Shown: positions 1 through 64,000 of the stretch, piece after piece | Layout of the letters: every line of letters begins with the position of its first letter | How positions within the stretch are numbered: position 1 is the first letter of the stretch | DNA from: Cyclobacteriaceae bacterium | GTDB lineage: Bacteria; Bacteroidota; Bacteroidia; Cytophagales; Cyclobacteriaceae | DNA length: 64,000 nt | Assembly (NCBI GenBank): GCA_026129485.1 | Contig: JAHCHY010000006.1 | Span: 152,857-216,856, forward strand | Direction: 5' to 3' | Program-made: the position numbers and the translations under genes | Notes under the pieces: model-generated | Told to the model about the DNA's origin: nothing | Seen by the model: the letters and a program-made list of their open reading frames with translations, nothing else | Databases searched by the model: none

Positions 1-334
1 TGATACTGTCGGTAAAACATCCATGAAAGAGTGTTTGAAGTTGCTCAAACCCAATGGAAAATATTTGTTGACTGAATTTGGCATTTCGCATATCCTTGCG
101 GCAATTTATACTTCCCTTTTCAGAAGCAAAAAAGTAATGGTTACGGCTTCAAATATGTATTGGGAAAAAGAGGGTTTAATATTTTTAAAGGAGCTTGCCG
201 AAAAGAGGCATTTTAAACCTGTACTTGACAGAAGTTTTCGGTTAGATGAAATTGTGGAAGCCCATAAATATGTGGAAACCGGGCATAAAGTTGGAAATGT
301 GGCTGTCCTGGTTCAGCAAGATAATTTGACATAA
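1..334 (+). CDS. Zinc-type/MDR alcohol dehydrogenase family, C-terminal part (5' truncated)
   Basis: The reading frame is open from base 2 (DTVGKTSMKECLKLLKPNGK...) so the gene enters from outside the window; the ATG at 23 is internal. About 110 residues remain. They look like the C-terminal end of medium-chain dehydrogenase/reductases of the NAD(P)-dependent, quinone-oxidoreductase-like group: the K-x-x-G-K-Y-L-L strand, the segment describing a reassigned loop, and the closing E-A-H-x-Y-V-E-T-G-H-K-V-G-N-V-A-V stretch, which is the family's usual last helix and strand. The cofactor fold and catalytic residues lie upstream and cannot be seen. Substrate unknown. It ends 150 nt before the convergent SRPBCC gene. 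Confidence 0.75.
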   Translation, partial: DTVGKTSMKECLKLLKPNGKYLLTEFGISHILAAIYTSLFRSKKVMVTASNMYWEKEGLIFLKELAEKRHFKPVLDRSFRLDEIVEAHKYVETGHKVGNVAVLVQQDNLT

Positions 335-488
335 AAAACGAACGCACAACAGGATTTGGTGTCAGGCAGGGTGAAACGGCTTCGTATGAATTCAATCGTT
401 GCGGAACTAAGCTTGAACTATAGTTCTCCGATTAGGCAGCAGTGTCAAAATTCCGGTCTTAACGCATGCTGCAACCGGGAACCGGCAA
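335..488. other. Short convergent intergenic region with palindrome
   Basis: Between two convergent genes. It holds a perfect 12-bp palindrome (GAACTATAGTTC, 415-426) and, at 471-491, three 7-bp units of the type GnAACnn in the same style as the heptad arrays elsewhere in the window. No coding potential seen. Confidence 0.4.
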
Positions 489-884
489 CTACTCCTCTTC
501 CGGCTCGCCTTCATAAAACTCCTGCAATGAAGCCATATAGGTATATATCCAGCCTTCGGCAATATCCTCGTAATCTTCATCGGGTATGTTGGTTTGCCTA
601 ACTTCTACGGAAGTGCCCTGTACATGCGGGTGTAGCTTAATGGTTACAACAGAAGGCTCAGGCTGATCACCAAAGTACCATTGCTGCACAATCTTTTTGT
701 CTTGCTCAAATTCTATGTTTTTACCTGCAATGCTGCCATCCCACAACGAAAACTCGGTGCCGGGTTCGGCCTTCATCTCGGCTTTATCTCCCGACCATAA
801 TTGAATAGTTGCCTCGGTAGTCAGCGCCAGATATACCTGGTCGGGCCTGGCGGTAACAATAAAATATTTTTTAAAGTCTTTCAT
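489..884 (-). CDS. SRPBCC (START-like, AHSA1-type) domain protein
   Basis: A 131-residue soluble protein forming a single SRPBCC/AHSA1 fold, a hydrophobic-cavity domain found in many small proteins of unknown ligand. Visible family features are the N-terminal strand followed by the D-x-V-Y-x-A-L-T helix, the W-S-G-D-K segment, an F-S-L-W-D-G-S-I-x-G-K core, the W-Y-F-G-D strand, and a long C-terminal helix (E-G-W-x-x-Y-x-x-S-L-Q-E-F-Y). The extreme C-terminus is acidic (EGEPEEE). No signal peptide, so cytoplasmic. Monocistronic, with a divergent serine hydrolase upstream. The ligand cannot be inferred. Confidence 0.8.
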   Translation of the reverse strand: MKDFKKYFIVTARPDQVYLALTTEATIQLWSGDKAEMKAEPGTEFSLWDGSIAGKNIEFEQDKKIVQQWYFGDQPEPSVVTIKLHPHVQGTSVEVRQTNIPDEDYEDIAEGWIYTYMASLQEFYEGEPEEE

Positions 885-977
885 CTTCTCCGTAAAAGTA
901 AGCTCTCATTTTGAATACAGGGTCATTAATAATAAGCCGTTAATCAAAAAAGTCCGCCTAAAGCCATTGTCATTCAT

Positions 978-1008
978 TTGAATTAACCGCCTGTAGTGCT
1001 AAGTTTAG
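978..1008 (+). promoter_or_regulatory. Bacteroidota-type promoter for the serine hydrolase operon
   Basis: TTTG at 978-981, a 19-nt spacer, then TAAGTTTA at 1001-1008. This matches the Bacteroidota -33 (TTTG) and -7 (TAnnTTTG) elements except for the final base, 22 nt before the ATG at 1030. Position and spacing are seen; promoter activity is inferred. Confidence 0.55.
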
Positions 1009-1029
1009 CTACGCAAAAAAGCTCACCAC

Positions 1030-2310
1030 ATGAGGTATTTCTTCACACTATGCTTATCGCTGCTCCTGCTATGGAGCTGCCAGGCACCGGTTAAGCAATC
1101 CAACAGCAAGTTAATCGCAGCTCAACCCGAAGCTGCTGGTTTTTCCGGGGAGCGGTTAACCCGACTTGATTCTACTTTTACCAAATGGGTGGATGCCGGC
1201 TGGATGAACGGAGCCGTAGCCTTTATTGCCCGCGATGGAAAAATAGTGTACCACAAAGCAACAGGCTACAATAACTTAGAAACAAAAGAAGCATTAGAAG
1301 TCAATGACATCTTCAGAATTGCTTCACAAACCAAAGCCATTACCAGTGTGGCGGTGATGATGCTTTGGGAAGAAGGAAAGTTTTTATTAGATGACCCGGT
1401 TTCAAAATACATCCCGGCATTTGCTGATGCTACGGTGCTGGATAAGTTCAATGCAAAAGATACCACGTACACGACCATACCCGCCAAAAGACAGGTTACC
1501 GTTCGCGATTTGCTAACCCATACTTCGGGTATTGGGTACGCACAAATCGGAAGTCCGGAAGCCAATGCCATCTATGCAAAGCACAACATAACGGCAGGGT
1601 TGGATGTAAGTGGCGATGGGCTCGAAGCGGCCATGAACCGGCTGGGGCCGCTGCCCCTGATGCATGAGCCCGGCAAGCAATGGACATACGGCTTAAATAC
1701 CGATTTGCTCGGGCGGCTGGTAGAAGTATGGTCGGGCAAAACATTAGACGAATTTTTCAGCGAACGCATCTTCAAGCCATTGGGCATGAACGATACCTAC
1801 TTCAATCTTCCGGAAGATAAAGCTGATCGCCTTGTTAATTTTTATCAGCAAGATTCTACCGGTCTAAAATTGCAACCCACCGTTTTCGGGGCGCTGGATA
1901 TGAGTTTCCCGCTTAAAAAGAAATCCTATTTTTCAGGCGGGGGCGGACTCTCTTCAACTATTTATGATTATGCCATTTTCCTGCAGATGTTGTTGAACAA
2001 TGGCGAATACAACGGAGTGCGTTTGCTGGCACGCAACACCGTTCGGCTTATGACCATGAACCAGATCAATGACCTGGAATTTGGCAACGACAAATTCGGT
2101 TTGGGATTCTTAGTGGTAACCGAAAAAGGTTCTGCCATTGCCCCTTACCGGGCCGGAACCTATGGGTGGGGCGGTGCCTTCTCCACCACCTATTGGGTTG
2201 ATCCCGAAGAAAAATTAGTTGTGCTGCTGTACCGGCAAATGTGGGGTGCACATGATTCTGAAATTACCGACATCTATCGCATACTTGTTTACCAGGCGCT
2301 TAATGATTGA
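1030..2310 (+). CDS. Serine hydrolase (beta-lactamase/class C-like), lipoprotein
   Basis: A 426-residue secreted lipoprotein of the beta-lactamase superfamily (PF00144; esterase EstB/D-aminopeptidase type). The signal peptide ends in a lipobox L-W-S-C with lipidated Cys17. The catalytic S-x-x-K is S99-Q-T-K102, and the Y-x-N-like element is Y-G-L-N about 115 residues later. The conserved H-T-S-G (LLTHTSGIGY) and G-G-G-G-L motifs and the C-terminal G-W-G-G are also present. Such enzymes hydrolyse esters, amides or peptides; the substrate cannot be told from sequence, and a true beta-lactamase role is unlikely. First gene of a three-gene run; only 3 nt separate it from the next gene. Periplasmic or outer-membrane location is inferred from the lipobox. 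Confidence 0.88.
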   Translation: MRYFFTLCLSLLLLWSCQAPVKQSNSKLIAAQPEAAGFSGERLTRLDSTFTKWVDAGWMNGAVAFIARDGKIVYHKATGYNNLETKEALEVNDIFRIASQTKAITSVAVMMLWEEGKFLLDDPVSKYIPAFADATVLDKFNAKDTTYTTIPAKRQVTVRDLLTHTSGIGYAQIGSPEANAIYAKHNITAGLDVSGDGLEAAMNRLGPLPLMHEPGKQWTYGLNTDLLGRLVEVWSGKTLDEFFSERIFKPLGMNDTYFNLPEDKADRLVNFYQQDSTGLKLQPTVFGALDMSFPLKKKSYFSGGGGLSSTIYDYAIFLQMLLNNGEYNGVRLLARNTVRLMTMNQINDLEFGNDKFGLGFLVVTEKGSAIAPYRAGTYGWGGAFSTTYWVDPEEKLVVLLYRQMWGAHDSEITDIYRILVYQALND

Positions 2311-2313
2311 TCC

Positions 2314-3186
2314 ATGTTCAGGGTTACCGTTGCTTCCGTTTTATTAATCTTAAACATCAACTTTGCAGGTTATACGCAATCCTTAAAAACTTACACCAAC
2401 AGCCTGGGTATGGAATTTATCGAAGTGCCTGCCGGTAGCTTTACGGTTGGTAAATTTCAGCCCGTTACATCGCAGTTTGGGTTTATGGAGCAATACCGGA
2501 AAAATGAAAATGACGACATGGGGTTGCCCCGGCTAAAAAAAAGTGATTATGAAAATGCACAGCAACTGGCTTTGCGCGATGCAAGTGCCGGATTTGAAGT
2601 AACTATTCCTCATTCATTTTACATTGGTAAGTTTGAAGTAACACAGGCGCAATGGAAAAAAGTAATGGGCACCAATCCGTCTTTTTTTCAGGGAAATATT
2701 ATAGAAGGCAATACCGATAATTTTCCCGTTGAAACCGTAAGCTGGAAAGATGCACAGGCATTTATCAAAAAGCTGAACCAGCTTGAAAAAGGAAAAGCGG
2801 TCTATCGTTTACCTACCGGGTTTGAATGGGAATATGCAGCGCGTGCCGGAAATAAAGATGACATTGCGTGGAATGAGATAAACGAAACCGCACACATCGC
2901 CAAACAAGCTCCGCAGGCCGTTGGCCGGAAAAAACCGAATGCCTGGAGCTTGTACGATATGCTGGGCAACGTATGGGAATGGGTTGATGATTATTACAAC
3001 GAAAAAATATTTGCTGATCCGGGTACTCCAAAAAAATCAAAAGAACATGTATTGAAAGGCTCTTGCTTTTATGGTGATGTAAAGAACGCCACGTATATGA
3101 CACATGCCGGTGGGCCCGGAAGCGGGTATGATACGGGGTTTAGATTAGTGGTGGAGATAGTCAGAGTTTTAGAGGTACACGATTAA
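2314..3186 (+). CDS. SUMF1/FGE-fold secreted protein, probably non-catalytic
   Basis: A 290-residue protein with a cleavable signal peptide (ending near GYTQS) and one formylglycine-generating-enzyme sulfatase domain (PF03781). The fold is clear from G-M-E-F-I-E-V-P-A-G-S-F, F-E-V-T-Q-A-Q-W, P-V-E-T-V-S-W-x-D-A, the R-L-P-T-x-x-E-W-E-Y-A-A-R-A-G block and L-G-N-V-W-E-W. The C-terminal active-site region has only a single Cys (LKGSCFYGD) where true FGEs carry a C-x4-C copper-binding pair. It is therefore unlikely to make formylglycine; related domains bind ligands or do other oxidations. Start is 3 nt after the serine hydrolase stop, so the two are co-transcribed. Compare the paralogue at 15275-16288, which keeps both cysteines. 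Confidence 0.85.
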   Translation: MFRVTVASVLLILNINFAGYTQSLKTYTNSLGMEFIEVPAGSFTVGKFQPVTSQFGFMEQYRKNENDDMGLPRLKKSDYENAQQLALRDASAGFEVTIPHSFYIGKFEVTQAQWKKVMGTNPSFFQGNIIEGNTDNFPVETVSWKDAQAFIKKLNQLEKGKAVYRLPTGFEWEYAARAGNKDDIAWNEINETAHIAKQAPQAVGRKKPNAWSLYDMLGNVWEWVDDYYNEKIFADPGTPKKSKEHVLKGSCFYGDVKNATYMTHAGGPGSGYDTGFRLVVEIVRVLEVHD

Positions 3187-3191
3187 AAGGT

Positions 3192-3240
3192 TGATCTGCG
3201 ATTAGTGAGTAGTGATTTATGATTTGCGATATATGAGACT
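3192..3240 (+). repeat. Heptad repeat array before DUF1080 gene
   Basis: Seven consecutive 7-bp units of the form (T/C)GAnnnn, for example TGATCTG, CGATTAG, TGATTTA, TGATTTG. All are in one orientation with no inverted half. The array fills the gap between two genes of the same operon and runs into the first codons of the DUF1080 gene. Same period as the arrays at 20.3, 26.8, 28.5, 44.2, 57.2, 58.3, 60.8 and 62.7 kb. Confidence 0.75.
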
Positions 3241-3910
3241 CTGTATTACGTTACTTTTTGCGTTTATTGCTACCATTGGGTTTTCACAAATCCCGAAAGG
3301 ATTTAAACCGCTCTTCAACGGGAAGAACCTGAAAGGCTGGCATGTGAGCCGGACTACACACCAGGGCACTACTCCCAATTTTTATGTAGAAGATGGCGCT
3401 ATTGTAGCCAGTCAGCAGCCGTTTGGCCAGGGTGGCATTTTACTTACGGATAAAACCTTTCGCGATTTTGAGTTGTATATGGAAATCAAAATCGATTCCT
3501 TTTCCAATGGCGGAATTTTCCTGCGCTCCAACGAAGGCGGGGCTGCTTACCAGGTCGAATTAGTGCTGCCCGGCAACACGGGCGATTTATTGGGCGAACG
3601 CATCCGCGTAAGCAAACCGGGCAAGGCCACCAAACGCGATTCGGTCTGGAAAGCAGGCGACTGGAATTCATTCCGCATTCGCATGACCGGAGAAATTCCA
3701 CACATTACCTTATGGATTAACGGGGTTGAAATGTGGAGCGTGCAGCAAACCCGTAACGATTTTATTGCGGGTGCTACCGAAGGCATGGTCGCCCTGCAAT
3801 GCCACTGGACGGCCGTATATTCGCCAGCAGCCAGTGGGGGTATGCCCTTAAGTTCGTGGATACCGGGCGCAAAACACCGGTATAGAAATATTGGGATCAA
3901 GAAATTGTAA
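3233..3910 (+). CDS. DUF1080 (3-keto-disaccharide hydrolase-like) secreted protein
   Basis: A protein of 225 residues from the ATG at 3233, with a signal peptide ending at ...IGFSQ. An in-frame ATG at 3212 would add seven residues encoded by the heptad array and would put an unlikely stretch before the signal peptide, so 3233 is preferred. The mature part is one DUF1080 domain (PF06439), a concanavalin-like jelly roll. Marker motifs are F-K-P-L-F-N-G-K-N-L-K-G-W near the N-terminus, the G-G-I-L-L-T-D strand, F-E-L-Y-M-E-I-K, S-N-G-G-I-F-L-R-S-N and the closing H-R-Y-R-N-I-G-I-K strand. Characterised relatives cleave 3-keto-glycosides. It lacks the longer tail of its neighbour at 3942. Last gene of the rightward operon, convergent with that neighbour. 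Confidence 0.85.
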   Translation: MRLCITLLFAFIATIGFSQIPKGFKPLFNGKNLKGWHVSRTTHQGTTPNFYVEDGAIVASQQPFGQGGILLTDKTFRDFELYMEIKIDSFSNGGIFLRSNEGGAAYQVELVLPGNTGDLLGERIRVSKPGKATKRDSVWKAGDWNSFRIRMTGEIPHITLWINGVEMWSVQQTRNDFIAGATEGMVALQCHWTAVYSPAASGGMPLSSWIPGAKHRYRNIGIKKL

Positions 3911-3941
3911 GGGTTTTATATATGGCAATTTTGTCTTTCTT

Positions 3942-4676
3942 CTACAATTGCTTCAACCGGATATTTCGGTACTCCACTTTCATAGGTGGTCCTACATGCA
4001 CCTGCATACCGAGCAAACCTTTTAGTTTTCTGTTCACATTATCGTTATCGGTAACATCACTCATCAAAATACCATTTACAAAATGCTGTAGCCTGTTACC
4101 CTTTATTACCAGGTGAATTTCATTCCAATCTTCCTGCCGGATAAAGCTTTGCAGGGAATCTCTATTCATGGACCTGATCACTTCCGCTTTTTCCCATGCA
4201 TTATTTTTTACAGCCGAATTTTTATCGGCTTCATTGATCCTTGTTGTCTGCCCGCGATAGGCCAACGTGGTTCTTCCGCGCTCTTCATAGTTCTGCCCCG
4301 TGTACCGGTTCATCCCGTCTATATCGGCCTGGTATCCTTTTAACGCATACGGTACTTCCGTAAGCCGAACGCTCCGGTAGTTAATGCCGCTGTTTCCTTC
4401 TTTACTGATTTTAAATTCAAGCTTCAATTCAAAATCACCGGGCTCGCCACCACGCCAGATGATAAACGTGTTTGCTTTCAATAGCTTATCTGTGGTTATT
4501 TCACCCACTATGCTTCCGTTCTCTACCCGCCAGTATGCAGTATCACCCTCCCAGCCTCTCAGCGTTTTTCCATCAAAGATCGAAACGAATCCATCTTTCT
4601 TTTGTGCTACTACTGTTGCTGCGATCAGCAGGCCGAACATCAAAACCGTGTATTTTGTTTTTTGCAGGTTTCTCAT
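3942..4676 (-). CDS. DUF1080 (3-keto-disaccharide hydrolase-like) secreted protein
   Basis: A 244-residue protein with a signal peptide (MRNLQKTKYTVLMFGLL..., cleaved near VVAQKK) followed by one DUF1080/PF06439 domain: F-V-S-I-F-D-G-K-T-L-R-G-W-E-G, F-E-L-K-L-E-F-K-I, N-S-G-I-N-Y-R-S, the G-Y-Q-A-D-I-D segment with N-x-Y-T-G-Q-N-Y-E-E-R-G, and the C-terminal H-V-G-P-P-M-K-V-E-Y-R-N-I-R-L. This second type is the common one in planctomycete and Bacteroidota sugar-degradation loci. Inferred role: hydrolysis of 3-keto-glycosides or binding of such sugars in the periplasm. It is downstream of the haem/propeller dehydrogenase, 95 nt away, with a repeat in the gap. Two divergent DUF1080 copies back to back suggest complementary linkage specificities. 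Confidence 0.87.
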   Translation of the reverse strand: MRNLQKTKYTVLMFGLLIAATVVAQKKDGFVSIFDGKTLRGWEGDTAYWRVENGSIVGEITTDKLLKANTFIIWRGGEPGDFELKLEFKISKEGNSGINYRSVRLTEVPYALKGYQADIDGMNRYTGQNYEERGRTTLAYRGQTTRINEADKNSAVKNNAWEKAEVIRSMNRDSLQSFIRQEDWNEIHLVIKGNRLQHFVNGILMSDVTDNDNVNRKLKGLLGMQVHVGPPMKVEYRNIRLKQL

Positions 4677-4694
4677 GCCGTTTATCTTTTAATT

Positions 4695-4758
4695 GCCACG
4701 AGGGCATCAGGACACTAAGGGGTTAAGAAAATCTAAAATGTATTCTTGCCTTTGTGGC
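4695..4758. repeat. Imperfect inverted repeat between two leftward genes
   Basis: GCCACGAGGGCA at 4695-4706 is mirrored by TGCCTTTGTGGC at 4747-4758 (10 of 12 positions pair). The left side carries AGG every 8-9 bases. It resembles the dispersed G/C-rich repeat families common in Bacteroidota gaps and could fold into an RNA hairpin between the two cistrons. Confidence 0.5.
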
Positions 4759-4771
4759 TAAACTTTTAAAA

Positions 4772-7411
4772 TTATTTATAAACTGCATGATCGGGATTCC
4801 CGCCCGCCACTAAGTAAGCTACTATATCTTTTATCTCTTCATCGTTCAATCGGCCCAACAAGCCCGGCAACATTAATGAAACGGTTGATCGCCTGGTAGA
4901 AACCACATCCGCTTTGGCAACTTCACGCAAGGATTGCGGCATAAACGGGTTCTGTGATACGAAATACTTACCGTCTTCTTCATTGATCAACCTGCCTACA
5001 ATGGAGCTTCCGTCTTTCATGGTAAACACCGTGGCCGCATACTGATCGGATATTTCCTTATTGGGATCAAGCGTGTGCTCCAGAATATCTTTTGCCGAAA
5101 AGCGCGTACCTACCTGTGTTAAGTCAGGGCCAACTGCACCGCCCTCACCCCGCATACTATGACACGAGCTGCACAAGGTTGCTTCATACATATTTTTTCC
5201 CTGTTCAAAATTCCGCCCTGAAAGCGTTCCGTCCACCAATGCCAACGCTTCTTCCAGGCTTCGTCTTCTGCCGGGACCTTTCGGTTGTGGCTTATCCGCA
5301 AGATCATTGCCGGATTCGGTTAACAAAGCAGCTCCCGAGAGTGCATTGAAATATTCCGTCCTATCGGCTGGTGTGTGCGTCAATGCTTTCTTCCTCGCTT
5401 TGTCGATAAATCCGATATAACTCATACCGCCTTTATAGGTAAACGCATTGGCAAACCATTTAAAATAGGTTTCATGCAGCGCGGGTGTCCAGCCTTCGAC
5501 TGCTTCGGAAAGTACAGTAGCTAAATAAGTTTGCTGTGCGGGCGGAACGTTCGACAACATGCGGGCAATATCTAATCCATATTGCGGATTGCGCATAATT
5601 AAATCGCTGGAAGCGCTTACGGTTTTTTCCTGCGGATCGTCTTTGGCATTAAGTAATAACGCCAATGTTTTTTCGGTAGAGCCCGGGGCTTCCATGTAAA
5701 CCAGCACTTTACTCAACACACGATCCAATTCATTCGAGGAAGAAGGATAGCGGGCATCGAGGTAGGCAATTAACTGCTTCCGGGCATCGCCTTCCGGTTT
5801 ACCCAAACGAAAGATCAGCACCTCGAATGCCCGTGCAAGATCAATCTTTTGTGGTGGCGTAAGCTTATCGAAATCAACCTTCACCAATGCCTGGATCATT
5901 TTATTCTTTACTGCCGGTTTGCCGTGTCGCGCCAGCGCAATCATGGCCTGTGTTAATGCTACCGGGTCGGCTTCGTTGAGGGCCCGATCCTGCCACTCCG
6001 CAACCGGCTGATGTTCTATCGCAATACGCGCAGCATACCGTACAAACCGGTCTTCGTGCTTCAGGTTTGGCCAGGCAATATCTACAGCGCCTTTCTTCGG
6101 CTCATGATATTGCTCCAGTGTTCTTCGTAATTGATTTGCTTCGTTAACCGTTGCGGCTGCCATCGGGGCAGCATCTACATTTTCTGTTGCCGTAATACGA
6201 TACAAATCCGATTCTAATCTTCTTCCGCCTGTTAAAAAATACATGGCGCCATCGGGGCCAATGCCTCCATCGGTTAACGGCAATGGTGAGCCAGACAAAA
6301 ATTCTTCTGCTGAGGCCGTATAGGAAGCGCCATCCGGAGTAAGGTGAATCGCATAGATAATTCCAAAGCTCCAGTCGAACGCGAACAAGGCATTGCGATA
6401 CTTTCCAGGGAACTTTGCGCTGGAGCCATTCATAAAGTTAGTGGGCGAGCCCTGACCGATATTAATTACCGCGGGAAGATTATCCGGATACGCTGGCGTC
6501 CACTTTCCGTTTCCGGTTCGCCAGCCAAACTCACTGCCGCTGGTTACATGACAAATCCGTGTAGGGCGATACCACGGCATTCCGAAATCCCACTCCATGT
6601 CCGAATCGTAGGTGAACAAATCGCCTGCATGGTTGAACGCGATATCAAACTCATTACGAAAGCCCGCACCTACCAACTCCCACTTCTCACCCAATGAATC
6701 AATATGCGCAATCCATCCGCCCGGTGCTTCACGCTTAGTGGCATGACCACGCGGATCTTTGATCTGCGGAAACAGGTTATCCTCCTGCCAGACCGGGGGC
6801 AGCCGGTAAACATCAAACTCCGGAACATCCACATGATTACCCGCAGCAATGTAAATAGACTTTTTATCGGGCGCCAACACAATGCTGTGCGGGCCGTGCT
6901 CGCCCGGCTCGCCCGCCAATGATTTCAGCAAGGTTATCTTATCAAACTGATCATCGCCATCCGTATCCTGAAGCCGGTACAAGCCTGTATTCTTATCAAA
7001 GTTTTTATCGCTGTTATGGTTTACCATCACATATAAGCTATTGAAGGCATACAACAATCCCTGCGCAAAGCCCATTCCTATCTTTAACGTTGTGGTGTCG
7101 GCATTACGATCGGCTTCCGAACCGATAACCAGCTTTTCTACTTTTACTTTGGCGGTATCGCCAACGGCAGGCAATTCAACCCGGTAAATAGCGCCATACT
7201 GATCGGATGTAATCATCCTGCCCTTGTTGTCGAACGTCATAGCTACCCACGAGCCCTGGCCGTGTTCTTCGGGGCTATATAAATGTTCGGCCTTAAAGCC
7301 GGGGGGCAGCTTTAGCTTGTCAAGCTTAGGATTTGCAACCTGATTGGGTTCCTGGTTGCAGGATATGGCAACCATACCCAGTAAGAGCACCGGCAAAAGA
7401 AGTTTATTCAT
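4772..7411 (-). CDS. Beta-propeller/HEAT protein with C-terminal cytochrome c (PVC-type haem-binding), lipoprotein
   Basis: The chosen ATG at 7411 gives 879 residues; the upstream in-frame ATG at 7444 adds eleven residues before a normal lipoprotein signal (VLLLGMVAISC). Domains in order: an NHL/sugar-dehydrogenase-like beta-propeller of about 400 residues (D-N-K-G-R-M-I-T-S-D-Q-Y-G-A-I-Y-R-V, G-P-H-S-I-V-L, R-N-E-F-D-I-A-F-N, D-S-D-M-E-W-D, D-G-G-I-G-P-D-G-A-M-Y-F), a helical HEAT-like middle, and a C-terminal cytochrome c with L-C-S-S-C-H haem attachment and G-P-D-L-T-Q-V-G-x-R. The G-S-S-I-V-G-R-L insertion between haem and C-terminus is typical of this haem-binding family. Probably a periplasmic dehydrogenase passing sugar electrons to the respiratory chain; the substrate is unknown. 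Adjacent DUF1080 genes suggest 3-keto-sugar chemistry. Confidence 0.83.
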   Translation of the reverse strand: MNKLLLPVLLLGMVAISCNQEPNQVANPKLDKLKLPPGFKAEHLYSPEEHGQGSWVAMTFDNKGRMITSDQYGAIYRVELPAVGDTAKVKVEKLVIGSEADRNADTTTLKIGMGFAQGLLYAFNSLYVMVNHNSDKNFDKNTGLYRLQDTDGDDQFDKITLLKSLAGEPGEHGPHSIVLAPDKKSIYIAAGNHVDVPEFDVYRLPPVWQEDNLFPQIKDPRGHATKREAPGGWIAHIDSLGEKWELVGAGFRNEFDIAFNHAGDLFTYDSDMEWDFGMPWYRPTRICHVTSGSEFGWRTGNGKWTPAYPDNLPAVINIGQGSPTNFMNGSSAKFPGKYRNALFAFDWSFGIIYAIHLTPDGASYTASAEEFLSGSPLPLTDGGIGPDGAMYFLTGGRRLESDLYRITATENVDAAPMAAATVNEANQLRRTLEQYHEPKKGAVDIAWPNLKHEDRFVRYAARIAIEHQPVAEWQDRALNEADPVALTQAMIALARHGKPAVKNKMIQALVKVDFDKLTPPQKIDLARAFEVLIFRLGKPEGDARKQLIAYLDARYPSSSNELDRVLSKVLVYMEAPGSTEKTLALLLNAKDDPQEKTVSASSDLIMRNPQYGLDIARMLSNVPPAQQTYLATVLSEAVEGWTPALHETYFKWFANAFTYKGGMSYIGFIDKARKKALTHTPADRTEYFNALSGAALLTESGNDLADKPQPKGPGRRRSLEEALALVDGTLSGRNFEQGKNMYEATLCSSCHSMRGEGGAVGPDLTQVGTRFSAKDILEHTLDPNKEISDQYAATVFTMKDGSSIVGRLINEEDGKYFVSQNPFMPQSLREVAKADVVSTRRSTVSLMLPGLLGRLNDEEIKDIVAYLVAGGNPDHAVYK

Positions 7412-7545
7412 AGCAGCGAGGTAGATATTTTTTTCAATAAACATTTCTGAATGTAATTAAAAGTATGATCAAATCGTGCAATTAATTTTTAGTGGCCGCA
7501 TAATTTTCGGTAAGGTTACAGATGCCGTAAAAACACCATTAAAAA

Positions 7546-8730
7546 TCAGTTTGCTGAAACAGGCTGGGTCCAGGCCATTTCAAAATCACCTTCCTGAAAA
7601 GGATTTTCCTTTTGTTTGGTTGATGTTATGCGTGCACGGACAAAAACATAATCATCCGTTACTTTAAATTGAGCACGGGCGCCCTGATGCGAAATCGCTT
7701 CCGTTTTATCTGCGCCCGCTTTCAGGCTGATCATATCGATAGTGTACTCAATTCCCGGCTCCTCATCAATCTCAACGGTCAAAAGGTTGTTCTCAAACGA
7801 TACATCTCGCAAGGTAACACCGGTTGAGGCATAGAACCGGCCTGCTTCCATAGCCTCGATAAGCGAAGCCGCATCAAGCTTCTTCGCCTGTACCATTACC
7901 CAACCCCGACCTGCATTGCTAAACGAAGATCCAAACTGGTGATAGCTATGACTGTCGTCTGTAGCCAGGCCAAACATCAGCGGCTGATTGCGATTCGCAT
8001 AAGCGATATTGATTTTATCCCACATGGCTTCCGTACCCGGGCGGGTGGAATCGCCATAATTATGCACTAAGGGATGGCCGTTATAAACCTCGAAGAACCG
8101 TTCGCCCTTAAGCGCGGTCATGTCATCGGGTGTAATGGCCCAGCCAAAGTTCGGATGATTGATGTGCGGAAACATCGGCACACCGGTTTCTTCTCTTTGT
8201 TTCAATACGGCATCAACAGATTGCTGCATGGTTTCCACCACGGTTGCGGCATTGGGCGGTGCAATAAACTGCTGCAGGTTAGTGGCATTTACATGCACCG
8301 GAATTTTTCCGGCCACATAATTCGTAATCTCCTCCGAAGGAATGACCAGGAAACCGGGGCTTTCCATTTTCGATTTATATTCGGCAAAAGTTTTCAGCTT
8401 TACCTGAATGCGACCTGTATCTGTCTTGTACACCACCCAGTCCTCACCAAATTTTTCGAGGTACTTCCTGAAGCTCTCTTCATACAGCGGGCTCTTGGTG
8501 ATCAGCTTCCACTTTTCGTCTTGTGCGAGGGTATTATGATCAGACAACGCAATAAAATCATACCCGTTCGACTTATACCAGTCCAGCACCATTTCCGGAA
8601 ATTCATCGCCATCGCTCCAGTACGTGTGCGTATGCAGGTTGCCTTTGTACCAGGTTAACGATTCTTTGTCGGGTGCGCATGCCATCATGGCCATACCGGC
8701 CAGCAGCAGGAAACCTAATTTGTAATTCAC
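7546..8730 (-). CDS. PHP-domain metallo-phosphoesterase-like lipoprotein
   Basis: A 394-residue lipoprotein (signal with M-M-A-C box, Cys18). The mature protein starts with a PHP domain: G-N-L-H-T-H-T-Y-W-S-D-G-D provides the HxH metal site and D, followed by Y-D-F-I-A-L-S-D-H-N-T-L. Later come the H-I-N-H-P-N-F-G-W and A-T-D-D-S-H metal-ligand motifs, which complete the trinuclear site. A C-terminal beta domain of about 90 residues follows. PHP enzymes hydrolyse phosphoesters; secreted versions in Bacteroidota are uncharacterised. It lies 134 nt upstream of the haem/propeller gene and may share its transcript. Divergent from the esterase at 8783 across a 52-nt gap. Confidence 0.85.
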   Translation of the reverse strand: MNYKLGFLLLAGMAMMACAPDKESLTWYKGNLHTHTYWSDGDEFPEMVLDWYKSNGYDFIALSDHNTLAQDEKWKLITKSPLYEESFRKYLEKFGEDWVVYKTDTGRIQVKLKTFAEYKSKMESPGFLVIPSEEITNYVAGKIPVHVNATNLQQFIAPPNAATVVETMQQSVDAVLKQREETGVPMFPHINHPNFGWAITPDDMTALKGERFFEVYNGHPLVHNYGDSTRPGTEAMWDKINIAYANRNQPLMFGLATDDSHSYHQFGSSFSNAGRGWVMVQAKKLDAASLIEAMEAGRFYASTGVTLRDVSFENNLLTVEIDEEPGIEYTIDMISLKAGADKTEAISHQGARAQFKVTDDYVFVRARITSTKQKENPFQEGDFEMAWTQPVSAN

Positions 8731-8782
8731 AGCTTTACTTGGTTATGATGGATAAAAATAATTCTAACTTTAGCAGAAACCA

Positions 8783-10372
8783 ATGTTCATGAAAAGGATA
8801 TTACTTGCGCTTGCTATTATTTCGCATGCAGCATTTGCACAACAGGAAATAGCGCTTTATAAAGGCATTGTTCCCAATGCGATCAGGCCCACCGTAACCA
8901 TCGACACATCCGTAACGCGCAACGTGGGCGACAATAAGATCGACATTCTGCATGGTGTGATCACACCAACGCTAACCTTGTATTTGCCTGACCCCGCCAA
9001 AGCAACCGGAACTGCGGTAATCATTTGTCCCGGTGGCGGCTATTCTATCCTGGCCATCAGCCATGAAGGACACGACATGGCTAAGAAATTTAATGAAGCC
9101 GGAATTGCGGCCTTTGTTTTAAAGTATCGCTTGCCACGAAAAGAGCTGATGCCGGACAAACGCATAGGCCCGCTACAAGATGCGCAACGCGCCATTCAAT
9201 TAGTACGCGAAAATGCCCGGCAATGGAATATCCATCCGAATAAAATCGGCATACTCGGTTCGTCTGCGGGCGGGCATCTTGCTTCAACAGCAGGAACGCA
9301 TTTTGAAAAAGCCTATATCGATAATCTCAACAGCATCAACCTGCGGCCGGACTTTATGATTCTGAATTACCCGGTAATCAGCTTCTCGGATAGTCTTACT
9401 CACCAGGGTTCGCGCATGAACCTGATCGGCAACCCGGATGTTGCCGTAAAGGGCTCAAAAAAATTCCAGGAGCTGGGCATGACGAAAGAAGATGTGATCC
9501 TGTTTTCCAACGAGCTGCAGGTAACACCTAAAACTCCGCCCACATTTATTACCGCACCGTTAACCGACAACGTGGTGCCGGCAGGCAACACCTTCGCCTT
9601 TATAGCCGCCATGCAGCAAAACAAAGTGCCGGTTGAAACTTTCATTTATGAAAAAGGGCCGCATGGCTTCGGTATGCATAACGCCACCGCCAGGGAACAA
9701 TGGTTTGATGCCTGCCTGCGCTGGATAAAGAAAAATTTTGAGCCGAACATGGATTGGGCCAACCTGAAACGTTTTGAAAATGATAATAAAAAAGTATTGC
9801 AACCAGCAGCCAGCGAAAACCGCATCGTATTTATGGGCAACTCCATTACCGAAGGCTGGAGCAAGCTCCACCCCGATTTCTGGAAAGACAAGCCTTATAT
9901 AAACCGGGGCATCAGCGGGCAAACCACTCCGCAAATGTTGCTCCGCTTTAAACAAGATGTGATTGATCTTAAACCGAAAGTGGTAGTGATACTGGCCGGC
10001 ACCAACGACATTGCCGGCAATACCGGCTCAATGACATTGGAACAAAGCCGCGACAATATTATTGCGATGGCGCAATTAGCGAAAGCTAATGGAATAAAAG
10101 TGGTGCTCTCATCTGTTATCCCGGCTTACGATTTTCCGTGGCGGCCCGGGCTGGAACCGGCCGGTAAAATTGTTGCCCTCAACCAAATGATTAAACGTTA
10201 TTGCGATGCCAACAAGATCGTGTACCTCGATTATCACGCGGCCATGAAAGACGAACGTAACGGACTGAAGAACGAGCTGGGTTATGATGGCGTGCATCCG
10301 AATGAAGCCGGGTATAAAGTAATGGGGCCGTTAGCCGAGAAGGCAATCGCAGAAGCGCTGAAAAGGAAATAA
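8783..10372 (+). CDS. Two-domain esterase: alpha/beta-hydrolase fused to SGNH/GDSL hydrolase
   Basis: A 529-residue secreted protein (signal peptide ending HAAFAQQ; the ATG at 8789 is an alternative start). Residues ~25-320 are an alpha/beta-hydrolase of the acetyl-xylan-esterase/BD-FAE type: C-P-G-G-G-Y oxyanion region, nucleophile elbow G-S-S-A-G-G-H near residue 160, P-L-T-D-N-V-V-P for the acid, and G-P-H-G-F for the His. Residues ~340-529 are an SGNH hydrolase: block I F-M-G-N-S-I-T-E-G near 350, G-I-S-G-Q-T, block III G-T-N-D-I, and block V D-G-V-H-P-N-x-x-G-Y. Two serine esterases in one chain suggest stepwise removal of acetyl or aryl esters from glycans. A possible -7 element (TAACTTTA, 8765-8772) precedes it. 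Convergent with the Nudix regulator, 2 nt apart. Confidence 0.9.
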   Translation: MFMKRILLALAIISHAAFAQQEIALYKGIVPNAIRPTVTIDTSVTRNVGDNKIDILHGVITPTLTLYLPDPAKATGTAVIICPGGGYSILAISHEGHDMAKKFNEAGIAAFVLKYRLPRKELMPDKRIGPLQDAQRAIQLVRENARQWNIHPNKIGILGSSAGGHLASTAGTHFEKAYIDNLNSINLRPDFMILNYPVISFSDSLTHQGSRMNLIGNPDVAVKGSKKFQELGMTKEDVILFSNELQVTPKTPPTFITAPLTDNVVPAGNTFAFIAAMQQNKVPVETFIYEKGPHGFGMHNATAREQWFDACLRWIKKNFEPNMDWANLKRFENDNKKVLQPAASENRIVFMGNSITEGWSKLHPDFWKDKPYINRGISGQTTPQMLLRFKQDVIDLKPKVVVILAGTNDIAGNTGSMTLEQSRDNIIAMAQLAKANGIKVVLSSVIPAYDFPWRPGLEPAGKIVALNQMIKRYCDANKIVYLDYHAAMKDERNGLKNELGYDGVHPNEAGYKVMGPLAEKAIAEALKRK

Positions 10373-10374
10373 TA

Positions 10375-11121
10375 TCAGAAGCTAAGTCGCAAGCCCTGCT
10401 TCATAGCTTTGTCATACTTCCGTTTATCGAAGCGATAAAGAAAAGGCGCTTTGTGCGCGCCACCGGTTTTGCGTTCCTTCAACCGGATCAGCACATCCAG
10501 CGATATCATTTGCTTTTGAAAATTTCTGCGATCCAGCGCTTCATTCAGGATAGTTTCATATAATTTCTGAAGCTGGGGCATCGTAAACTTTTCAGGCAGC
10601 AGGTTATACCCTACAGGATGATCGTTAAGGCTAAGACGCAGCGCTTCCAGCGCTTTACTCATAATCTGGTTATGATCGTAGATCAGTTCCGGAACATTAT
10701 CTACATCCCACCATTTACATTCGCTGCTTAATAAATCCGGTTCCGGAAACACTTGGGAATAATCCACCAACGCATAATACCCGATCGTTACAAATCGCTT
10801 TCCTATCCACGTGCCTTCGTGTCGTTTGCCTTTCTCCCGGTCCGGATCGCCAAAGGCATAAAATTGTTTCAGAAATATTTCCGCCAGGCCGGTCCGCTCC
10901 TTTAAAGTCCGGATGGCGGACTGATCGATTGACTCTTTATGTTTCACAAAACCACCCGGCAGGCACCAGGGCCCGTTTTTCCATTTCAACAACAGGACTT
11001 TAAGCGAATTTTCATGAAAGCCGAAAATCACGCAATCTACCGACAGGTGCGACAGATACACCCGGTCGCCCGATTCCTGAAACTCCTGCAAAGAGGTAAA
11101 GTCCGCCTTACTACGCGCCAT
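10375..11121 (-). CDS. Nudix-related transcriptional regulator (NrtR/AraR-like)
   Basis: 248 residues: an N-terminal Nudix fold (~20-160) and a C-terminal winged helix (~170-248, T-M-P-Q-L-Q-K-L-Y-E-T-I-L ... R-R-N-F-Q-K-Q-M ... K-A-P-F-L-Y-R-F-D). This two-domain layout is that of NrtR and the Bacteroides AraR sugar repressor. The Nudix box is degenerate: spacing G-x5-E is kept, but the R-E-x-x-E-E core reads R-T-L-K-E-R. Loss of catalytic Glu fits a ligand-sensing rather than hydrolytic domain. It is divergent from the PQQ-dehydrogenase gene, and the 107-nt gap holds a perfect 25-bp palindrome, probably its operator. Inferred role: repressor of the adjacent sugar genes; the effector may be a sugar, sugar phosphate or ADP-ribose. 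Confidence 0.85.
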   Translation of the reverse strand: MARSKADFTSLQEFQESGDRVYLSHLSVDCVIFGFHENSLKVLLLKWKNGPWCLPGGFVKHKESIDQSAIRTLKERTGLAEIFLKQFYAFGDPDREKGKRHEGTWIGKRFVTIGYYALVDYSQVFPEPDLLSSECKWWDVDNVPELIYDHNQIMSKALEALRLSLNDHPVGYNLLPEKFTMPQLQKLYETILNEALDRRNFQKQMISLDVLIRLKERKTGGAHKAPFLYRFDKRKYDKAMKQGLRLSF

Positions 11122-11199
11122 ACGTGCAAATCATCCGTTTATCACTATTTCCGAAAACAAAACTAACATCATTCTGTGAATCGTCATCGGAAATAAATA

Positions 11200-11224
11200 T
11201 TATTGTGTATATCGTACACAATAA
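11200..11224. promoter_or_regulatory. Perfect 25-bp palindrome, candidate operator of the Nudix regulator
   Basis: Ten-base arms TTATTGTGTA (11200-11209) and TACACAATAA (11215-11224) are exact reverse complements around the 5-nt spacer TATCG. It sits in the divergent gap between the Nudix-type regulator (start 11121) and the dehydrogenase (start 11229), 4 nt before the latter's ATG. A repressor bound here would block the rightward gene and could act on its own gene. Confidence 0.7.
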
Positions 11225-11228
11225 ATCC

Positions 11229-14183
11229 ATGAAACCGAAACTCATTACCGGGCCTGAACCAACAGCCAAACACATGCACCACACGCCTGTTCCTGCCGCA
11301 TGGAGAAAGTCCGGGATACTTACCTTGTTTCTCGCTACCATGCTGATCACATGCAAACAAGCTGAAGAACCGGGCGACTCGCTTCCACCGGAAGAAAATC
11401 GTTTTGTCCGCTCCGTGCTTACGCAGCCCGGCCAGTTAGACGAGCCTATGGTAATGTCTTTTCTGAAAGACGGGCGCATCCTGCTTATTGAACGCAAGGG
11501 AAACCTGAAGGCATTCAACCCTGCCACCAGCGAAGTAATAACAATTGCCACCATACCCGTCAATACAAAATACACAAGCAGGGAAGGCCAGGTAACCGAA
11601 GCAGAAGAAGGGTTAATGGGACTAATTGCTCACCCGGATTTTGATAAGAACCATTGGATTTACCTGTACTATGCTGATCCTTCGGAACCCAAGCATGTAT
11701 TGGCCCGATGGGAGCTGCATGGCGATTCATTGTATGCTTCTACCAAGAAAATTGTACTGGAGATACCTACGCAACGCGAAACCTGCTGCCACACAGGCGG
11801 GGGAATGGTGTTTGACAAAGCAGGTAATCTTTTTTTAACAGTTGGAAATAATACCGGCAACCCCGCCAACGGCACTGCCGGTTTTGATGAACGTGCAGGG
11901 CGAGAGAGCTGGGACGACCAGCGCGCAGCAGGAAGCACCAACGACCTTCGTGGAAAAATTCTTCGCATTCACCCGGAAGATGATGGTTCATATACCATTC
12001 CGGAAGGCAACTTATTTCCGAAAGGAACTGACAAAACACTCCCTGAAATTTATACGATGGGGCATCGCAATCCCTGGCGGATTTCCATGGATAGTAAAAC
12101 CGGTTACATCTACTGGGGTGAAGTAGGCCCTGATGCTTCGCGCGATTCTACAATCGGGCCAAAGGGCTATGATGAATTTAACCAGGCGCGCCAGGCCGGT
12201 TTCTTCGGGTGGCCTTATTTTATTGGTGATAACATACCGTATAGTCATTACAATTATGAAACCGGTGTAGTGGGCGAAAAATTTAATGCCGCGCAACCGG
12301 TCAATAACTCACCTAACAACACCGGCCTGAAAGAATTGCCACTACCCCAAAAAGCGCTTATCTGGTATCCTTATTCAAACTCGGAAGAATTTCCATTAGT
12401 GGGCAGCTCGGGCCGAAGCGCAACAGGCGGCCCGGTGTTCAGGAAAACCGATTTCAAAAACGCGTCCCGCCCCTTTCCTTCCTATTATGAGGGTAAGTGG
12501 TTCATCGTAGAATTTATGCGCGGCTGGATTATGGTGGTTACGATGGATGGAGAAGGTAACTATAAAAGCATGGAGCGGTTTTTACCCAATGAAAATTTCA
12601 GCAGCGCCATTGATATGCAGTTTGGCCCGGAAGGCGACTTGTATGTGCTGGAATATGGCTCGGCCTGGTTCAGAGGCAATGATAATGCACGCATTGTAAA
12701 GATCGAATACAATGGCGGAAACCGTAAGCCCATTGTAGCGGCTAATGCCGACAAGCTTGCAGGAGCATTGCCTTTGCAGGTAAAGCTATCTTCAGCAGGC
12801 ACTACCGATTACGATAAGTATGACCGGGATGCCCTGACGTACGAATGGAAGCTTGAATCTTCAAACGGTTACAAGCAAACCATTCAGGAAGCTAACCCCG
12901 TTGTTACGTTCGATGAGGCCGGTGAATACTTAGTAACACTAACGGTAACCGATACCAAAGGTGAATCAAATTACCAGGCTGTCAAAATACAGGCTGGTAA
13001 TGATGCACCTGTGGTAGAACTTAACATACTTCGGGGGAACAAAACGTTCTATTTCGAAAACAGCACGATTGATTACGAGATAGCGGTGAATGACAAAGAG
13101 GACGGAACGCTTGGTCAGGGTATTCCACACAACGAAGTAGCTGTGAATTTTGATTACGCACCGGAAGGGTTTGATCTTATTGAGATCGCCTCTACCCACA
13201 GGAGCACCGATGAGTGGATTACATTTTCGGCAGGCCTGAACCTGATCAATAAAAGCGATTGCAAGTCTTGCCACCTGGATGACAAAAAATCGGTTGGCCC
13301 GTCTTACTTAGATATTGCCAACCGGTACAAAGGCGACAGAACCGCACAGGAAAAACTTGCCCAAAAAATTATTATGGGGGGCGGTGGCGTTTGGGGCGAC
13401 CATGCTATGGCTGCTCATCCACAGGTTACTCCGCCACAGGCCGCCAATATGGTAAAGTACATTATGAGCATTACCGATACTAAACAAACCGTAAAGGAAA
13501 TTCCGTTGAAAGGCACCTTTACCATGAAGGCCCCGGCCGATGATAATAAGCGGGGCGGTTATTTGCTGCGCGTAGCGTACAAAGACAAAGGCACATCTGT
13601 TATGCAACCTATTACATCGGAAAAAATTCTTGCGCTGCGCAACCCTGTGCTGGATCCCGAACTTCATGATGTCTCTTACGGCACACAATTGTTTACTACA
13701 CCAAGCCGCTCTTTCTCTATGGTGGGTGATCAATCCTATCTCGGTTATAAGAACATCGACTTTACCGGCATTCGCCAGATTGAGCTCATGTTGCAGGCGC
13801 AACCTCGTTCAGGCGCTATCGGGGGAACGGTAGAAATTCATCTCGATAGTCCGGATGGGCCGCTGGTCGGGAAATCAGAACAAATTGTTCCTAAAGAAAT
13901 CGATTTTATGACAGCTATACAGCTTATGCAACAGGAACAACAAAAGAACAATAAGAATAAACCAAAAGCTAATTCGGGAAGTGATGCGCCCAGTGCGGCC
14001 TCTATCGATTTCAACGCGCTGCGCAAGTTTATGTCTGATGTTATCAAAGTGCCCGTTAACAATATACAAGGCACGCATGATGTTTATTTTGTATTCAGAA
14101 ATCCTGAAGCAGACGAAAATAAAATTCTGGTACAGATGGTTGAAATACAATTTCAGAACAGGATTGATCCGACAGGCAAATAA
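11229..14183 (+). CDS. PQQ-type glucose/sorbosone dehydrogenase with PKD, cytochrome c and carbohydrate-binding modules
   Basis: From ATG 11229 the product has 984 residues; ATG 11274 is an alternative that shortens the N-region before the lipoprotein signal (FLATMLITC). A start at 11124 would put the 25-bp palindrome inside the coding sequence and is rejected. Domains: GSDH beta-propeller (~30-420; E-E-G-L-M-G-L-I-A-H-P-D-F, T-C-C-H-T-G-G-G-M, N-D-L-R-G-K-I-L-R-I, M-G-H-R-N-P-W-R-I); a PKD domain (Y-E-W-K-L ... V-T-L-T-V-T-D); a single-haem cytochrome c (D-C-K-S-C-H, then G-P-S-Y-L-D-I-A) ending M-V-K-Y-I-M-S; and a C-terminal CBM6-like jelly roll with a Lys/Asn-rich insertion. Likely oxidises a polymeric or oligomeric sugar, with electrons going straight to the fused haem. 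Putative regulon member of the divergent Nudix regulator. Confidence 0.87.
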   Translation: MKPKLITGPEPTAKHMHHTPVPAAWRKSGILTLFLATMLITCKQAEEPGDSLPPEENRFVRSVLTQPGQLDEPMVMSFLKDGRILLIERKGNLKAFNPATSEVITIATIPVNTKYTSREGQVTEAEEGLMGLIAHPDFDKNHWIYLYYADPSEPKHVLARWELHGDSLYASTKKIVLEIPTQRETCCHTGGGMVFDKAGNLFLTVGNNTGNPANGTAGFDERAGRESWDDQRAAGSTNDLRGKILRIHPEDDGSYTIPEGNLFPKGTDKTLPEIYTMGHRNPWRISMDSKTGYIYWGEVGPDASRDSTIGPKGYDEFNQARQAGFFGWPYFIGDNIPYSHYNYETGVVGEKFNAAQPVNNSPNNTGLKELPLPQKALIWYPYSNSEEFPLVGSSGRSATGGPVFRKTDFKNASRPFPSYYEGKWFIVEFMRGWIMVVTMDGEGNYKSMERFLPNENFSSAIDMQFGPEGDLYVLEYGSAWFRGNDNARIVKIEYNGGNRKPIVAANADKLAGALPLQVKLSSAGTTDYDKYDRDALTYEWKLESSNGYKQTIQEANPVVTFDEAGEYLVTLTVTDTKGESNYQAVKIQAGNDAPVVELNILRGNKTFYFENSTIDYEIAVNDKEDGTLGQGIPHNEVAVNFDYAPEGFDLIEIASTHRSTDEWITFSAGLNLINKSDCKSCHLDDKKSVGPSYLDIANRYKGDRTAQEKLAQKIIMGGGGVWGDHAMAAHPQVTPPQAANMVKYIMSITDTKQTVKEIPLKGTFTMKAPADDNKRGGYLLRVAYKDKGTSVMQPITSEKILALRNPVLDPELHDVSYGTQLFTTPSRSFSMVGDQSYLGYKNIDFTGIRQIELMLQAQPRSGAIGGTVEIHLDSPDGPLVGKSEQIVPKEIDFMTAIQLMQQEQQKNNKNKPKANSGSDAPSAASIDFNALRKFMSDVIKVPVNNIQGTHDVYFVFRNPEADENKILVQMVEIQFQNRIDPTGK

Positions 14184-14215
14184 CTGATTTAAACGATTCA
14201 CTTAAACCTTCAACT

Positions 14216-15253
14216 ATGAAAACCAAAACAACCAGGCGACAATTTATCGGGGCCGCATCCACGCTGCTGGCAGGTTCGGTGCTGGCAGGCCAACAGGCTT
14301 TTGCCATGCCTAACTTCATTAACAACCTGGGCAAATCAGGTTCAACCATCAAAGGAGTAAGATTAGGTGTAATCACCTACTCTTTCCGCGACCTGCCCGA
14401 CCAAAGCGCGGAAGCTACATTGGATTATATCCGTAAGTGTGGGATCACGAATATTGAATTGATGGGAGGCCCTGCGGAATCATTTGCAGGCGCTCCGAAA
14501 AACCCGGTGGATTTTCGCACCCTGTTTCCGTTGTGGCGCAAGCGGCAGCAAAAAGAGGAGCTAACGGAAGAAGAAGCGAAAACACTGGCAGATGCCGAAG
14601 CCAAAACAAAAGCATACCGCGATGAAATGGCTGTCTGGAGATTAAAGGCTTCTATTTCAAAATTTGAAGAGTTTGCAAAAATGTATAAGAAGGCCGATAT
14701 AGACATTTATGCTTTTAAGCCCGATGCCTTCGGTATGCAAAATTCAGATGCAGATATTGACTATGGCTTACGGGCCGCCAAAGCCTTGGGCGCATCGCAT
14801 GTTACGCTGGAACATCCGGCCAACGATGCACACACCCTGAAGCTTGGTAAAGCTGCTGAAAAGTACGGGTTGAAAATAGGTTATCACGGCCACGAACAAC
14901 AAACACCCACCTTCTGGGATACTGCCCTCAGCCAATCAACAGCCAACGCGCTTAATCTTGATTTCGGTCATTACATAGCAGCCGGCAATACCAATGGTCT
15001 TGATTTCATTAAGGAAAAAAGCAAGCACATTGTGAGCATGCACATGAAAGACCGCAAGTCAAAGGCTAATGGTGGCGATAACCTGCCCTGGGGCACGGGC
15101 GATACACCGCTTGCTGATGCATTACGCTTAATGCGCGATAACAAATACGCTTTCCCGGCTACTATTGAGCTGGAATATAAGATCCCGGAAGATTCCAACC
15201 CGATTGAAGAAGTGAAGAAGTGCCTCGAGTTTTGTAAAGCAGCGCTTGGATAA
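14216..15253 (+). CDS. Sugar phosphate isomerase/epimerase (xylose-isomerase-like TIM barrel), Tat-exported
   Basis: 345 residues beginning with a twin-arginine signal (T-T-R-R-Q-F-I-G-A-A) and an alanine-rich hydrophobic core, cleaved near QQAFA. The rest is an AP-endonuclease-2/xylose-isomerase-like TIM barrel (PF01261): L-G-V-I-T-Y-S-F-R-D, I-E-L-M-G-G-P-A-E, H-V-T-L-E-H-P-A, I-G-Y-H-G-H-E-Q, L-D-F-G-H-Y, V-S-M-H-M-K-D-R and I-E-L-E-Y-K-I-P carry the usual Glu/His/Asp metal ligands at strand ends. A Lys/Glu-rich insertion (~100-145) is common in the Bacteroidota group. 32 nt after the PQQ dehydrogenase, so probably the same transcript. Likely isomerises, epimerises or dehydrates an oxidised (keto) sugar in the periplasm. 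Confidence 0.85.
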   Translation: MKTKTTRRQFIGAASTLLAGSVLAGQQAFAMPNFINNLGKSGSTIKGVRLGVITYSFRDLPDQSAEATLDYIRKCGITNIELMGGPAESFAGAPKNPVDFRTLFPLWRKRQQKEELTEEEAKTLADAEAKTKAYRDEMAVWRLKASISKFEEFAKMYKKADIDIYAFKPDAFGMQNSDADIDYGLRAAKALGASHVTLEHPANDAHTLKLGKAAEKYGLKIGYHGHEQQTPTFWDTALSQSTANALNLDFGHYIAAGNTNGLDFIKEKSKHIVSMHMKDRKSKANGGDNLPWGTGDTPLADALRLMRDNKYAFPATIELEYKIPEDSNPIEEVKKCLEFCKAALG

Positions 15254-15274
15254 TGGAAGATTCCGAGATAAGTC

Positions 15275-16288
15275 CTAATCCTGTGCGCAGCGAAATCCCA
15301 GGTTAGACATTCCGGAATCGAAGGCAGTGCCTTGCCGGGCAGTGGGCCGGTAGTTTATACAATAATTGGAAGCGCAAAGAAAGGAGCCCCCGCGCGTTAC
15401 ATGCTTTGTTATGTTGGGTTCGCGCGGATCAAAGGCTTTATCGGCACCTTTCGGGTTTACGGTTATTTCTGCTTTTGCCAGGTGCTGGTAATAGCTGATA
15501 TTGTAGTAATCGCTGGTCCACTCCCACACGTTTCCGATCATATCATACAAGCCGCGTTCATTAGGCGGAAACGTTTTTACAGGAGCTGTTGAAGTGAACC
15601 CGTCTTCACCGGTATCTTTTACGGGAAAGCTCCCCTGAAATGTGTTTGCCATGAACTTTCCCCTTGGCGAAAGCTCATCGCCCCAGGCATAGGCAGCCTG
15701 TTCATCACCCTTAGCTGCAAACTCCCACTCTGCTTCCGTAGGCAAACGTTTGCCCATCCATCGGCAATAGGCCTGCGCATCTTCAAAGGCAATGTGAACC
15801 ACCGGGTGATTCATTTTTCCGGCAAGATTACTTTGAGGCCCTTCAGGGTGTTGCCAGTCTGCACCGGTTACCCACTTCCACCATTGCGCATAATCATTTA
15901 ATGTTACCACATCAGCAGGCGCCACATATACCAGCGACCCCGCCACCATCATGCTATCGGGCGGTTGAGGCGTGCCTGCAGGAAGCTGCTTCTTCAATTC
16001 GTCCCAGCCAGGTTTTCGCTCGGCTACGGTTTTATATCCTGTAGCATCTGCAAAAGCTTTAAAAGATTGATTCGTAACCTCTGTTTCATCTATCCAGTAG
16101 CTGTCAACCTTCACCCGGTGAGCCGGGCGCTCATGCTCGTAGGCATTGGGGTGATTCGTTCCCATTACAAACGTTCCTCCTGCTACCCGAACCATGCCTT
16201 CAGGTTTGTTGGCCACAGATTCTTTCTTGGCCGAACAGGCTACCACCAGTAAGCCCACGATGAGTAAAAAGAATTTTTCAGAATACAT
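15275..16288 (-). CDS. Formylglycine-generating enzyme, catalytic cysteine pair present, lipoprotein
   Basis: 337 residues with a lipoprotein signal (L-L-V-V-A-C, Cys18) and one SUMF1/FGE domain (PF03781). Markers are V-A-G-G-T-F-V-M-G, T-E-V-T-N-Q-S-F, P-V-V-H-I-A-F-E-D-A-x-A-Y-C, R-L-P-T-E-A-E-W-E-F-A-A, G-N-V-W-E-W-T-S-D and R-G-G-S-F-L-C-A-S-N-Y-C. Cys305 and Cys310 align with the copper-binding Cys336/Cys341 of human FGE, and the downstream S-N-L-G-F-R-C is also kept. Established FGE function: O2-dependent conversion of the sulfatase active-site Cys to formylglycine. Its ATG lies inside the last 11 bases of the sulfatase gene, so the two are translationally coupled and this enzyme very likely matures that sulfatase. 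The O2 requirement indicates an aerobic host. Confidence 0.88.
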   Translation of the reverse strand: MYSEKFFLLIVGLLVVACSAKKESVANKPEGMVRVAGGTFVMGTNHPNAYEHERPAHRVKVDSYWIDETEVTNQSFKAFADATGYKTVAERKPGWDELKKQLPAGTPQPPDSMMVAGSLVYVAPADVVTLNDYAQWWKWVTGADWQHPEGPQSNLAGKMNHPVVHIAFEDAQAYCRWMGKRLPTEAEWEFAAKGDEQAAYAWGDELSPRGKFMANTFQGSFPVKDTGEDGFTSTAPVKTFPPNERGLYDMIGNVWEWTSDYYNISYYQHLAKAEITVNPKGADKAFDPREPNITKHVTRGGSFLCASNYCINYRPTARQGTAFDSGMSNLGFRCAQD

Positions 16289-17822
16289 CTTTATTACGAT
16301 GGTCGCCCCACTTTCCTTTCACGGTTCGCTTAAGCGGAATCTGCATTCCTCCCGTGCTCTCCAGCCAATCATAAATTTCAACCGTTAATCCTTTGATTAG
16401 CTGCTGATGCTCCGGGCTTGCGATCAGGTTATTCATTTCATGAGGATCTTCCTGCAAATCGTAAAGCTCGTTGGTATCCCAGATACCATGATACCGGATT
16501 AACTTATAACGATCGGTACGAACACCGTGCATGGTAGGCGTCTGCGGAAAATCATATTCCCAATAATACTCGTAGAAAATTTTGTCGCGCCAGTTTTCCT
16601 GCCGGCCCTGCAATACCGGAATAATCGATCGGCCCTGCATGTGTGGCGGCTTTTGAATACCGGCCACTTCCAGGATAGTAGGCGCCACATCAATATTTTG
16701 AATCATGGGATCCAGTGTTTTGCCGCCAGCAAAGATTTCAGGGCAACGGATCAGAAAAGGAATTTTTGCAGACTCTTCATAAAAATGACGTTTATCAATC
16801 AGCCCATGCTCTCCGAACGAAAACCCGTTGTCGCCCATATAAATTACCAGGGTGGATTCGGCTAATCCCTGCTCGTCTAAGTAATCGAGCATCCGCGCCA
16901 CGCTCTCATCTACAGCCCGCAAAGTTTCACAGTAGCGTTTGTAAAAGCTTTCGAAATCCATTTCGCCATGATACATATAGTCCACACCGTGCCAGCTTTC
17001 GCGCTGCATCTTCTGCCAGTCTGGTGTACGGCCTTCGCCATAATAATCATTGCCTCTCAAAGGGGCCTGCTCTTTCTTCAAAGGCATCATGCTCAGCTTG
17101 CCTTTCACAGCCTGGTCAGATGTTTGAAAGGAAGGAGGATATTCAATCTTTTCATTACGATAGCTTCCACGATGCCGCTTTGCCGGCTGAAACTCGGCAT
17201 GCACAGCTTTATGCGACAGGTAGAGAAAGAATGGCTTTTCCGTATTCCTGTTTTTCAACCAGTCAAGAGCATGATCGGTAAGCAAATCCGTAATGTAGAT
17301 GGAATCACCGTACTCCATTTGCTTTCCGTTAATATTCAGTTTCGGGTTATAATAAACTCCCTGGCCTTTAAAGCTTTCCCAATGGTCGAAACCGGGACGT
17401 GGATCATCTTCCTCTCCACCCATGTGCCACTTACCAAAAAAGCTGGTTTGGTAGCCGGCCTCCTGCAAATACCGGGGAAAGTAAATAAGGCTGTCAGGAG
17501 CCGGGGCAATATTGTCTACCACGGTATGCGTATGCGAATACAGCCCGGTAAGGATGGAGGCCCGGCTGGGTGAGCAGAGCGCTGTAGTAACAAAAGCATT
17601 CTTAAAATAAATACCTTCTTTGCTTAGCCGATCCATGGCTGGGGTTTGCAGCCAGGGAACTTTTCCGGTGAAGCCCATAAAATCAAACCGGTGATCATCG
17701 GACAAAATAAAAATAACATTGCGCGGTTGCACATTTTTATCACGCACCAAATGCAATTTCTTCTCGTCCGGTGCGCAACCGGCAAGCAGAATTAAAACAG
17801 AAAAGCAGGTAAATAATCTCAT
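16278..17822 (-). CDS. Formylglycine-dependent sulfatase, lipoprotein
   Basis: 514 residues with a lipobox L-A-G-C (Cys16). It belongs to the arylsulfatase/alkaline-phosphatase superfamily (PF00884). The metal site begins I-L-S-D-D-H (Asp42, Asp43). The maturation motif is C83-S-P-S-R-A-S-I-L-T-G, the Cys type recognised by FGE. Further conserved pieces are F-F-G-K-W-H-M-G, H-K-A-V-H, Y-M-G-D-N-G-F-S-F-G-E-H-G and K-R-H-F-Y-E-E-S-A-K-I-P, and a C-terminal Y-K-L-I-R-Y subdomain with E-L-Y-D-L-Q-x-D-P-x-E. Likely removes sulfate esters from glycans in the periplasm; the sulfated substrate is unknown. Forms a two-gene unit with the FGE downstream. Confidence 0.92.
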   Translation of the reverse strand: MRLFTCFSVLILLAGCAPDEKKLHLVRDKNVQPRNVIFILSDDHRFDFMGFTGKVPWLQTPAMDRLSKEGIYFKNAFVTTALCSPSRASILTGLYSHTHTVVDNIAPAPDSLIYFPRYLQEAGYQTSFFGKWHMGGEEDDPRPGFDHWESFKGQGVYYNPKLNINGKQMEYGDSIYITDLLTDHALDWLKNRNTEKPFFLYLSHKAVHAEFQPAKRHRGSYRNEKIEYPPSFQTSDQAVKGKLSMMPLKKEQAPLRGNDYYGEGRTPDWQKMQRESWHGVDYMYHGEMDFESFYKRYCETLRAVDESVARMLDYLDEQGLAESTLVIYMGDNGFSFGEHGLIDKRHFYEESAKIPFLIRCPEIFAGGKTLDPMIQNIDVAPTILEVAGIQKPPHMQGRSIIPVLQGRQENWRDKIFYEYYWEYDFPQTPTMHGVRTDRYKLIRYHGIWDTNELYDLQEDPHEMNNLIASPEHQQLIKGLTVEIYDWLESTGGMQIPLKRTVKGKWGDHRNKDVF

Positions 17823-17917
17823 GCCTGAAATTACTTACCTGACCAGCTAAATCACAACGTTTTTCTGTAAAAGGGTCAATTATTGGAACTCATCTTAAAG
17901 AATACTGGTGTAAACCG

Positions 17918-17925
17918 TATTTTTG
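17918..17925 (+). promoter_or_regulatory. Candidate -7 element for lutA
   Basis: TATTTTTG matches TAnnTTTG exactly, 33 nt before the ATG at 17958. No convincing TTTG lies about 19 nt upstream, so this is a partial promoter match. It supports 17958 over an in-frame TTG start at 17883. Confidence 0.35.
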
Positions 17926-17957
17926 TTGATGGTAGGTTTAGCTATAACCTGATTGAC

Positions 17958-18692
17958 ATGAACGTTGGCCTATTCATTCCCTGCTACATCGATCAGCTAT
18001 ATCCACAGGTAGGCATTGCCACGCTGGAACTGTTAGAGAAGCATGGCGTTAAGGTCAGCTACCCGGCAAATCAAACCTGCTGCGGTCAACCTATGGCCAA
18101 CTCCGGCTTTGAACACCTGGCGCACAACTGCAACCGGAATTTCATTAACAGCTTCGCCAGCTTTGATTACATTGTATGTCCTTCCGGAAGCTGTACGCTT
18201 CATATCAAAGAACATCTGCATGATGCTAAGCTTGAAGCAGAAGCAACCGAAATAAGAAAGCGCATTTTTGAGCTGACAGAATTTCTTACTGATGTGGTGG
18301 GCATCCAACATTTGAATGCACGGTTTCCGCATAAAGTAGGTATACACCAAAGCTGTCATGGATTAAGAGGCCTGCACCTTGCACAGATGTCGGAGCTGAT
18401 GGCGGCACCATTTTCCAAGCCAGGGCAATTGCTCAGGCAAGTACAAGACCTTGAACTGATTTCGCTGGATCGCAAAGATGAGTGTTGCGGCTTTGGCGGC
18501 ACCTTTTCCGTTTTCGAGGAAGCGGTAAGCGTAAAGATGGGGCAGGATCGCGTAGCTGATCACGTGAATCACGAAGCAGAATACATTACGGGTGTGGACA
18601 TGAGCTGCCTGATGCACTTAGACGGAATTCTGAAACGAAAAAAAAGTCCCGTAAAGGTTATTCACATTGCTGAAATCCTGAACTCGAAATAG
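17958..18692 (+). CDS. lutA: LutA/YkgE-type (Fe-S)-binding oxidoreductase subunit
   Basis: 244 residues from the ATG at 17958 (M-N-V-G-L-F-I-P-C-Y), the usual start of this family. It holds two CCG domains (PF02754): T-C-C-G-Q-P-M-A-N-S-G-F near residue 41 and E-C-C-G-F-G-G-T-F-S-V-F near 175. Each Cys-Cys pair, with separate upstream Cys (I-P-C-Y, C-P-S-G-S-C, H-Q-S-C-H), binds a 4Fe-4S-type cluster as in heterodisulfide reductase. In B. subtilis and others LutABC oxidises L-lactate to pyruvate; Bacteroidota copies are assumed to do the same. One base separates its stop from the lutB start. Confidence 0.88.
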   Translation: MNVGLFIPCYIDQLYPQVGIATLELLEKHGVKVSYPANQTCCGQPMANSGFEHLAHNCNRNFINSFASFDYIVCPSGSCTLHIKEHLHDAKLEAEATEIRKRIFELTEFLTDVVGIQHLNARFPHKVGIHQSCHGLRGLHLAQMSELMAAPFSKPGQLLRQVQDLELISLDRKDECCGFGGTFSVFEEAVSVKMGQDRVADHVNHEAEYITGVDMSCLMHLDGILKRKKSPVKVIHIAEILNSK

Positions 18693-18693
18693 T

Positions 18694-20054
18694 ATGTACG
18701 TTCAGCATAAATCGCATGCCCAATTAGCCGAACAATTTAACCGCGATGCCAAGCGCGTAGATTGGCATGATGAAACCTTGTGGCTTGTTCGCATAAAGCG
18801 CGATCGGGCGGCAAGTCAGGTTGCGGAGTGGGAACAACTGCGTGAAGCGGCATCGCAGATCAAGAATAATGTGCTGAGCAATTTGCATGATTACCTGCTT
18901 CAGTTCGAACAGCACGCATTAGCCAATGGCATTCATGTGCACTGGGCCGCTGATGCAACGGAGCACAATGAAATTGTTCACGCTATCATTCGGAAGCATA
19001 ATATCAACCACATTGTGAAAAGCAAATCGATGCTTACCGAAGAATGCGGGTTGAACGAATACCTGCACGGGCAGGACATCGAAGTTATTGATACCGATTT
19101 GGGCGAACGCATTGTTCAGTTGGCAAAAGAGCCACCCAGCCACATTGTGCTGCCCTGCATTCACTGGAAGAAGGAAGAAATTGGCGAGCTGTTTCACCAG
19201 CACCTGGGCACGCCAAAAGGCAATGCCGATCCGCAGTTTCTTACGGCTGCAGCACGGGCGCACCTGCGCGAACATTTTTTAGCCGGCAAGCTTGCCATTA
19301 CCGGTGTTAACTTCGCTGTTGCAGAAACGGGTGAGGTTGTAGTATGCACCAACGAAGGCAATGCTGATTTAGGCGTACAGTTAGCCGATGTGCACATTGC
19401 CTGCATGGGCATTGAGAAAATTATTCCGCAACGAAAACATCTTGCAATATTTCTCCGGCTGCTGGCGCGGAGCGCTACCGGTCAACCGATCACTACGTAT
19501 TCATCGCATTTTCAGAAACCACGCGAAGGACAGGAAATGCATATTGTGCTGGTGGATAATGGCCGAAGCAGGCGATTAGCCAGCGATGATTTCCGGAACG
19601 TATTAAAGTGCATCCGGTGTGGCGCCTGTTTTAATACATGTCCGGTCTATCGCAGAAGTGGCGGGCACAGCTACCATACCGCTGTTGCAGGACCTATTGG
19701 CTCTATCCTGGCACCCGGGCTTGATACGATTTACCTTTTGCCTCTACCCTGTGTGGGTCGTGCACCAATGTTTGCCCGGTAAAGATCGACATTCACCAGC
19801 AGCTTTTCAGGTGGCGGCAGGTGCTGGTTAAAAACGGCCACGTGGCTGCAACCAAAAAAATCGGGATGGGTGCAGCCGCATTTATATTGGCACGTCCGTG
19901 GCTCTACAAAGCAGCGGGTAATGTCGGCAGATTTTTTATGCGTACCATGCCTGTACTGATCAACAATAAATTTAATCCCTGGTATAAGCAACGTGAGATG
20001 CCAAAAGCAACACCGCAATCTTTCCATTCGTGGTATAAGCAAAACAGGAAATGA
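18694..20054 (+). pseudogene. lutB: LutB-like iron-sulfur protein, interrupted by a one-base frameshift
   Basis: The first frame (18694-19782) encodes an LUD domain (PF02589) and the first ferredoxin-like motif, I-R-C-G-A-C-F-N-T-C-P-V-Y. It then continues G-G-H-S-Y-H-T and G-P-I-G-S-I-L-A-P-G-L-D-T before drifting into P-L-P-C-V-G-R-A-P. In the frame one base back, from 19731, the expected continuation appears at once: L-P-F-A-S-T-L-C-G-S-C-T-N-V-C-P-V-K-I, the second 4Fe-4S motif, and the DUF3390-like tail runs on to the stop at 20054. So one base is missing at about 19726-19733. As read, the product ends at 362 residues without its second cluster; repaired it would be about 453. lutC starts at 20051 with a 4-base ATGA overlap to the repaired frame, which shows that 20054 is the original stop. 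Either a recent mutation or a sequencing error. Confidence 0.88.
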
Positions 20055-20635
20055 GCAGCCGCGAAAAAATATTAGCTGCGTTAAAGCAAAATCAGCCAGC
20101 ACGACAACCGTTGCCCGATGCGCATACCGGTCGCACACAGCCCGGCAACCTGAAAGAAAAATTTATTCAAGCGCTTACCGATATTGGCGGTAAGGCTGTT
20201 GAAGCTCAGGGTTGGAAAGCTATTGCCGCTGCCTTACGTGAAGCATTTCCTGCTCCTGCACAAATTATTAACACAATACCCGGATTAAATTCAGAATTTG
20301 AAATTTTGAGTTCAAAATTTCATCCGCATGATTTCAGAAATGTATCCCCCGCAATTTTACAAGGTCAGTTCGGAGTGGCCGAAAACGGGGCTGTCTGGTT
20401 AACCAACGAGCAGATGGGCGATCAGGCGCTACCTTACATTTGCGAACATCTTGCGCTCATCATCAGCCAACGGGACATTATACCCACATTACACGAGGCT
20501 TATGATCGGATAAGTAATTCAACTTACCGGTTGGGAGCCTTTATAGCAGGCCCTTCCAAAACAGCAGATATTGAACAGTCGCTGGTGCTGGGGGCGCACG
20601 GCCCTAAAAGTCTTACCGTATTTATTCTTGATTAA
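20051..20635 (+). CDS. lutC: LutC/LUD-domain protein
   Basis: 194 residues of the LUD superfamily (PF02589; LutC/YkgG). It opens M-S-S-R-E-K-I-L-A-A-L, the usual N-terminal helix, and ends with G-A-H-G-P-K-S-L-T-V-F-I-L-D, the family's conserved end; F-G-V-A-E-N-G-A-V-W-L lies in the middle. Third subunit of the L-lactate oxidation complex with LutA and LutB. Overlaps the restored lutB frame by 4 bases. Residues encoded by 20289-20323 (N-S-E-F-E-I-L-S-S-K-F-H) come from a heptad repeat array inserted in frame. Confidence 0.88.
   Translation: MSSREKILAALKQNQPARQPLPDAHTGRTQPGNLKEKFIQALTDIGGKAVEAQGWKAIAAALREAFPAPAQIINTIPGLNSEFEILSSKFHPHDFRNVSPAILQGQFGVAENGAVWLTNEQMGDQALPYICEHLALIISQRDIIPTLHEAYDRISNSTYRLGAFIAGPSKTADIEQSLVLGAHGPKSLTVFILD
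20289..20323. repeat. Heptad repeat array inside lutC
   Basis: Five 7-bp units (ATTCAGA, ATTTGAA, ATTTTGA, GTTCAAA, ATTTCAT). The centre is a perfect inverted repeat, GAAATTTTGA (20300-20309) and TCAAAATTTC (20312-20321). It keeps the lutC frame open. The units resemble those at 44.2 kb. Confidence 0.7.
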
Positions 20636-20673
20636 CTGATGCTACGCAGGGTGCATTTCATGCCTAAGTCCGG

Positions 20674-20973
20674 TTAAGTAATCCGCTCAACCTTCACAAT
20701 AGCGCTTTTGTTTATCGCACCATATACATGCGGAAACAATTCATCGTTAGTCGATTTTTCGAAGCGCAGCCCGGGCTGAAGCTTACTTTCGTCTATCTCC
20801 AGCATAAGCAGACCGGTCTGCCCCTTGAAATACCGGGACAATACACCTTCTACCTGTTGCTGTGTGCAGCAATGTATAAAACCTTCCGTTTGCAATGTTG
20901 AAACACTGATCGATTCCGATTCTTCCTGCAACTGCGTATGCCAGTCTGCTTCGGCTATAATATGGTATATCAT
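20674..20973 (-). CDS. DUF952 domain protein
   Basis: 99 residues forming one DUF952 domain (PF06108), small proteins structurally related to ADP-ribosyltransferase-like folds but without known function. Typical motifs: M-I-Y-H-I-I at the start, E-G-F-I-H-C-C-T-Q-Q-Q-V, L-L-M-L-E-I-D, the Pro-Gly turn before F-E, and F-P-H-V-Y-G-A-I-N. Translationally coupled to the small gene upstream by a 4-base overlap. Confidence 0.85.
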   Translation of the reverse strand: MIYHIIAEADWHTQLQEESESISVSTLQTEGFIHCCTQQQVEGVLSRYFKGQTGLLMLEIDESKLQPGLRFEKSTNDELFPHVYGAINKSAIVKVERIT

Positions 20974-21188
20974 ATCTCCACCACGATCCAGCGGCCATTT
21001 TCATCTTTCGCATAACGCAGTCCGTTGCTCATCTCGTATACAGGCTGTCCCTCCACCTCTGTTACCTTCTTTTCGTACACGCGAATTCCATTATTCTCAC
21101 GCGTTAGGAAATTAATCAATGCGGGAAGTGTGGGCGAAATATCCGACAAGCTTAGCTCATCCCCTTCTCTTACAAATGCCTGGCTCAT
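20970..21188 (-). CDS. Small conserved-looking protein of unknown function
   Basis: 72 residues, acidic N-terminus (M-S-Q-A-F-V-R-E-G-D-E-L), then P-A-L-I-N-F-L-T-R-E-N-N-G-I and a beta-rich end closing K-D-E-N-G-R-W-I-V-V-E-I. No domain recognised. The opening residues recall the N-terminus of some Bacteroidota GreA-like proteins, but that is a weak resemblance. Reality as a gene is supported by the ATGA overlap with the DUF952 gene and coding-like composition. Confidence 0.65.
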   Translation of the reverse strand: MSQAFVREGDELSLSDISPTLPALINFLTRENNGIRVYEKKVTEVEGQPVYEMSNGLRYAKDENGRWIVVEI

Positions 21189-21272
21189 GGTTTGTTCTGT
21201 TAAAACACGAAAGTAACGTATTGAGAGGAATTATCAATCCGGTTTACGGACATTACACTTCGTGAAAATCCT

Positions 21273-21303
21273 TTTGCTGCTCCTTCCAAAATCCGTACCT
21301 TTT
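21273..21303 (+). promoter_or_regulatory. Bacteroidota-type promoter for the M16 peptidase pair
   Basis: TTTG at 21273-21276, a 19-nt spacer, then TACCTTTT at 21296-21303, 26 nt before the ATG at 21330. Matches the -33 TTTG and -7 TAnnTTTG elements in all but the last base. Confidence 0.55.
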
Positions 21304-21329
21304 AGGTTCAAAAAATCCGCTATCATCTT

Positions 21330-22697
21330 ATGAAGCATTCATTAACCAAACTGGCCGGAACTATGCTTTTGCTGGTAATCATAGCTCCGTTGCAGGCACA
21401 GGAGCTGACTGTGCCTTATGAACAATTTACATTACCCAATGGTCTTACGGTTATTCTGCACCAGGATAAAACGGTGCCTATGGTGAGCGTAAATGTGTGG
21501 TACCATGTGGGGTCGGGCAGTGAAAAGCCGGGGCGTACAGGCTTTGCCCATTTATTTGAGCACATTCTTTTTGAAGGGTCGGAACATGTGCCGGAAGGAA
21601 AATTTGATGAATGGCTTGAGGCGGCCGGTGCAAATAATAATGGATCGACTACCGAAGACCGCACGAACTACTATGAAGACCTGCCGGGCAATGCCCTTGA
21701 CCTGGCCTTGTTCCTCGAATCTGATCGCATGGGCTTTTTATTAAAGCATCTTTCGGAAGCAACCGTAAACGGCCAGCGTGATGTGGTAAAAAATGAACGC
21801 AGGCAATCGTACGAAAACCGTCCTTACGGAAAAGCATGGCTGGAGTTACCCGCCCTGCTGTATCCTAAAGATCATCCGTATTCGTGGACGGTAATCGGAT
21901 CGATGGAAGATCTTTCCGCGGCCAGCTACCAGGATGTAGTGGATTTCTTCACCTTATACTATGCTCCCGGAAATGCTTCGCTATCCATTGCCGGTGATAT
22001 TGATTTAAAAGAAGCCCGTCAGAAAGTAGAGAAATGGTTCTCGGATGTTCCGGCCGGCAAAAAAGTACCGAAAGTAAATCCGCCTGCTGCTGAGCTTACC
22101 GAAGAAAAACGGGTTGTGCTGGAAGATAAAGTTCAGCTCCCGCGCCTGATGATGGTGTGGCTGACACCCGCCAACTTTACGCCCGGCAATGCTGAAACAG
22201 ATCTGCTGGCCGACTTGCTGGCAGGCGGAAAGAACTCACGCCTTTACCAGAAGCTGGTGTACGAGCTGCAAATTGCCCAATCGGTAAGCGCCTACCAGGA
22301 TTCTAAAAAATTCGCATCTGAATTTATCATTACAGCCACCGCGCGACCCGGTATAACACTCTCGCAGCTTGAAGAAGTTATCCAGGAAGAGCTTAACAAG
22401 CTTAAAGCCGAACATCCGCAGGAACGTGAATTGCAACGCATCAAAAATCAATATGAATCGGGCTTTTACCGGCAGATGGAGCGGGCCGGTGGTTTCAGCG
22501 GAAAAGCCAATCAGCTTAACCAATACCTCTACTACACCGGCAACCCGGATTACTTTAACGAAGACCTGCAACGGTACAAGGCGATTGGAACAAGTGATAT
22601 TTCCGCCACTGCGCTTCAGTACCTGAAAGATGATGCACGCGTGGTGATGAGCATTGTGCCTGAAGGCAAAACGGATCTCGCGGCCAAAAAGAATTAA
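21330..22697 (+). CDS. M16 family zinc peptidase, catalytic subunit
   Basis: 455 residues with a signal peptide (cleaved near PLQAQ). N-terminal M16 domain with the inverted zinc motif H74-L-F-E-H78; the third ligand is the Glu of V-V-K-N-E-R-R about 75 residues later. The second, inactive half has the R-L-M-M-V-W-L strand. The protein is one half of the pitrilysin clamshell, so it needs a partner; the next gene provides one. In bacteria such M16B pairs degrade peptides in the periplasm. 17 nt to the partner gene. Confidence 0.92.
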   Translation: MKHSLTKLAGTMLLLVIIAPLQAQELTVPYEQFTLPNGLTVILHQDKTVPMVSVNVWYHVGSGSEKPGRTGFAHLFEHILFEGSEHVPEGKFDEWLEAAGANNNGSTTEDRTNYYEDLPGNALDLALFLESDRMGFLLKHLSEATVNGQRDVVKNERRQSYENRPYGKAWLELPALLYPKDHPYSWTVIGSMEDLSAASYQDVVDFFTLYYAPGNASLSIAGDIDLKEARQKVEKWFSDVPAGKKVPKVNPPAAELTEEKRVVLEDKVQLPRLMMVWLTPANFTPGNAETDLLADLLAGGKNSRLYQKLVYELQIAQSVSAYQDSKKFASEFIITATARPGITLSQLEEVIQEELNKLKAEHPQERELQRIKNQYESGFYRQMERAGGFSGKANQLNQYLYYTGNPDYFNEDLQRYKAIGTSDISATALQYLKDDARVVMSIVPEGKTDLAAKKN

Positions 22698-22714
22698 CAA
22701 CAAAAGACATTGGT

Positions 22715-24145
22715 ATGAAAAACTATATTACAATCGCATTCCTGCTCTTTACAGCCTCAGCTTTTGCGCAGACACCGGATCGCTCGGCACCGCCCGCGCT
22801 TGCAAAAGCACGTAACCTGCAGCTTCCACCCATTCAAAAATTTACGCTCTCCAACGGGTTGAATGTTTGGCTGGTGGAAAAGCACACAGTACCACTGGTG
22901 CAGGTTAACCTCCTGGTCCAAACCGGGGCATTTGATGACCCGCAGGGAAAAGAAGGGTTAAGCAGCCTTGCATTCGATATGCTGGATGAAGGTGCCGGAA
23001 CCTATACGGCACTGCAATTGGCCGATGAGATAGAATTTCTGGGCGCTACCATCAGTACCGGCAGCGGAAGCTTCAGCTCGCAAATCAGTTGTGCTGCACC
23101 TGTTTCAAAGCTGGATGCCGTCTTAAAGCTTTTCAGCGATATTACGCTTCGCCCGGCCTTTGCAGATACTGAGCTGGAAAGACTCCGCAAGCTCCGGCTC
23201 AACAGCATCCTGCAGAGTTACGATGAAGCTACCCTGATCGCGCAACGCGCCTACAATAAGCTATTGTTCGGGGTACAAATGCCATACGGAAAATTTCCGA
23301 CCGAACAATCCGTAAGATCATATACCAAAGAAGACCTGCTTTCATTTCATAAAAGCAATTTCGTTACGGGCAACAGCACATTAATTGTGGTGGGTGATGT
23401 TTCAAAAGAATCCATTACACCATTGCTTGAAAAGCACCTGGCAAGCTACCCAAAAGGTGAAGCTGCGAAAAAAGATCGCCCTGTTGCCAAAGCCATACAA
23501 GGCAGAACAATTTACTTAGTGGACAAGCCCGGTGCCGCACAATCCGTAATTCGCATTGGCCGTATCGGCACAACCCGCAACGATCCGGATTTCAGCAACA
23601 TTATGGTGATGAACACCATCCTGGGAGGATCGTTTGCTTCGCGGCTGAATACCAACCTGCGGGAAGAGCACGGCTATTCTTATGGAGCAGGTTCTAACTT
23701 TGGATTCTGGTCGGTACCCGGCCCCTTTACGGCCAGCTCATCCGTTCAAACCGATGTTACCGGCCCCGCTTTAGGAGAATTTTTTGTGGAGTTTAACAAA
23801 ATGCTCAAGCCCATACCAGATGCAGATCTTACCCGTGGAAAAAATTATGAAGCGTTGGGTTATGCGGCAAACTTTGAAACAAACGGAAGCGTGGCCGCGC
23901 AATTGGCGGATATGATTTCCAACCGGTTGCCCGACAATTATTTCAATACCTATGTAGATAAAACGCTTGCGGTAACCAAAAAGGGAGTGGAAGCCGCAGC
24001 CAAAAAGTACATAACACCCAAAAGCATGCTGGTGGTGATTGTAGGCGACCGGGCTAAAGTGGAAGAAGGCATTAAGAAGCTCAATCTCGGGAAAATTACT
24101 TTCTTAACCATTGAAGATGTGCTGGGTAAGAAACCAGAGCTCTAA
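22715..24145 (+). CDS. M16 family peptidase-like, non-catalytic partner subunit
   Basis: 476 residues, signal peptide ending SAFAQ. M16 fold in both halves, but the zinc motif is gone: the H-x-x-E-H position reads S-S-L-A-F-D-M-L-D-E-G. The C-terminal half keeps the substrate-binding Arg/Tyr block, L-R-E-E-H-G-Y-S-Y-G-A-G-S, which is the mark of the inactive subunit in M16 heterodimers (as with alpha-MPP). With the gene before it this makes a complete catalytic/non-catalytic pair. Followed by a strong terminator at 24168. Confidence 0.9.
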   Translation: MKNYITIAFLLFTASAFAQTPDRSAPPALAKARNLQLPPIQKFTLSNGLNVWLVEKHTVPLVQVNLLVQTGAFDDPQGKEGLSSLAFDMLDEGAGTYTALQLADEIEFLGATISTGSGSFSSQISCAAPVSKLDAVLKLFSDITLRPAFADTELERLRKLRLNSILQSYDEATLIAQRAYNKLLFGVQMPYGKFPTEQSVRSYTKEDLLSFHKSNFVTGNSTLIVVGDVSKESITPLLEKHLASYPKGEAAKKDRPVAKAIQGRTIYLVDKPGAAQSVIRIGRIGTTRNDPDFSNIMVMNTILGGSFASRLNTNLREEHGYSYGAGSNFGFWSVPGPFTASSSVQTDVTGPALGEFFVEFNKMLKPIPDADLTRGKNYEALGYAANFETNGSVAAQLADMISNRLPDNYFNTYVDKTLAVTKKGVEAAAKKYITPKSMLVVIVGDRAKVEEGIKKLNLGKITFLTIEDVLGKKPEL

Positions 24146-24167
24146 CCGGTAAAAGATGTTACAAAAA

Positions 24168-24210
24168 AACTGGCAGCTCTGATGTTTATCCGGGCTGCCG
24201 GTTTTGTTCT
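24168..24210. terminator. Bidirectional intrinsic terminator
   Basis: A 10-bp stem, AACTGGCAGC (24168-24177) with GCTGCCGGTT (24194-24203, one G-T pair). It is followed by TTGTTCTT on the + strand and preceded by a run of A (T on the - strand). It serves both the M16 pair and the convergent histidine kinase gene. Confidence 0.75.
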
Positions 24211-24231
24211 TATCTGTTTTAAAGGCAGCGC

Positions 24232-26211
24232 CTAATCATTAATACCATTATAGCTTCTGATATAAGATTCCATCCAGCTAATGGCATCTTCCAGCTCGCT
24301 GAACAATTTTAATTCAATACCCAGCGATTCTGTTTTCGCTATCATGCGCTGAAAATATTCTTTACGTATAGGGTCGGCCAGCCCAACTCCTGCAATTCTT
24401 TTTAATCCGTGCCTGACCGCTTCGGGTATTACTGTCCCTATCAGCCAATGTTGCTCCTCGTCCGGCACCACGCCCTGTAACCTGAAGTCGGTAATGCACC
24501 CGGGAGAGTTATAGGTTTTTAAAGAATGCAGTACAGCCTGAAAAGCTTTTCTATACTCTATAGCAGTAATATTTCTCCGCCAGAGGATAACCGTATTATT
24601 AATATCTGCATCAAAATAAATCTGGGCGGCCTCGCTTTCAAAAATGATCTGCTTGCTTACGTTCTGCGGGTGAGGCAAGGTAACGATAAACGTAGTGCCC
24701 CGGTTAATCTCGCTTTCAATCGAAATTGAACCGCCAAGCGTATCCACCTGTGTTTTTACGAGGTACAATCCTAACCCTTTGCCATCCACATGAGAATGAA
24801 ACCTGCGGTAAAGCTTGAATACATTATCCTTCTGGGTTCCCAGGTTAATACCAAGACCATTGTCGCTAACGCTTAGCTGCACAGCATGATCGGATTGCCG
24901 GGTGGTTGAAATTTCGATGCACAGCTCACGTTCAGGGTTACGATACTTGATGGCATTGCTCACCAGGTTGTACAGGATGCTTTGAATCATTGCCCTGATC
25001 GAATAAATGACCGGGGCCTGCTCAAAATTGGTTTGAATTTTATACCCCGGCCTGATCTGATCCTGGAGAACAAATAATGTTTTCTGCCATTCTTCCTGGA
25101 ACTGAATTTTTTCCCGTACGCGGTAAAGGTCATTCCGCAGGTCAATAATCTGGTTAAGATCTTTCAACACTTCATCCAGCTCCCTTCCCGACCTTTGAAT
25201 CATCAGGGCGATTTCATTCTTATCATGATCCTGCTGAGATCGTTTGAACAAATCGGTAAGCCCCAGCAAACGGGCTACGGGCGCCCTGAGATTATGCGAA
25301 ACCGTATATGAAAACTGGCGCAGCTCATTATTATGGCGAATCAACTCTTCATTCGTCCACGTTAAAGCATCTGTCTTCTGCTCCACCAGCTTGGCCAGTT
25401 CTTTATTCGATTCTACCAGCTTTTCCTGCTGCTGGCTGATTAATAAGTTAGCTTCTGCAATTAACTCCCTGCTTTCCTGAATTTCTTTTTTCTGCCGGAT
25501 CAGCTCCTCACTTTGCTGAGCCATCGATTCATTCAGGCTCATCAGCTCTTCATTCTTAGCCAGCAATAACCGGTTACTTGAATTCAGCTCCTGAATAGAT
25601 TTTTTAACCTGTACCTCTGCACGACCGGTTATTATTTTCAAAACAATTACACCAAACGATAATACAAGAAAAGATATGAGGGCTATATAATTAATATAAT
25701 AATAAGAGCGTGCCGTAAATCCCCGCTGAAAATACCCCAGGCCCAGTGCATTGTGAACGGGGTCAAACAAAAGCAGGCATACAAGCGTGGAAACCATGCA
25801 AGCCGTGATCTTCCACTTCTCTTCAATTACAAATGCGATTGCGGGCAAAATGGTCGTAACCAGGATGATAAACCGGGCGTCAAAATAGGTGATGTATGAT
25901 TGTTCGGGCACTTTAAGCTTTCCATACAATGAAATGCCGAACGTAACATATACCGGAACCAAGCAAAACAAAAGGCGGCCAACATTATAGTTAACCCTGT
26001 TGATTACGGGTATGATTCCGAAAATTACGGATACAAGAATTATGAAGATTGATGTTTTTGTCCAGCCAAACAACGAGAAGAGAACACCGAAAAGAATAAA
26101 GGCCAGAAAGGCAAAAATCGAAGAAAGGATATTGGTAATAAATACAGATTGCCTCAGCGCATCAGGAATTTTCCCGGAAGGCGCATAGGTATTAAATTGG
26201 CTCAGCATCAA
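24232..26211 (-). CDS. Membrane sensor histidine kinase with C-terminal STAS/SpoIIAA-like domain
   Basis: 659 residues. Five or six hydrophobic segments fill residues ~25-190, then a long coiled coil (~195-290, Glu/Gln/Leu-rich). The HisKA-like box is S-H-N-L-R-A-P-V-A-R-L with the phospho-accepting His. The ATPase domain has N-A-I-K-Y-R-N, D-N-G-L-G-I-N, F-H-S-H-V-D-G-K-G-L-G-L-Y-L-V-K and G-T-T-F-I-V-T-L-P. About 110 extra residues at the C-terminus (Y-F-D-A-D-I-N-N-T-V-I-L-W to W-M-E-S-Y-I) resemble the SpoIIAA/STAS-like module common in Cytophagales and may regulate the kinase. No response regulator lies next to it, so an orphan. Signal unknown. Confidence 0.83.
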   Translation of the reverse strand: MMLSQFNTYAPSGKIPDALRQSVFITNILSSIFAFLAFILFGVLFSLFGWTKTSIFIILVSVIFGIIPVINRVNYNVGRLLFCLVPVYVTFGISLYGKLKVPEQSYITYFDARFIILVTTILPAIAFVIEEKWKITACMVSTLVCLLLFDPVHNALGLGYFQRGFTARSYYYINYIALISFLVLSFGVIVLKIITGRAEVQVKKSIQELNSSNRLLLAKNEELMSLNESMAQQSEELIRQKKEIQESRELIAEANLLISQQQEKLVESNKELAKLVEQKTDALTWTNEELIRHNNELRQFSYTVSHNLRAPVARLLGLTDLFKRSQQDHDKNEIALMIQRSGRELDEVLKDLNQIIDLRNDLYRVREKIQFQEEWQKTLFVLQDQIRPGYKIQTNFEQAPVIYSIRAMIQSILYNLVSNAIKYRNPERELCIEISTTRQSDHAVQLSVSDNGLGINLGTQKDNVFKLYRRFHSHVDGKGLGLYLVKTQVDTLGGSISIESEINRGTTFIVTLPHPQNVSKQIIFESEAAQIYFDADINNTVILWRRNITAIEYRKAFQAVLHSLKTYNSPGCITDFRLQGVVPDEEQHWLIGTVIPEAVRHGLKRIAGVGLADPIRKEYFQRMIAKTESLGIELKLFSELEDAISWMESYIRSYNGIND

Positions 26212-26321
26212 GTACTTGAATGATCTGCAAAATTAAGAGAAACCATTAAGTCTCAAACACCTACCGCCTGTTAGCTTAATCTTATTTTATCAGTACTTTT
26301 ACGCGATTAATCGGTTAAGCA

Positions 26322-29300
26322 ATGAGCGCTGAAACGAAGACTGCCCAAACTCCTCAAGCCAGGTTAGCCGGTCATGCGGCACCACAACCCTATAAGCCCC
26401 AAAACAAAGTACGTATTGTTACCGCTGCCAGCTTGTTTGATGGGCACGATGCAGCCATCAACATCATGCGCAGGATTATCCAGGCAACAGGTGTAGAGGT
26501 AATTCACCTCGGCCACGACCGCAGTGTGGAAGAAGTAGTGAACACTGCCATACAGGAAGATGCGCAGGCCATCGCCATAACAAGCTATCAGGGCGGCCAT
26601 AATGAATACTTTAAATACATGTACGACCTGCTTCAGCAGAAAGAAGCCGGGCACATTAAAATCTTTGGCGGTGGCGGTGGTGTAATCCTCCCGGAAGAAA
26701 TTAAAGAGCTCATGGATTATGGCATCACCAAGATCTATTCGCCCGATGATGGCCGCGCGTTAGGGTTGCAGGGAATGATTAATGACCTGGTAGAAAAGAG
26801 TGATTTTCCAACCGGCCGGACAGTTGACAGTCAACGGTTGACTGTTGACAACCATTTAGAGATAGCACAATTAATATCGGCAGCAGAGAATTATTATGAC
26901 GATCATAAGCAGGTTTTTGATGCCATCAACAAACAGGCAACTCAATCCAAAGCCCCGGTATTGGGTATAACCGGTACGGGCGGTGCGGGAAAATCTTCAA
27001 TGGTGGATGAGCTTGTAAGGCGTTTCCTCATCGACTTCAAAGATCCCGACAATAACGGGACAGGCAAAAATATCGGGATTGTTTCAGTCGATCCGTCCAA
27101 ACGCAAAACAGGCGGTGCGTTGCTGGGCGACCGCATCCGCATGAATGCGATCAACAACAAACGCGTGTACATGCGTTCGCTGGCCACGCGGCAAAGCAAC
27201 CTCGCACTTTCGGCTTATGTAAAAGAAGCCATCAATATATTGAAGGCTGCGGGGTTCGATCTTATCATTTTAGAAACATCAGGCATTGGCCAGAGCGATA
27301 CCGAAATTCTCGACCACAGCGATGTATCGCTTTATGTGATGACACCCGAATACGGTGCCGCTACCCAGCTCGAAAAAATCGACATGCTGGATTTTGCCGA
27401 TGTAATTGCGCTGAACAAGTTTGATAAACGGGGCGGATTAGATGCTTTGCGCGATGTAAAAAAGCAATATCAGCGCAACCATCAGCTGTTCGATCAAAAG
27501 CCCGAAGATATGCCGGTGTTCGGGACTATCGCTTCGCAGTTTAATGATCCGGGCACCAATCGTTTGTATAAGCACATCATTGAAAAAATTGTGTCGAAAA
27601 CCGGGGCAGACCTAACATCATCGTTTGAGATCACACAGGAAATGTCGGAGAAGGTGTTTGTTATCCCTCCGCACCGCACCCGTTACCTCAGCGAAATTTC
27701 AGAAAACAACCGCAGCTATGACGAATGGGTAAATGAGCAAGCCGCTGTTGCCGAAAAGCTGTTCGCCATTTCCAAAACACTTGAATCATTTACCGGTCAG
27801 CCTGATATTAAAAAAGTATTGCAGGCCGAATTCGATCGTATAAAGCTGAATCTCGATCCTAAAAACTGGCGGGTTATTGAAGGCTGGAGCGAGCGCGTAA
27901 AGCAATACAGGGAGCCGGTTTTTAAATTTAAGGTGCGTGATAAGGAAATCGGTATTCAAACCCACAGCGAGTCGCTGTCGCATTTGCAAATACCGAAAGT
28001 AGCGTTGCCAAAATATTCCAACTGGGGCGATTTATTAAAATGGAACTTACAGGAAAACGTTCCGGGTGAGTTTCCCTACACGGCAGGCATTTATCCGTTC
28101 AAGCGTGAAGGCGAAGATCCTACCCGCATGTTTGCCGGGGAAGGCGGCCCCGAACGCACCAACCGAAGGTTTCATTATGTCAGCATTGCCATGCCGGCCA
28201 AGCGTTTGTCCACGGCTTTCGATTCGGTAACCCTGTATGGAAACGATCCGGATTACCGCCCGGATATTTATGGCAAGATAGGCAACTCCGGTGTAAGCAT
28301 CTGTTGTTTGGACGATGCCAAGAAATTATACAGCGGGTTCAACTTAGCCGATCCGAAAACATCGGTGTCCATGACCATCAACGGCCCGGCCCCTATGCTG
28401 CTCGGCTATTTTATGAATGCCGCGATTGACCAGCAGTGTGAGATATACATTAAGAAGAACGGACTTGAAGAAGAAGTTAGAGAAAAGATTAATTCTATTT
28501 ATAAAAATGTCCGGGGTCCACGGTCAACAGTGGACTGTGAACGTCCTTCGTATCAGGGCAGCCTGCCCAAAGGCAATGATGGTTTAGGATTGATGTTGTT
28601 AGGCGTAACTGGCGACCAGGTATTACCCAAAGATGTCTATGAAAAAATCAAGGCCGAAACATTATCGCAGGTGCGCGGCACGGTGCAGGCCGATATTCTG
28701 AAAGAAGACCAGGCACAGAACACCTGCATTTTCTCTACCGAGTTTGCCCTGCGCCTGATGGGCGATGTGCAGCAATATTTTATCGATAAAAACGTACGGA
28801 ATTTTTATTCCGTATCCATTTCGGGATATCATATTGCCGAAGCGGGCGCTAACCCGGTTACACAGTTGGCGTTTACACTGGCCAACGGTTTCACTTACGT
28901 GGAATATTATTTGAGCCGCGGAATGGACATCAACGACTTTGCTCCTAACCTGTCGTTCTTCTTCAGCAACGGCATCGATCCGGAATATTCAGTAATCGGG
29001 CGCGTGGCGCGCAGAATATGGGCCAAGGCCATGAAGAAAAAATATGGCGCCAATGCCCGCAGCCAGATGCTGAAATACCACATTCAAACATCGGGACGTT
29101 CGTTGCACGCGCAGGAAATTGACTTTAACGACATCCGCACCACGTTACAGGCGCTTTACGCGATTTATGACAACTGTAACTCGCTGCACACCAATGCGTA
29201 TGACGAAGCCATTACCACACCCACCGAAGAAAGCGTGCGCAGGGCTATGGCTATTCAGCTGATCATCAACAAAGAATTAGGACTTGCCAAAAACGAAAAC

Positions 29301-29774
29301 CCGTTACAGGGCTCATTCATTATTGAAGAGCTTACCGACCTGGTGGAAGAAGCGGTGTTAGCCGAGTTCGACCGCATTACCGAACGTGGTGGCGTGCTGG
29401 GTGCGATGGAAACCATGTACCAGCGCGGAAAAATACAGGAAGAGAGCTTGTATTACGAAACCCTGAAACATACCGGTGAATACCCGATCATTGGTGTGAA
29501 TACTTTTTTAAGCTCAAAAGGTTCGCCCACCATCATTCCGCAGGAAGTAATTCGTGCTACTACCGAAGAAAAAGAATACCAGATTACCATGCTGAAAGAC
29601 CTGCATGCCACACAAGGGAAAAAAGCAACGGCTATGCTGGAACGTGTGAAGCACGCAGCCATTCAAAACAAAAACATCTTTGAAGAGCTGATGGAAGCCT
29701 GTAAAGTGTGCTCGCTGGGCGAGATCACCAAAGCCCTGTTTGAGGTAGGCGGACAGTACCGGAGGAACATGTAG
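26322..29774 (+). CDS. icmF: Fused isobutyryl-CoA mutase with GTPase chaperone (IcmF)
   Basis: 1150 residues, the full IcmF layout. The cobalamin domain (~30-165) has the base-off motif D40-G-H42 and the G-G-G-G-G-V loop. A MeaB/ArgK-like P-loop GTPase (~205-420) has G-T-G-G-A-G-K-S-S and N-K-F-D. The adenosylcobalamin TIM-barrel mutase follows (~570-1130). At the position matching Arg207 of methylmalonyl-CoA mutase the sequence is Gln799 (L-K-E-D-Q-A-Q-N-T), the isobutyryl-type residue. The residue aligned by eye to Tyr89 is Tyr591 (A-G-I-Y-P-F-K) where I expect Phe in isobutyryl-type enzymes. Interconverts isobutyryl- and butyryl-CoA-type esters; the GTPase loads and protects B12. Two heptad arrays add short loops near residues 168-176 and 732-741. 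Confidence 0.92.
26823..26849. repeat. Heptad repeat array inside icmF (first)
   Basis: Four 6-bp words separated by single bases: GTTGAC, GTCAAC, GTTGAC, GTTGAC at 26823, 26830, 26837 and 26844. The second is the reverse complement of the others, so the period is 7. In frame, it encodes about [10 protein letters not shown] between the B12 and GTPase domains. Confidence 0.8.
28516..28543. repeat. Heptad repeat array inside icmF (second)
   Basis: Words GTCCAC, GTCAAC, GTGGAC and GTGAAC at 28516, 28523, 28530 and 28537, each followed by one base. First and third are reverse complements. Same period and word family as the array at 26823. Encodes [10 protein letters not shown] in a linker of the mutase domain. 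Confidence 0.75.
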
Positions 29775-29786
29775 GGAAGTGTTATA

Positions 29787-29818
29787 AAAAAAGAACCCCG
29801 CCCTTTGCAGGGCGAGGT
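29787..29818 (-). terminator. Intrinsic terminator for the leftward secreted-protein gene
   Basis: Stem ACCCCGCCCT (29795-29804) with AGGGCGAGGT (29809-29818), one C-A mismatch, loop of four. On the - strand it is followed by a run of seven T. It lies between icmF and the convergent gene at 29853 and may also stop icmF transcripts. Confidence 0.75.
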
Positions 29819-29852
29819 CTTCACACACTCCTAAAACAACAATTAGGTATCT

Positions 29853-30413
29853 TTAATATCTCACTACTTTAGTAGCTGATGCGCTGCTCACTTCAAAGCG
29901 GGGTGATCCAATAATTTTGTTCAGGTCATATACTAACCCGATGCTGCCGTTTACAGCTACATCCTGATCGTGCACCAGCGTATTGGTTCCATCATAAATT
30001 TTCACGTTCACAGCTTTTGTGTTCGCTACTGCCAACAGGTATTTATTCTCAGCAGCCAGTTTAGCCACGTGAATTGCACTCTCATCAGAAGCGGGCTGAT
30101 AATTAATTTTCTGAGATCGTGTACCGCCTGCGCTTACAACTTCAATCGTATATTCACCGGCAGTCATACCAGCGAAATTTAAAGTACGCATAAAACCTTC
30201 CACGTTTGAAATGGTTTCAGACACTACCTTTCTACCTTCGCTGTTAATAATTCTCAAGGTAATTTTTCCAGCCTGGCTACCTTCGTATATTACTTTGAAA
30301 GTCCCCGGATCCTTTTGGTTAACTACAACCATCTTGGGCCCTACCGGATCAGCCGCAAGCGCTGCCACTGATACGAACGCCATTAACAAGGCAAATACAA
30401 CTGATTTTTTCAT
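29853..30413 (-). CDS. Secreted protein of unknown function, paralogue of 30775-31350
   Basis: 186 residues from the ATG at 30413; the in-frame ATG at 30440 would lie inside the -7 element (30438-30445) and is rejected. Signal peptide M-K-K-S-V-V-F-A-L-L-M-A-F, cleaved near ALAADP. The mature part is all-beta with two repeats: I-T-L-R-I-I-N-S-E-G-R-K-V ... G-M-T-A-G-E-Y-T-I-E-V and V-N-V-K-I-Y-D-G-T-N-T-L-V. These resemble the strand pattern of Bacteroidota secretion-system C-terminal (Por-type) or carboxypeptidase-regulatory beta sandwiches. No enzyme motif. Ends S-A-T-K-V-V-R-Y. Periplasmic or surface location inferred. Confidence 0.75.
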   Translation of the reverse strand: MKKSVVFALLMAFVSVAALAADPVGPKMVVVNQKDPGTFKVIYEGSQAGKITLRIINSEGRKVVSETISNVEGFMRTLNFAGMTAGEYTIEVVSAGGTRSQKINYQPASDESAIHVAKLAAENKYLLAVANTKAVNVKIYDGTNTLVHDQDVAVNGSIGLVYDLNKIIGSPRFEVSSASATKVVRY

Positions 30414-30437
30414 AGTCTTTTTCGTTTTGTTTCGATA

Positions 30438-30445
30438 CAAATGTA
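30438..30445 (-). promoter_or_regulatory. -7 promoter element of the secreted-protein gene
   Basis: Reads TACATTTG on the - strand, an exact TAnnTTTG, 24 nt before the ATG at 30413. The -33 position carries TTTC rather than TTTG. It helps place the start codon. Confidence 0.45.
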
Positions 30446-30631
30446 CGATCGACTATGTATGCAGGTTGAAAGTTGTAAGTAAAGTTGATTTTTAAAATGA
30501 AAAATCGTTTGCGGATTTTTTGCAATTCATTTCATGAAAAATGATTGTACGCCAGCGCTATTCATAACGCAAAAACGAAGGCGGACAAAAAAATAAATCA
30601 CTCAAACGATTGCATTCTCCATAAAAAAATA

Positions 30632-30750
30632 GAGGCTGTTTCAAAATACATTCCACTGTCAGGTTGAGCTTGTCGAAACCGGTTTTTAAGGCTCTAAATA
30701 GCCTTCGACAGGCTCAGGCTGACAATGAAGTTAATTTTTGAAACAGCCTC
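30632..30750. repeat. Fold-back repeat with 15-bp terminal inverted repeats (MITE-like)
   Basis: Exact ends GAGGCTGTTTCAAAA (30632-30646) and its reverse complement TTTTGAAACAGCCTC (30736-30750). Inside, the segment around 30656-30680 and that around 30703-30725 are also imperfect reverse complements (tgtcaggttgagcttgtcga versus tcgacaggctcaggctgaca), so the whole 119 bp can fold into one long hairpin. No clear target duplication. The rest of the 360-nt gap between the two paralogous genes (30414-30774) holds the upstream gene's promoter and nothing else recognised. Confidence 0.75.
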
Positions 30751-30774
30751 ATTTTCATCACGTATCCTGCCCTT

Positions 30775-31350
30775 CTAATTCTTTAAAGTCTTCAGTACAC
30801 CCTGGCTATCGGTAACCTCGATAGTGAAATCATTAATGTCCTTTAGATTAAGCACTTCCGCAAAATCACTTTTGATATCACGAGATACAGAATGAATCAG
30901 CTTGTTGCTGCTGTCATACACATTTACATTAATCTTATCTGAAGCTGCTGATCTGACCGATAGTAAATATTTGCCTTGCTCAGGCAAACGCACAATATTG
31001 ATAAACTTTTCGATCTTGCCGGCTGAGTAATTTACTTCTTCTTTGCGTACACCATTCCTGTCCTCTATCACGATGGTATATTTTCCGGCAGCCATACCGG
31101 TAAGGTTATAAGGCCTCACAAACCCGGATACTTTCCTGAACCTTTCCGTGTATACAGACCGATCTTTCCTGTCCAGGATGGAAACCTTTACATCGCCTGC
31201 CTGCGCTGAAGCATAGTAAACTTTCAAAACTGAACTTCCCGCAACATGCGTAACCGCTACACCTTCTGCTGAACCTGGCTCATCCGCCACTCCCGCAAAC
31301 GCACATGTGCTTACAAGCACACCTGCCAACAACAATCGTAATGCTTTCAT
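30775..31350 (-). CDS. Secreted protein of unknown function, paralogue of 29853-30413
   Basis: 191 residues, signal peptide ending CAFAGVADEP. Same two-repeat beta pattern as the next gene downstream: V-K-V-S-I-L-D-R-K-D-R-S-V-Y-T-E-R, G-M-A-A-G-K-Y-T-I-V-I, N-V-N-V-Y-D-S-S-N-K-L-I-H. The shared G-F-x-R-x-x-N-x-x-G-M-x-A-G-x-Y-T-I block shows the two genes arose by duplication. Function unknown; both probably outside the inner membrane. The fold-back repeat at 30632 now separates the copies. Confidence 0.75.
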   Translation of the reverse strand: MKALRLLLAGVLVSTCAFAGVADEPGSAEGVAVTHVAGSSVLKVYYASAQAGDVKVSILDRKDRSVYTERFRKVSGFVRPYNLTGMAAGKYTIVIEDRNGVRKEEVNYSAGKIEKFINIVRLPEQGKYLLSVRSAASDKINVNVYDSSNKLIHSVSRDIKSDFAEVLNLKDINDFTIEVTDSQGVLKTLKN

Positions 31351-31519
31351 AAAAAATTTTAAATTATAGCCTTAGGACGCTGCACAAACGTTAATTGTTG
31401 CATCGATGCAGTTAAAGAATGTTAAATATTTTATGAAGCGGGTGTGATACGAAAAGACTCCTCAAACGGGCATCTGGGGTAAAGGTTTTGTTTCAGCAAA
31501 AAAATTCTGACAACGAAAC

Positions 31520-32107
31520 TTAGTTGAGGTGATATACGTCTTTAGCTTTTTCAACTTCTTTTAACAGCTGCATCTGGTACTTCAGACGAGTTATCAGAAA
31601 AGATGATTTACGATCGTCCGCTGACTGTACGAATTTGAGACGATCCTCAAAACCGAGGTTAAGCTCGTTGGCTGCATCATACATGGATATGGCTTTTTCC
31701 GGGTGATTCAGTCGCATCATGCTCATGTATTCCGAAAAATATTCGCGTAAAGCCTGCTCCATAGGCTCGGCCAGGTTAATATTCCATAGCTGAACCTCTG
31801 CGCCCGGATAAAGCTTATCGCGAAAGGTGCGGTACAGCTTACTCATGGAAAGCAGGTCCACGCACTTTACAATAATATCCGATTCGCCTGTGCGATAGCG
31901 TTTGATCACACTTTCCAGCTTAACCAACGAGCCCAGCTTTTCGACATTCGACACATGATTGTAATAAATGCCAAACGCAATGTCTTTGTTCTCGGCATCT
32001 TCCAGCAACTGGCGGTAGCGCGGTTCAAAAATATGCAGCGGAACCATTTCTCCCGGTAATGGAAAAATGGAAAGGGGGAACATCGGGATTTTTATCACAT
32101 TCATCAC
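31520..32107 (-). CDS. LON N-terminal (substrate-binding) domain protein
   Basis: 195 residues made of a stand-alone Lon substrate-binding domain (PF02190). The opening I-K-I-P-M-F-P-L-S-I-F-P-L-P-G-E-M-V-P-L-H-I-F-E-P-R-Y is the family signature. There is no AAA or protease part. C-terminal half helical (E-A-L-R-E-Y-F ... K-Y-Q-M-Q-L-L-K-E-V). ATG at 32104 is an equal alternative. Such proteins are common in Bacteroidota; their role is unproven. Follows apt by 56 nt in the leftward run. Confidence 0.88.
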   Translation of the reverse strand: MMNVIKIPMFPLSIFPLPGEMVPLHIFEPRYRQLLEDAENKDIAFGIYYNHVSNVEKLGSLVKLESVIKRYRTGESDIIVKCVDLLSMSKLYRTFRDKLYPGAEVQLWNINLAEPMEQALREYFSEYMSMMRLNHPEKAISMYDAANELNLGFEDRLKFVQSADDRKSSFLITRLKYQMQLLKEVEKAKDVYHLN

Positions 32108-32163
32108 CCTTCTTTAACAATCAATTTTACCTGAAAGTTATATGTAAATTAATTTCGCACAAA

Positions 32164-32700
32164 TTAATTGTACCTGGCTAAGTAATGCGGGTTAACACCA
32201 AACTTACCAGTCAGAAATTGCTCACCGGGTAAAAAAGCCAGGTTTATAATAAAGGAGAACCCGGCCACCACACCTCCCAGCTTATGAATCAGGTTACCGG
32301 CTGCACCGGCAGTACCGCCTGTTGCCAGCAAATCATCGTGAATCAGCACGCGACTTCCCGGCTTAAGGGCGTCCACATGCATTTCGATTGATGCCTTTCC
32401 ATATTCCAGGTCGTACTCTTCCCTTATCTTATGATAAGGGAGTTTTCCAGCCTTACGCACCGGCACAAACGCTACATCAAGCGCCTCGGCTAATAATATT
32501 CCGAAAATAAATCCCCTGGCCTCCACGGCAGCAACCGCATCAACCTGCTGATCCCGAAAGTGATTGGCTATTTCTTCCACTACCAGCTTGCGGGCGCCCG
32601 GATCGGCCAAAAGAGGTGTTATGTCTTTAAACAAAATACCCGGCTTTGGAAAGTCCGGCACATCCCGCAACAAGGTTTTTACTGTTTCTTCTTTCAACAT
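32164..32700 (-). CDS. apt: Adenine phosphoribosyltransferase
   Basis: 178 residues, full length for Apt. Converts adenine and PRPP to AMP in purine salvage. N-terminal V-P-D-F-P-K-P-G-I-L-F-K-D-I-T-P-L is diagnostic, then V-E-A-R-G-F-I-F-G, R-K-x-G-K-L-P, and the PRPP loop V-L-I-H-D-D-L-L-A-T-G-G-T. Cytoplasmic. Seven bases after hutI, probably co-transcribed. Confidence 0.96.
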   Translation of the reverse strand: MLKEETVKTLLRDVPDFPKPGILFKDITPLLADPGARKLVVEEIANHFRDQQVDAVAAVEARGFIFGILLAEALDVAFVPVRKAGKLPYHKIREEYDLEYGKASIEMHVDALKPGSRVLIHDDLLATGGTAGAAGNLIHKLGGVVAGFSFIINLAFLPGEQFLTGKFGVNPHYLARYN

Positions 32701-32707
32701 CAGCGTT

Positions 32708-33952
32708 TTATCCAGTTATGATTTTTCCATTCAGAATCGCCTGGCTTACCGGGTTGCTGCTATAGGAATAAGGCATAGCCGCTACCGATCGCATGGGTTT
32801 GGTAATAAATACGTTGGCTACTTTACCTTTTGTAATAGTAGCGTGCGTTTGAGAGAGGCCCAATGTGTAAGCTGTATTAATCGTAGCTGCATTGATGGCT
32901 TCCTCCGGCAACAGGCGCATCTTAACACATGCCAACGAAATAATAAACGGCATGCTTCCACCGGGTGCGCTTCCCGGGTTGTAATCGGTGGCGATGGCAA
33001 TGGGCAAACCTGCATCTATAATTTGTCGCGCAGGTGTAAAAGGCAGGTTGAGAAAAAATGCCGCCCCGGGTAACGAAACAGGCATGGTTGAAGTGCCCTT
33101 CAATGCTTCAATTTCTTCCGTACCTATATTTTCAAGATGATCGACACTAATCGCATTTGTTTTAACACCCACCTGCACCCCGCCTGACCGATTTAGCTGA
33201 TTGGCATGCAGGCGCGGTATAAGTCCATATCGCTTTCCGGCTTCCACAATGCGTTCGGTTTCTTCAGGCGAAAAGAACCCGGTTTCACAAAACACATCCA
33301 CATAGTCGGCCAGCTTTTCTTCGGCTGCAGCCGGAATCATTTCATCAATTACCTCATCTATGTATTGTTGCTTCGATTTGTCCTGGGGTACCGCATGCGC
33401 ACCCAGCAAAGTTGTTTTTACGGTTAAGGGCGTGTGCTTCCCTAATCTTCTTGCCACGCGAAGCATTTTCAATTCATCTCGTGTGGTAAGTCCATAGCCG
33501 CTCTTGATCTCAACTGCACCCGTCCCGGTTTTAATAATTTCATCCACACGAACAAGCGCTTTTTCAAAAAGCTCATCTTCACTGGCTTGCTGAAGCTTAC
33601 GGGCCGAGTTGAGAATACCGCCACCCGAGGCGGCAATCTCCTGGTAAGTGGCTCCTTTCAGCTTCATCACAAATTCCTCTTCGCGTGTATCGGCAAATAC
33701 CAGGTGCGTGTGCGAATCCACAAAAGAAGGCAAGACCAGCCGGCCCGAAGCATTTAATATGGTGGTCGCCTTTATGCCAGGCGGCAAATTATCCATTGAA
33801 CCATAATCCGCAATCAGGCCATTTGAAATAGCTAAGTATGCATTTTCCAATACCGGTAGCTCACGCATGGAAGCTCCCGCTACAAAATCCAACGCATGCT
33901 CCCGCACTTGCACTAAGTTGCGGATGTGCGTGATCAGGATGTCGTGCGTCAT
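32708..33952 (-). CDS. hutI: Imidazolonepropionase
   Basis: 414 residues of the amidohydrolase superfamily, third enzyme of histidine degradation (4-imidazolone-5-propanoate to N-formimino-L-glutamate). Visible metal and active-site motifs: D-S-H-T-H-L-V-F-A-D, S-G-Y-G-L-T, L-L-G-A-H-A-V-P, F-C-E-T-G-F-F, H-A-N-Q-L, S-V-D-H-L-E and A-T-D-Y-N-P-G-S. Length is normal. No hutU, hutH or hutG is nearby, so the pathway is split across the genome. It lies 8 nt downstream of the outer-membrane-like protein gene. Confidence 0.95.
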   Translation of the reverse strand: MTHDILITHIRNLVQVREHALDFVAGASMRELPVLENAYLAISNGLIADYGSMDNLPPGIKATTILNASGRLVLPSFVDSHTHLVFADTREEEFVMKLKGATYQEIAASGGGILNSARKLQQASEDELFEKALVRVDEIIKTGTGAVEIKSGYGLTTRDELKMLRVARRLGKHTPLTVKTTLLGAHAVPQDKSKQQYIDEVIDEMIPAAAEEKLADYVDVFCETGFFSPEETERIVEAGKRYGLIPRLHANQLNRSGGVQVGVKTNAISVDHLENIGTEEIEALKGTSTMPVSLPGAAFFLNLPFTPARQIIDAGLPIAIATDYNPGSAPGGSMPFIISLACVKMRLLPEEAINAATINTAYTLGLSQTHATITKGKVANVFITKPMRSVAAMPYSYSSNPVSQAILNGKIITG

Positions 33953-33960
33953 TCCTTGAG

Positions 33961-34995
33961 CTACTTTTGGAAAGCTTCGACTTTATTGTCGAGGTTGGAA
34001 CTGAAAACGGGAAAGGCAATTTTAAATACGGCAAAGAAACCGCGGCCATCCACCGAAGGACGATAACCTACCTCGCCTCCATACGACCATCCAAGCGTGC
34101 GATTGTATTTACCTTCAAAACCTGCGCGCACGCCAATCTTGTTTAACTTAATGGCGCTTGTAGAATAATCAAATCCGTTATAGCTAACCGGATCGAGCTT
34201 TACAGAAGGCGCAAAGAGCACATCGAAGTAAACGTTGAAGATACCATCATCCACAGCCGCATCATACTGATCAAAGCTTACCGCAATATTCCTGATCCAC
34301 GTAAGCGAACCTCCTACATATACATTGGTGGCATACAGGTTGGCAAATGCCTGCATGTCCTGTGTTTCGCCATTTCCATCCACATAGGTAGCCGGCAAGC
34401 TGGTGCCTTCGCTATTGACCAGATCGGCATAGGTTAACCCCTGCTTTTCGAGCGTACGATTGATGTCTGCTGTTGCATCCCAGATAACCGTACCAAGCCT
34501 TGCCCCGTAAATTTTTCTGAGCTTACTGGGTACTTCTGCATAGTTTGCAACTGTTGCCGACCATTTGGTTTTGGCCATTTTTTTCCGGTGCAAAAATATT
34601 TTGGCCGTTGAGCTTTCATCAAAGTCCTTGATATGGTACGTGCCTCCGAATTCAAAATAGTTGAAAATTTCGGGTGTGATGGAAACCGTGCTGTTGCGCA
34701 GCGCTATCTCACGGTTAAAATCCATGAACTTGCTGCTGTAGGATTTACGGAACTGACCTTTGATGTTGAACTTATTCTTATGAAAATACTGGGCCTCCAG
34801 TCCATAGCCGGCATTTACATTGGTGGCAAAAATTTCTCCGTAAAGCGGTTGAAAGGCAATGAACAGCTTATTGATGGAATAGGGTTCATCATAAAGCTCA
34901 TCGAAAGTAACTGCAATCTTTTCGCTGGCCTGGCCAAACACCATTGCCGAAGCCAGTAACAGCAGGCAGGTAAACGTAACGCGCACTTTAACCAT
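33961..34995 (-). CDS. Secreted/outer-membrane beta-barrel-like protein of unknown function
   Basis: 344 residues, signal peptide ending AMVFGQA. The rest is a series of alternating amphipathic strands with many aromatic residues at ends (F-F-E-F-G-G-T-Y-H, V-Y-V-G-G-S-L-T-W-I-R, F-N-V-Y-F-D-V-L-F-A-P, W-S-Y-G-G-E-V-G-Y-R-P, F-A-V-F-K-I-A-F-P-V), typical of outer-membrane barrels. No named family recognised. It lies in the leftward run between the PBP-like protein and hutI. Function unknown. Confidence 0.7.
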   Translation of the reverse strand: MVKVRVTFTCLLLLASAMVFGQASEKIAVTFDELYDEPYSINKLFIAFQPLYGEIFATNVNAGYGLEAQYFHKNKFNIKGQFRKSYSSKFMDFNREIALRNSTVSITPEIFNYFEFGGTYHIKDFDESSTAKIFLHRKKMAKTKWSATVANYAEVPSKLRKIYGARLGTVIWDATADINRTLEKQGLTYADLVNSEGTSLPATYVDGNGETQDMQAFANLYATNVYVGGSLTWIRNIAVSFDQYDAAVDDGIFNVYFDVLFAPSVKLDPVSYNGFDYSTSAIKLNKIGVRAGFEGKYNRTLGWSYGGEVGYRPSVDGRGFFAVFKIAFPVFSSNLDNKVEAFQK

Positions 34996-35108
34996 AAGTT
35001 TGATCCTAAAAGTAGTAAAAGAAGCGGACTTCTATTGCGATTCAAAGGTATTAAATGCCGTGCGAATGGCCCGTTTGGTGTAAGGAATTGACCAAAATAC
35101 AACCGGCC

Positions 35109-36842
35109 CTACTCCGGGATGCTTACCGTAATAGCCCCGTTCTGGAAACGGATAAAAGGAATGAGGCCATTATCATGAGCAGGCAGCATGCTATAGCCCA
35201 TACCCAGGTAGCCGGGCTGCAGCTCGCCCGGTGGCAGCAGCTCCAGGAACCGGGCGCCATACTTCCTGAAAAGCTGGCCCAGCGCCATGGTAACTTCATA
35301 ACCGAGAGTAGCGTACTCGCCCGGGAGCAAACCATGCTTCTGAATAAACTTCTTGCGAAAATCGGCATAGGCCGCAGTGTTAACGGGTCTGTAATTAGGG
35401 GCTGCGAGGTTAACCCTTGTCCGTTCAAACTTAGAATAGTCAATAGAAGTGTCTGTAAGCCAGCTCTCCTGCCCCATTACCACAATTGAATCGCCACGGG
35501 TTTCCACTCCATTCACCACTTTTGAGTAGATCAATTCATTATCGGAAGCTACAAAGATGCTGCCCAGGCTATCTTTCTTCAGCTTAAACTGCAGCGGGTT
35601 TTTCCATTCGTCATGCTCTGTTGCCGAAACCAATGTGGAGAGAATGCCGGCCGATGTTTCCCTGCGAACTTCTTCTGCATACACCACATTCACGCCCAGC
35701 TCAAGCGCTTTTTTAATAAAGGCAAACGCCATTACCGAATCTTTTACCGATTCGCCATAGTACACCAGGCAGTTTTTTCTACGTACATTTTTGGCAACCC
35801 ACTCGGCTGAACGGATGCCCAGCGTTTCATGACCGGGTTGAAACAAAAACGAGTACGGGTGAGGAGCAAACTCAATGGTGCTGGAAGCCGGGTTAACCAA
35901 CACATTAATGTGGTTAGCCTGCGCAAATTCCAAAACCGGCTTAGACTCCTCGGGAAAGAGCGGGCCCAGCATCACATCCACTGATTTTAGCTCTTCCTGC
36001 AAAAGAATCTTGCGCGTTAAATCTGCAGAGCGCTCATTGTCATACGCCAGTATTTCAAGATTGATCCCTTGCTTCCGCAACGTATCAGCCGCCAGCTTAA
36101 CACCATCATAAATATCCAGCACAAACTGATTGCGTTTTACTACCGGGCTGGGATCTAACGTAGCTGCCAGAAAGGGCATGATCAGCGCCACGCGGTACGA
36201 ATCTTTGAACACCGGTTTCGGTGTTTCTACTGTTACTAATTTTTCGCGGGGCAGGTTGAATTTGTTTATCAGCAACTCCATCATGGCCTTTTCCTGCAAA
36301 TGGTACGGTTGCTGTCCCAGCACCTTTAATAAGGCACGGCCCGCTTCCTGTTCCTCCGGGTAGTCTTCCAAAACCATTTTAAGGGTTTCGCTGTCATTTA
36401 CTTTATCGAGGTAGTAACGCTTAAGCTCGGTAAGACCAGCCCGGAGCGCTGGCGCCTTAATCCTGGAAGCAATGGATAATGCCTGGAAAATATCGCCCTG
36501 GTCGAAGTATAATTTGCACAACCAGTAATCAACTTCCTGCATCTGGTCCCATGAAGGGTACAGCTTCTTAATCTGAAGAAACATGTCTTTTGCTACAGAA
36601 CCATATCCCAACTGCTGAGCTGAAAGCGCATAATAATACGAAGCATACTCGGGAAAGGGATTGGCCTGATCGTACACGGTAAGCGGCTTAAACGCTGCCA
36701 TAGCCGCGCTGTACTGCTTTTCTTCGTATAGATCTTTTGCCTGCCTGTACTGCTTTCTGAAATCCTGTGCGGTCGCCTGCGTAAGGCCGCCTACAAAAAA
36801 CAACAAATACAAATACCTGGTCATGCGCACAGCCTTTTTCAT
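35109..36842 (-). CDS. TPR plus periplasmic-binding-protein (type 1) fold protein
   Basis: 577 residues, signal peptide ending T-Q-A-T-A-Q. Residues ~25-180 form TPR-like helices (Y-R-Q-A-K-D-L-Y-E-E-K-Q-Y-S-A-A). From ~215 onwards a Leu/Ile/Val-binding, type-1 PBP domain runs to the end: Y-R-V-A-L-I-M-P-F-L-A, F-V-L-D-I-Y-D-G-V-K-L-A-A-D, D-V-M-L-G-P-L-F-P-E-E, and N-V-L-V-N-P-A-S-S. The TPR+PBP1 layout recalls LpoA-type outer-membrane activators of penicillin-binding proteins as well as amino acid ABC receptors. No ABC transporter genes nearby, so a transport role is doubtful. Confidence 0.8.
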   Translation of the reverse strand: MKKAVRMTRYLYLLFFVGGLTQATAQDFRKQYRQAKDLYEEKQYSAAMAAFKPLTVYDQANPFPEYASYYYALSAQQLGYGSVAKDMFLQIKKLYPSWDQMQEVDYWLCKLYFDQGDIFQALSIASRIKAPALRAGLTELKRYYLDKVNDSETLKMVLEDYPEEQEAGRALLKVLGQQPYHLQEKAMMELLINKFNLPREKLVTVETPKPVFKDSYRVALIMPFLAATLDPSPVVKRNQFVLDIYDGVKLAADTLRKQGINLEILAYDNERSADLTRKILLQEELKSVDVMLGPLFPEESKPVLEFAQANHINVLVNPASSTIEFAPHPYSFLFQPGHETLGIRSAEWVAKNVRRKNCLVYYGESVKDSVMAFAFIKKALELGVNVVYAEEVRRETSAGILSTLVSATEHDEWKNPLQFKLKKDSLGSIFVASDNELIYSKVVNGVETRGDSIVVMGQESWLTDTSIDYSKFERTRVNLAAPNYRPVNTAAYADFRKKFIQKHGLLPGEYATLGYEVTMALGQLFRKYGARFLELLPPGELQPGYLGMGYSMLPAHDNGLIPFIRFQNGAITVSIPE

Positions 36843-36882
36843 TGCTTCGGTTGGCCAATATAATGAATCAAAAATTAAGCCG

Positions 36883-38409
36883 CTATTCCCACTCGATGGT
36901 AGCCGGTGGCTTGGAGCTGATGTCGTACACCACGCGGTTTACGCCCTTTACCTTATTGATGATATCGGAAGATACCTCGCTTAAAAACTCATGCGGTAAA
37001 TGCGCCCAGTCGGCTGTCATGCCATCCACGCTTACCACCGCACGCAGGGCAGCCACTTGTTCATAGGTACGCTCATCGCCCATTACTCCCACCGAGTAAA
37101 CCGGCAACAACACCGCACCTGCCTGCCATACCCTCTCGTACAAATTATGCGAACGCAAGCCGCTGATAAAAATTGCGTCTACCTCCTGCAGCACCTTCAC
37201 TTTGTCAGCCGTAATCTCACCCAAAATGCGAATGCCCAAACCCGGCCCCGGGAAAGGATGTCTTCCTAAAATAAGCGGATCGATACCCAGCGTTTTACCC
37301 ACCAGGCGAACTTCATCTTTAAATAACGTATTCAGCGGTTCCACCACTTTCATTTTCATTTTTTCCGGCAAGCCGCCTACGTTGTGATGCGATTTTATGG
37401 TAGCCGAAGGGCCCTTTACCGAAACCGATTCAATCACATCGGGATAGATGGTTCCCTGCCCCAGCCATTTTATTCCGCCAATGCGGGATGCTTCCTCATC
37501 AAACACATCGATGAATGTTTTACCAATGGCTTTGCGCTTGGCTTCGGGTTCGGAAAGTCCTTTTAATGCTGAATAGAATTTATCTTTTGCATCAACCCCT
37601 TTGATGTTAAGCCCCATACCCCGGTAAGATTGCAGCACCTGCTCAAACTCATCCTTGCGCAACAACCCGTTATCAACAAAAATGCAGAACAGGTTTTGGC
37701 CAATGGCTTTGTGAATTAACATGGCCGCTACAGTGGAATCCACACCACCGGATAAGGCCATTACCACTTTATCGGAGCCTAATTTCTTTTGCAGATCGGC
37801 CACAGTTGTTTCGGCAAACTGATCGGGTGTCCAGTCTTGTGCGCAACCGCAAATATGAACCACAAAATTGCGCAGCAGGTTTTTACCTTCAAGACTATGC
37901 GTTACTTCCGGGTGAAACTGGATGCCGTATAGCTTCCCGCCTTTCAGGTGAAAAGCTGCCACCTTAACCGATGGCGTGCTGGCGATAATCTCAAACTGAT
38001 CGGGAATAGCGGTAATGGTATCGGCATGGGACATCCACACCTGCGAATCAAGCGAGATTTCTTTTAACAGCTCGTTATGATGATTGACAGTGGTGAGCTT
38101 TGCGCGACCATACTCCCGTATCTGCGAAGGCGCCACTGAACCACCATTTTTATGCGCGATTAACTGTGCCCCATAGCAAACGCCCAGCACCGGAATTTTT
38201 CCGAACAGGTTCAAATCCACATCAGGAGCGCCTGCATCGCGAACCGAGCAAGGGCTTCCGGAAAGAATTACTCCTTTTATATCGGGTGTAATTTCAGGAA
38301 TGTGGCTGAAGGGATGTATCTCGCAATACACATTTAACTCGCGTACCCTGCGCGCGATCAACTGTGTGTATTGCGAACCAAAATCAAGAATGAGAATTTG
38401 CTGTGCCAT
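36883..38409 (-). CDS. guaA: GMP synthase (glutamine-hydrolysing)
   Basis: 508 residues, full length. N-terminal class I glutamine amidotransferase with the nucleophile in G-V-C-Y-G-A-Q-L and the His-Glu pair in F-H-P-E-V. The ATP pyrophosphatase P-loop is [11 protein letters not shown]. The C-terminal dimerisation domain contains R-H-P-F-P-G-P-G-L and ends with the usual P-P-A-T-I-E-W-E. Makes GMP from XMP, Gln and ATP in the cytoplasm. It is 40 nt upstream of the TPR/PBP gene and 30 nt downstream of the TPR protein. Confidence 0.97.
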
Positions 38410-38439
38410 GCGACAACTAAAATTTACAATCGGTAAAGG

Positions 38440-39279
38440 TTATTTTAGTACCTCGTAACAATATTGCTTCAGGTAGTCTGCTGCATCGTCCACACCACCG
38501 TAAAAGGCTTTGTTCAGGCAGCGGCAACCTTCTTCTTCGCGCTTCAGCTCTACCAATGAAATTCCTTTGTAGAACAAGGCTTGTAAATTTTCAGGGTCAA
38601 GCCGCAGGGCAACATCCAGGAACTTAAGCGCCTGTTCATAGTTTTCCTTTTCCAGCATAAAAGCCCCGCCATAAAAATAGGCCGGGCCATAGGCGCCATC
38701 CAATTCAATTGCTTTGTTAACCGCAATAATAGCGCTATCTAATTCTTCTATTGAATAATAAGCCATTGCCAGGTTCATCTCCACCTCCGGGTCGTCCTGT
38801 ATTTGTGCAATCAGCCTGAAATCATTTATAGCAAGCCTGTATTCTTCTTTCTCCATCAGCAGGCTTCCGCGCCAGCGAAGCAGTTGCGGATCGCCACCGC
38901 TTAGTTCAAGGGCCGCCTCCACATCAATCAGCTGATTGTCTGTATCCTCCAGCTCGCGGTAAACAAGCGCGCGTAAAATTCGCGCCTGGTAGCTTTGCGG
39001 AAACTCCGGAATGAATTTGGAAATATCGGCTATGGCGGGTTGCCACTGCCCCATGCTATAATAAGCTACCGCCCGCTTATACAGCGGACGATAATTTTCT
39101 TTTTGCTTAAGACCGGATGCTTTGATGATTTTGGTGTAAAGCGCAACGGCTTTCTTAAATTCTTCGCGCCCCATCAATGTATCTGCTTCGGTTTCCCAGG
39201 CAGTCCACTTTGGATTTTGTGCGAACCCCGAAGTGAACACCGCCAGCGAGAAAAAACCGATCAGAAAAATTTTATGCAT
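38440..39279 (-). CDS. Secreted tetratricopeptide-repeat protein
   Basis: 279 residues with a signal peptide (cleaved after TSGFAQ) and about six TPR units across the whole mature chain. Examples are A-V-A-L-Y-T-K-I-I, A-V-A-Y-Y-S-M-G-Q-W-Q-P-A-I, L-A-M-A-Y-Y-S-I-E-E-L-D-S-A-I and A-L-K-F-L-D-V-A-L-R-L-D-P. A C-terminal block has paired Cys (G-C-R-C-L-N-K-A-F-Y-G-G ... Y-C-Y). Protein-protein scaffold; partner unknown. Starts 8 bases inside the end of typA, so translationally coupled to it. Confidence 0.85.
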   Translation of the reverse strand: MHKIFLIGFFSLAVFTSGFAQNPKWTAWETEADTLMGREEFKKAVALYTKIIKASGLKQKENYRPLYKRAVAYYSMGQWQPAIADISKFIPEFPQSYQARILRALVYRELEDTDNQLIDVEAALELSGGDPQLLRWRGSLLMEKEEYRLAINDFRLIAQIQDDPEVEMNLAMAYYSIEELDSAIIAVNKAIELDGAYGPAYFYGGAFMLEKENYEQALKFLDVALRLDPENLQALFYKGISLVELKREEEGCRCLNKAFYGGVDDAADYLKQYCYEVLK

Positions 39280-41095
39280 TCGATAAAGCCTTGTTGCGTT
39301 CGCGCTTGCGGTCGTTTTCGTTCAGGTATATTTTGCGCAAGCGGATGGACTTCGGGGTTACTTCCACGTATTCATCTGACTGAATATATTCCAGCGCTTC
39401 TTCCAGTGTATGCTTAATAGCCGGGGCAATGCGCATTTTTTCATCGGCACCGGAAGCACGCATGTTGGTAAGCTTCTTGGTTTTGGTAACGTTTATCACC
39501 AGGTCGCCACCACGGCTGTGCTCACCAATTACCTGGCCTTCGTACACCGGCTCACCCGGTTCAATAAAGAACTTGCCCCTGTCCTGCAGGTTATGCAAGC
39601 TGTACGGAATGGCTTCGCCCTGCTCCATTACAATTAACGAGCCGTTGATGCGGCCCGGGATTTCGCCTTTGTAAGGCTGGTATTCTTTAAAGCGGTGTGT
39701 TACAATGGCTTCACCAGCCGTTACGTTCAATAAATAATTTCTCAAACCGATAATACCCCGCGAAGGGATCATGAACTTCAGGATCATACGATCGCCTTTC
39801 GGTTCCATGTTTATCATTTCGCCTTTACGAGTTGAAACCGTTTCAATAGCTTTACCGGCATCTGTTTCAGGTAAATCGATCGTCAGCTCTTCAATCGGTT
39901 CGCACTTTACACCGTCAATCTCCCTGTAAATTACCTGCGGCTGGCCGATCTGCAATTCGTAACCTTCCCTGCGCATGGTTTCGATCAATACCGACAAGTG
40001 CAGTACCCCGCGGCCAAACACCATAAAGCTATCGGCAGAACCGGTTTCGCCTACGCGCAAGGCCAGGTTCTTTTCCAGCTCACGATCCAGGCGGTCTTTA
40101 ATGTGGCGCGATGTTACAAACTTTCCTTCCTTACCATAAAACGGTGAGTTGTTGATGGTAAACAACATGCTCATGGTTGGCTCATCAATAGCAATCGACT
40201 TTAATGCTTCCGGCTTTTCGATATCGGCAACGGTATCGCCAATTTCAAAACCTTCAAGCCCTACCAATGCGCAAATTTCTCCGGCTTTTACTTCTTCAAC
40301 TTTTTTCTTTTCAAAACCTTCAAACACATATACTTCCTTGATGCGGGTTTTCACCACTGTTCCGCCATCGCGCTTTACCAATGCTACCTGTTGCCCCGGC
40401 TTAACCGAACCCCGTTGCACACGGCCAATGGCAATACGACCAATAAACGAAGAATATTCCAGCGATGTAATCAACATCTGTGTAGTGCCCTCATCAATCT
40501 TAGGAGCCGGAATGTATTTGATAATACCTTCAATCAGGGCTGTAATATCCGTAGTGGGTGTTTTCCAGTCAGTGCTCATCCAGCCTTGCTTGGCCGAACC
40601 GTAGAAAGCCGGGAAATCAAGCTGCTCTTCGCTGGCATCCAGGGCAAACATCAGGTCGAAAACCGCTTCATGCACTTCATCAGGTGTACAGTTTTTCTTG
40701 TCCACCTTATTGATCACCACGATCGGCTTAAGGCCAAGCTGCAATGCTTTTTGCAATACAAAACGGGTTTGCGGCATAGGGCCTTCAAATGCATCTACCA
40801 ATAGCAGGCAGCCATCGGCCATGTTCAGCACCCGTTCAACTTCTCCGCCAAAGTCGCTGTGGCCGGGTGTATCAATTACGTTGATCTTATAATCCTTGTA
40901 CCGAACGGAAACATTTTTGGCCAGAATGGTAATGCCGCGCTCGCGCTCCAGGTCGTTGCTGTCCATGATCAGCTCGCCCGGGTTCTCATGGTCTTTAAAT
41001 AAATGACCGGCATGTAATAATTTATCAACCAGGGTGGTTTTACCGTGGTCAACATGGGCAATAATAGCAATGTTCCTGATTTTACTTACCTCCAT
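39272..41095 (-). CDS. typA: Translational GTPase TypA/BipA
   Basis: 607 residues, full length. G1 is [12 protein letters not shown]2 R-G-I-T-I, G3 [15 protein letters not shown]4 N-K-V-D-K. EF-G-like domains II, III and V follow, then the BipA-specific C-terminal domain ([19 protein letters not shown]). Binds 70S ribosomes and helps 50S assembly and stress or cold adaptation. An exact -7 element lies 40 nt upstream. Confidence 0.97.
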
Positions 41096-41134
41096 AAACG
41101 CTGTTTTCCGCTTCCTTTTTTGACTTTAAGGGCG

Positions 41135-41142
41135 CAAAGATA
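41135..41142 (-). promoter_or_regulatory. Candidate -7 element for typA
   Basis: Reads TATCTTTG on the - strand, an exact TAnnTTTG, 40 nt before the typA ATG. No clear TTTG at the -33 position. Confidence 0.4.
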
Positions 41143-41214
41143 CGCTTATTTGCGGATTTTACCGGGGGCTCTTACAATATTCCCGAAACCTGAAAAGGCC
41201 ATATTTCAATCGGT

Positions 41215-41889
41215 TTACCTGCCGGTTTTCTTCTTTTCGAAGAACCCGTGCAGGGCTTCCATAATGGCATCCGGATCGGTAAAATAGTGCACGGCAGGGT
41301 GTTGAATATTGAATTGCTCCACCAGGTTATAGTACATCTCCTCATCAATATGATGATCTTCCATCATAATGGTTTTCACATCCGGATCGGTAATAACCTG
41401 CCGGAAGGTTTGGGTGCGGTTGTTTTCTTCAATTACACGGGAGAGCTTGCGCTTCTCGCGTTCCAGCCTCCAGAAATAATCGAAGGGTGATTCAAACATT
41501 TGTATTTTACCAAGTGTTTGTGGCGCCACTTTCGTGCGATTTTCAATTTTGTTGGGATACAGGCGGTTTGATTTAATCGTTATTTCCTGCAGCATAATCC
41601 TGTTTTCACGCAGCATGATAAACAACGCATCTTCCTCAAACATAAGCGGTAATTCAAAGGCATGATAGCCTACCGAGGTGAACACCAATGTATCAATCGG
41701 CCTGGCCGCAATCAGAAAACTACCTGATGTATTGGTTGCCACGCCCCTGCTTGTGTGCTTAACCGAAATGTGAACACCGGGTAAATTGGCCATGCTGGCC
41801 GAGTCCACCACAATGCCCCGGTATATATTCTGGCTTAATGCAGCAGAGCTCACCAGAACCAACAGCAAAAAAATTACGAGGCGCACCAA
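41215..41889 (-). CDS. Carboxypeptidase-regulatory-like domain protein, secreted
   Basis: 224 residues with a signal peptide (LLLVLVSSAALSQ). Residues ~20-100 are a CarboxypepD_reg-like beta sandwich (PF13715): Y-R-G-I-V-V-D-S-A-S, L-P-G-V-H-I-S-V-K, T-N-T-S-G-S-F-L-I-A-A, D-T-L-V-F-T-S-V-G-Y. This domain is usually the N-terminal part of TonB-dependent receptors, but no barrel follows here. The second half is charged and helical (F-W-R-L-E-R-E-K-R-K-L-S-R-V-I). Function unknown; probably envelope-located. 42 nt after the sugar transporter gene in the same direction. Confidence 0.8.
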   Translation of the reverse strand: MVRLVIFLLLVLVSSAALSQNIYRGIVVDSASMANLPGVHISVKHTSRGVATNTSGSFLIAARPIDTLVFTSVGYHAFELPLMFEEDALFIMLRENRIMLQEITIKSNRLYPNKIENRTKVAPQTLGKIQMFESPFDYFWRLEREKRKLSRVIEENNRTQTFRQVITDPDVKTIMMEDHHIDEEMYYNLVEQFNIQHPAVHYFTDPDAIMEALHGFFEKKKTGR

Positions 41890-41931
41890 TTCTTTTTTGT
41901 TACGATGTTGAATACGCCCTAAAAGTTCTTT

Positions 41932-43230
41932 TTACGAAACCGGCTTATGGCCTTTAGCGCCATAATATACAATATACAGGTAGCAGAGCACCGGCAGGAA
42001 AAATGCCATTTGTATGCCGATAGAATCGGCCAGGGCGCCCTGGGCCAACGGAACTATGGCCCCGCCTACTATGGCCATGCACAAAATACCCGAAGCCTGA
42101 CTGGTGTGCTTACCCAAACCGTTTAATCCCAACGAGAAAATAATGGGGAACATAACCGAATTAAACAGGCCCACTGTAAGAATCAGCCACATCGCCAAAC
42201 TTCCCGAAGTAAGCATAGTTGCCAGTACCAGCATAGCGGCAGCAGTGGCGGCAATACCCAATACTTTTCCCGCATCAACTTTTTGGGTAATGACAGCGCC
42301 AATAAACCGGCCTACCATAGCGCCACCCCAATAGAACGACACATACCTGCCCGCTTCTGATTCAGGTAAACCGGCAATGTTGGGCTCGCCCAGAAAATTT
42401 ACCAGGAAGCTACCGATGGAAACTTCTGCCCCCACATAAACAAAGATACCTACAGCGCCCAGTATAAGGTGGCGGTACTGCCATGCTGAAGACTTGGTTG
42501 TAACATCAACGGTTGATGCTTCCGCAGAAGCTGTGGCCGTAATAACCGGCAGCTTGATGATGGCAAATACTCCGGCAATCAAAAACAACACTGCTGCCAG
42601 TAATAAATACGGCCCCTGAACTGCGGCTGCTTCTTCAGCCTGGTAAGCCACTAATTCTTCGGGCGACATGGCTGCCAGTACATCCGGTGCTTTAACGGCA
42701 ACTGATAAAATAAGGGAGGCACCAAATAAAGGGGCAATGGTTGTACCCACCGAGTTAAAGGCTTGTGTCAGGTTTAACCGGCTGGAAGCTGTTTCGGGCT
42801 TGCCTAAAATTGTAACATACGGATTGGCAGCCACCTGTAAAATGGTAATGCCCGTAGCCAATACAAAGAAAGCGGTAAGAAACAATCCATACGACCGGAT
42901 GCTGGCCGAAGGATAAAACAACAGGCAGGCAATACCCGCAATTACCAAACCCAGGATAATGCCTCTTTTATATCCGATCTTTTCAACAATGTAGCCGGCC
43001 GGCAACGACACAATAGCATAAGCCGTAAAGAAGCAAAACTGAATTAACATAGCCTGTGTGTAATTCAGTGTAAACACTGCTTTCAAATGCGGGATCAAAA
43101 TATCATTCAAGCATGTAATAAATCCCCACATGAAAAAGAGTGAGGTAAGCACGGATAATGCAAATGTGTAATTTCTATTGTCGGGTTGAGCTGCTACCTG
43201 CGAACCTCCAGATGAAAATCCTCCAGCCAT
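41932..43230 (-). CDS. FucP-family sugar:H+ symporter (MFS)
   Basis: 432 residues with about 12 membrane segments. FucP subfamily marks: the N-terminal [20 protein letters not shown] and the L-Q-V-A-A-N-P-Y-V block; also [14 protein letters not shown]. These proteins import L-fucose, galactose, glucose or N-acetylglucosamine with protons across the inner membrane. The longer periplasmic loop with [10 protein letters not shown] matches the fucose/glucose-galactose group. Exact sugar not predictable. Fits a sugar-using life style with the genes at 1-15 kb. Confidence 0.9.
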
Positions 43231-43306
43231 GACGGATAAAGTTTAGTATTTTAAAAGCTCAAGATTCTTATACCTGTTCGATAAAAACAAGCTGCTCGTG
43301 TAAAAC

Positions 43307-44218
43307 TTATTTTTTAAACCTGAGATACGTTCCCATTGGCAAGTCCCTTCCGGTTTGGGATTTGAGAAAGAACTCCCCGAACTCCGGGTTAACATCCGGG
43401 AAATGTGTTTTCACCACGTTCAATCCCACCAGCGAAGACAACCCCACGGCATACATGGAAAGAATAAAAAAGGATGACGAGGGCTCCAGCAGCCGGCTGG
43501 CGAGGTAAACCAGCTCATTCAGCTTTTCCTGTAAAGTCCACTTTTCTCCTTCCGGCCCGCGACCGTAAGGAGGCGGATCCATAATAATACCATTGTATTT
43601 GTTGCCGCGCTTTACTTCACGCTTCACAAACTTCAGCGCATCTTCATACACCCAGCGAATGTCTTTCAGGTTATTCAACTGCATGTTCTGGTTAGCCCAG
43701 TTTAACCCGGGGCGGGAGGCATCTACATGCGTAACTTCCGCTCCTGCCGCACGCGCCACTACCGAAGCCGCACCTGTATAGGCAAACAGGTTCAGTACTC
43801 TTCCGGGTTTGCTCCACGAAGAAACCGTATCATAAATAAAATTCCAGTTGGAGCCCTGCTCAGGAAAAACACCTACGTGGCCAAAGCCGGTGAGCGCTAA
43901 ACGTAAAGTAAGCGTAAGCGACTGATGGCGGTAGTTTACCTGCCAACTATCTTCTATAGGCTTTAGCTTTTTCCAGCCGCCTTTTACTTCTTCGCCAAAG
44001 CGGTAGTTGTCTTTCTGCTCGCGTGTAAAATGTGCGTGGGCATTTTTTTTCCATTCATCTTCTGGAAAAACAGGTTGCCAGATAGCCTGTGGCTCCGGCC
44101 GGATCAACGTTACTTTACCAAAGCGTTCCAGCTTTTCAAAGTTGCCGGAGTCCAGCAGCTCGTAATCTTTCCACGATGAAGGGTGAATTAAATTCAAGGC
44201 TTGAAATTTCGGATTCAA
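43307..44218 (-). CDS. RlmI-like class I SAM-dependent methyltransferase
   Basis: 303 residues; a Rossmann methyltransferase related to 23S rRNA m5C methyltransferase RlmI and PF10672. SAM site L-N-L-F-A-Y-T-G-A-A-S, acidic V-D-A-S strand end, and the M-D-P-P-P-Y-G-R-G catalytic loop. No PUA domain, so shorter than RlmI. No ATG exists upstream in frame before a stop; the only initiators are TTG at 44218 or TTG at 44197. The first ten codons fall in a heptad repeat array (44192-44226), so the original start has probably been rewritten by the repeat. Likely an RNA methyltransferase; the target is unknown. Confidence 0.8.
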   Translation of the reverse strand: MNPKFQALNLIHPSSWKDYELLDSGNFEKLERFGKVTLIRPEPQAIWQPVFPEDEWKKNAHAHFTREQKDNYRFGEEVKGGWKKLKPIEDSWQVNYRHQSLTLTLRLALTGFGHVGVFPEQGSNWNFIYDTVSSWSKPGRVLNLFAYTGAASVVARAAGAEVTHVDASRPGLNWANQNMQLNNLKDIRWVYEDALKFVKREVKRGNKYNGIIMDPPPYGRGPEGEKWTLQEKLNELVYLASRLLEPSSSFFILSMYAVGLSSLVGLNVVKTHFPDVNPEFGEFFLKSQTGRDLPMGTYLRFKK

Positions 44219-44281
44219 AATTAAAGAAATAACAGTCAGTCAATGCTTTGATCTTGAATTTTGAATCTTGAATTTTGAACA
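44192..44281. repeat. Heptad repeat arrays, inverted pair, in the divergent rlmI-like/trmH gap
   Basis: Left half-array 44192-44226 has units such as ATTCAAG, ATTTCGG, ATTCAAA; right half-array 44247-44281 has TTTGATC, TTGAATT, TTGAATC, TTGAATT, TTGAACA. The halves are in opposite orientation (ATTCAA versus TTGAAT) around a 20-nt centre, so they can form a hairpin. The right half ends 2 nt before the ATG at 44283; the left half covers the first codons of the leftward gene. Confidence 0.8.
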
Positions 44282-44282
44282 C

Positions 44283-45083
44283 ATGCACTTCCTTATCACC
44301 AGCACCCAGAACCCGAAAATCAAAAGCCTGCTTGCATTAGAAAAACCGCGCGAGCGCAGAAAGCAGCAGCTCTTTATTGTAGAAGGCGCTAAAGAAGTGC
44401 GCATGGCTATGGAAGTCGGTTATCGTATCGGTAATATCTTTTTCTGCGAAGAAATCTTAGACAAAAAAGAATCGGGCGATTTACTGCGGCAAGACAAATT
44501 GCTGATTCCCGTATCCAAAGAAGTATTTGATAAAATCGCTATCCGCGAAAGCACGGGCGGCATTCTGGCTGTGGCCGAACAAAAGACACACCGGTTGCAG
44601 GATATTAAGCTAAGCTCAAATCCGTTGCTCTTGATCCTGGAAGCGGTAGAAAAGCCCGGCAACCTGGGGGCCATATTACGTACAGCCGATGCTGCCGGAG
44701 TGGATGCCGTAATTACCTGCGATCCGCAGACTGATTTCTATAATCCCAACGTAATCCGCAGCAGCGTGGGTTGTGTGTTTACCAAGCAAATTGCTTCCGC
44801 CACCAGCGAAGAAACCATAAGCTGGCTGAAAAAGAACAACATTCCTATCTATTGCACTTACCTGAAAGCTTCAAAGCCGTATCATCAAACAGACTTTACC
44901 CAACCGGCTGCCATCGTGATGGGCACCGAATCCACCGGGCTTTCTGATCTGTGGATTGAGAGCAGCACAGCCAATATTATTATCCCCATGCAGGGCAAAA
45001 TCGATTCGATGAACGTTTCCAACGCGGCTGCCGTAGTGGTTTTTGAGGCCAGAAGGCAACGCGGGTTTACCCACCTTGCCTGA
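44283..45083 (+). CDS. SpoU/TrmH-family RNA 2'-O-methyltransferase
   Basis: 266 residues from ATG 44283; an upstream in-frame start at 44268 would lie in the heptad array. N-terminal RNA-binding segment (L-I-T-S-T-Q-N-P-K-I-K-S-L, R-x-R-R-K-Q-Q-L-F-I-V-E-G) is that of TsnR/RlmB-like enzymes. The SPOUT knot motifs are E-K-P-G-N-L-G-A-I-L-R-T-A-D-A-A-G, V-M-G-T-E-S-T-G-L-S and I-P-M-Q-G-K-I-D-S-M-N-V-S-N-A-A-A. Methylates a ribose 2'-OH in tRNA or rRNA; site unknown. Confidence 0.92.
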   Translation: MHFLITSTQNPKIKSLLALEKPRERRKQQLFIVEGAKEVRMAMEVGYRIGNIFFCEEILDKKESGDLLRQDKLLIPVSKEVFDKIAIRESTGGILAVAEQKTHRLQDIKLSSNPLLLILEAVEKPGNLGAILRTADAAGVDAVITCDPQTDFYNPNVIRSSVGCVFTKQIASATSEETISWLKKNNIPIYCTYLKASKPYHQTDFTQPAAIVMGTESTGLSDLWIESSTANIIIPMQGKIDSMNVSNAAAVVVFEARRQRGFTHLA

Positions 45084-45126
45084 TCTTACAACTCACTACA
45101 CCAATACCACGGTTCATTTCATAAGG

Positions 45127-45158
45127 TTTGCCAGCCTTGAATCCCTGCCCCACCTTTG
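45127..45158 (+). promoter_or_regulatory. Candidate promoter of the SDHY-repeat protein
   Basis: TTTG at 45127-45130, a 20-nt spacer, then CACCTTTG at 45151-45158 (TAnnTTTG with one mismatch), 31 nt before the ATG at 45190. Confidence 0.4.
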
Positions 45159-45189
45159 CATCGTACAAGGTTAAAAAAAGCCTTTTGTT

Positions 45190-46608
45190 ATGAGATCAGT
45201 CTTCTTCTTCATGTTAATGGCGCTCGCCCTGAATGCGGCCGCACAATCGGAAAGTTCCAGCGTATATATATCACGCAACGATTCCAAAACAACGTACCGC
45301 ACTTCCGATGCCTTCAACAGCTTTAACATTGAAATCCGCGGAACCATTGAAGTAACGGATGACGACCGCGATATCAAATCCATGTCGCACGATGGGTATT
45401 TCGAAGTAACCAAAACTTCGTTTGGAACAAGACGTACCATTAAAATTACCCGCGAAGGCAGTGTGCTGATAAAACGGTACTACGAAGGGCGCACCGAGGT
45501 AAACTTCGACCCGGAAGGGCGTAAGTGGCTGGCAGAAGTTTTGCCTGAAGTGGTACGCACTACCACCATCGCTGCCGAAAGCCGTGTAAACCGGTTTTAT
45601 TCCAAAGGCGGCACACAGGCTGTGCTAAATGAGATTGACGCCATAAAAAGTGATCATGTAAAATCGCACTATGCACGCCTGCTTATGAAAAAGCCGGTGC
45701 CGGAGAAAGACTACGCGGTTATTGTAAGTAAAGTAACTGCCAACCTGAACTCTGACCATTACATGACCGAGTTTTTACAAAACAACCTGGATAAGTTTCT
45801 GCAAAACAAGGAAGCAACCGAAGCGGTGTTTATTGCTACCAATAAAATGGGCAGCGATCATTATAAAACCCAGGTAATAAAAGAAGCCTTACGCTTCCAG
45901 CCGGCTTCTACCGAAAGCATCAAGATTGCCCTTGCATCTGCCTCAAAAATCAATTCCGACCATTATAAAACTGAGGTGCTTACTTCGCTTATGCGTCAAA
46001 ATAACATAACTGATGAAGTGGTTGTCGAAATGATCAACACTTCCAAATCCATAAATTCCGACCACTACCGAACCGATGTATTAACTAAAGCCCTGGAGCG
46101 CAGCCTTCCTGCTGCAGCACACCAGCGCGCGGTAGAATCGGTTAAAGACATTCACTCCGATCATTACAAAACACAGGTTATAAAGTCTATGCTAACCAAA
46201 TCCATAGACGAAAAAGTTTTAGCCGAGCTATTACCGGTAGCTTCAACCATCAAAAGTGATCACTATCGCACCGAGGTGCTTACCCGTATGCTGGATCGTC
46301 AGAATTTTTCTGATGCTACCTTCAAACAATTGGTTGAATATGGTGCCGATATGGGCAGCGATCATTACAAATCGCAGGTGCTGAGAACGGCATTAGACGG
46401 TCCGGGGATAAATGAAGCCAAAGTAATTGCGATCCTCAGCGCAGCCAAAAGCATCAGATCCGATCATTACCTGAGTGAAGTGCTGATCAGCACGGCTCCG
46501 CGCGTGCGCACCGGCAGCGATGCATTGAAAAATGCTTACCGCGATGCAGCCCGTAAAATAAGCTCGGAAACATACTACGGCCGTGCCCTGCGCGCCCTGG
46601 ATCGTTAA
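45190..46608 (+). CDS. Secreted protein with nine SDHY-type tandem repeats
   Basis: 472 residues, signal peptide ending NAAAQSE. Residues ~25-110 form a beta-rich head (N-S-F-N-I-E-I-R-G-T-I-E-V-T-D-D-D). From ~150 to the end come tandem helical repeats of about 34 residues, each marked by (I/M/L)-x-S-D-H-Y-(K/R)-T-(E/Q)-V-(L/I). The Ser-Asp-His positions are near 154, 188, 222, 256, 290, 323, 356, 390 and 424, and a tenth degenerate S-E-T-Y lies near 459. The repeat looks like a HEAT-type helical pair. Function unknown. It precedes the LytS-type kinase genes by 68 nt on the same strand and might be part of that signalling unit, or simply co-expressed. Confidence 0.8.
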   Translation: MRSVFFFMLMALALNAAAQSESSSVYISRNDSKTTYRTSDAFNSFNIEIRGTIEVTDDDRDIKSMSHDGYFEVTKTSFGTRRTIKITREGSVLIKRYYEGRTEVNFDPEGRKWLAEVLPEVVRTTTIAAESRVNRFYSKGGTQAVLNEIDAIKSDHVKSHYARLLMKKPVPEKDYAVIVSKVTANLNSDHYMTEFLQNNLDKFLQNKEATEAVFIATNKMGSDHYKTQVIKEALRFQPASTESIKIALASASKINSDHYKTEVLTSLMRQNNITDEVVVEMINTSKSINSDHYRTDVLTKALERSLPAAAHQRAVESVKDIHSDHYKTQVIKSMLTKSIDEKVLAELLPVASTIKSDHYRTEVLTRMLDRQNFSDATFKQLVEYGADMGSDHYKSQVLRTALDGPGINEAKVIAILSAAKSIRSDHYLSEVLISTAPRVRTGSDALKNAYRDAARKISSETYYGRALRALDR

Positions 46609-46676
46609 ACTCTTTCAAAAATTAAGTAGTTTGGGGCTATGCAGGCCCCACGCTTCATTTCCCGCACAATTATGAA

Positions 46677-47789
46677 ATGGCCGCTAAGATGCGCTACCCA
46701 CAACGGTATGAAAATTCAGGCCATTCTCCCGATAGCTATCGGGAACCATCAACAAAAAATTATTATCCGATGAAAAGGTACGGCACGCTGGTACTTGTTT
46801 GCACCCTGCTGGGCATCCTGTTTTTCGTATACATTTTTTACAGTGCCGAGGGAAAATTTCCATCGCTGAAATTTGAGGCTTACGAGTTCGTTGTTTTTAC
46901 GGTTATTTTAAATATTACTGCATTTATTGCCTGGCAGTTCGACAAAATGCTGGATAAATGGATTGACTGGCGCACCCGTTTTCTACTTCGTTTTATCTCC
47001 GGCTTTTTTCTGAACGGTATTATCGTGCTTCTGCTATCGATAACAGCCAGCATCCTGCTGTTAGACATCCGGAATGACGATGTGATTAAAATGGGTATCC
47101 TGCTCATTATTACGTTGTTCATCTCCGAAATATTTTACGGCCTGTTTTATTCTTACCGGTATTATGCCAAAACACAGGTGGAGGCTATGCGGTTAGACCG
47201 GCTTCAGCTTGAGCTGCAATTCAATTCCCTTAAAACACAGATCAGCCCGCATTATCTGTTCAACTGCCTCAATACGGTTTCATCTCTCCTGTTTAAGGAT
47301 ACCACAATGGCCGAACAGTTTATTCGCAGAATGGCCGAAACGTTCCGGTATGTAATCGACAACCAGAAAGAAAAATTAGTAACCGTTAGCGAGGAAATCG
47401 AATTTGTAAAAGCTTATTACTACCTGCTGCAGGCACGTTACGAACAGCACCTCACGCTGGAAATTAACCTGCCGAAAAACCTGTACCACACGTTTATTCC
47501 GCCCATGACCTTACAACTGCTGGTGGAAAATGCCGTGAAGCATAACAAAATTTCCAAAGAGCAACCGTTGCTGGTTTATATCTCGGCACAGGATAATACA
47601 CAGATCATGGTCAGCAATTCCAAAACAATGGCAACACAGGCCGAAAGCCTGAAGATCGGGTTGAATAATATTATTAGCCGCTACCGGTTTTTTACCACCG
47701 GGAAAGTAACGGTTAAAAATGAAGCACGGTTCTCGGTAGCGCTTCCGGTTATAAAAACATTGCCTAAAACACCTGCTTATACCCCTTAG
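46677..47789 (+). CDS. LytS/YehU-family membrane histidine kinase
   Basis: 370 residues (ATG 46770, giving 339, is an alternative; it would remove a palindrome-encoded stretch). Four membrane segments (~30-170), then a His_kinase domain (PF06580): L-K-T-Q-I-S-P-H-Y-L-F-N-C-L-N with the phospho-accepting His, and an HATPase_c half with V-E-N-A-V-K-H-N as the N-box. The last part lacks a clear G2 box and is short (ends I-K-T-L-P-K). Likely autophosphorylates and passes phosphate to the LytTR regulator two genes on. Five bases separate it from the pseudokinase gene. Confidence 0.87.
   Translation: MAAKMRYPQRYENSGHSPDSYREPSTKNYYPMKRYGTLVLVCTLLGILFFVYIFYSAEGKFPSLKFEAYEFVVFTVILNITAFIAWQFDKMLDKWIDWRTRFLLRFISGFFLNGIIVLLLSITASILLLDIRNDDVIKMGILLIITLFISEIFYGLFYSYRYYAKTQVEAMRLDRLQLELQFNSLKTQISPHYLFNCLNTVSSLLFKDTTMAEQFIRRMAETFRYVIDNQKEKLVTVSEEIEFVKAYYYLLQARYEQHLTLEINLPKNLYHTFIPPMTLQLLVENAVKHNKISKEQPLLVYISAQDNTQIMVSNSKTMATQAESLKIGLNNIISRYRFFTTGKVTVKNEARFSVALPVIKTLPKTPAYTP
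46727..46744. repeat. 18-bp perfect palindrome in the kinase N-terminal codons
   Basis: TCCCGATAG followed directly by its reverse complement CTATCGGGA. If translation starts at 46677 it encodes S-P-D-S-Y-R-E; if at 46770 it lies in the 5' leader, where it would form a hairpin. It looks like a dispersed short palindrome rather than native coding sequence. Confidence 0.65.
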
Positions 47790-47794
47790 CGAAT

Positions 47795-48850
47795 ATGAAC
47801 CGCCTCTTTATACACCAGGTTTTATTCCGCATACTTTCAGCGCCCGTGCTGGGGGTAATGGTGTACCTGCTTATCCTGCTCATCAACAACAATTTTTCGG
47901 AGCTGGAAAACATTTTCAGCAGCGCTGAAGTGTATGTGTGTATCGGGTTAGCGTACATCTCGCTTGAAGCCATGCGCCTTACACTTTCCGTTTCTGAAAA
48001 ATGGCTCAGCAAACAGTCCACCAGGCGAAGGATAATAGTTCAGCTTACAGCAACACTTGGCGTGTCGTTGTTGCTGATTACGCTGTCCATCCAGGCATAC
48101 TACAACTGGATAATCGGCTTTAGCATCAGCATGGGAGAGCTTCACGTGTTCCTGGCCATCTACGGTGTGATCGGCCTGCTCTATAATGCGCTTTTCTTCA
48201 GCAATTTTTATCTTAACCGCGAAAACACCCTGCTCATTCAACAAGAGAAAAAGCTGCGCGAAAAATTAGAGTCGGATTTTATTTCGTTCAAAAACGACAT
48301 TAATCCCGATCTGCTTTATGAAAGCCTGGAGAACCTGATCCTTACCCTGCAGCATAATGTAGATAAAGCCGAAGAGCAGATTGATTACTTAGCCGGCATT
48401 TACCGGTACGGATTAATCAATCGCCACAAGGAATTGATCTCGCTGGAAGAAGAGCTGCAGGCGGCCGAGCATTTAGTCAAATTACTGAACTATAAATATC
48501 ACGGACAGCTCAATTTATTAAATGCTGTTCGCGATCCGGATCATATTCAGCTCATTCCGGGGTCGTTACTCGTTACTATCGATTCCATTGCGCGCAATAC
48601 GCTCATCTCGAAAGAATCGCCCTTAGTTATTCGCCTGTACTTAGAAGAAGGTGATGAATACTTGGTATTGCAGCACACGCTTAACGACAGGCTTCTGTTA
48701 CACCAGGATAGCTTACAAGCCTATAACCGGTTAAAACGCTCGTACTCGTTCTTCAGCGAGAACCCTTTTGTGCAGGTTAAAGCAGGCAAAGAAAATTATA
48801 TTAAATTTCCGCTCGTGCAAATTGCAGATGAAGTAACAACAAATGAATAG
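47795..48850 (+). CDS. LytS-like pseudokinase (phospho-accepting His and N-box lost)
   Basis: 351 residues, four membrane segments (~10-155) then a His_kinase-like region parallel to that of the gene before it. The expected I-S-P-H-Y-L-F-N-x-L-N reads I-N-P-D-L-L-Y-E-S-L-E, so Asp replaces His. The N-box V-E-N-A-V-K-H-N is replaced by I-D-S-I-A-R-N-T-L. Both changes predict no kinase activity. Secondary structure and length are otherwise kept, and the reading frame is intact, so it is under selection. Likely dimerises with the active kinase as sensor or inhibitor. It overlaps the LytTR gene by 8 bases. Confidence 0.85.
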   Translation: MNRLFIHQVLFRILSAPVLGVMVYLLILLINNNFSELENIFSSAEVYVCIGLAYISLEAMRLTLSVSEKWLSKQSTRRRIIVQLTATLGVSLLLITLSIQAYYNWIIGFSISMGELHVFLAIYGVIGLLYNALFFSNFYLNRENTLLIQQEKKLREKLESDFISFKNDINPDLLYESLENLILTLQHNVDKAEEQIDYLAGIYRYGLINRHKELISLEEELQAAEHLVKLLNYKYHGQLNLLNAVRDPDHIQLIPGSLLVTIDSIARNTLISKESPLVIRLYLEEGDEYLVLQHTLNDRLLLHQDSLQAYNRLKRSYSFFSENPFVQVKAGKENYIKFPLVQIADEVTTNE

Positions 48851-49628
48851 CCTTTCGTTACAGGTGCTGATTGTGGAAGATGAAACCCCGGCTGCTGAAA
48901 AGCTGGAGCGTTACCTTTCGCGCTACAGCGAAGGCATTGTGGTAAAGGGTAAGGCACAATCGGTAGAAGAAGCGGTGAACTGGCTGGAGGTCAACCAACC
49001 CGGCATTGATCTTATTTTTATGGACATCCAGCTGAAAGACGGGATGAGCTTTGAAATTTTTAAAGAAGTAAAAATCAGCAAGCCGGTTATTTTTATTACC
49101 GCCTACAACGAGTTTGCCCTCGATGCCTTTAAAGTAAATGGTATTGATTACCTGCTGAAGCCCATCACCTTTACCGACCTGGCTAACAGCCTTAAAAAGG
49201 TTGAAAGCTTAGGCAATCAATTGCGCTGGGGCGATGACCGGAACGAAACTGTATTGCGCGCGCTGAACGCCCCGGAACGCGCTTACAAGAACCGGTTCAT
49301 GGTAAAGCTGGGCGATCATATCAAGTCTGTTACCAGCGACCAGATCAGTATATTCTTTGCGGATGGACGCGATGTGTACTTAGTTACCAATCAACTGCGC
49401 AAGTTTATTATCGACTATACACTTGAAAGCCTGGACGAAATGCTGGATCCGAAAATTTTCAGGCGAATCAACCGCAGCTATATCGTAAACATCAGCGCTA
49501 TCCAGGATGTGGTGGTTTACTCCAACAGCCGGTTAAAAATTACCCCGCACATTAAGTGGGAGCCCGAAATTATCGTAAGCCGTGAAAAAGTGAGCGATTT
49601 TAAAGAGTGGTTTGACGGGGTGCATTAA
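48843..49628 (+). CDS. LytTR-family response regulator
   Basis: 261 residues: receiver domain with acidic pair E12-D13, phospho-acceptor D61 (F-M-D-I-Q-L-K-D-G), T-A-Y-N-E-F and the Lys in Y-L-L-K-P-I. It is followed by a LytTR DNA-binding domain (~150-255; F-M-V-K-L-G-D-H, R-R-I-N-R-S-Y-I-V-N). Expected partner of the LytS-type kinase upstream in the same three-gene operon. Binds direct repeats near promoters; the targets are unknown. Its last 4 bases overlap the end of the convergent toxin gene. Confidence 0.93.
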   Translation: MNSLSLQVLIVEDETPAAEKLERYLSRYSEGIVVKGKAQSVEEAVNWLEVNQPGIDLIFMDIQLKDGMSFEIFKEVKISKPVIFITAYNEFALDAFKVNGIDYLLKPITFTDLANSLKKVESLGNQLRWGDDRNETVLRALNAPERAYKNRFMVKLGDHIKSVTSDQISIFFADGRDVYLVTNQLRKFIIDYTLESLDEMLDPKIFRRINRSYIVNISAIQDVVVYSNSRLKITPHIKWEPEIIVSREKVSDFKEWFDGVH

Positions 49629-49912
49629 ATGCCCTTTAGCAAACGAGCTGAATGGTGAATCCGGGCTATACCAATATGATCTGCTTTGATTCGGAAAATA
49701 ATTCTATAATTCCCTTCAATTAACTCCCGGACATCTTCTTTACCTATTTCAGGAACTTGTCTTCCGGATCGGGGATGGTTTTCAAGCTGCTCAACCCGAT
49801 CAATAAGCTTTGAGACAAACCGATCTGCATAAAATCTGGAATCCTTTGAGATATACTCATGAATTGCCTTAAGGTCTTCAAGAGCAAGATCTGACCATAA
49901 GATCTTTACCAT
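49625..49912 (-). CDS. RelE/ParE-family toxin
   Basis: 95 residues: W-S-D-L-A-L-E-D-L-K-A-I-H-E-Y-I, D-R-V-E-Q-L-E-N-H-P-R-S-G-R-Q-V-P-E-I, V-R-E-L-I-E-G-N-Y-R-I-I-F-R-I. These are typical of the ParE/RelE superfamily, which inhibits gyrase or cleaves ribosome-bound mRNA; the length and the Y-R-I-I-F-R motif favour ParE-like. Its start overlaps the end of the antitoxin gene by 7 bases, the usual type II arrangement. Confidence 0.9.
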   Translation of the reverse strand: MVKILWSDLALEDLKAIHEYISKDSRFYADRFVSKLIDRVEQLENHPRSGRQVPEIGKEDVRELIEGNYRIIFRIKADHIGIARIHHSARLLKGI

Positions 49913-50079
49913 TTTTTTACCAGCTCTTTTACTTTAGCATGGTCAACTGTCTTGCCTTCATCTAATTGTCGAAGTCCCTGCTCCACTTTTTCAACAAATA
50001 CGAGCTTTTCAATAAGCTCATCCAGATCAAACTCCAACGGAAGTTCTCTAATCGCTTCTATCACCTTCTCTCTTTTCAT
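49906..50079 (-). CDS. Antitoxin partner of the ParE-like toxin
   Basis: A 57-residue protein from the ATG at 50079 (M-K-R-E-K-V-I-E-A-I-R-E-L-P); a start at 50181 would overlap the divergent DUF3365 gene and add a non-conserved head. It is rich in Glu, Lys and Leu, predicted as two helices, ending H-A-K-V-K-E-L-V-K-K-W, a common end for ParE antitoxins that fold on the toxin. No separate DNA-binding domain, so autoregulation may differ from the ParD type. Confidence 0.82.
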   Translation of the reverse strand: MKREKVIEAIRELPLEFDLDELIEKLVFVEKVEQGLRQLDEGKTVDHAKVKELVKKW

Positions 50080-50168
50080 TTTCTTGATTTTTTGTGAATA
50101 TACTTTATCAGGAGAAATAAATCCACCTGCAAGGTAAGCGGCAAAGTGTTTTTCACGAAATTCCCGGT

Positions 50169-50744
50169 ATGAAAAACGCATTCCTTATTGGTATAGTGGC
50201 TTTAGCCTTATCCTGCAACAGCAAAAAGACACTGCAAAGCTATTCCCAGCTTGACACTACTTATATATCGCACGGCAATGCCATTGCTAAAATTTCGTTT
50301 GAAGCATTAAGCAGTGAATTACAGAGATCCATGCAGCATGGAGGCATAGATTCCGCGTTGCGTTATTGCAACCTACGCGCCTATCCCGTTACCGACTCGC
50401 TTTCGCAGGCACACTACGCTACTATAAAACGTGTAACCAACAAAACACGCAATCCTCGCAACAAAGCAGACGAACTTGGCAATTTCCTGATAAAAGGCTT
50501 TGGTATTGATTTAAGCGAAGGCAATGCCCTTACGCCCAAGCTCATATTAAAAGATGACTCCGTACTTTTCTTTAAGCCCATCATCACACAACCCTTTTGC
50601 CTTACCTGCCACGGAACACCCGGTAAGGAAGTTGCATTTAGCACCGATTCCACTATTCGGAAGTTATATCCGCGCGACAAGGCCGTGGGTTATAAAAATA
50701 ATGAAGTGCGGGGATTGTGGCGGATTGCGTTCAAGGTTAATTAA
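50169..50744 (+). CDS. DUF3365 haem-binding sensor-like lipoprotein
   Basis: 191 residues with a lipoprotein signal (V-A-L-A-L-S-C, Cys16) and one DUF3365/Tll0287-like domain (PF11845). The haem c site is F-C-L-T-C-H-G, and the downstream W-R-I-A-F closes the PAS-like fold. In other bacteria it is a stand-alone or kinase-linked haem domain thought to sense redox or gas. It is divergent from the antitoxin gene, ends before a 75-nt gap and is not clearly linked to other genes. Confidence 0.88.
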   Translation: MKNAFLIGIVALALSCNSKKTLQSYSQLDTTYISHGNAIAKISFEALSSELQRSMQHGGIDSALRYCNLRAYPVTDSLSQAHYATIKRVTNKTRNPRNKADELGNFLIKGFGIDLSEGNALTPKLILKDDSVLFFKPIITQPFCLTCHGTPGKEVAFSTDSTIRKLYPRDKAVGYKNNEVRGLWRIAFKVN

Positions 50745-50819
50745 ATAATACCAAAAAAATTACCCTTTCCAAAATTTGATTTTTCTTTACCTTAGTCGCA
50801 AGACTTTGCCTGAATTACC

Positions 50820-52607
50820 ATGGATTCCAACGAAAACAAAAACCAACCCGCCCAATACAAATTCCGCAGCATTAAAGTCCACTCGTCAGACGAATGGATG
50901 GCCGATGCCACCAAAAAATACCGCAAGGTTTACGACCGCTACGAAACCACGTACATCCGGGTGGAATTTTCCGTTTTCAATAAGCTGTTTGACGAAGCCG
51001 AGTGGGATGCAAACGTGCGCCTGAAGTGCTTTTTTGTAAATGGCACCCACCGCAGGGAGTTGTGCAACCTGCAGCAAAGCCGCAAGATCGGTAAAGACGA
51101 AAACATTGTGTACTTCCGCGATTCCTGGGGCCAATCCACCCTGGGTACATACTGGTTAAAAGGAACGTATGTGTGGGAGGGCTACATTGATGAAGTAAAA
51201 GCGGGCGAGGCTACTTTTTACATTGAAGATGTGGGCGCTCCCCGAAAAGGAGAAAACCTCTTTTTTGATATTGAGTCTGCCAGGTTGTTTGAGGGAGATG
51301 GTAAAGCCTCGCAGCTCGAAAATAAAAAATACCTGAAGACATTCAGCCAGAAAGAAACCCGGTACGTGTGGAGCGATTTTCGGTTTAAGAACAAAGTACA
51401 TAGTGATTATTATGCTGAATTGTTTTTCAACTTTTACGATAAAGCCGGTTTGCTGAAAGGAAGCAGCTCTTATGTAACCCATGTAGCCGCTAATACCCCC
51501 GGCCAGGTGTATACGTTATTTCCCGGCTGGGGTGGCGAAACCCCCGGGCGCTGGGGCAGCGATACCTATACCATGGAAGTAATTTTTATGGATAACCTGA
51601 TTGCCACCATACCCTTTAATGTGGCTGATGCAGCGGAAGAAGGCGATGCACCTGTATTAACCAACGGAGTGCAGCTTACCGCCAATGCCGGGCAGGCAAC
51701 TACAGGCTCGGCACCCGTTACTCAAAATTCAGAAGACCTGCTGTTTGAAAGCCTTGCTGAGCTTAACTCGCTAACGGGCCTTACCAAAATAAAGCAGGAA
51801 GTAAACGAAATGGTAAAGTTGGTAAAGTTCTACCAGGAAACCGGGAAAGATATCCTCAATAAGTTTTCGTTGCATACGGTGTTTACGGGTAATCCCGGCA
51901 CGGGTAAGACAACCGTGGCCCGCATCTTATCCAAGATTTACAAGGGCCTGGGTGTTTTGGAGAAAGGACATTTGGTGGAAGTGGATCGCGAAGGATTGGT
52001 GGCCGGGTATGTAGGGCAAACTGCAATTAAGACAGGCGAAAAAATCAATGAGGCCATGGGTGGTATTTTGTTTATTGACGAAGCCTATTCGCTTGCACAA
52101 GGCAAAGGTTCGCAATATGATTTTGGAGGCGAAGCAATCCAGATCATCCTGAAAAGAATGGAAGATAACCGTGGAAAGTTTGGTGTGATTGTAGCCGGCT
52201 ATACCGAAAACATGCACCAGTTCATTGAATCAAACCCCGGGCTTAAATCAAGGTTTGATATGTATTTTGAATTCCCGGATTACGAGCCTGAAGAAATGAA
52301 TTCTATTGCGCAAGCCTTGTTTAAAAACGAAGGTGTAAAAACCGAGGAAACTGCACGCAAGCACCTGGAAGACTACTTTGCGTTTCTGCATTCCGAACGC
52401 GACCAGCATTTTGGCAATGCGCGATCGGTTCGACAAGTAGTAGGCGAATCGGTGCGCAACCAGCACCTGCGCTTAGCTTCTATGACAAAAGAAGAACGTA
52501 CGCCTGAGCTGATGGAAACCATCATCTTTGATGATGTGAAGGAGTTTGAGATCAAACCTACAAAATCCAAACGCCCCAGCATTGGGTTTCAAACCGGTAA
52601 TGGATAA
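50820..52607 (+). CDS. CbbX/SpoVK-like AAA+ ATPase with long N-terminal domain
   Basis: 595 residues. The last ~280 form a CbbX-type AAA+ module: Walker A G-N-P-G-T-G-K-T-T near 357-365, a pore-like Y-V-G-Q-T-A motif, Walker B G-G-I-L-F-I-D-E-A-Y-S-L, and G-N-A-R-S-V-R with the arginine finger. The first ~280 have no recognised family: two beta-rich halves with similar openings (F-R-S-I-K-V-H-S-S-D-E-W and Y-L-K-T-F-S-Q-K-E-T-R-Y-V-W-S), possibly a duplicated adaptor or binding domain, joined by a Thr/Ala/Gly-rich linker. CbbX-like proteins remodel partner complexes (Rubisco activase, type VII secretion EccA). No such partner is here, so the target is unknown. Confidence 0.85.
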   Translation: MDSNENKNQPAQYKFRSIKVHSSDEWMADATKKYRKVYDRYETTYIRVEFSVFNKLFDEAEWDANVRLKCFFVNGTHRRELCNLQQSRKIGKDENIVYFRDSWGQSTLGTYWLKGTYVWEGYIDEVKAGEATFYIEDVGAPRKGENLFFDIESARLFEGDGKASQLENKKYLKTFSQKETRYVWSDFRFKNKVHSDYYAELFFNFYDKAGLLKGSSSYVTHVAANTPGQVYTLFPGWGGETPGRWGSDTYTMEVIFMDNLIATIPFNVADAAEEGDAPVLTNGVQLTANAGQATTGSAPVTQNSEDLLFESLAELNSLTGLTKIKQEVNEMVKLVKFYQETGKDILNKFSLHTVFTGNPGTGKTTVARILSKIYKGLGVLEKGHLVEVDREGLVAGYVGQTAIKTGEKINEAMGGILFIDEAYSLAQGKGSQYDFGGEAIQIILKRMEDNRGKFGVIVAGYTENMHQFIESNPGLKSRFDMYFEFPDYEPEEMNSIAQALFKNEGVKTEETARKHLEDYFAFLHSERDQHFGNARSVRQVVGESVRNQHLRLASMTKEERTPELMETIIFDDVKEFEIKPTKSKRPSIGFQTGNG

Positions 52608-52609
52608 AA

Positions 52610-52780
52610 TCACTCATATCGCAACGAATGAGCCGGATTAACCAACGAGGCTTTTAGCGAGTGGTAGGTAACAGTAACCAACGAAACTACCAGGCAGGCA
52701 ATCGTTGCCACCACCAGTGTAACCCAGCCTACCTCTACCCGGTACGGATAATTACCCAGCCAGCTATCCATCAGGTACTA
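52610..52780 (-). pseudogene. C-terminal remnant of a MacB/FtsX-type ABC transporter permease
   Basis: Fifty-six codons translate to M-D-S-W-L-G-N-Y-P-Y-R-V-E-V-G-W and a last membrane segment, then T-Y-H-S-L-K-A-S-L-V-N-P-A-H-S-L-R-Y-E and stop. This is the conserved end of Bacteroidota FtsX-like permeases (Y-x-x-x-K-A-x-x-x-N-P-x-x-S-L-R-x-E). An in-frame TAG at 52780 precedes it and no permease body is upstream, so only the last transmembrane segment remains. Left by a deletion. Confidence 0.75.
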
Positions 52781-52844
52781 CCCTGCCGATGAAAGGTTAC
52801 AGCCTGACTAACAAAAATCTCTGCGCGTTAAAACCAATAATTGA

Positions 52845-54077
52845 TTAAAGCAACACGGCAGGCTCATCCTGCACTACCCGCCTGCGGGCACGGTAGCGGA
52901 TCACTACCTTAACGGATGTGAGAATAATCACGGCCATCACTACCGTTAACCACATGCCCAACACCATCGGCATGGAAGTACCCGTGTGCAGGGCGCTTAC
53001 AATGGCTGTGATGATTCCGCCTACCAGCATACGGAAGCTTCCCAACAGCGAAGCTGCACTACCGGCATGCCTGGTAAACGGGGCCAGCGCCAGTGCCGAA
53101 CTGTTAGGCCCGGTAAGTCCCTGCCCCAACATAAAGAGGAAAATGGCCACCGTTAATCCGACCAGGTTAAACCAATCCAGGGCAATGCCGGCAACCATAA
53201 CAGCGCCTGCAATCACCTGGTACCGCAACGCGAACTTTACTAATTGCTGGCTGGTGAACTTTTTCAACAAAAAATGATTGAACTGTGCCGAGCCTATCAT
53301 GGCCGAAGCAATAAAGGCAAAGATCCATCCGTATTGTTGCTCGGTAGCATGAAACAAATTCAGGAACACATCGGCAGAAGAAGCAATGTAGGCGAACGGT
53401 GCCGACATAGCAATGCCACCGGCTACAGCATACATAATGAACTGCGGTTGCTTCAGCACTAATAAAAAGTTGCTCAGGATAGCGCCCGGCTGTAAAGAAA
53501 TGCCTGCATCGGCAGGTTTACCTTCGGGTAACAGGAAGAACGTTGCCAGCAGGATGAGAAAAGTAACAACAGCCAGTGCAATAAAAACAGATTGCCAGCC
53601 AAACGCCACGGTAAAATAACCGCCTACCGTTGGCGCAATCATGGGCGATACGGCAATCACGAGGATAATAGAAGAAAATGCCTGCGCAATTTTTCGCACG
53701 GGAAACAAATCGCGCACCAAAGCCTGTGCCGCTACCATACCCACACACCCGCCCAGCGCCTGCAGAAAGCGCATGAGCACCAGCGATTGCAACGAAAATG
53801 AAAACGCACAACCTACCGAGCTGATGATGTAGATCAGCAAACCGATATACAAAGGCCTTTTTCGTCCGTACCTGTCCAGCAGCGGCCCATACAATAGCTG
53901 TCCCACTGCAATACCGACCAGGTAAGCGGTAAGTGAAAACTGCACCTGCGAAATGCTCACGTTTAAATCCCGGGCAATAGCCGGAAATCCCGGCAGGTAC
54001 ATATCAATCGAAAACGGGCTGATGGTAGAAAGGGAACCGAGAATAAGAATCAGGAGAAGGTAACGGCTGCGGGTCAT
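52845..54077 (-). CDS. Bcr/CflA-family multidrug efflux MFS transporter
   Basis: 410 residues, 12 membrane segments. Subfamily marks: I-S-P-F-S-I-D-M-Y-L-P-G-F-P at the start, S-L-T-A-Y-L-V-G-I-A-V-G-Q-L-L-Y-G-P-L, the motif-A loop L-L-D-R-Y-G-R-K-R-P-L-Y, R-F-L-Q-A-L-G-G-C-V-G in segment 4, and V-S-P-M-I-A-P-T-V-G-G-Y. Exports drugs or small metabolites by proton antiport at the inner membrane. A possible -7 element (TATATTTG, 54089-54096) sits 12 nt upstream. Monocistronic. Confidence 0.92.
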   Translation of the reverse strand: MTRSRYLLLILILGSLSTISPFSIDMYLPGFPAIARDLNVSISQVQFSLTAYLVGIAVGQLLYGPLLDRYGRKRPLYIGLLIYIISSVGCAFSFSLQSLVLMRFLQALGGCVGMVAAQALVRDLFPVRKIAQAFSSIILVIAVSPMIAPTVGGYFTVAFGWQSVFIALAVVTFLILLATFFLLPEGKPADAGISLQPGAILSNFLLVLKQPQFIMYAVAGGIAMSAPFAYIASSADVFLNLFHATEQQYGWIFAFIASAMIGSAQFNHFLLKKFTSQQLVKFALRYQVIAGAVMVAGIALDWFNLVGLTVAIFLFMLGQGLTGPNSSALALAPFTRHAGSAASLLGSFRMLVGGIITAIVSALHTGTSMPMVLGMWLTVVMAVIILTSVKVVIRYRARRRVVQDEPAVLL

Positions 54078-54187
54078 AAACTGAACTGCAAATATACCCG
54101 AACCGGCAAATACATTCCTCGCAAAGCAAAGGTTTACCTGTAAAAACGAAAGAAGCTACCTTGGCGGCATCCTGCGTGAAGGTACTG

Positions 54188-54231
54188 TTGTCAGGTTAAG
54201 CCCTGCCTGTTCGGCAGACAGGTCTGCCGAA
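54188..54231. repeat. Intergenic hairpin-forming repeat
   Basis: Contains GGCAGAC-AG-GTCTGCC (54213-54228), a perfect 7-bp-arm palindrome. It is preceded by TGTCAGGTTAAGCCCTGCCTG, which resembles the inside of the fold-back repeat at 30632-30750. Possibly the same repeat family. A related GTCTGCC motif occurs at 55127. Confidence 0.45.
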
Positions 54232-54261
54232 ATCCGGGTTAAATATTTCTACAAGCTTAAC

Positions 54262-54828
54262 CTAATTCTCCTCTGCCATCTTGCCCACAGCAAAGTGTTT
54301 TATAATGTATCCAATCAACAAGCCGAAAGCGCCAAAGCCCAGCATAATGAAGAGCAGGTTCTCTTCAAAAACCTCGGTTTTGAAATTAAGCAGCCGGCCT
54401 ATCCAGTACCCGGTTGTGCTCACAACAGTTGCCCAGGCCAGTCCGGTTACGGTGCTGTAAAACAGGTATGCAGCCGGTCGGATGCCGCTCATGCCTACCA
54501 CCAGCGGAATAATTACACGAAAACCGTACAGGAACCGGTAGCTGAACAAAATCTGCAGCTTATGCTTTTTGAAGAAGTCCGTTACCGGCATAACGCGCGC
54601 AGCCAGCTTTGGTCTTTTCTCTAAGAAGTATTTGCCGTTCAGCCGGCCGATGAAGTAGTAGATCCAATCGCTTGCGAACGAACCGAGGAAAGCAGCCAGC
54701 ACCGTTGGCGGAAACTGAAACGGACCGTGCGCAATCAAAGATGAAGCTACGAGTATAGCCGTCTCACCTTCCAGGAAGGTGCCCACCAGCAAAGCGAGGT
54801 ATCCGTACTGCTCAAGAAAACTTTCCAT
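54262..54828 (-). CDS. DedA-family membrane protein
   Basis: 188 residues with about five hydrophobic segments. Signature pieces are L-L-V-G-T-F-L-E-G-E-T-A-I-L near the N-terminus, F-L-G-S-F-A-S-D-W-I-Y-Y-F-I-G-R, F-F-K-K-H-K and the F-x-Y-R-F-x-x-G-x-R-x-x-x-P-L-V-V-G-M-S-G motif. DedA/VTT proteins act as undecaprenyl-phosphate or phospholipid flippases. Inner membrane. Divergent from the arg operon across a 373-nt gap. Confidence 0.92.
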   Translation of the reverse strand: MESFLEQYGYLALLVGTFLEGETAILVASSLIAHGPFQFPPTVLAAFLGSFASDWIYYFIGRLNGKYFLEKRPKLAARVMPVTDFFKKHKLQILFSYRFLYGFRVIIPLVVGMSGIRPAAYLFYSTVTGLAWATVVSTTGYWIGRLLNFKTEVFEENLLFIMLGFGAFGLLIGYIIKHFAVGKMAEEN

Positions 54829-54898
54829 TCGTTAGCCTGCCACAAAAAACTTATCATAAAAATGAACCAACTATTGAAATATTCGTTTTCTAATGCAT

Positions 54899-54906
54899 TA
54901 ATTTTG
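54899..54906 (+). promoter_or_regulatory. Candidate -7 element of the arg operon
   Basis: TAATTTTG, exact TAnnTTTG. The nearest -33-like TTG ends 22 nt upstream (54874-54876), slightly far. It would give a leader of about 290 nt before the GNAT gene. Confidence 0.35.
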
Positions 54907-55033
54907 TAAAAACTTTATTCTGAATGCCTTTTATCTAACGATTTAAACGCAACAACCGAAATTGAAAACAACTGCCACACCTTTTGAGCCCGCTGACGTT
55001 ACGTTCAGCTTCGCCATCCCGGCACTTACGCTC

Positions 55034-55096
55034 ATGTGTACCGATTGCCTGCCCCGCCCGGGGTTTAGAAGCTATCGAAGGCAGATCAGGATCTGA
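55034..55096 (+). CDS. Possible arginine-rich leader peptide (20 codons)
   Basis: ATG to TGA, 20 residues, five Arg (positions 8, 12, 15, 16, 19; codons CGC, AGA, CGA, AGG, AGG) and two Cys. It lies about 105 nt before the first arg gene and is followed by two hairpins. The layout is that of an attenuation leader peptide whose Arg codons would be read slowly when charged tRNA-Arg is scarce. No ribosome-binding evidence; it could be chance. Confidence 0.3.
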   Translation: MCTDCLPRPGFRSYRRQIRI

Positions 55097-55150
55097 TACC
55101 GTCCTTTTACTAACAAGTGTATGGCGGTCTGCCGGGCAGATTTCGCCTTG

Positions 55151-55175
55151 AAGTGCTTTAAAGCATTTTTATTCT
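55151..55175 (+). terminator. Weak terminator-like hairpin before the arg operon
   Basis: Stem AAGTGCT (55151-55157) with AGCATTT (55162-55168, one G-T pair), loop TTAA, followed by TTATTC. Only 27 nt before the first gene, so if it works it is a regulated attenuator rather than an end-of-gene terminator. Confidence 0.3.
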
Positions 55176-55201
55176 CTATTCAACTTTAATGAAATACAAC
55201 C

Positions 55202-55957
55202 TTGGACAATAATATTATCGTCAGAGCGGCTACACCCGATGACGTACATTTTGCAGAAACCATCACTACCGAGATGGCCGAATCAGCCAAAGCGCGGGGC
55301 ACCGGCATTGCCCAGCGCTCGCCTGATTATGTGAGAATGAAAATAAATGAAGGCAAAGCCGTGATTGCTGTTACCAAAGACGGTACGTGGGTAGGCTTTT
55401 GCTACATCGAAGCGTGGGAGCACGAAAAGTACGTGGCTAACTCAGGGCTTATCGTATCGCCTCCGTTCCGCAAAACAGGCGTGGCTACCGAAATCAAGCG
55501 CAAAGTATTTGAGCTTTCGCGGAAGAAGTACCCGGAATCGAAAATTTTCGGGCTTACTACCGGGTTGGCGGTAATGAAAATCAACTCCGACCTGGGTTAC
55601 GAACCGGTAACGTACTCCGAGCTGACAACCGATGAAGAATTCTGGAAAGGCTGCCGCAGTTGCGTGAACTATGAAATCCTGGTGGCCAAAGGCCGGAAGA
55701 ACTGCATGTGCACCGCTATGCTGTTCGACCCGGTGGAAGATGCCAAAAAGAAAGCCGAGCTGGCCAAAACCGTAGTTACCCCGGAGGGCAATCTTGAGCA
55801 GCACAAAAAACGCGAGTTCAAGGGCAACTTTAAGCTGTTTGAGCGCTGGGTACGCTTTAAGCAGTTCGTGCTGCTGAAAAGCTGGAAGAAGCAGCAAAAG
55901 CAAAATGAAGATGATAAGAAAAAGTCATCTTTCCTGAGTTTCTTATACTTCTGGTAA
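55202..55957 (+). CDS. GNAT acyltransferase heading the arginine operon (candidate N-acyl-glutamate synthase)
   Basis: 251 residues starting at TTG 55202; an in-frame TGA at 55190 leaves no ATG. Residues ~5-150 are a GNAT fold: I-I-V-R-A-A-T-P-D-D at the start, G-F-C-Y-I-E strand, V-S-P-P-F-R90-K-T-G93-V-A for acyl-CoA binding. Then comes a four-cysteine cluster (Cys151, 154, 168, 170) likely to bind metal, and a Lys-rich helical tail. No other argA, argJ or N-acetylglutamate synthase gene is present in the operon, so this is the best candidate for the first acylation of glutamate; donor acetyl-CoA or succinyl-CoA is open. Bacterial ArgA proteins usually carry an amino-acid kinase domain; this one does not. 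Confidence 0.78.
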   Translation: MDNNIIVRAATPDDVHFAETITTEMAESAKARGTGIAQRSPDYVRMKINEGKAVIAVTKDGTWVGFCYIEAWEHEKYVANSGLIVSPPFRKTGVATEIKRKVFELSRKKYPESKIFGLTTGLAVMKINSDLGYEPVTYSELTTDEEFWKGCRSCVNYEILVAKGRKNCMCTAMLFDPVEDAKKKAELAKTVVTPEGNLEQHKKREFKGNFKLFERWVRFKQFVLLKSWKKQQKQNEDDKKKSSFLSFLYFW

Positions 55958-55986
55958 TAGTTTAATTAAAAATAAATTTAACTCCG

Positions 55987-56020
55987 CTCCCCTCTCCTCC
56001 GGAGAGAGGCCGGGGGTGAG
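55987..56020 (+). repeat. G/C-rich repeat directly before argG
   Basis: CTCCCCTCTCC, a short centre CTCCGG, then GAGAGAGGCCGGGGGTGAG; the first and third parts pair into a hairpin. It ends 3 nt before the argG ATG, so it must influence translation start. The same sequence with four substitutions lies inside argF' at 60336-60369. Confidence 0.8.
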
Positions 56021-56023
56021 GTC

Positions 56024-57226
56024 ATGAAAAAAAAAGTTGTTTTAGCATTTAGCGGTGGACTCGATACTTCGTACTGTGCCATTTATCTCTCTAATGATTT
56101 AGGTTGCGAAGTACATACCCTTACGGTGAATACCGGGGGCTTTAGCGATGAAGAAGTAAAAGAAATAGAAAAACGTGCGCTTGGCCTCGGTGTGGCTTCG
56201 CACAAAACCGTAAACGAAACCAGAAACTATTACGACACGGTAATTAAATACTTGGTCTATGGTAACGTATTAAAGAACGGAACCTACCCGCTAAGCGTAA
56301 GTGCCGAGCGCATGAGCCAGGCGCTCGCTGCCGCGAAGTTCGCTAAACAATTAGGTGCAAATGCTGTTGCACACGGAAGCACCGGGGCCGGTAATGACCA
56401 GGTGCGTTTTGATATGATCCTCCATGTCATCAATCCCGGTATTGAGATCATTACGCCCATTCGCGATAAAAAATTAAGCCGCGAAGAAGAAGTAAACTAC
56501 CTGAAAGAAAAAGGCATTCATTTCAGTGCCGAAAAAGCAAAGTACTCTATTAACAAAGGTATCTGGGGAACTTCCGTGGGCGGAAAAGAAACGCTTAACT
56601 CGTTGGGTCAACTGCCCGAAGAAGCCTGGCCCACACAGGTTACGAAACAAAACAGCGAAGAAGTAAAGCTTGGCTTTGAGAAAGGCGAGTTGCTTTCCGT
56701 TAACGGAAAAAAATATGAACACCCCGTAGATGCCATTCATGCATTGCAGGCTATTGCAGGCGCTTACGGCATTGGTCGTGATATACACGTGGGTGATACT
56801 ATCATCGGTATTAAAGGCCGGGTGGGCTTTGAAGCAGCCGCACCCGTGCTCATCATTAAAGCGCATCATGCTTTGGAAAAGCACGTGCTTACCAAATGGC
56901 AGCTAAGCTGGAAAGATCAGCTTGCGCAGTTTTACGGAAACTGGCTGCACGAAGGTCAGTACCTCGACCCGGTTATGCGCGATATGGAAGCGTTCCTGAC
57001 CAGCTCGCAACAGCATGTAACCGGAGAGGTTTCCATTACACTTTATCCCTACCGCTACCAGGTCAATGGAATTGAATCGAAGTACGATTTAATGTCTTCC
57101 AAATTTGGCAAGTATGGTGAGATGAACCTCGGCTGGACCGGTGATGATGTAAAGGGATTTACCAAAATATTCGGCAACCAGGTGGGGATTTATTACCAGG
57201 TGAAGGAAGAAGCGGAAAGAAAGTAG
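56024..57226 (+). CDS. argG: Argininosuccinate synthase
   Basis: 400 residues, full length. ATP-binding P-loop L-A-F-S-G-G-L-D-T-S-Y near residues 7-17, A-H-G-S-T-G-A-G-N-D-Q-V-R-F for citrulline/aspartate binding, and the S-I-N-K-G-I-W-G-T-S-V-G-G segment. Joins citrulline and aspartate with ATP. It precedes argC rather than argH, as is common in Bacteroidota arg operons. No Shine-Dalgarno: the G/C-rich repeat sits right before the start. Confidence 0.95.
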   Translation: MKKKVVLAFSGGLDTSYCAIYLSNDLGCEVHTLTVNTGGFSDEEVKEIEKRALGLGVASHKTVNETRNYYDTVIKYLVYGNVLKNGTYPLSVSAERMSQALAAAKFAKQLGANAVAHGSTGAGNDQVRFDMILHVINPGIEIITPIRDKKLSREEEVNYLKEKGIHFSAEKAKYSINKGIWGTSVGGKETLNSLGQLPEEAWPTQVTKQNSEEVKLGFEKGELLSVNGKKYEHPVDAIHALQAIAGAYGIGRDIHVGDTIIGIKGRVGFEAAAPVLIIKAHHALEKHVLTKWQLSWKDQLAQFYGNWLHEGQYLDPVMRDMEAFLTSSQQHVTGEVSITLYPYRYQVNGIESKYDLMSSKFGKYGEMNLGWTGDDVKGFTKIFGNQVGIYYQVKEEAERK

Positions 57227-57236
57227 CTAAGTGGTA

Positions 57237-57292
57237 AGTTGAAAGTTAAAGTGAACACTGTGTTACTTTCAACTTAAAACTTTAAACTCTCA
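57237..57292. repeat. Heptad repeat arrays, inverted pair, between argG and argC
   Basis: Units from 57237 are AGTTGAA, AGTTAAA, GTGAACA, CTGTGTT, ACTTTCA and so on to 57292, all in step 7. TAAGTTGAAAGT (57235-57246) and ACTTTCAACTTA (57265-57276) are exact reverse complements, so the array folds back. It fills the argG-argC gap and stops 4 nt before the argC ATG. Confidence 0.85.
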
Positions 57293-57296
57293 AAGA

Positions 57297-58268
57297 ATGA
57301 AGATAAAAGCAGGAATTATTGGCGGAGCAGGCTACACGGGTGGCGAAACATTGCGGTTATTGTTAAATCACCCGCAGGTAGAAGTTGCATTTGTGCAAAG
57401 TCGCAGCCAGGCCGGTAAACCGGCAACTACAACGCACCACGATCTTATTGGTGAAACGGATCTGATCTACTCAGCCGATTTTAACCAACCGGTTGATGTA
57501 TTGTTCCTTTGCCTCAGCCATGGCGAAAGTAAAAAGCTGCTGAGCGAACATAGCTTTGCTGCCAACACTCGCATCATTGACTTAGGTAATGATTTTCGTA
57601 TGGGTGATAAGGCCGGTGAGCGTAAGTTTGTGTATGGCTTGCCCGAATTTCAACGCGATAAAATCAAGCAAGCTAAAAACATTGCCAACCCGGGTTGTTT
57701 TGCTACTACTATTCAGTTGGGGTTGCTGCCACTGGCACAAGCCGGACTATTGACCGAAGTGCACACCACCGGCATAACAGGCTCAACCGGTGCCGGGCAA
57801 AAATTGCAGGACACCACGCACTTTACATGGAGAGCGAACAATATTTCGGCTTATAAAACGCTTACTCACCAGCATCTAAGCGAAATCAACCAGACATTGA
57901 AAGAGTTGCAACTTGCATTCGGTGGCGAAGTAAACTTTGTTCCCTGGCGGGGCGATTTTACAAGGGGCATCTTTGTAACCTCGGTTGTAACCTCTGCGCT
58001 TTCGCTGGATGAGTTAACAAAGCTTTACAAGGATTATTACGCTTCGCATCCGTTCACGCATGTAAGCGATGAGCCCGTCAATCTTAAACAGGTAGTGAAC
58101 ACCAACAAGTGTTTAATCCATTTGGAAAAGATAGGGAACAAATTAGCCGTTCACTCCATTACCGATAACTTATTGAAAGGAGCCAGCGGCCAGGCCATAC
58201 AGAATATGAACCTGATGTTGGGGTTTGATGAGATCGAAGGACTTAGATTAAAAGGAAGTGTGTTTTGA
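57297..58268 (+). CDS. argC: N-acetyl- (or N-succinyl-) gamma-glutamyl-phosphate reductase
   Basis: 323 residues; type-2-like ArgC. NADP site I-I-G-G-A-G-Y-T-G-G-E near the N-terminus, L-S-H-G-E-S, the Asp-Leu-Gly-Asn-Asp-Phe block, and the catalytic Cys134 in N-P-G-C-F-A-T; His in H-T-T-G-I-T-G-S-T-G-A-G. Reduces the acylated glutamyl phosphate to the semialdehyde. Which acyl group it uses cannot be told from ArgC alone. Confidence 0.94.
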   Translation: MKIKAGIIGGAGYTGGETLRLLLNHPQVEVAFVQSRSQAGKPATTTHHDLIGETDLIYSADFNQPVDVLFLCLSHGESKKLLSEHSFAANTRIIDLGNDFRMGDKAGERKFVYGLPEFQRDKIKQAKNIANPGCFATTIQLGLLPLAQAGLLTEVHTTGITGSTGAGQKLQDTTHFTWRANNISAYKTLTHQHLSEINQTLKELQLAFGGEVNFVPWRGDFTRGIFVTSVVTSALSLDELTKLYKDYYASHPFTHVSDEPVNLKQVVNTNKCLIHLEKIGNKLAVHSITDNLLKGASGQAIQNMNLMLGFDEIEGLRLKGSVF

Positions 58269-58274
58269 GTATTA

Positions 58275-58302
58275 AGTTATTAGTTAATAGTTGAAAGTCT
58301 AA
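58275..58302 (+). repeat. Heptad half-array upstream of the four-helix-bundle gene
   Basis: Four units AGTTATT, AGTTAAT, AGTTGAA, AGTCTAA in step 7 (58275, 58282, 58289, 58296). Opposite in orientation to the half-array at 58675-58709 on the other side of the gene. Confidence 0.8.
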
Positions 58303-58313
58303 GTCGAGTAATA

Positions 58314-58667
58314 ATGCAAAATTTCAGAGATTTAATTGTTTGGCAAAAAGCACATCAAAATGTGTTATCCATTTACAACTATACTAAATCTTTTCCAAAA
58401 GAAGAGCAATATGGTATCACCAGTCAATTAAGACGTGCAGCCACTTCTATCCCTACTAATATTGCCGAAGGTACAGGTAAGTTAACTAAAAAAGATTTTG
58501 CCAATTATCTGCAAACTGCTTTAGGCTCTTCTCAAGAGGTTGAATACCTGTTGCTCCTTAGCTGGGAGCTTAATTTTCTAAACGACAAAACATATCAAGA
58601 ACTGAATAATGTAAATAATGAGATCAAAGCAATGTTAATTTCACTTATAAAGAAAGTACGATCATAA
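58314..58667 (+). CDS. Four-helix-bundle protein (23S rRNA intervening-sequence/S23 type)
   Basis: 117 residues, family TIGR02436/PF05635. Marks: F-R-D-L-I-V-W-Q-K-A-H, Y-T-K-S-F-P-K-E-E-Q-Y-G-I-T-S-Q-L-R-R-A-A-T-S-I-P-T-N-I-A-E-G and L-Q-T-A-L-G-S-S-Q-E-V-E-Y. Proteins of this fold occur in rRNA intervening sequences and as accessory proteins (Avd) of diversity-generating retroelements; their role is unresolved. Here it splits argC from argD, has no link to arginine, and is flanked by inverted heptad half-arrays, so it looks inserted. A/T-richer than its arg neighbours. Confidence 0.93.
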   Translation: MQNFRDLIVWQKAHQNVLSIYNYTKSFPKEEQYGITSQLRRAATSIPTNIAEGTGKLTKKDFANYLQTALGSSQEVEYLLLLSWELNFLNDKTYQELNNVNNEIKAMLISLIKKVRS

Positions 58668-58674
58668 TGCTCTG

Positions 58675-58709
58675 CTTTAAACTTACAACTTTAAACTCTT
58701 AACTTTAAA
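58675..58709 (-). repeat. Heptad half-array downstream of the four-helix-bundle gene
   Basis: Five units CTTTAAA, CTTACAA, CTTTAAA, CTCTTAA, CTTTAAA in step 7 from 58675. Inverted relative to the AGTTnnn units at 58275-58302. Ends 2 nt before the GTG start of argD. Confidence 0.85.
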
Positions 58710-58711
58710 AA

Positions 58712-59848
58712 GTGAAACTATTTGACGTATATTCCCTCTTCCCCATCGAACCCGTAAAAGCCTCCGGCTCGTGGCTGTGGGACAGTGAAGGAAAAAAATA
58801 TTTAGACCTGTATGGAGGGCATGCCGTTATCGCTATCGGGCATAACCATCCGCACTTTGTAGAAGCATTAAAGAATCAGCTTGACAAAATCAGCTTCTAC
58901 TCCAACAGTGTTAAAAATTCCATGCAGGAAAAATTAGCTGAAAAATTAGGGCAGCTATCCGGCTACAACAGCTACCAGCTTTTTTTATGTAACTCCGGTG
59001 CGGAGGCCAACGAGAATGCCCTGAAGTTAGCTTCGTTTGTTACCGGCCGAAAAAAGATCATCGCTTTCAAAAAAGCTTTTCATGGTCGTACCTCCGGTGC
59101 AGTGGCTGCTACCGACAATCCTAAAATTGTAGCTCCGTTTAATACCGGGCATGAGATTGTGTTCCTGCCCTTAAATGATGTTGCTGCTTTCGATCAGGCA
59201 ATCGACAACACCATTGCCGCAGTAATCATTGAAGGCATTCAGGGCGTGGGCGGTATCCAGATTCCTGATGCATCGTTCCTGAAACACATCGCACAGAAAA
59301 CCAAACAAGCCGGGGCGTTATTGATCCTGGATGAAGTACAATCCGGCTACGGTCGCACCGGTAAATTTTTTGCACATCAGCATGCAGGTATTGAAGCTGA
59401 CTTAATTACGCTTGCCAAAGGTATGGGCAACGGTTTCCCGATCGGGGGAGTCCTGATTCACCCGGATATAAAACCGTGGAGCGGCATGTTGGGCACCACG
59501 TTTGGCGGTAACTATTTAGCCTGCGCTGCCGGTCTTGCTGTATTAGAAGTGATCGAATCGGAGAATCTTTTAAGTAACGCGGCCGCTATTGGAAACTATT
59601 GGATGAATCAACTTACCGCCTACCCTTCTATTCTCGAAGTGCGCGGGCAGGGCCTGATGATCGGGTTTGATCTTCCTGAATCGCTGGCTGGCTTGCGCAA
59701 AGACCTACTTTTTAAGCATCATATTTTTACCGGTGAGGCAAAGCCCAACACCGTGCGGTTGTTGCCTTCATTGGCCATAACAAAAGCTGAGGCTGATTTA
59801 TTATTGGAGGCATTGGCCACAGAACTAAAACAGGCTGCCGTACTATGA
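58712..59848 (+). CDS. argD: Acylornithine aminotransferase
   Basis: 378 residues from a GTG start at 58712 (the array leaves no ATG). Class III PLP aminotransferase: L-D-L-Y-G-G-H-A-V at the start, N-S-G-A-E-A-N-E-N-A-L-K-L-A, F-H-G-R-T, I-L-D-E-V-Q-S-G-Y-G-R-T-G, the Schiff-base Lys236 in L-A-K-G-M-G-N-G, and T-T-F-G-G-N-Y-L-A-C-A-A. Converts the acylated glutamate semialdehyde to acylornithine. Its stop overlaps the argF' start (ATGA). Confidence 0.93.
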   Translation: MKLFDVYSLFPIEPVKASGSWLWDSEGKKYLDLYGGHAVIAIGHNHPHFVEALKNQLDKISFYSNSVKNSMQEKLAEKLGQLSGYNSYQLFLCNSGAEANENALKLASFVTGRKKIIAFKKAFHGRTSGAVAATDNPKIVAPFNTGHEIVFLPLNDVAAFDQAIDNTIAAVIIEGIQGVGGIQIPDASFLKHIAQKTKQAGALLILDEVQSGYGRTGKFFAHQHAGIEADLITLAKGMGNGFPIGGVLIHPDIKPWSGMLGTTFGGNYLACAAGLAVLEVIESENLLSNAAAIGNYWMNQLTAYPSILEVRGQGLMIGFDLPESLAGLRKDLLFKHHIFTGEAKPNTVRLLPSLAITKAEADLLLEALATELKQAAVL

Positions 59849-60834
59849 GAAATTTTTTATCTGTCCACGAAGTCGAAAATCTTTCGCAACTCATAAACAA
59901 CGCGCTGGCTTACAAAGCCGACCCGTTTAAAGATGTTACGCTGGGCGAACGCAAGCGGCTGGGCATGTTGTTCCTCAATCCCAGCATGCGCACGCGCATC
60001 AGCACACAGATTGCTGCCAAAAACTTAGGCATGGATGCGATTGTGTTTAATGTGGGGCAGGATGGCTGGACGCTCGAATTTGAAGATGAAGCCATTATGA
60101 GCGGCACCACGGTAGAGCACGTAAAGGAAGCCGCACCGGTATTGGGTAAGTATTTTGACATTCTTGGAGTTCGTACGTTTCCGTCCTTGAAAAATAAAGA
60201 AGACGATTACAGCGAGCTCTATATCAACCAGTTTATTAAATATGCCGGTGTGCCGATTTTAAGCCTGGAGAGCGCTACGCTTCATCCGCTGCAAAGCCTT
60301 ACCGATTTAATTACCATTTCAGAAACATGGAATTACTCCCCTCTCCCCCGGAGAGGGGCTGGGGGTGAGCGCAAGCCTAAGATTGTGCTCACGTGGGCAC
60401 CGCATGTAAAAGCGTTACCGCAATGTGTAGCCAACAGCTTTGCACAATGGGTTAATGCATGGGAGCAGGCCGATTTTGTAATCACCCATCCGGAAGATTA
60501 TGAACTGGATGAGAAATTCACCCGTGGCGCAACCATTACCCACAACCAGGACGAAGCGCTGAAAGATGCAGACTTTGTGTATATTAAAAACTGGAGTACC
60601 TATAATGACTACGGCAAAATTTATTGTAACGATCCGGAGTGGATGCTCACCAATGAAAAGCTGGCGTTGACAAACCATGCCAGGATTATGCACTGTTTGC
60701 CCGTTCGCAGAAATGTGGAGCTGAGTGATGAAATTCTGGATGGCCCGAACAGCATAGTTACACAACAGGCCGGCAACCGGGTGTGGGCTGCACAGGCGGT
60801 GTTGGCGGAGTTACTTAAAACCAAAAAGCAGTAG
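59845..60834 (+). CDS. argF': N-succinyl/N-acetyl-L-ornithine transcarbamylase
   Basis: 329 residues of the acylornithine transcarbamylase group. Carbamoyl-phosphate motif P-S-M-R-T-R (46-51), then the loop S-G-T-T-V90-E-H-V-K-E-A, L-H-P-L-Q-S-L-T-D, T-W-A-P-H and M-H-C-L-P-V-R-R-N. Residue 90 is Pro in the Bacteroides succinylornithine enzyme and Glu at the matching place in Xanthomonas acetylornithine enzyme; here it is Val, which removes the Glu that limits the pocket to acetyl. This favours N-succinylornithine as substrate. Residues ~165-175 (S-P-L-P-R-R-G-A-G-G-E) are encoded by a dispersed G/C-rich repeat inserted in frame before strand P-K-I-V-L-T-W. Confidence 0.93.
   Translation: MRNFLSVHEVENLSQLINNALAYKADPFKDVTLGERKRLGMLFLNPSMRTRISTQIAAKNLGMDAIVFNVGQDGWTLEFEDEAIMSGTTVEHVKEAAPVLGKYFDILGVRTFPSLKNKEDDYSELYINQFIKYAGVPILSLESATLHPLQSLTDLITISETWNYSPLPRRGAGGERKPKIVLTWAPHVKALPQCVANSFAQWVNAWEQADFVITHPEDYELDEKFTRGATITHNQDEALKDADFVYIKNWSTYNDYGKIYCNDPEWMLTNEKLALTNHARIMHCLPVRRNVELSDEILDGPNSIVTQQAGNRVWAAQAVLAELLKTKKQ
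60336..60369 (+). repeat. G/C-rich repeat inserted in frame in argF'
   Basis: Same element as 55987-56020, with CTCCCCTCTCC and, after CCCCGG, GAGAGGGGCTGGGGGTGAG. It codes for about eleven residues, S-P-L-P-R-R-G-A-G-G-E, absent from the Bacteroides enzyme as I recall it. The frame is intact on both sides. Confidence 0.8.
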
Positions 60835-60883
60835 GCAATCCTCAATAGGCAAGGTTGCCTGTTGCTTTTGCCTATTGCCTACT
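60830..60883. repeat. Heptad repeat arrays, inverted pair, between argF' and argB
   Basis: Units GTAGGCA, ATCCTCA, ATAGGCA, AGGTTGC, CTGTTGC, TTTTGCC, TATTGCC from 60831. AGTAGGCAAT (60830-60839) and ATTGCCTACT (60874-60883) are exact reverse complements, and AATAGGCAA/TTGCCTATT pair inside. The first units overlap the argF' stop codon. Confidence 0.85.
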
Positions 60884-60893
60884 TTAAAAAAGT

Positions 60894-61685
60894 ATGAACA
60901 AACTCTATATAATCAAGATCGGTGGCAACGTATTAGATAACGAGAGCGCCTTAAAAAACTTTCTCAAGGATTTTGCTACCATACAGGCGCCCAAAATTCT
61001 CATTCACGGGGGCGGGAAGATTGCTACGAAATTAGGTGAGCAGTTAGGCATTCAATCGCGTTACGTTAAAGGCAGAAGAATTACCGATGCCCAAACGCTT
61101 GATCTTGTAACAATGGTTTACGGTGGACTGGTTAACAAGCAGATTGTAGCGGCCTTACAAAACCATCATTGCAATGCGATGGGTGTAACCGGTGCCGATG
61201 GCAATATCATCAAAGCAAAGAAACGCCCGGTAGGTGAAGTGGATTATGGTTTTGTTGGCGATGTAACACCCGATAGCGTAAACAGCACCTTGCTTTACTT
61301 TTTACTGAAACAAAACATCATTCCTGTTTTTGCCCCGCTTACACATGAGAACGGTGTGATGCTCAATACCAATGCCGATACTATTGCCTCTGTATTGGCT
61401 ATTTCATTAAGCAAACATTTTGATGTCCGTTTGATTTTCTGTTTTGAAAAGCAAGGCGTGCTGCTGGATGTGAACAAAGAAGACTCGGTAATCCGAAACC
61501 TGAATCACAGCTTATACAAAGAGCTGCTGGAAAAAGATTCATTTCATGATGGCATTTTGCCCAAGCTGGAAAATGCGTTTAAAGCCATTCAGTCAGGCGT
61601 AAAAGAAGTATTGATTGGCGAACACACGCACCTGCTTGCCAACACCGGCTATGATACGAAAGGAACGCTCATTACACAGGCATGA
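60894..61685 (+). CDS. argB: Acylglutamate kinase
   Basis: 263 residues of the amino-acid-kinase family: I-I-K-I-G-G-N-V-L-D at the start, I-H-G-G-G-K-I-A-T-K-L-G, Y-V-K-G-R-R-I-T-D, and N-T-N-A-D-T-I-A-S in the C-terminal lobe. No N-terminal extension, so the arginine-inhibited hexamer form is unlikely. Phosphorylates N-acyl-glutamate. Its stop overlaps the argE start by the ATGA arrangement. Confidence 0.95.
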   Translation: MNKLYIIKIGGNVLDNESALKNFLKDFATIQAPKILIHGGGKIATKLGEQLGIQSRYVKGRRITDAQTLDLVTMVYGGLVNKQIVAALQNHHCNAMGVTGADGNIIKAKKRPVGEVDYGFVGDVTPDSVNSTLLYFLLKQNIIPVFAPLTHENGVMLNTNADTIASVLAISLSKHFDVRLIFCFEKQGVLLDVNKEDSVIRNLNHSLYKELLEKDSFHDGILPKLENAFKAIQSGVKEVLIGEHTHLLANTGYDTKGTLITQA

Positions 61686-62740
61686 AAGAGCACCTGACAT
61701 TTATCGGGATAGATTTGTTACAGCAGTTGGTTGCTACGCCTTCTTTCAGTAAAGAAGAGGACAAGACTGCCGGTTTGCTGATGGGATTCTTTCAACATCA
61801 TGGTATGCAAGCCTTCCGTAAAGGCAATAATGTGTGGGCTATCAATGAACATTTTGATGCAAGCAAACCTACTATCCTGCTCAACTCACATCACGACACC
61901 GTAAAGCCTAACCCCGCCTACACGCGCGATCCGTTTGCTCCGCACATTATTGATGATAAACTCTACGGATTAGGGAGCAATGATGCAGGCGGATCATTGG
62001 TATCGTTGATCATGACCTTTTTTTACTTCAGCAACCAACCGAACCTGAAATACAATTTAGTGATGGCTGCCACTGCGGAAGAAGAAATTTCCGGAACCGG
62101 GGGCATTGAATTAACCTGGAATGATCTGCCCAAAATTGATTGCACCATTGTAGGCGAGCCTACACGCACCGATATTGCTGTTGCTGAAAAAGGATTAATG
62201 GTACTGGATTGTGTAGTCAAAGGCAAGGCCGGGCATGCCGCACGCGAAGAAGGCGTGAACGCCATTTACGAATCCTTGAAAGATGTTGAATGGTTCCGAA
62301 CCTATTCTTTCCCGAAAGTATCGGATACGCTTGGCAAAATAAAAATGTCGGTAACGGTAATCAACGCAGGGCAGGCGCACAACCAGGTACCGGCCGAATG
62401 TAAATTTACGGTTGACATTCGCGCTACCGATGCCTATTCGCTGGAAGAAATCCTGGAAACTGTAAAGCAGCATGTTACGTGCGAGGTAACTCCCCGTTCG
62501 CTTCGGTTGCGTCCATCCGGCATAGCGCAAGACCATCCTTTGGTTGTAGCGGGAAAATCAATAGGTAAAAAATTGTACGGCTCACCCACTACTTCCGATC
62601 AGGCATTGATCCCCGTGCCCTCTATCAAAATGGGGCCTGGCGATTCAGCCCGCTCGCACAGTGCCGATGAGTTTATTTATGTGCATGAAATTGAAGCCGG
62701 AATTGAAAGCTATATTCAACTTTTAGAACAAATTCTTTAG
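61682..62740 (+). CDS. argE: M20 family acylornithine/acylcitrulline deacylase
   Basis: 352 residues, M20 zinc peptidase: L-N-S-H-H-D-T-V-K-P first metal His-Asp, G-L-G-S-N-D-A-G-G bridging Asp, A-T-A-E-E-E-I-S-G-T-G-G catalytic Glu pair, G-E-P-T-R-T-D-I, and H-S-A-D-E-F at the end. In the transcarbamylase route via acylcitrulline this enzyme must release citrulline by removing the acyl group after ArgF'. Shorter than E. coli ArgE and nearer to the ArgE/LysK-DapE type. Four-base overlap with argB. Confidence 0.92.
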   Translation: MKEHLTFIGIDLLQQLVATPSFSKEEDKTAGLLMGFFQHHGMQAFRKGNNVWAINEHFDASKPTILLNSHHDTVKPNPAYTRDPFAPHIIDDKLYGLGSNDAGGSLVSLIMTFFYFSNQPNLKYNLVMAATAEEEISGTGGIELTWNDLPKIDCTIVGEPTRTDIAVAEKGLMVLDCVVKGKAGHAAREEGVNAIYESLKDVEWFRTYSFPKVSDTLGKIKMSVTVINAGQAHNQVPAECKFTVDIRATDAYSLEEILETVKQHVTCEVTPRSLRLRPSGIAQDHPLVVAGKSIGKKLYGSPTTSDQALIPVPSIKMGPGDSARSHSADEFIYVHEIEAGIESYIQLLEQIL

Positions 62741-62745
62741 TAACA

Positions 62746-62822
62746 AGTTTCCGGTTACCGGTTTCCTGTTATATGTTTGAGCAGGATAAACCGGAAACCC
62801 GAAACCAGCAACCGGAAACTAA
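62746..62822. repeat. Heptad repeat arrays, inverted pair, between argE and argH
   Basis: Eleven units in step 7 from 62746: AGTTTCC, GGTTACC, GGTTTCC, TGTTATA, TGTTTGA, GCAGGAT, then AAACCGG, AAACCCG, AAACCAG, CAACCGG, AAACTAA. The left units carry nGTTnnn and the right ones nAACnnn or AAACnnn; AGTTTCCGGTT (62746-62756) and AACCGGAAACT (62810-62820) are exact reverse complements. The array ends 2 nt before the argH ATG. Confidence 0.85.
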
Positions 62823-62824
62823 TT

Positions 62825-64000
62825 ATGAAACTCTGGAGCAAAAACAAAGAATCGCTTAAAACGGTAACCGACTTTACCACCGGGCAGGACAATGTGTTGG
62901 ATTTGTATCTTGCACCTTTTGATATATTAGGCTCTCTGGCTCACATCACCATGCTGGAAGCTATCGGGCTGCTTACCAAAAACGAGCTTGAAATTTTAAG
63001 CAAAGAGCTTAAGTCCATTTATAAAGAAATTCAATCCGGCAAGTTTGAGATTGAAGCCGGAGTGGAAGATATACACTCACAGATAGAGCTTCTGCTTACA
63101 AAAAAGCTGGGCGATGTCGGAAAAAAAATACACAGTGGCCGCTCACGCAACGACCAGGTGCTGGTGGATATTAAACTTTACCTGCGCCATGAAACAGAGC
63201 AGCTCACGCAAGCCGTTCAACAGGTTTTTGAGCTGCTGATCGCACAAAGCGAAAAACATAAGCGCAAACTCCTTCCGGGTTACACGCATTTACAGGTAGC
63301 CATGCCCTCATCATTCGGGTTGTGGTTTGGCGCTTATGCGGAAAGCTTAGTTGATGACCTGATCACTTTGGAAGCTGCCTACCAGGTTGTGAACAAAAAT
63401 CCGTTGGGCTCTGCAGCAGGCTATGGCTCATCGTTTCCGCTGAATCGCTCGCTCACCACGCAACTTTTGGGTTTCGATGATCTGAACTACAACGTGGTGT
63501 ATGCACAAATGGGGCGCGGAAAAACAGAGCGCATTATGGCACAAGCCATGAGCAACATAGCCGCTACAATCGGCAAGCTCGCTATGGACTGTACGTTATT
63601 CCTCAACCAGAATTTTGGATTTATATCCTTTCCCGATGAGCTGACCACCGGTTCCAGCATTATGCCGCACAAGAAAAACCCCGATGTATTCGAGCTGATA
63701 CGGGCGAGGTGTAACAGCATTCAGGCTTTGCCGAATGAGTTAACACTACTAACATCCAATCTTCCCTCCGGCTACCACCGCGATTTACAGCTATTAAAGG
63801 AGAAGCTTTTCCCTGCCATTCAAACCCTGAAAGACTGCCTGCGGATGACACACCTCATGCTATCGGCCATTGAAGTAAGGGACAACATCCTGCAGGACGA
63901 AAAATACAAGTACCTGTTCAGCGTGGAAGAAGTGAATAAATTAGTCTTATCGGGTATGCCCTTCCGCGATGCCTACAAAAAAACAGGGCTTGATATTGAA
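62825..64000 (+). CDS. argH: Argininosuccinate lyase (3' end outside the window)
   Basis: The first 392 codons of a fumarase/aspartase-superfamily lyase; the frame is open to the window end. Marks: M-K-L-W-S-K at the start, I-H-S-G-R-S-R-N-D-Q-V, the H-L-Q loop in G-Y-T-H-L-Q-V-A-M-P, and the superfamily signature G-S-S-I-M-P-H-K-K-N-P-D near residue 278. Converts argininosuccinate to arginine and fumarate. Last visible gene of the arginine operon; with usual length 440-460 about 50-70 residues are missing. Confidence 0.94.
   Translation, partial: MKLWSKNKESLKTVTDFTTGQDNVLDLYLAPFDILGSLAHITMLEAIGLLTKNELEILSKELKSIYKEIQSGKFEIEAGVEDIHSQIELLLTKKLGDVGKKIHSGRSRNDQVLVDIKLYLRHETEQLTQAVQQVFELLIAQSEKHKRKLLPGYTHLQVAMPSSFGLWFGAYAESLVDDLITLEAAYQVVNKNPLGSAAGYGSSFPLNRSLTTQLLGFDDLNYNVVYAQMGRGKTERIMAQAMSNIAATIGKLAMDCTLFLNQNFGFISFPDELTTGSSIMPHKKNPDVFELIRARCNSIQALPNELTLLTSNLPSGYHRDLQLLKEKLFPAIQTLKDCLRMTHLMLSAIEVRDNILQDEKYKYLFSVEEVNKLVLSGMPFRDAYKKTGLDIE

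Follow-up and report, generated by a model that had tools for sequence, protein, structure and literature searches.

Introduction

Why should a small gene stand between argC and argD of a bacterial arginine operon, enclosed by two arrays of seven-nucleotide units that are inverted with respect to each other? The question is raised by a stretch of 64,000 nucleotides (hereafter the window) from the genome of a Cyclobacteriaceae bacterium (G000; 40 contigs, 4.08 Mb, 98% complete). The gene belongs to the four-helix-bundle family PF05635 (23S-rRNA-IVP/S23p), here called IVP, for which we know of no catalytic site. The names of all other genes (arg, fad, mur etc.) are presumptive, being assigned by reading and recall. 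The analysis described below indicates that the IVP gene and its two inverted heptad arrays probably constitute one mobile element, similar to the intervening sequences (IVSs) of rRNA genes, with a ring-forming protein that recognises the element's own heptads. PF05635 genes of several phyla, in unrelated operons, show this architecture again, and what the sequence-only reading had noticed at a single locus is more general than its author thought.

The Unit between argC and argD

A single unit occupies positions 58269-58711 of the window, between argC (57297-58268) and argD (58712-59848), and consists of an intact IVP gene between two inverted step-7 arrays. The left arm (58269..58313, plus strand), as read from the sequence, reaches from the argC stop to the IVP start and is an AGTTnnn heptad array of four in-step units, with AGTT/AGTC starts at 58275, 58282, 58289 and 58296, and a fifth (an extra AGTC at 58302) that is one base off the step. 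The gene itself (58314..58667, plus strand) encodes 117 aa and matches PF05635 (133.5 bits, cut-off 33.8, E 4e-39) and TIGR02436 (128.5 bits, cut-off 24, E 1e-37). The right arm (58675..58709, minus strand) is inverted against the left one, ends at the argD start and has five units of the types CTTTAAA, CTTACAA and CTCTTAA in exact step 7 (starts at 58675, 58682, 58689, 58696 and 58703). The AGTTnnn units (58275-58302) and the inverted CTTTAAA-type units (58675-58709) first reported around this gene are seen where they had been placed. In the predicted RNA fold of the unit, the arms pair through an imperfect stem and leave the ORF in a closed loop (z -1.99; 3 of 100 shuffles as good). The window copy thus shares with rRNA IVSs, in this predicted fold, complementary ends which close a loop holding an IVP ORF, but it is located in argC-argD, outside any 23S rRNA gene.

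The sequence-only reading had also related the protein to Avd, the accessory protein of diversity-generating retroelements (DGRs). The kinship holds as a shared fold and family and goes no further: the Avd equivalog matches the window IVP with only 28.1 bits against a cut-off of 80, so an identity as DGR Avd was rejected. The likeness of PF05635 and Avd is weak here (22-28-bit matches), and the part of PMC10053308 consulted likewise states that the two resemble each other.

Filled and Empty Gaps in Relatives

At argC-argD, gene and arms are present in G000 and its congener G017, whereas the gap is 4 nt in G024, the nearest other genus sampled (ArgC 71% identical; 3 nt before argG and -11 at argG-argC), and 23-60 nt without a gene in G044, G015 and G033. 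These comparisons support the proposal that the gene is a mobile cassette interrupting argC-argD. By eye, G005 has a decayed IVP tail in this gap and G139, from another family, has an IVP unit there with a different heptad. Furthermore, G017 contains gene-less fold-backs in the gap before argG (144 nt) and in argG-argC (81 nt), and its argF-argB gap is 16 nt versus a 59-nt fold-back in G000.

The mur cluster was compared in 17 genomes of the genus, G000 included. At murE-mraY, an IVP gene is found in four of the 17 (G000, G358, where it is truncated, G363 and G360) and an internally deleted remnant in G368; two others have gene-less fold-backs of 113 and 131 nt, two have gaps of 19-20 nt, in one of which (G362) a scar of the CAATTnn heptad can be recognised by eye, and eight have gaps of -1 to 3 nt. 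At mraY-murD the IVP gene is present in G000 only, and 12 of the 17 show a 4-nt overlap (ATGA in 11), including G362 and G361, whose MraY proteins are 93% and 92% identical. The remaining genomes have a 5-nt overlap, a 9-nt gap, a one-sided array and an mraY frameshift (unread), one each; in L234 (G366), mraY is frameshifted near its end, perhaps through an assembly error.

Presence and absence at one and the same site in close relatives, as characterizes mobile elements, is thus found at argC-argD, mraY-murD and murE-mraY, and the IVP unit in argC-argD is an insertion. A target-site duplication is not evident: by eye, it would measure at most about 2 nt at mraY-murD. The eight argC-argD IVPs found in the genus form one clade (99/96); because same-site copies within the genus are often a single, vertically inherited clade, movement is rare.

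Other Copies in the Genome

G000 has eight PF05635 matches over the Pfam cut-off and one below it. The eight copies lie in operon gaps: three in the fad operon and one each in murE-mraY, mraY-murD, lon-clpX, before dxr and in argC-argD. By eye, each of the eight is enclosed by two inverted step-7 arrays that share one unit, the arrays of L006 and L007 being the weakest. The units are TTAGTnn, TTAGACn, AGTTnnn, GTTGnnn, GTTACCA, CAATTnn, ATTTnCG and GATTnnn. The formal flank score is stricter: both arrays pass in L001, L002, L003 and L005, the left one only in L004 and L007, and neither in L006, L008 having been outside this scoring as it was missed by the profile used. In L004 and L007 the IVP reading frame continues through the right arm, so that the repeats encode the C-terminus, and the flank score is blind to these right arms for this reason.

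Flanks of PF05635 Genes in General

The IVP family has members in 52 of the 60 genomes taken from the window's bacterial family, and PF05635 is matched in 232 of 296 genomes of the phylum (over the cut-off in 220), with up to 15 matches per genome. The profile was run on loci L001-L038 and L089-L197 and gave 165 ORFs, and removal of duplicates and short flanks left 153; as these loci are the best-scoring hits, the sample is biased. It covers Bacteroidota and at least seven other phyla, assigned per record title. Flank self-similarity on the left and right is 39.9/37.9% at lag 7, 36.9/34.2% at lag 14, 34.8/33.6% at lag 21 and 31.1/29.4% at lag 28, with little left at lag 35, while other lags give about 26-30% and the gene bodies 28.1% at lag 7. 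With the 95% point of the scores at ten other lags as threshold, an array is present on the left in 111 of the 153 loci, on the right in 108, on both sides in 86 and on either side in 133, which leaves 20 loci arrayless by formal score; at the strict 99% point the figures are 37, 49, 22 and 64, respectively. Arrays have a median length of 36 nt on either side (about five units; range 2-14 units) and lie at a median of 15 nt before the IVP start. The repeat strand is poor in C (11% and 10% C, 23% G).

The array period is 7, rarely 8: both sides score in 68 of the 153 loci at lag 7, in eight at lag 8, in one at lag 5 and in none at lags 6, 9, 10, 11 and 13. A minority with 8-nt units was noted in L222 and L231 (murE-mraY), L225 (mraY-murD) and L347, with the units AATTTGAA by eye and GGAGGGCA by score. 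The left flank matches the reverse-complemented right flank with a score of at least 14 in 89 of the 153 loci, compared with 19 of 153 when the right flank is read forward and 34 of 612 when right flanks of other loci are used in the inverted comparison. In addition, the heptad profiles agree better within a locus (0.63, 86 two-array loci) than between loci with proteins less than 65% identical (0.46-0.54). Neither the seven nor the inversion is absolute, considering the eight loci with 8-nt units and the direct arrays of a Pseudanabaena plasmid (L342, see below).

The pattern extends to 16 loci outside the main Bacteroidota classes, including Alpha-, Beta- and Deltaproteobacteria (Geobacter, Desulfosoma, Desulfosarcina), Acidobacteria, Planctomycetes, Fibrobacter, Opitutae, Clostridia and two Ignavibacteria, although some of these phyla may be misassigned since the records are mostly metagenome bins: lag-7 similarity is 40.5%, and both sides pass in 10 of 16 and neither in three. 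Control flanks behave differently. Those of argC in 28 relatives give 26.6% at lag 7 and pass on both sides in one of 28, the set including the element-bearing G017, and those of Y1_Tnp genes (20 loci) give 25.9% and pass on both sides in none. Seven of these 20 nevertheless reach an inverted score of at least 14, so an inverted match alone is unremarkable; the Y1_Tnp flanks contain ordinary hairpins without heptads. Inverted step-7 flanks are thus far commoner around other IVP copies than around control genes, as the sequence-only reading would have it.

The IVP gene is mostly co-directional with its surroundings. Where the flanks were long enough (139 loci), the two neighbours share its direction in 114 cases; the upstream neighbour has the same direction in 123, the opposite in 11 and is lacking in five, and the downstream neighbour has the same direction in 121, the opposite in nine and is lacking in nine.

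Gene-Less Fold-Backs and Isolated Arrays

Inverted pairs had been reported from other arg gaps too, and they are present with slightly different extents. The argG-argC gap (57227..57296) has a gene-less heptad fold-back of the AAAGTTn flavour, as in the IVP element, the argF-argB gap (60830..60888) one of the AATAGGC flavour and the argE-argH gap (62741..62825) one of the GTTnCCG flavour; the three are predicted to form hairpins (z -2.43, -1.76 and -5.11, respectively). After argE, this GTTnCCG fold-back of G000 has its counterpart in a same-flavour IVP element in G017, whose IVP is 75% identical to that of L005, a copy of similar flavour at another place in G000. Since different genes follow downstream, the two argE sites have no more than their left junction in common. 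Such fold-backs in the arg gaps next to the IVP unit resemble solo or non-autonomous copies, and some gene-less fold-backs may be derived.

Isolated heptad arrays also occur in the window, namely a GATTnnn type in a short intergenic gap (3190..3239) and an intergenic TTGAATn type (44239..44286). Altogether, the window has 11 lag-7 stretches with at least 18 of 28 matches; since the control lags 4, 5, 8, 10, 11, 13, 16 and 17 give 0-1 stretches each (the harmonic lag 14 gives four), the lag-7 arrays are beyond chance. Two of the 11 stretches (26815-26853 and 28507-28544), both with inverted parts, fall within a single long ORF (26322-29774) and give the impression of heptad fold-backs that entered it in frame. 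Another palindromic repeat (CTCCCCTCTCC..GGAGAG.GGC.GGGGGTGAG) is found at about 55987-56022 before argG and at 60336-60369 in frame within argF, where it corresponds to the peptide SPLPRRGAGGE, a coding insert of a REP-like element.

In a sampled 264 kb of G000, gene-less array sites outnumber gene-bearing ones by about 10:1, some of them perhaps by chance. Random stretches give lag-7 counts of six in 200 kb of G000 and seven in 100 kb of G017, which is somewhat raised, while in other genera the lag-7 counts are near those of other lags, whether IVPs are present in the genome or not. When gene-less arrays from seven genomes were ranked by flavour against the IVP arms of these genomes, the own genome came first, ties included, for eight of 18 arrays (a nineteenth was dropped as an IVP flank), the arm sets of the genomes differing in size. 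It is only suggestive, then, that gene-less arrays carry the flavour of their own genome's IVPs.

Coupling of Heptad and Protein Lineage

Arms were compared among 79 elements from the genomes of 29 relatives and G017, a set into which only some of the genus matches were taken; sites were regarded as the same when the downstream genes shared peptides. At the same site, the inverted arm score is 12.03 for proteins at least 55% identical (80 pairs) and 7.00 for those below 45% (33 pairs). At different sites it is 9.25 for proteins at least 55% identical (51 pairs), 8.01 at 45-55% (216 pairs) and 7.37 below 45% or with no alignment (2673 pairs). The low score of unrelated proteins at the same site means that the heptad changes when a different IVP lineage takes over a gap. 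Moreover, an arm scores higher against its cognate partner than against arms of other copies at its site (43 elements, seven sites; permutation p 0.0002), with little or no cognate excess at two of the seven (14.6 versus 14.8 at site 3 and 9.75 versus 9.25 at site 5). Across 86 loci, protein identity and heptad similarity are weakly correlated (r 0.20, p 0.0005), relatedness being incompletely removed.

Read by eye at argC-argD, both arms of G361 consist of AAAGCnn units and both arms of G354 of an AGTTnTG-type repeat; G000, G366 and, for the most part, G017 have AAAGTTn, and G364 and G371 combine AAAGTTn with AAAGCnn. Left and right arms thus change in concert. Which heptad an element carries goes with the lineage of its IVP and not with its location, so that an array linked to the protein is a better account than a cassette whose cargo is there by chance. 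Of the earlier idea that the heptad fold-back is the inserting unit and the protein its cargo or helper, the first part holds, but the protein is probably more than chance cargo. The IVP protein is under purifying selection: among 10 same-site pairs with dN<0.6 and dS<2, dN/dS has a median of 0.10 and a maximum of 0.32, values that are rough because dS exceeds 1 in seven of the 10.

Copies in rRNA and on Plasmids, and Candidate Partners

Seven of the 40 plasmid records with a PF05635 match were read (five cyanobacteria, Azospirillum and Gemmatirosa), and six of the seven have step-7 arrays on at least one side, Gemmatirosa having octads. On a large plasmid of Azospirillum, the copy is situated within a 23S rRNA gene (LSU_rRNA_bacteria, 2529 bits); its insert starts with CAGAGGA CGGATGA CAGAGGA CGGAGGA and ends with a matching inverted array, and its formal left score is low because the left array continues into the ORF start. 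A script scan of loci L001-L272 for 23S rRNA motifs gave no locus with two or more. The cyanobacterial plasmid IVPs are flanked by heptanucleotide arrays, e.g., GGGAGTA. On a Pseudanabaena plasmid (L342, cas6-cas4), the heptad arrays are very long, AAAAGCT on the left and AAAAGCC on the right, and direct, not inverted. On a Nostoc edaphicum plasmid (L343), the IVP gene and GGGAGTA arrays stand between the genes of the ribonucleotide reductase beta and alpha subunits, in the opposite direction.

A resident reverse transcriptase or Y1 transposase was also considered as partner and rejected for want of a match in G000: RVT_1 gave 0 matches at E<=0.001 in this 98% complete assembly, and Y1_Tnp gave 0 matches. 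RVT_1 likewise had no match (E<=0.001) in 13 of 18 IVP-bearing genomes of the genus, some of which are incomplete drafts. As for the protein itself, the PDB relatives 2gsc and 2rld have five chains each. In the portion of PMC4990558 consulted, a Xanthomonas relative is cited as a homopentameric ring, the function of the S23p/IVP family is given as not known, and the Coxiella IVS is described as having a 28-bp terminal stem and GACAGAT heptamers repeated in tandem ahead of the S23p ORF.

Explanations of the Architecture

On the reading of the unit as a mobile IVS-like element, the host operon would supply transcription of the mostly co-directional IVP gene, and pairing of the arms would leave the ORF looped out. 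One solved relative of IVP is a pentameric ring, and the protein may bind the single-stranded heptads of its own element, perhaps with one heptad per protomer, as the median array of about five units would allow; this five-unit idea is soft in view of the wide range of array lengths. Such binding could shield or direct the folded-back nucleic acid and promote its spread to other gaps, and it is as such a helper of movement that we infer the protein to act. The element would survive in a gap because neither neighbour loses its stop or start. In the self-complementary arms, slippage and template switching from one to the other may keep the heptads alike, and copies which lose the gene would persist as solo fold-backs or scars. 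As the heptads differ between loci, the elements lack the common end sequence that transposons usually have.

Polymerase slippage might also act alone, building up 7-nt repeats in gaps where an IVP gene merely happens to sit. Heptanucleotide repeats are described, in the parts of the sources available, as the most abundant long simple repeats in most genomes, and slippage has been proposed for them (PMC4679880 on Mrazek 2007; PMC4692102); gene-less arrays do exist. However, the signal is absent from the argC and Y1_Tnp control flanks, random stretches of other genera are near background, and slippage can neither yield the same heptad inverted across a gene nor tie the heptad to a protein lineage, so that this explanation is strained and has very little probability. 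The element might instead be a property of the host that is no longer mobile, IVP being a TRAP-like RNA-binding autoregulator of the operon and the arrays its sites. Purifying selection, long vertical inheritance at one site, arrays near start codons, co-direction and the five-chain relatives would all suit such a resident regulator. It is an unlikely explanation all the same, because the element is found in operons of unrelated kinds (arg, fad, mur, lon-clpX, dxr), copies are missing from very close relatives, decayed and scarred copies occur, one site can hold unrelated IVP lineages with unrelated heptads, and one copy is inside 23S rRNA.

Two further explanations leave the element mobile and assign the movement to another enzyme. 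A reverse transcriptase acting in trans could copy the excised fold-back RNA, with IVP as an Avd-like accessory, in agreement with the PF05635-Avd resemblance described above, with the co-directional insertion and with rRNA as a target; yet G000 has no RVT_1 match despite its eight elements, of which one is missing from relatives whose MraY is 92-93% identical, nor is there a match in most of the IVP-bearing genomes examined in the genus, incomplete drafts among them, and we regard such retro-mobility as quite unlikely. Alternatively, a RAYT/Y1-like or other DNA transposition system could move the fold-backs with the IVP gene as passenger. The REP/RAYT system is a precedent for this, and the excess of gene-less over gene-bearing sites in G000 fits it, but Y1_Tnp is unmatched in G000, the flanks of Y1_Tnp genes have no heptads, and a passenger lineage should neither dictate the repeat sequence nor stay under purifying selection; passenger status is accordingly highly improbable.

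Relationship to Known Systems

The excision of rRNA IVSs by RNase III has been reported. The elements described here resemble the 23S rRNA IVSs of Coxiella, Leptospira and others in the protein family, the ORF in a loop and the complementary ends, and differ from them in their location in protein-coding operons, where each lineage has its own heptad. The heptamers of the Coxiella IVS, as far as that source was seen, are in line with the heptad-ended build of IVP elements, and the IVSs of rRNA genes appear to be particular instances of a broader kind of IVP element with heptad ends. With REP/REPIN sequences and their RAYT (Y1_Tnp) genes, the elements share short gap fold-backs, a small gene and, in the sample, commoner gene-less copies, but their ends differ per lineage and G000 has no Y1_Tnp match. 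The DGR accessory protein Avd is a related four-helix-bundle protein, as partly seen in the source cited above; unlike it, the window IVP is below the equivalog cut-off, and it occurs in a genome with no RVT_1 match.

The cyanobacterial STRR sequences are heptanucleotide repeats. Repeats of this kind, with 7-nt units and mostly intergenic location as in the present elements, are described in Xanthomonas (GGGAATC), Nostoc (GGGGA(C/T)T) and Beggiatoaceae (TAACTGA) in the available parts of PMC4679880 and PMC4692102. These parts draw no link to an IVP gene: "four helix" is mentioned in neither paper, "23S" not in PMC4679880 and "S23" not in PMC4692102. Except for the Coxiella IVS heptamers, no published link between PF05635 and heptads was found in the literature covered, beyond which most subscription journals lie.

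Significance

The unit in argC-argD is probably an IVS-like element, with a fair chance of being a class of its own. Carried further, and with more doubt than confidence, PF05635 might represent a widespread mobile class lacking its own nuclease, transposase and reverse transcriptase, in which the ring reads a private heptad, present in inverted arrays at the two ends, and moves fold-backs between operon gaps and rRNA loops, with lock-and-key co-divergence; IVSs, part of the cyanobacterial and xanthomonad repeats and many of the hairpins in operon gaps of Bacteroidota would then be its products. Heptanucleotide repeats and rRNA IVSs have already been published separately, and joining them via PF05635 is new as far as the literature found goes. 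The private inverted heptad arrays provide a candidate ligand for a common protein family of no known function, and the heptad-ended IVP element offers a common origin for rRNA IVSs and the separately described heptanucleotide repeats. IVP elements are, in addition, a source of new hairpins between the genes of basic operons such as arg, fad and mur. If IVP does recognise the heptads, they would constitute a mobile system without any known recombination enzyme.
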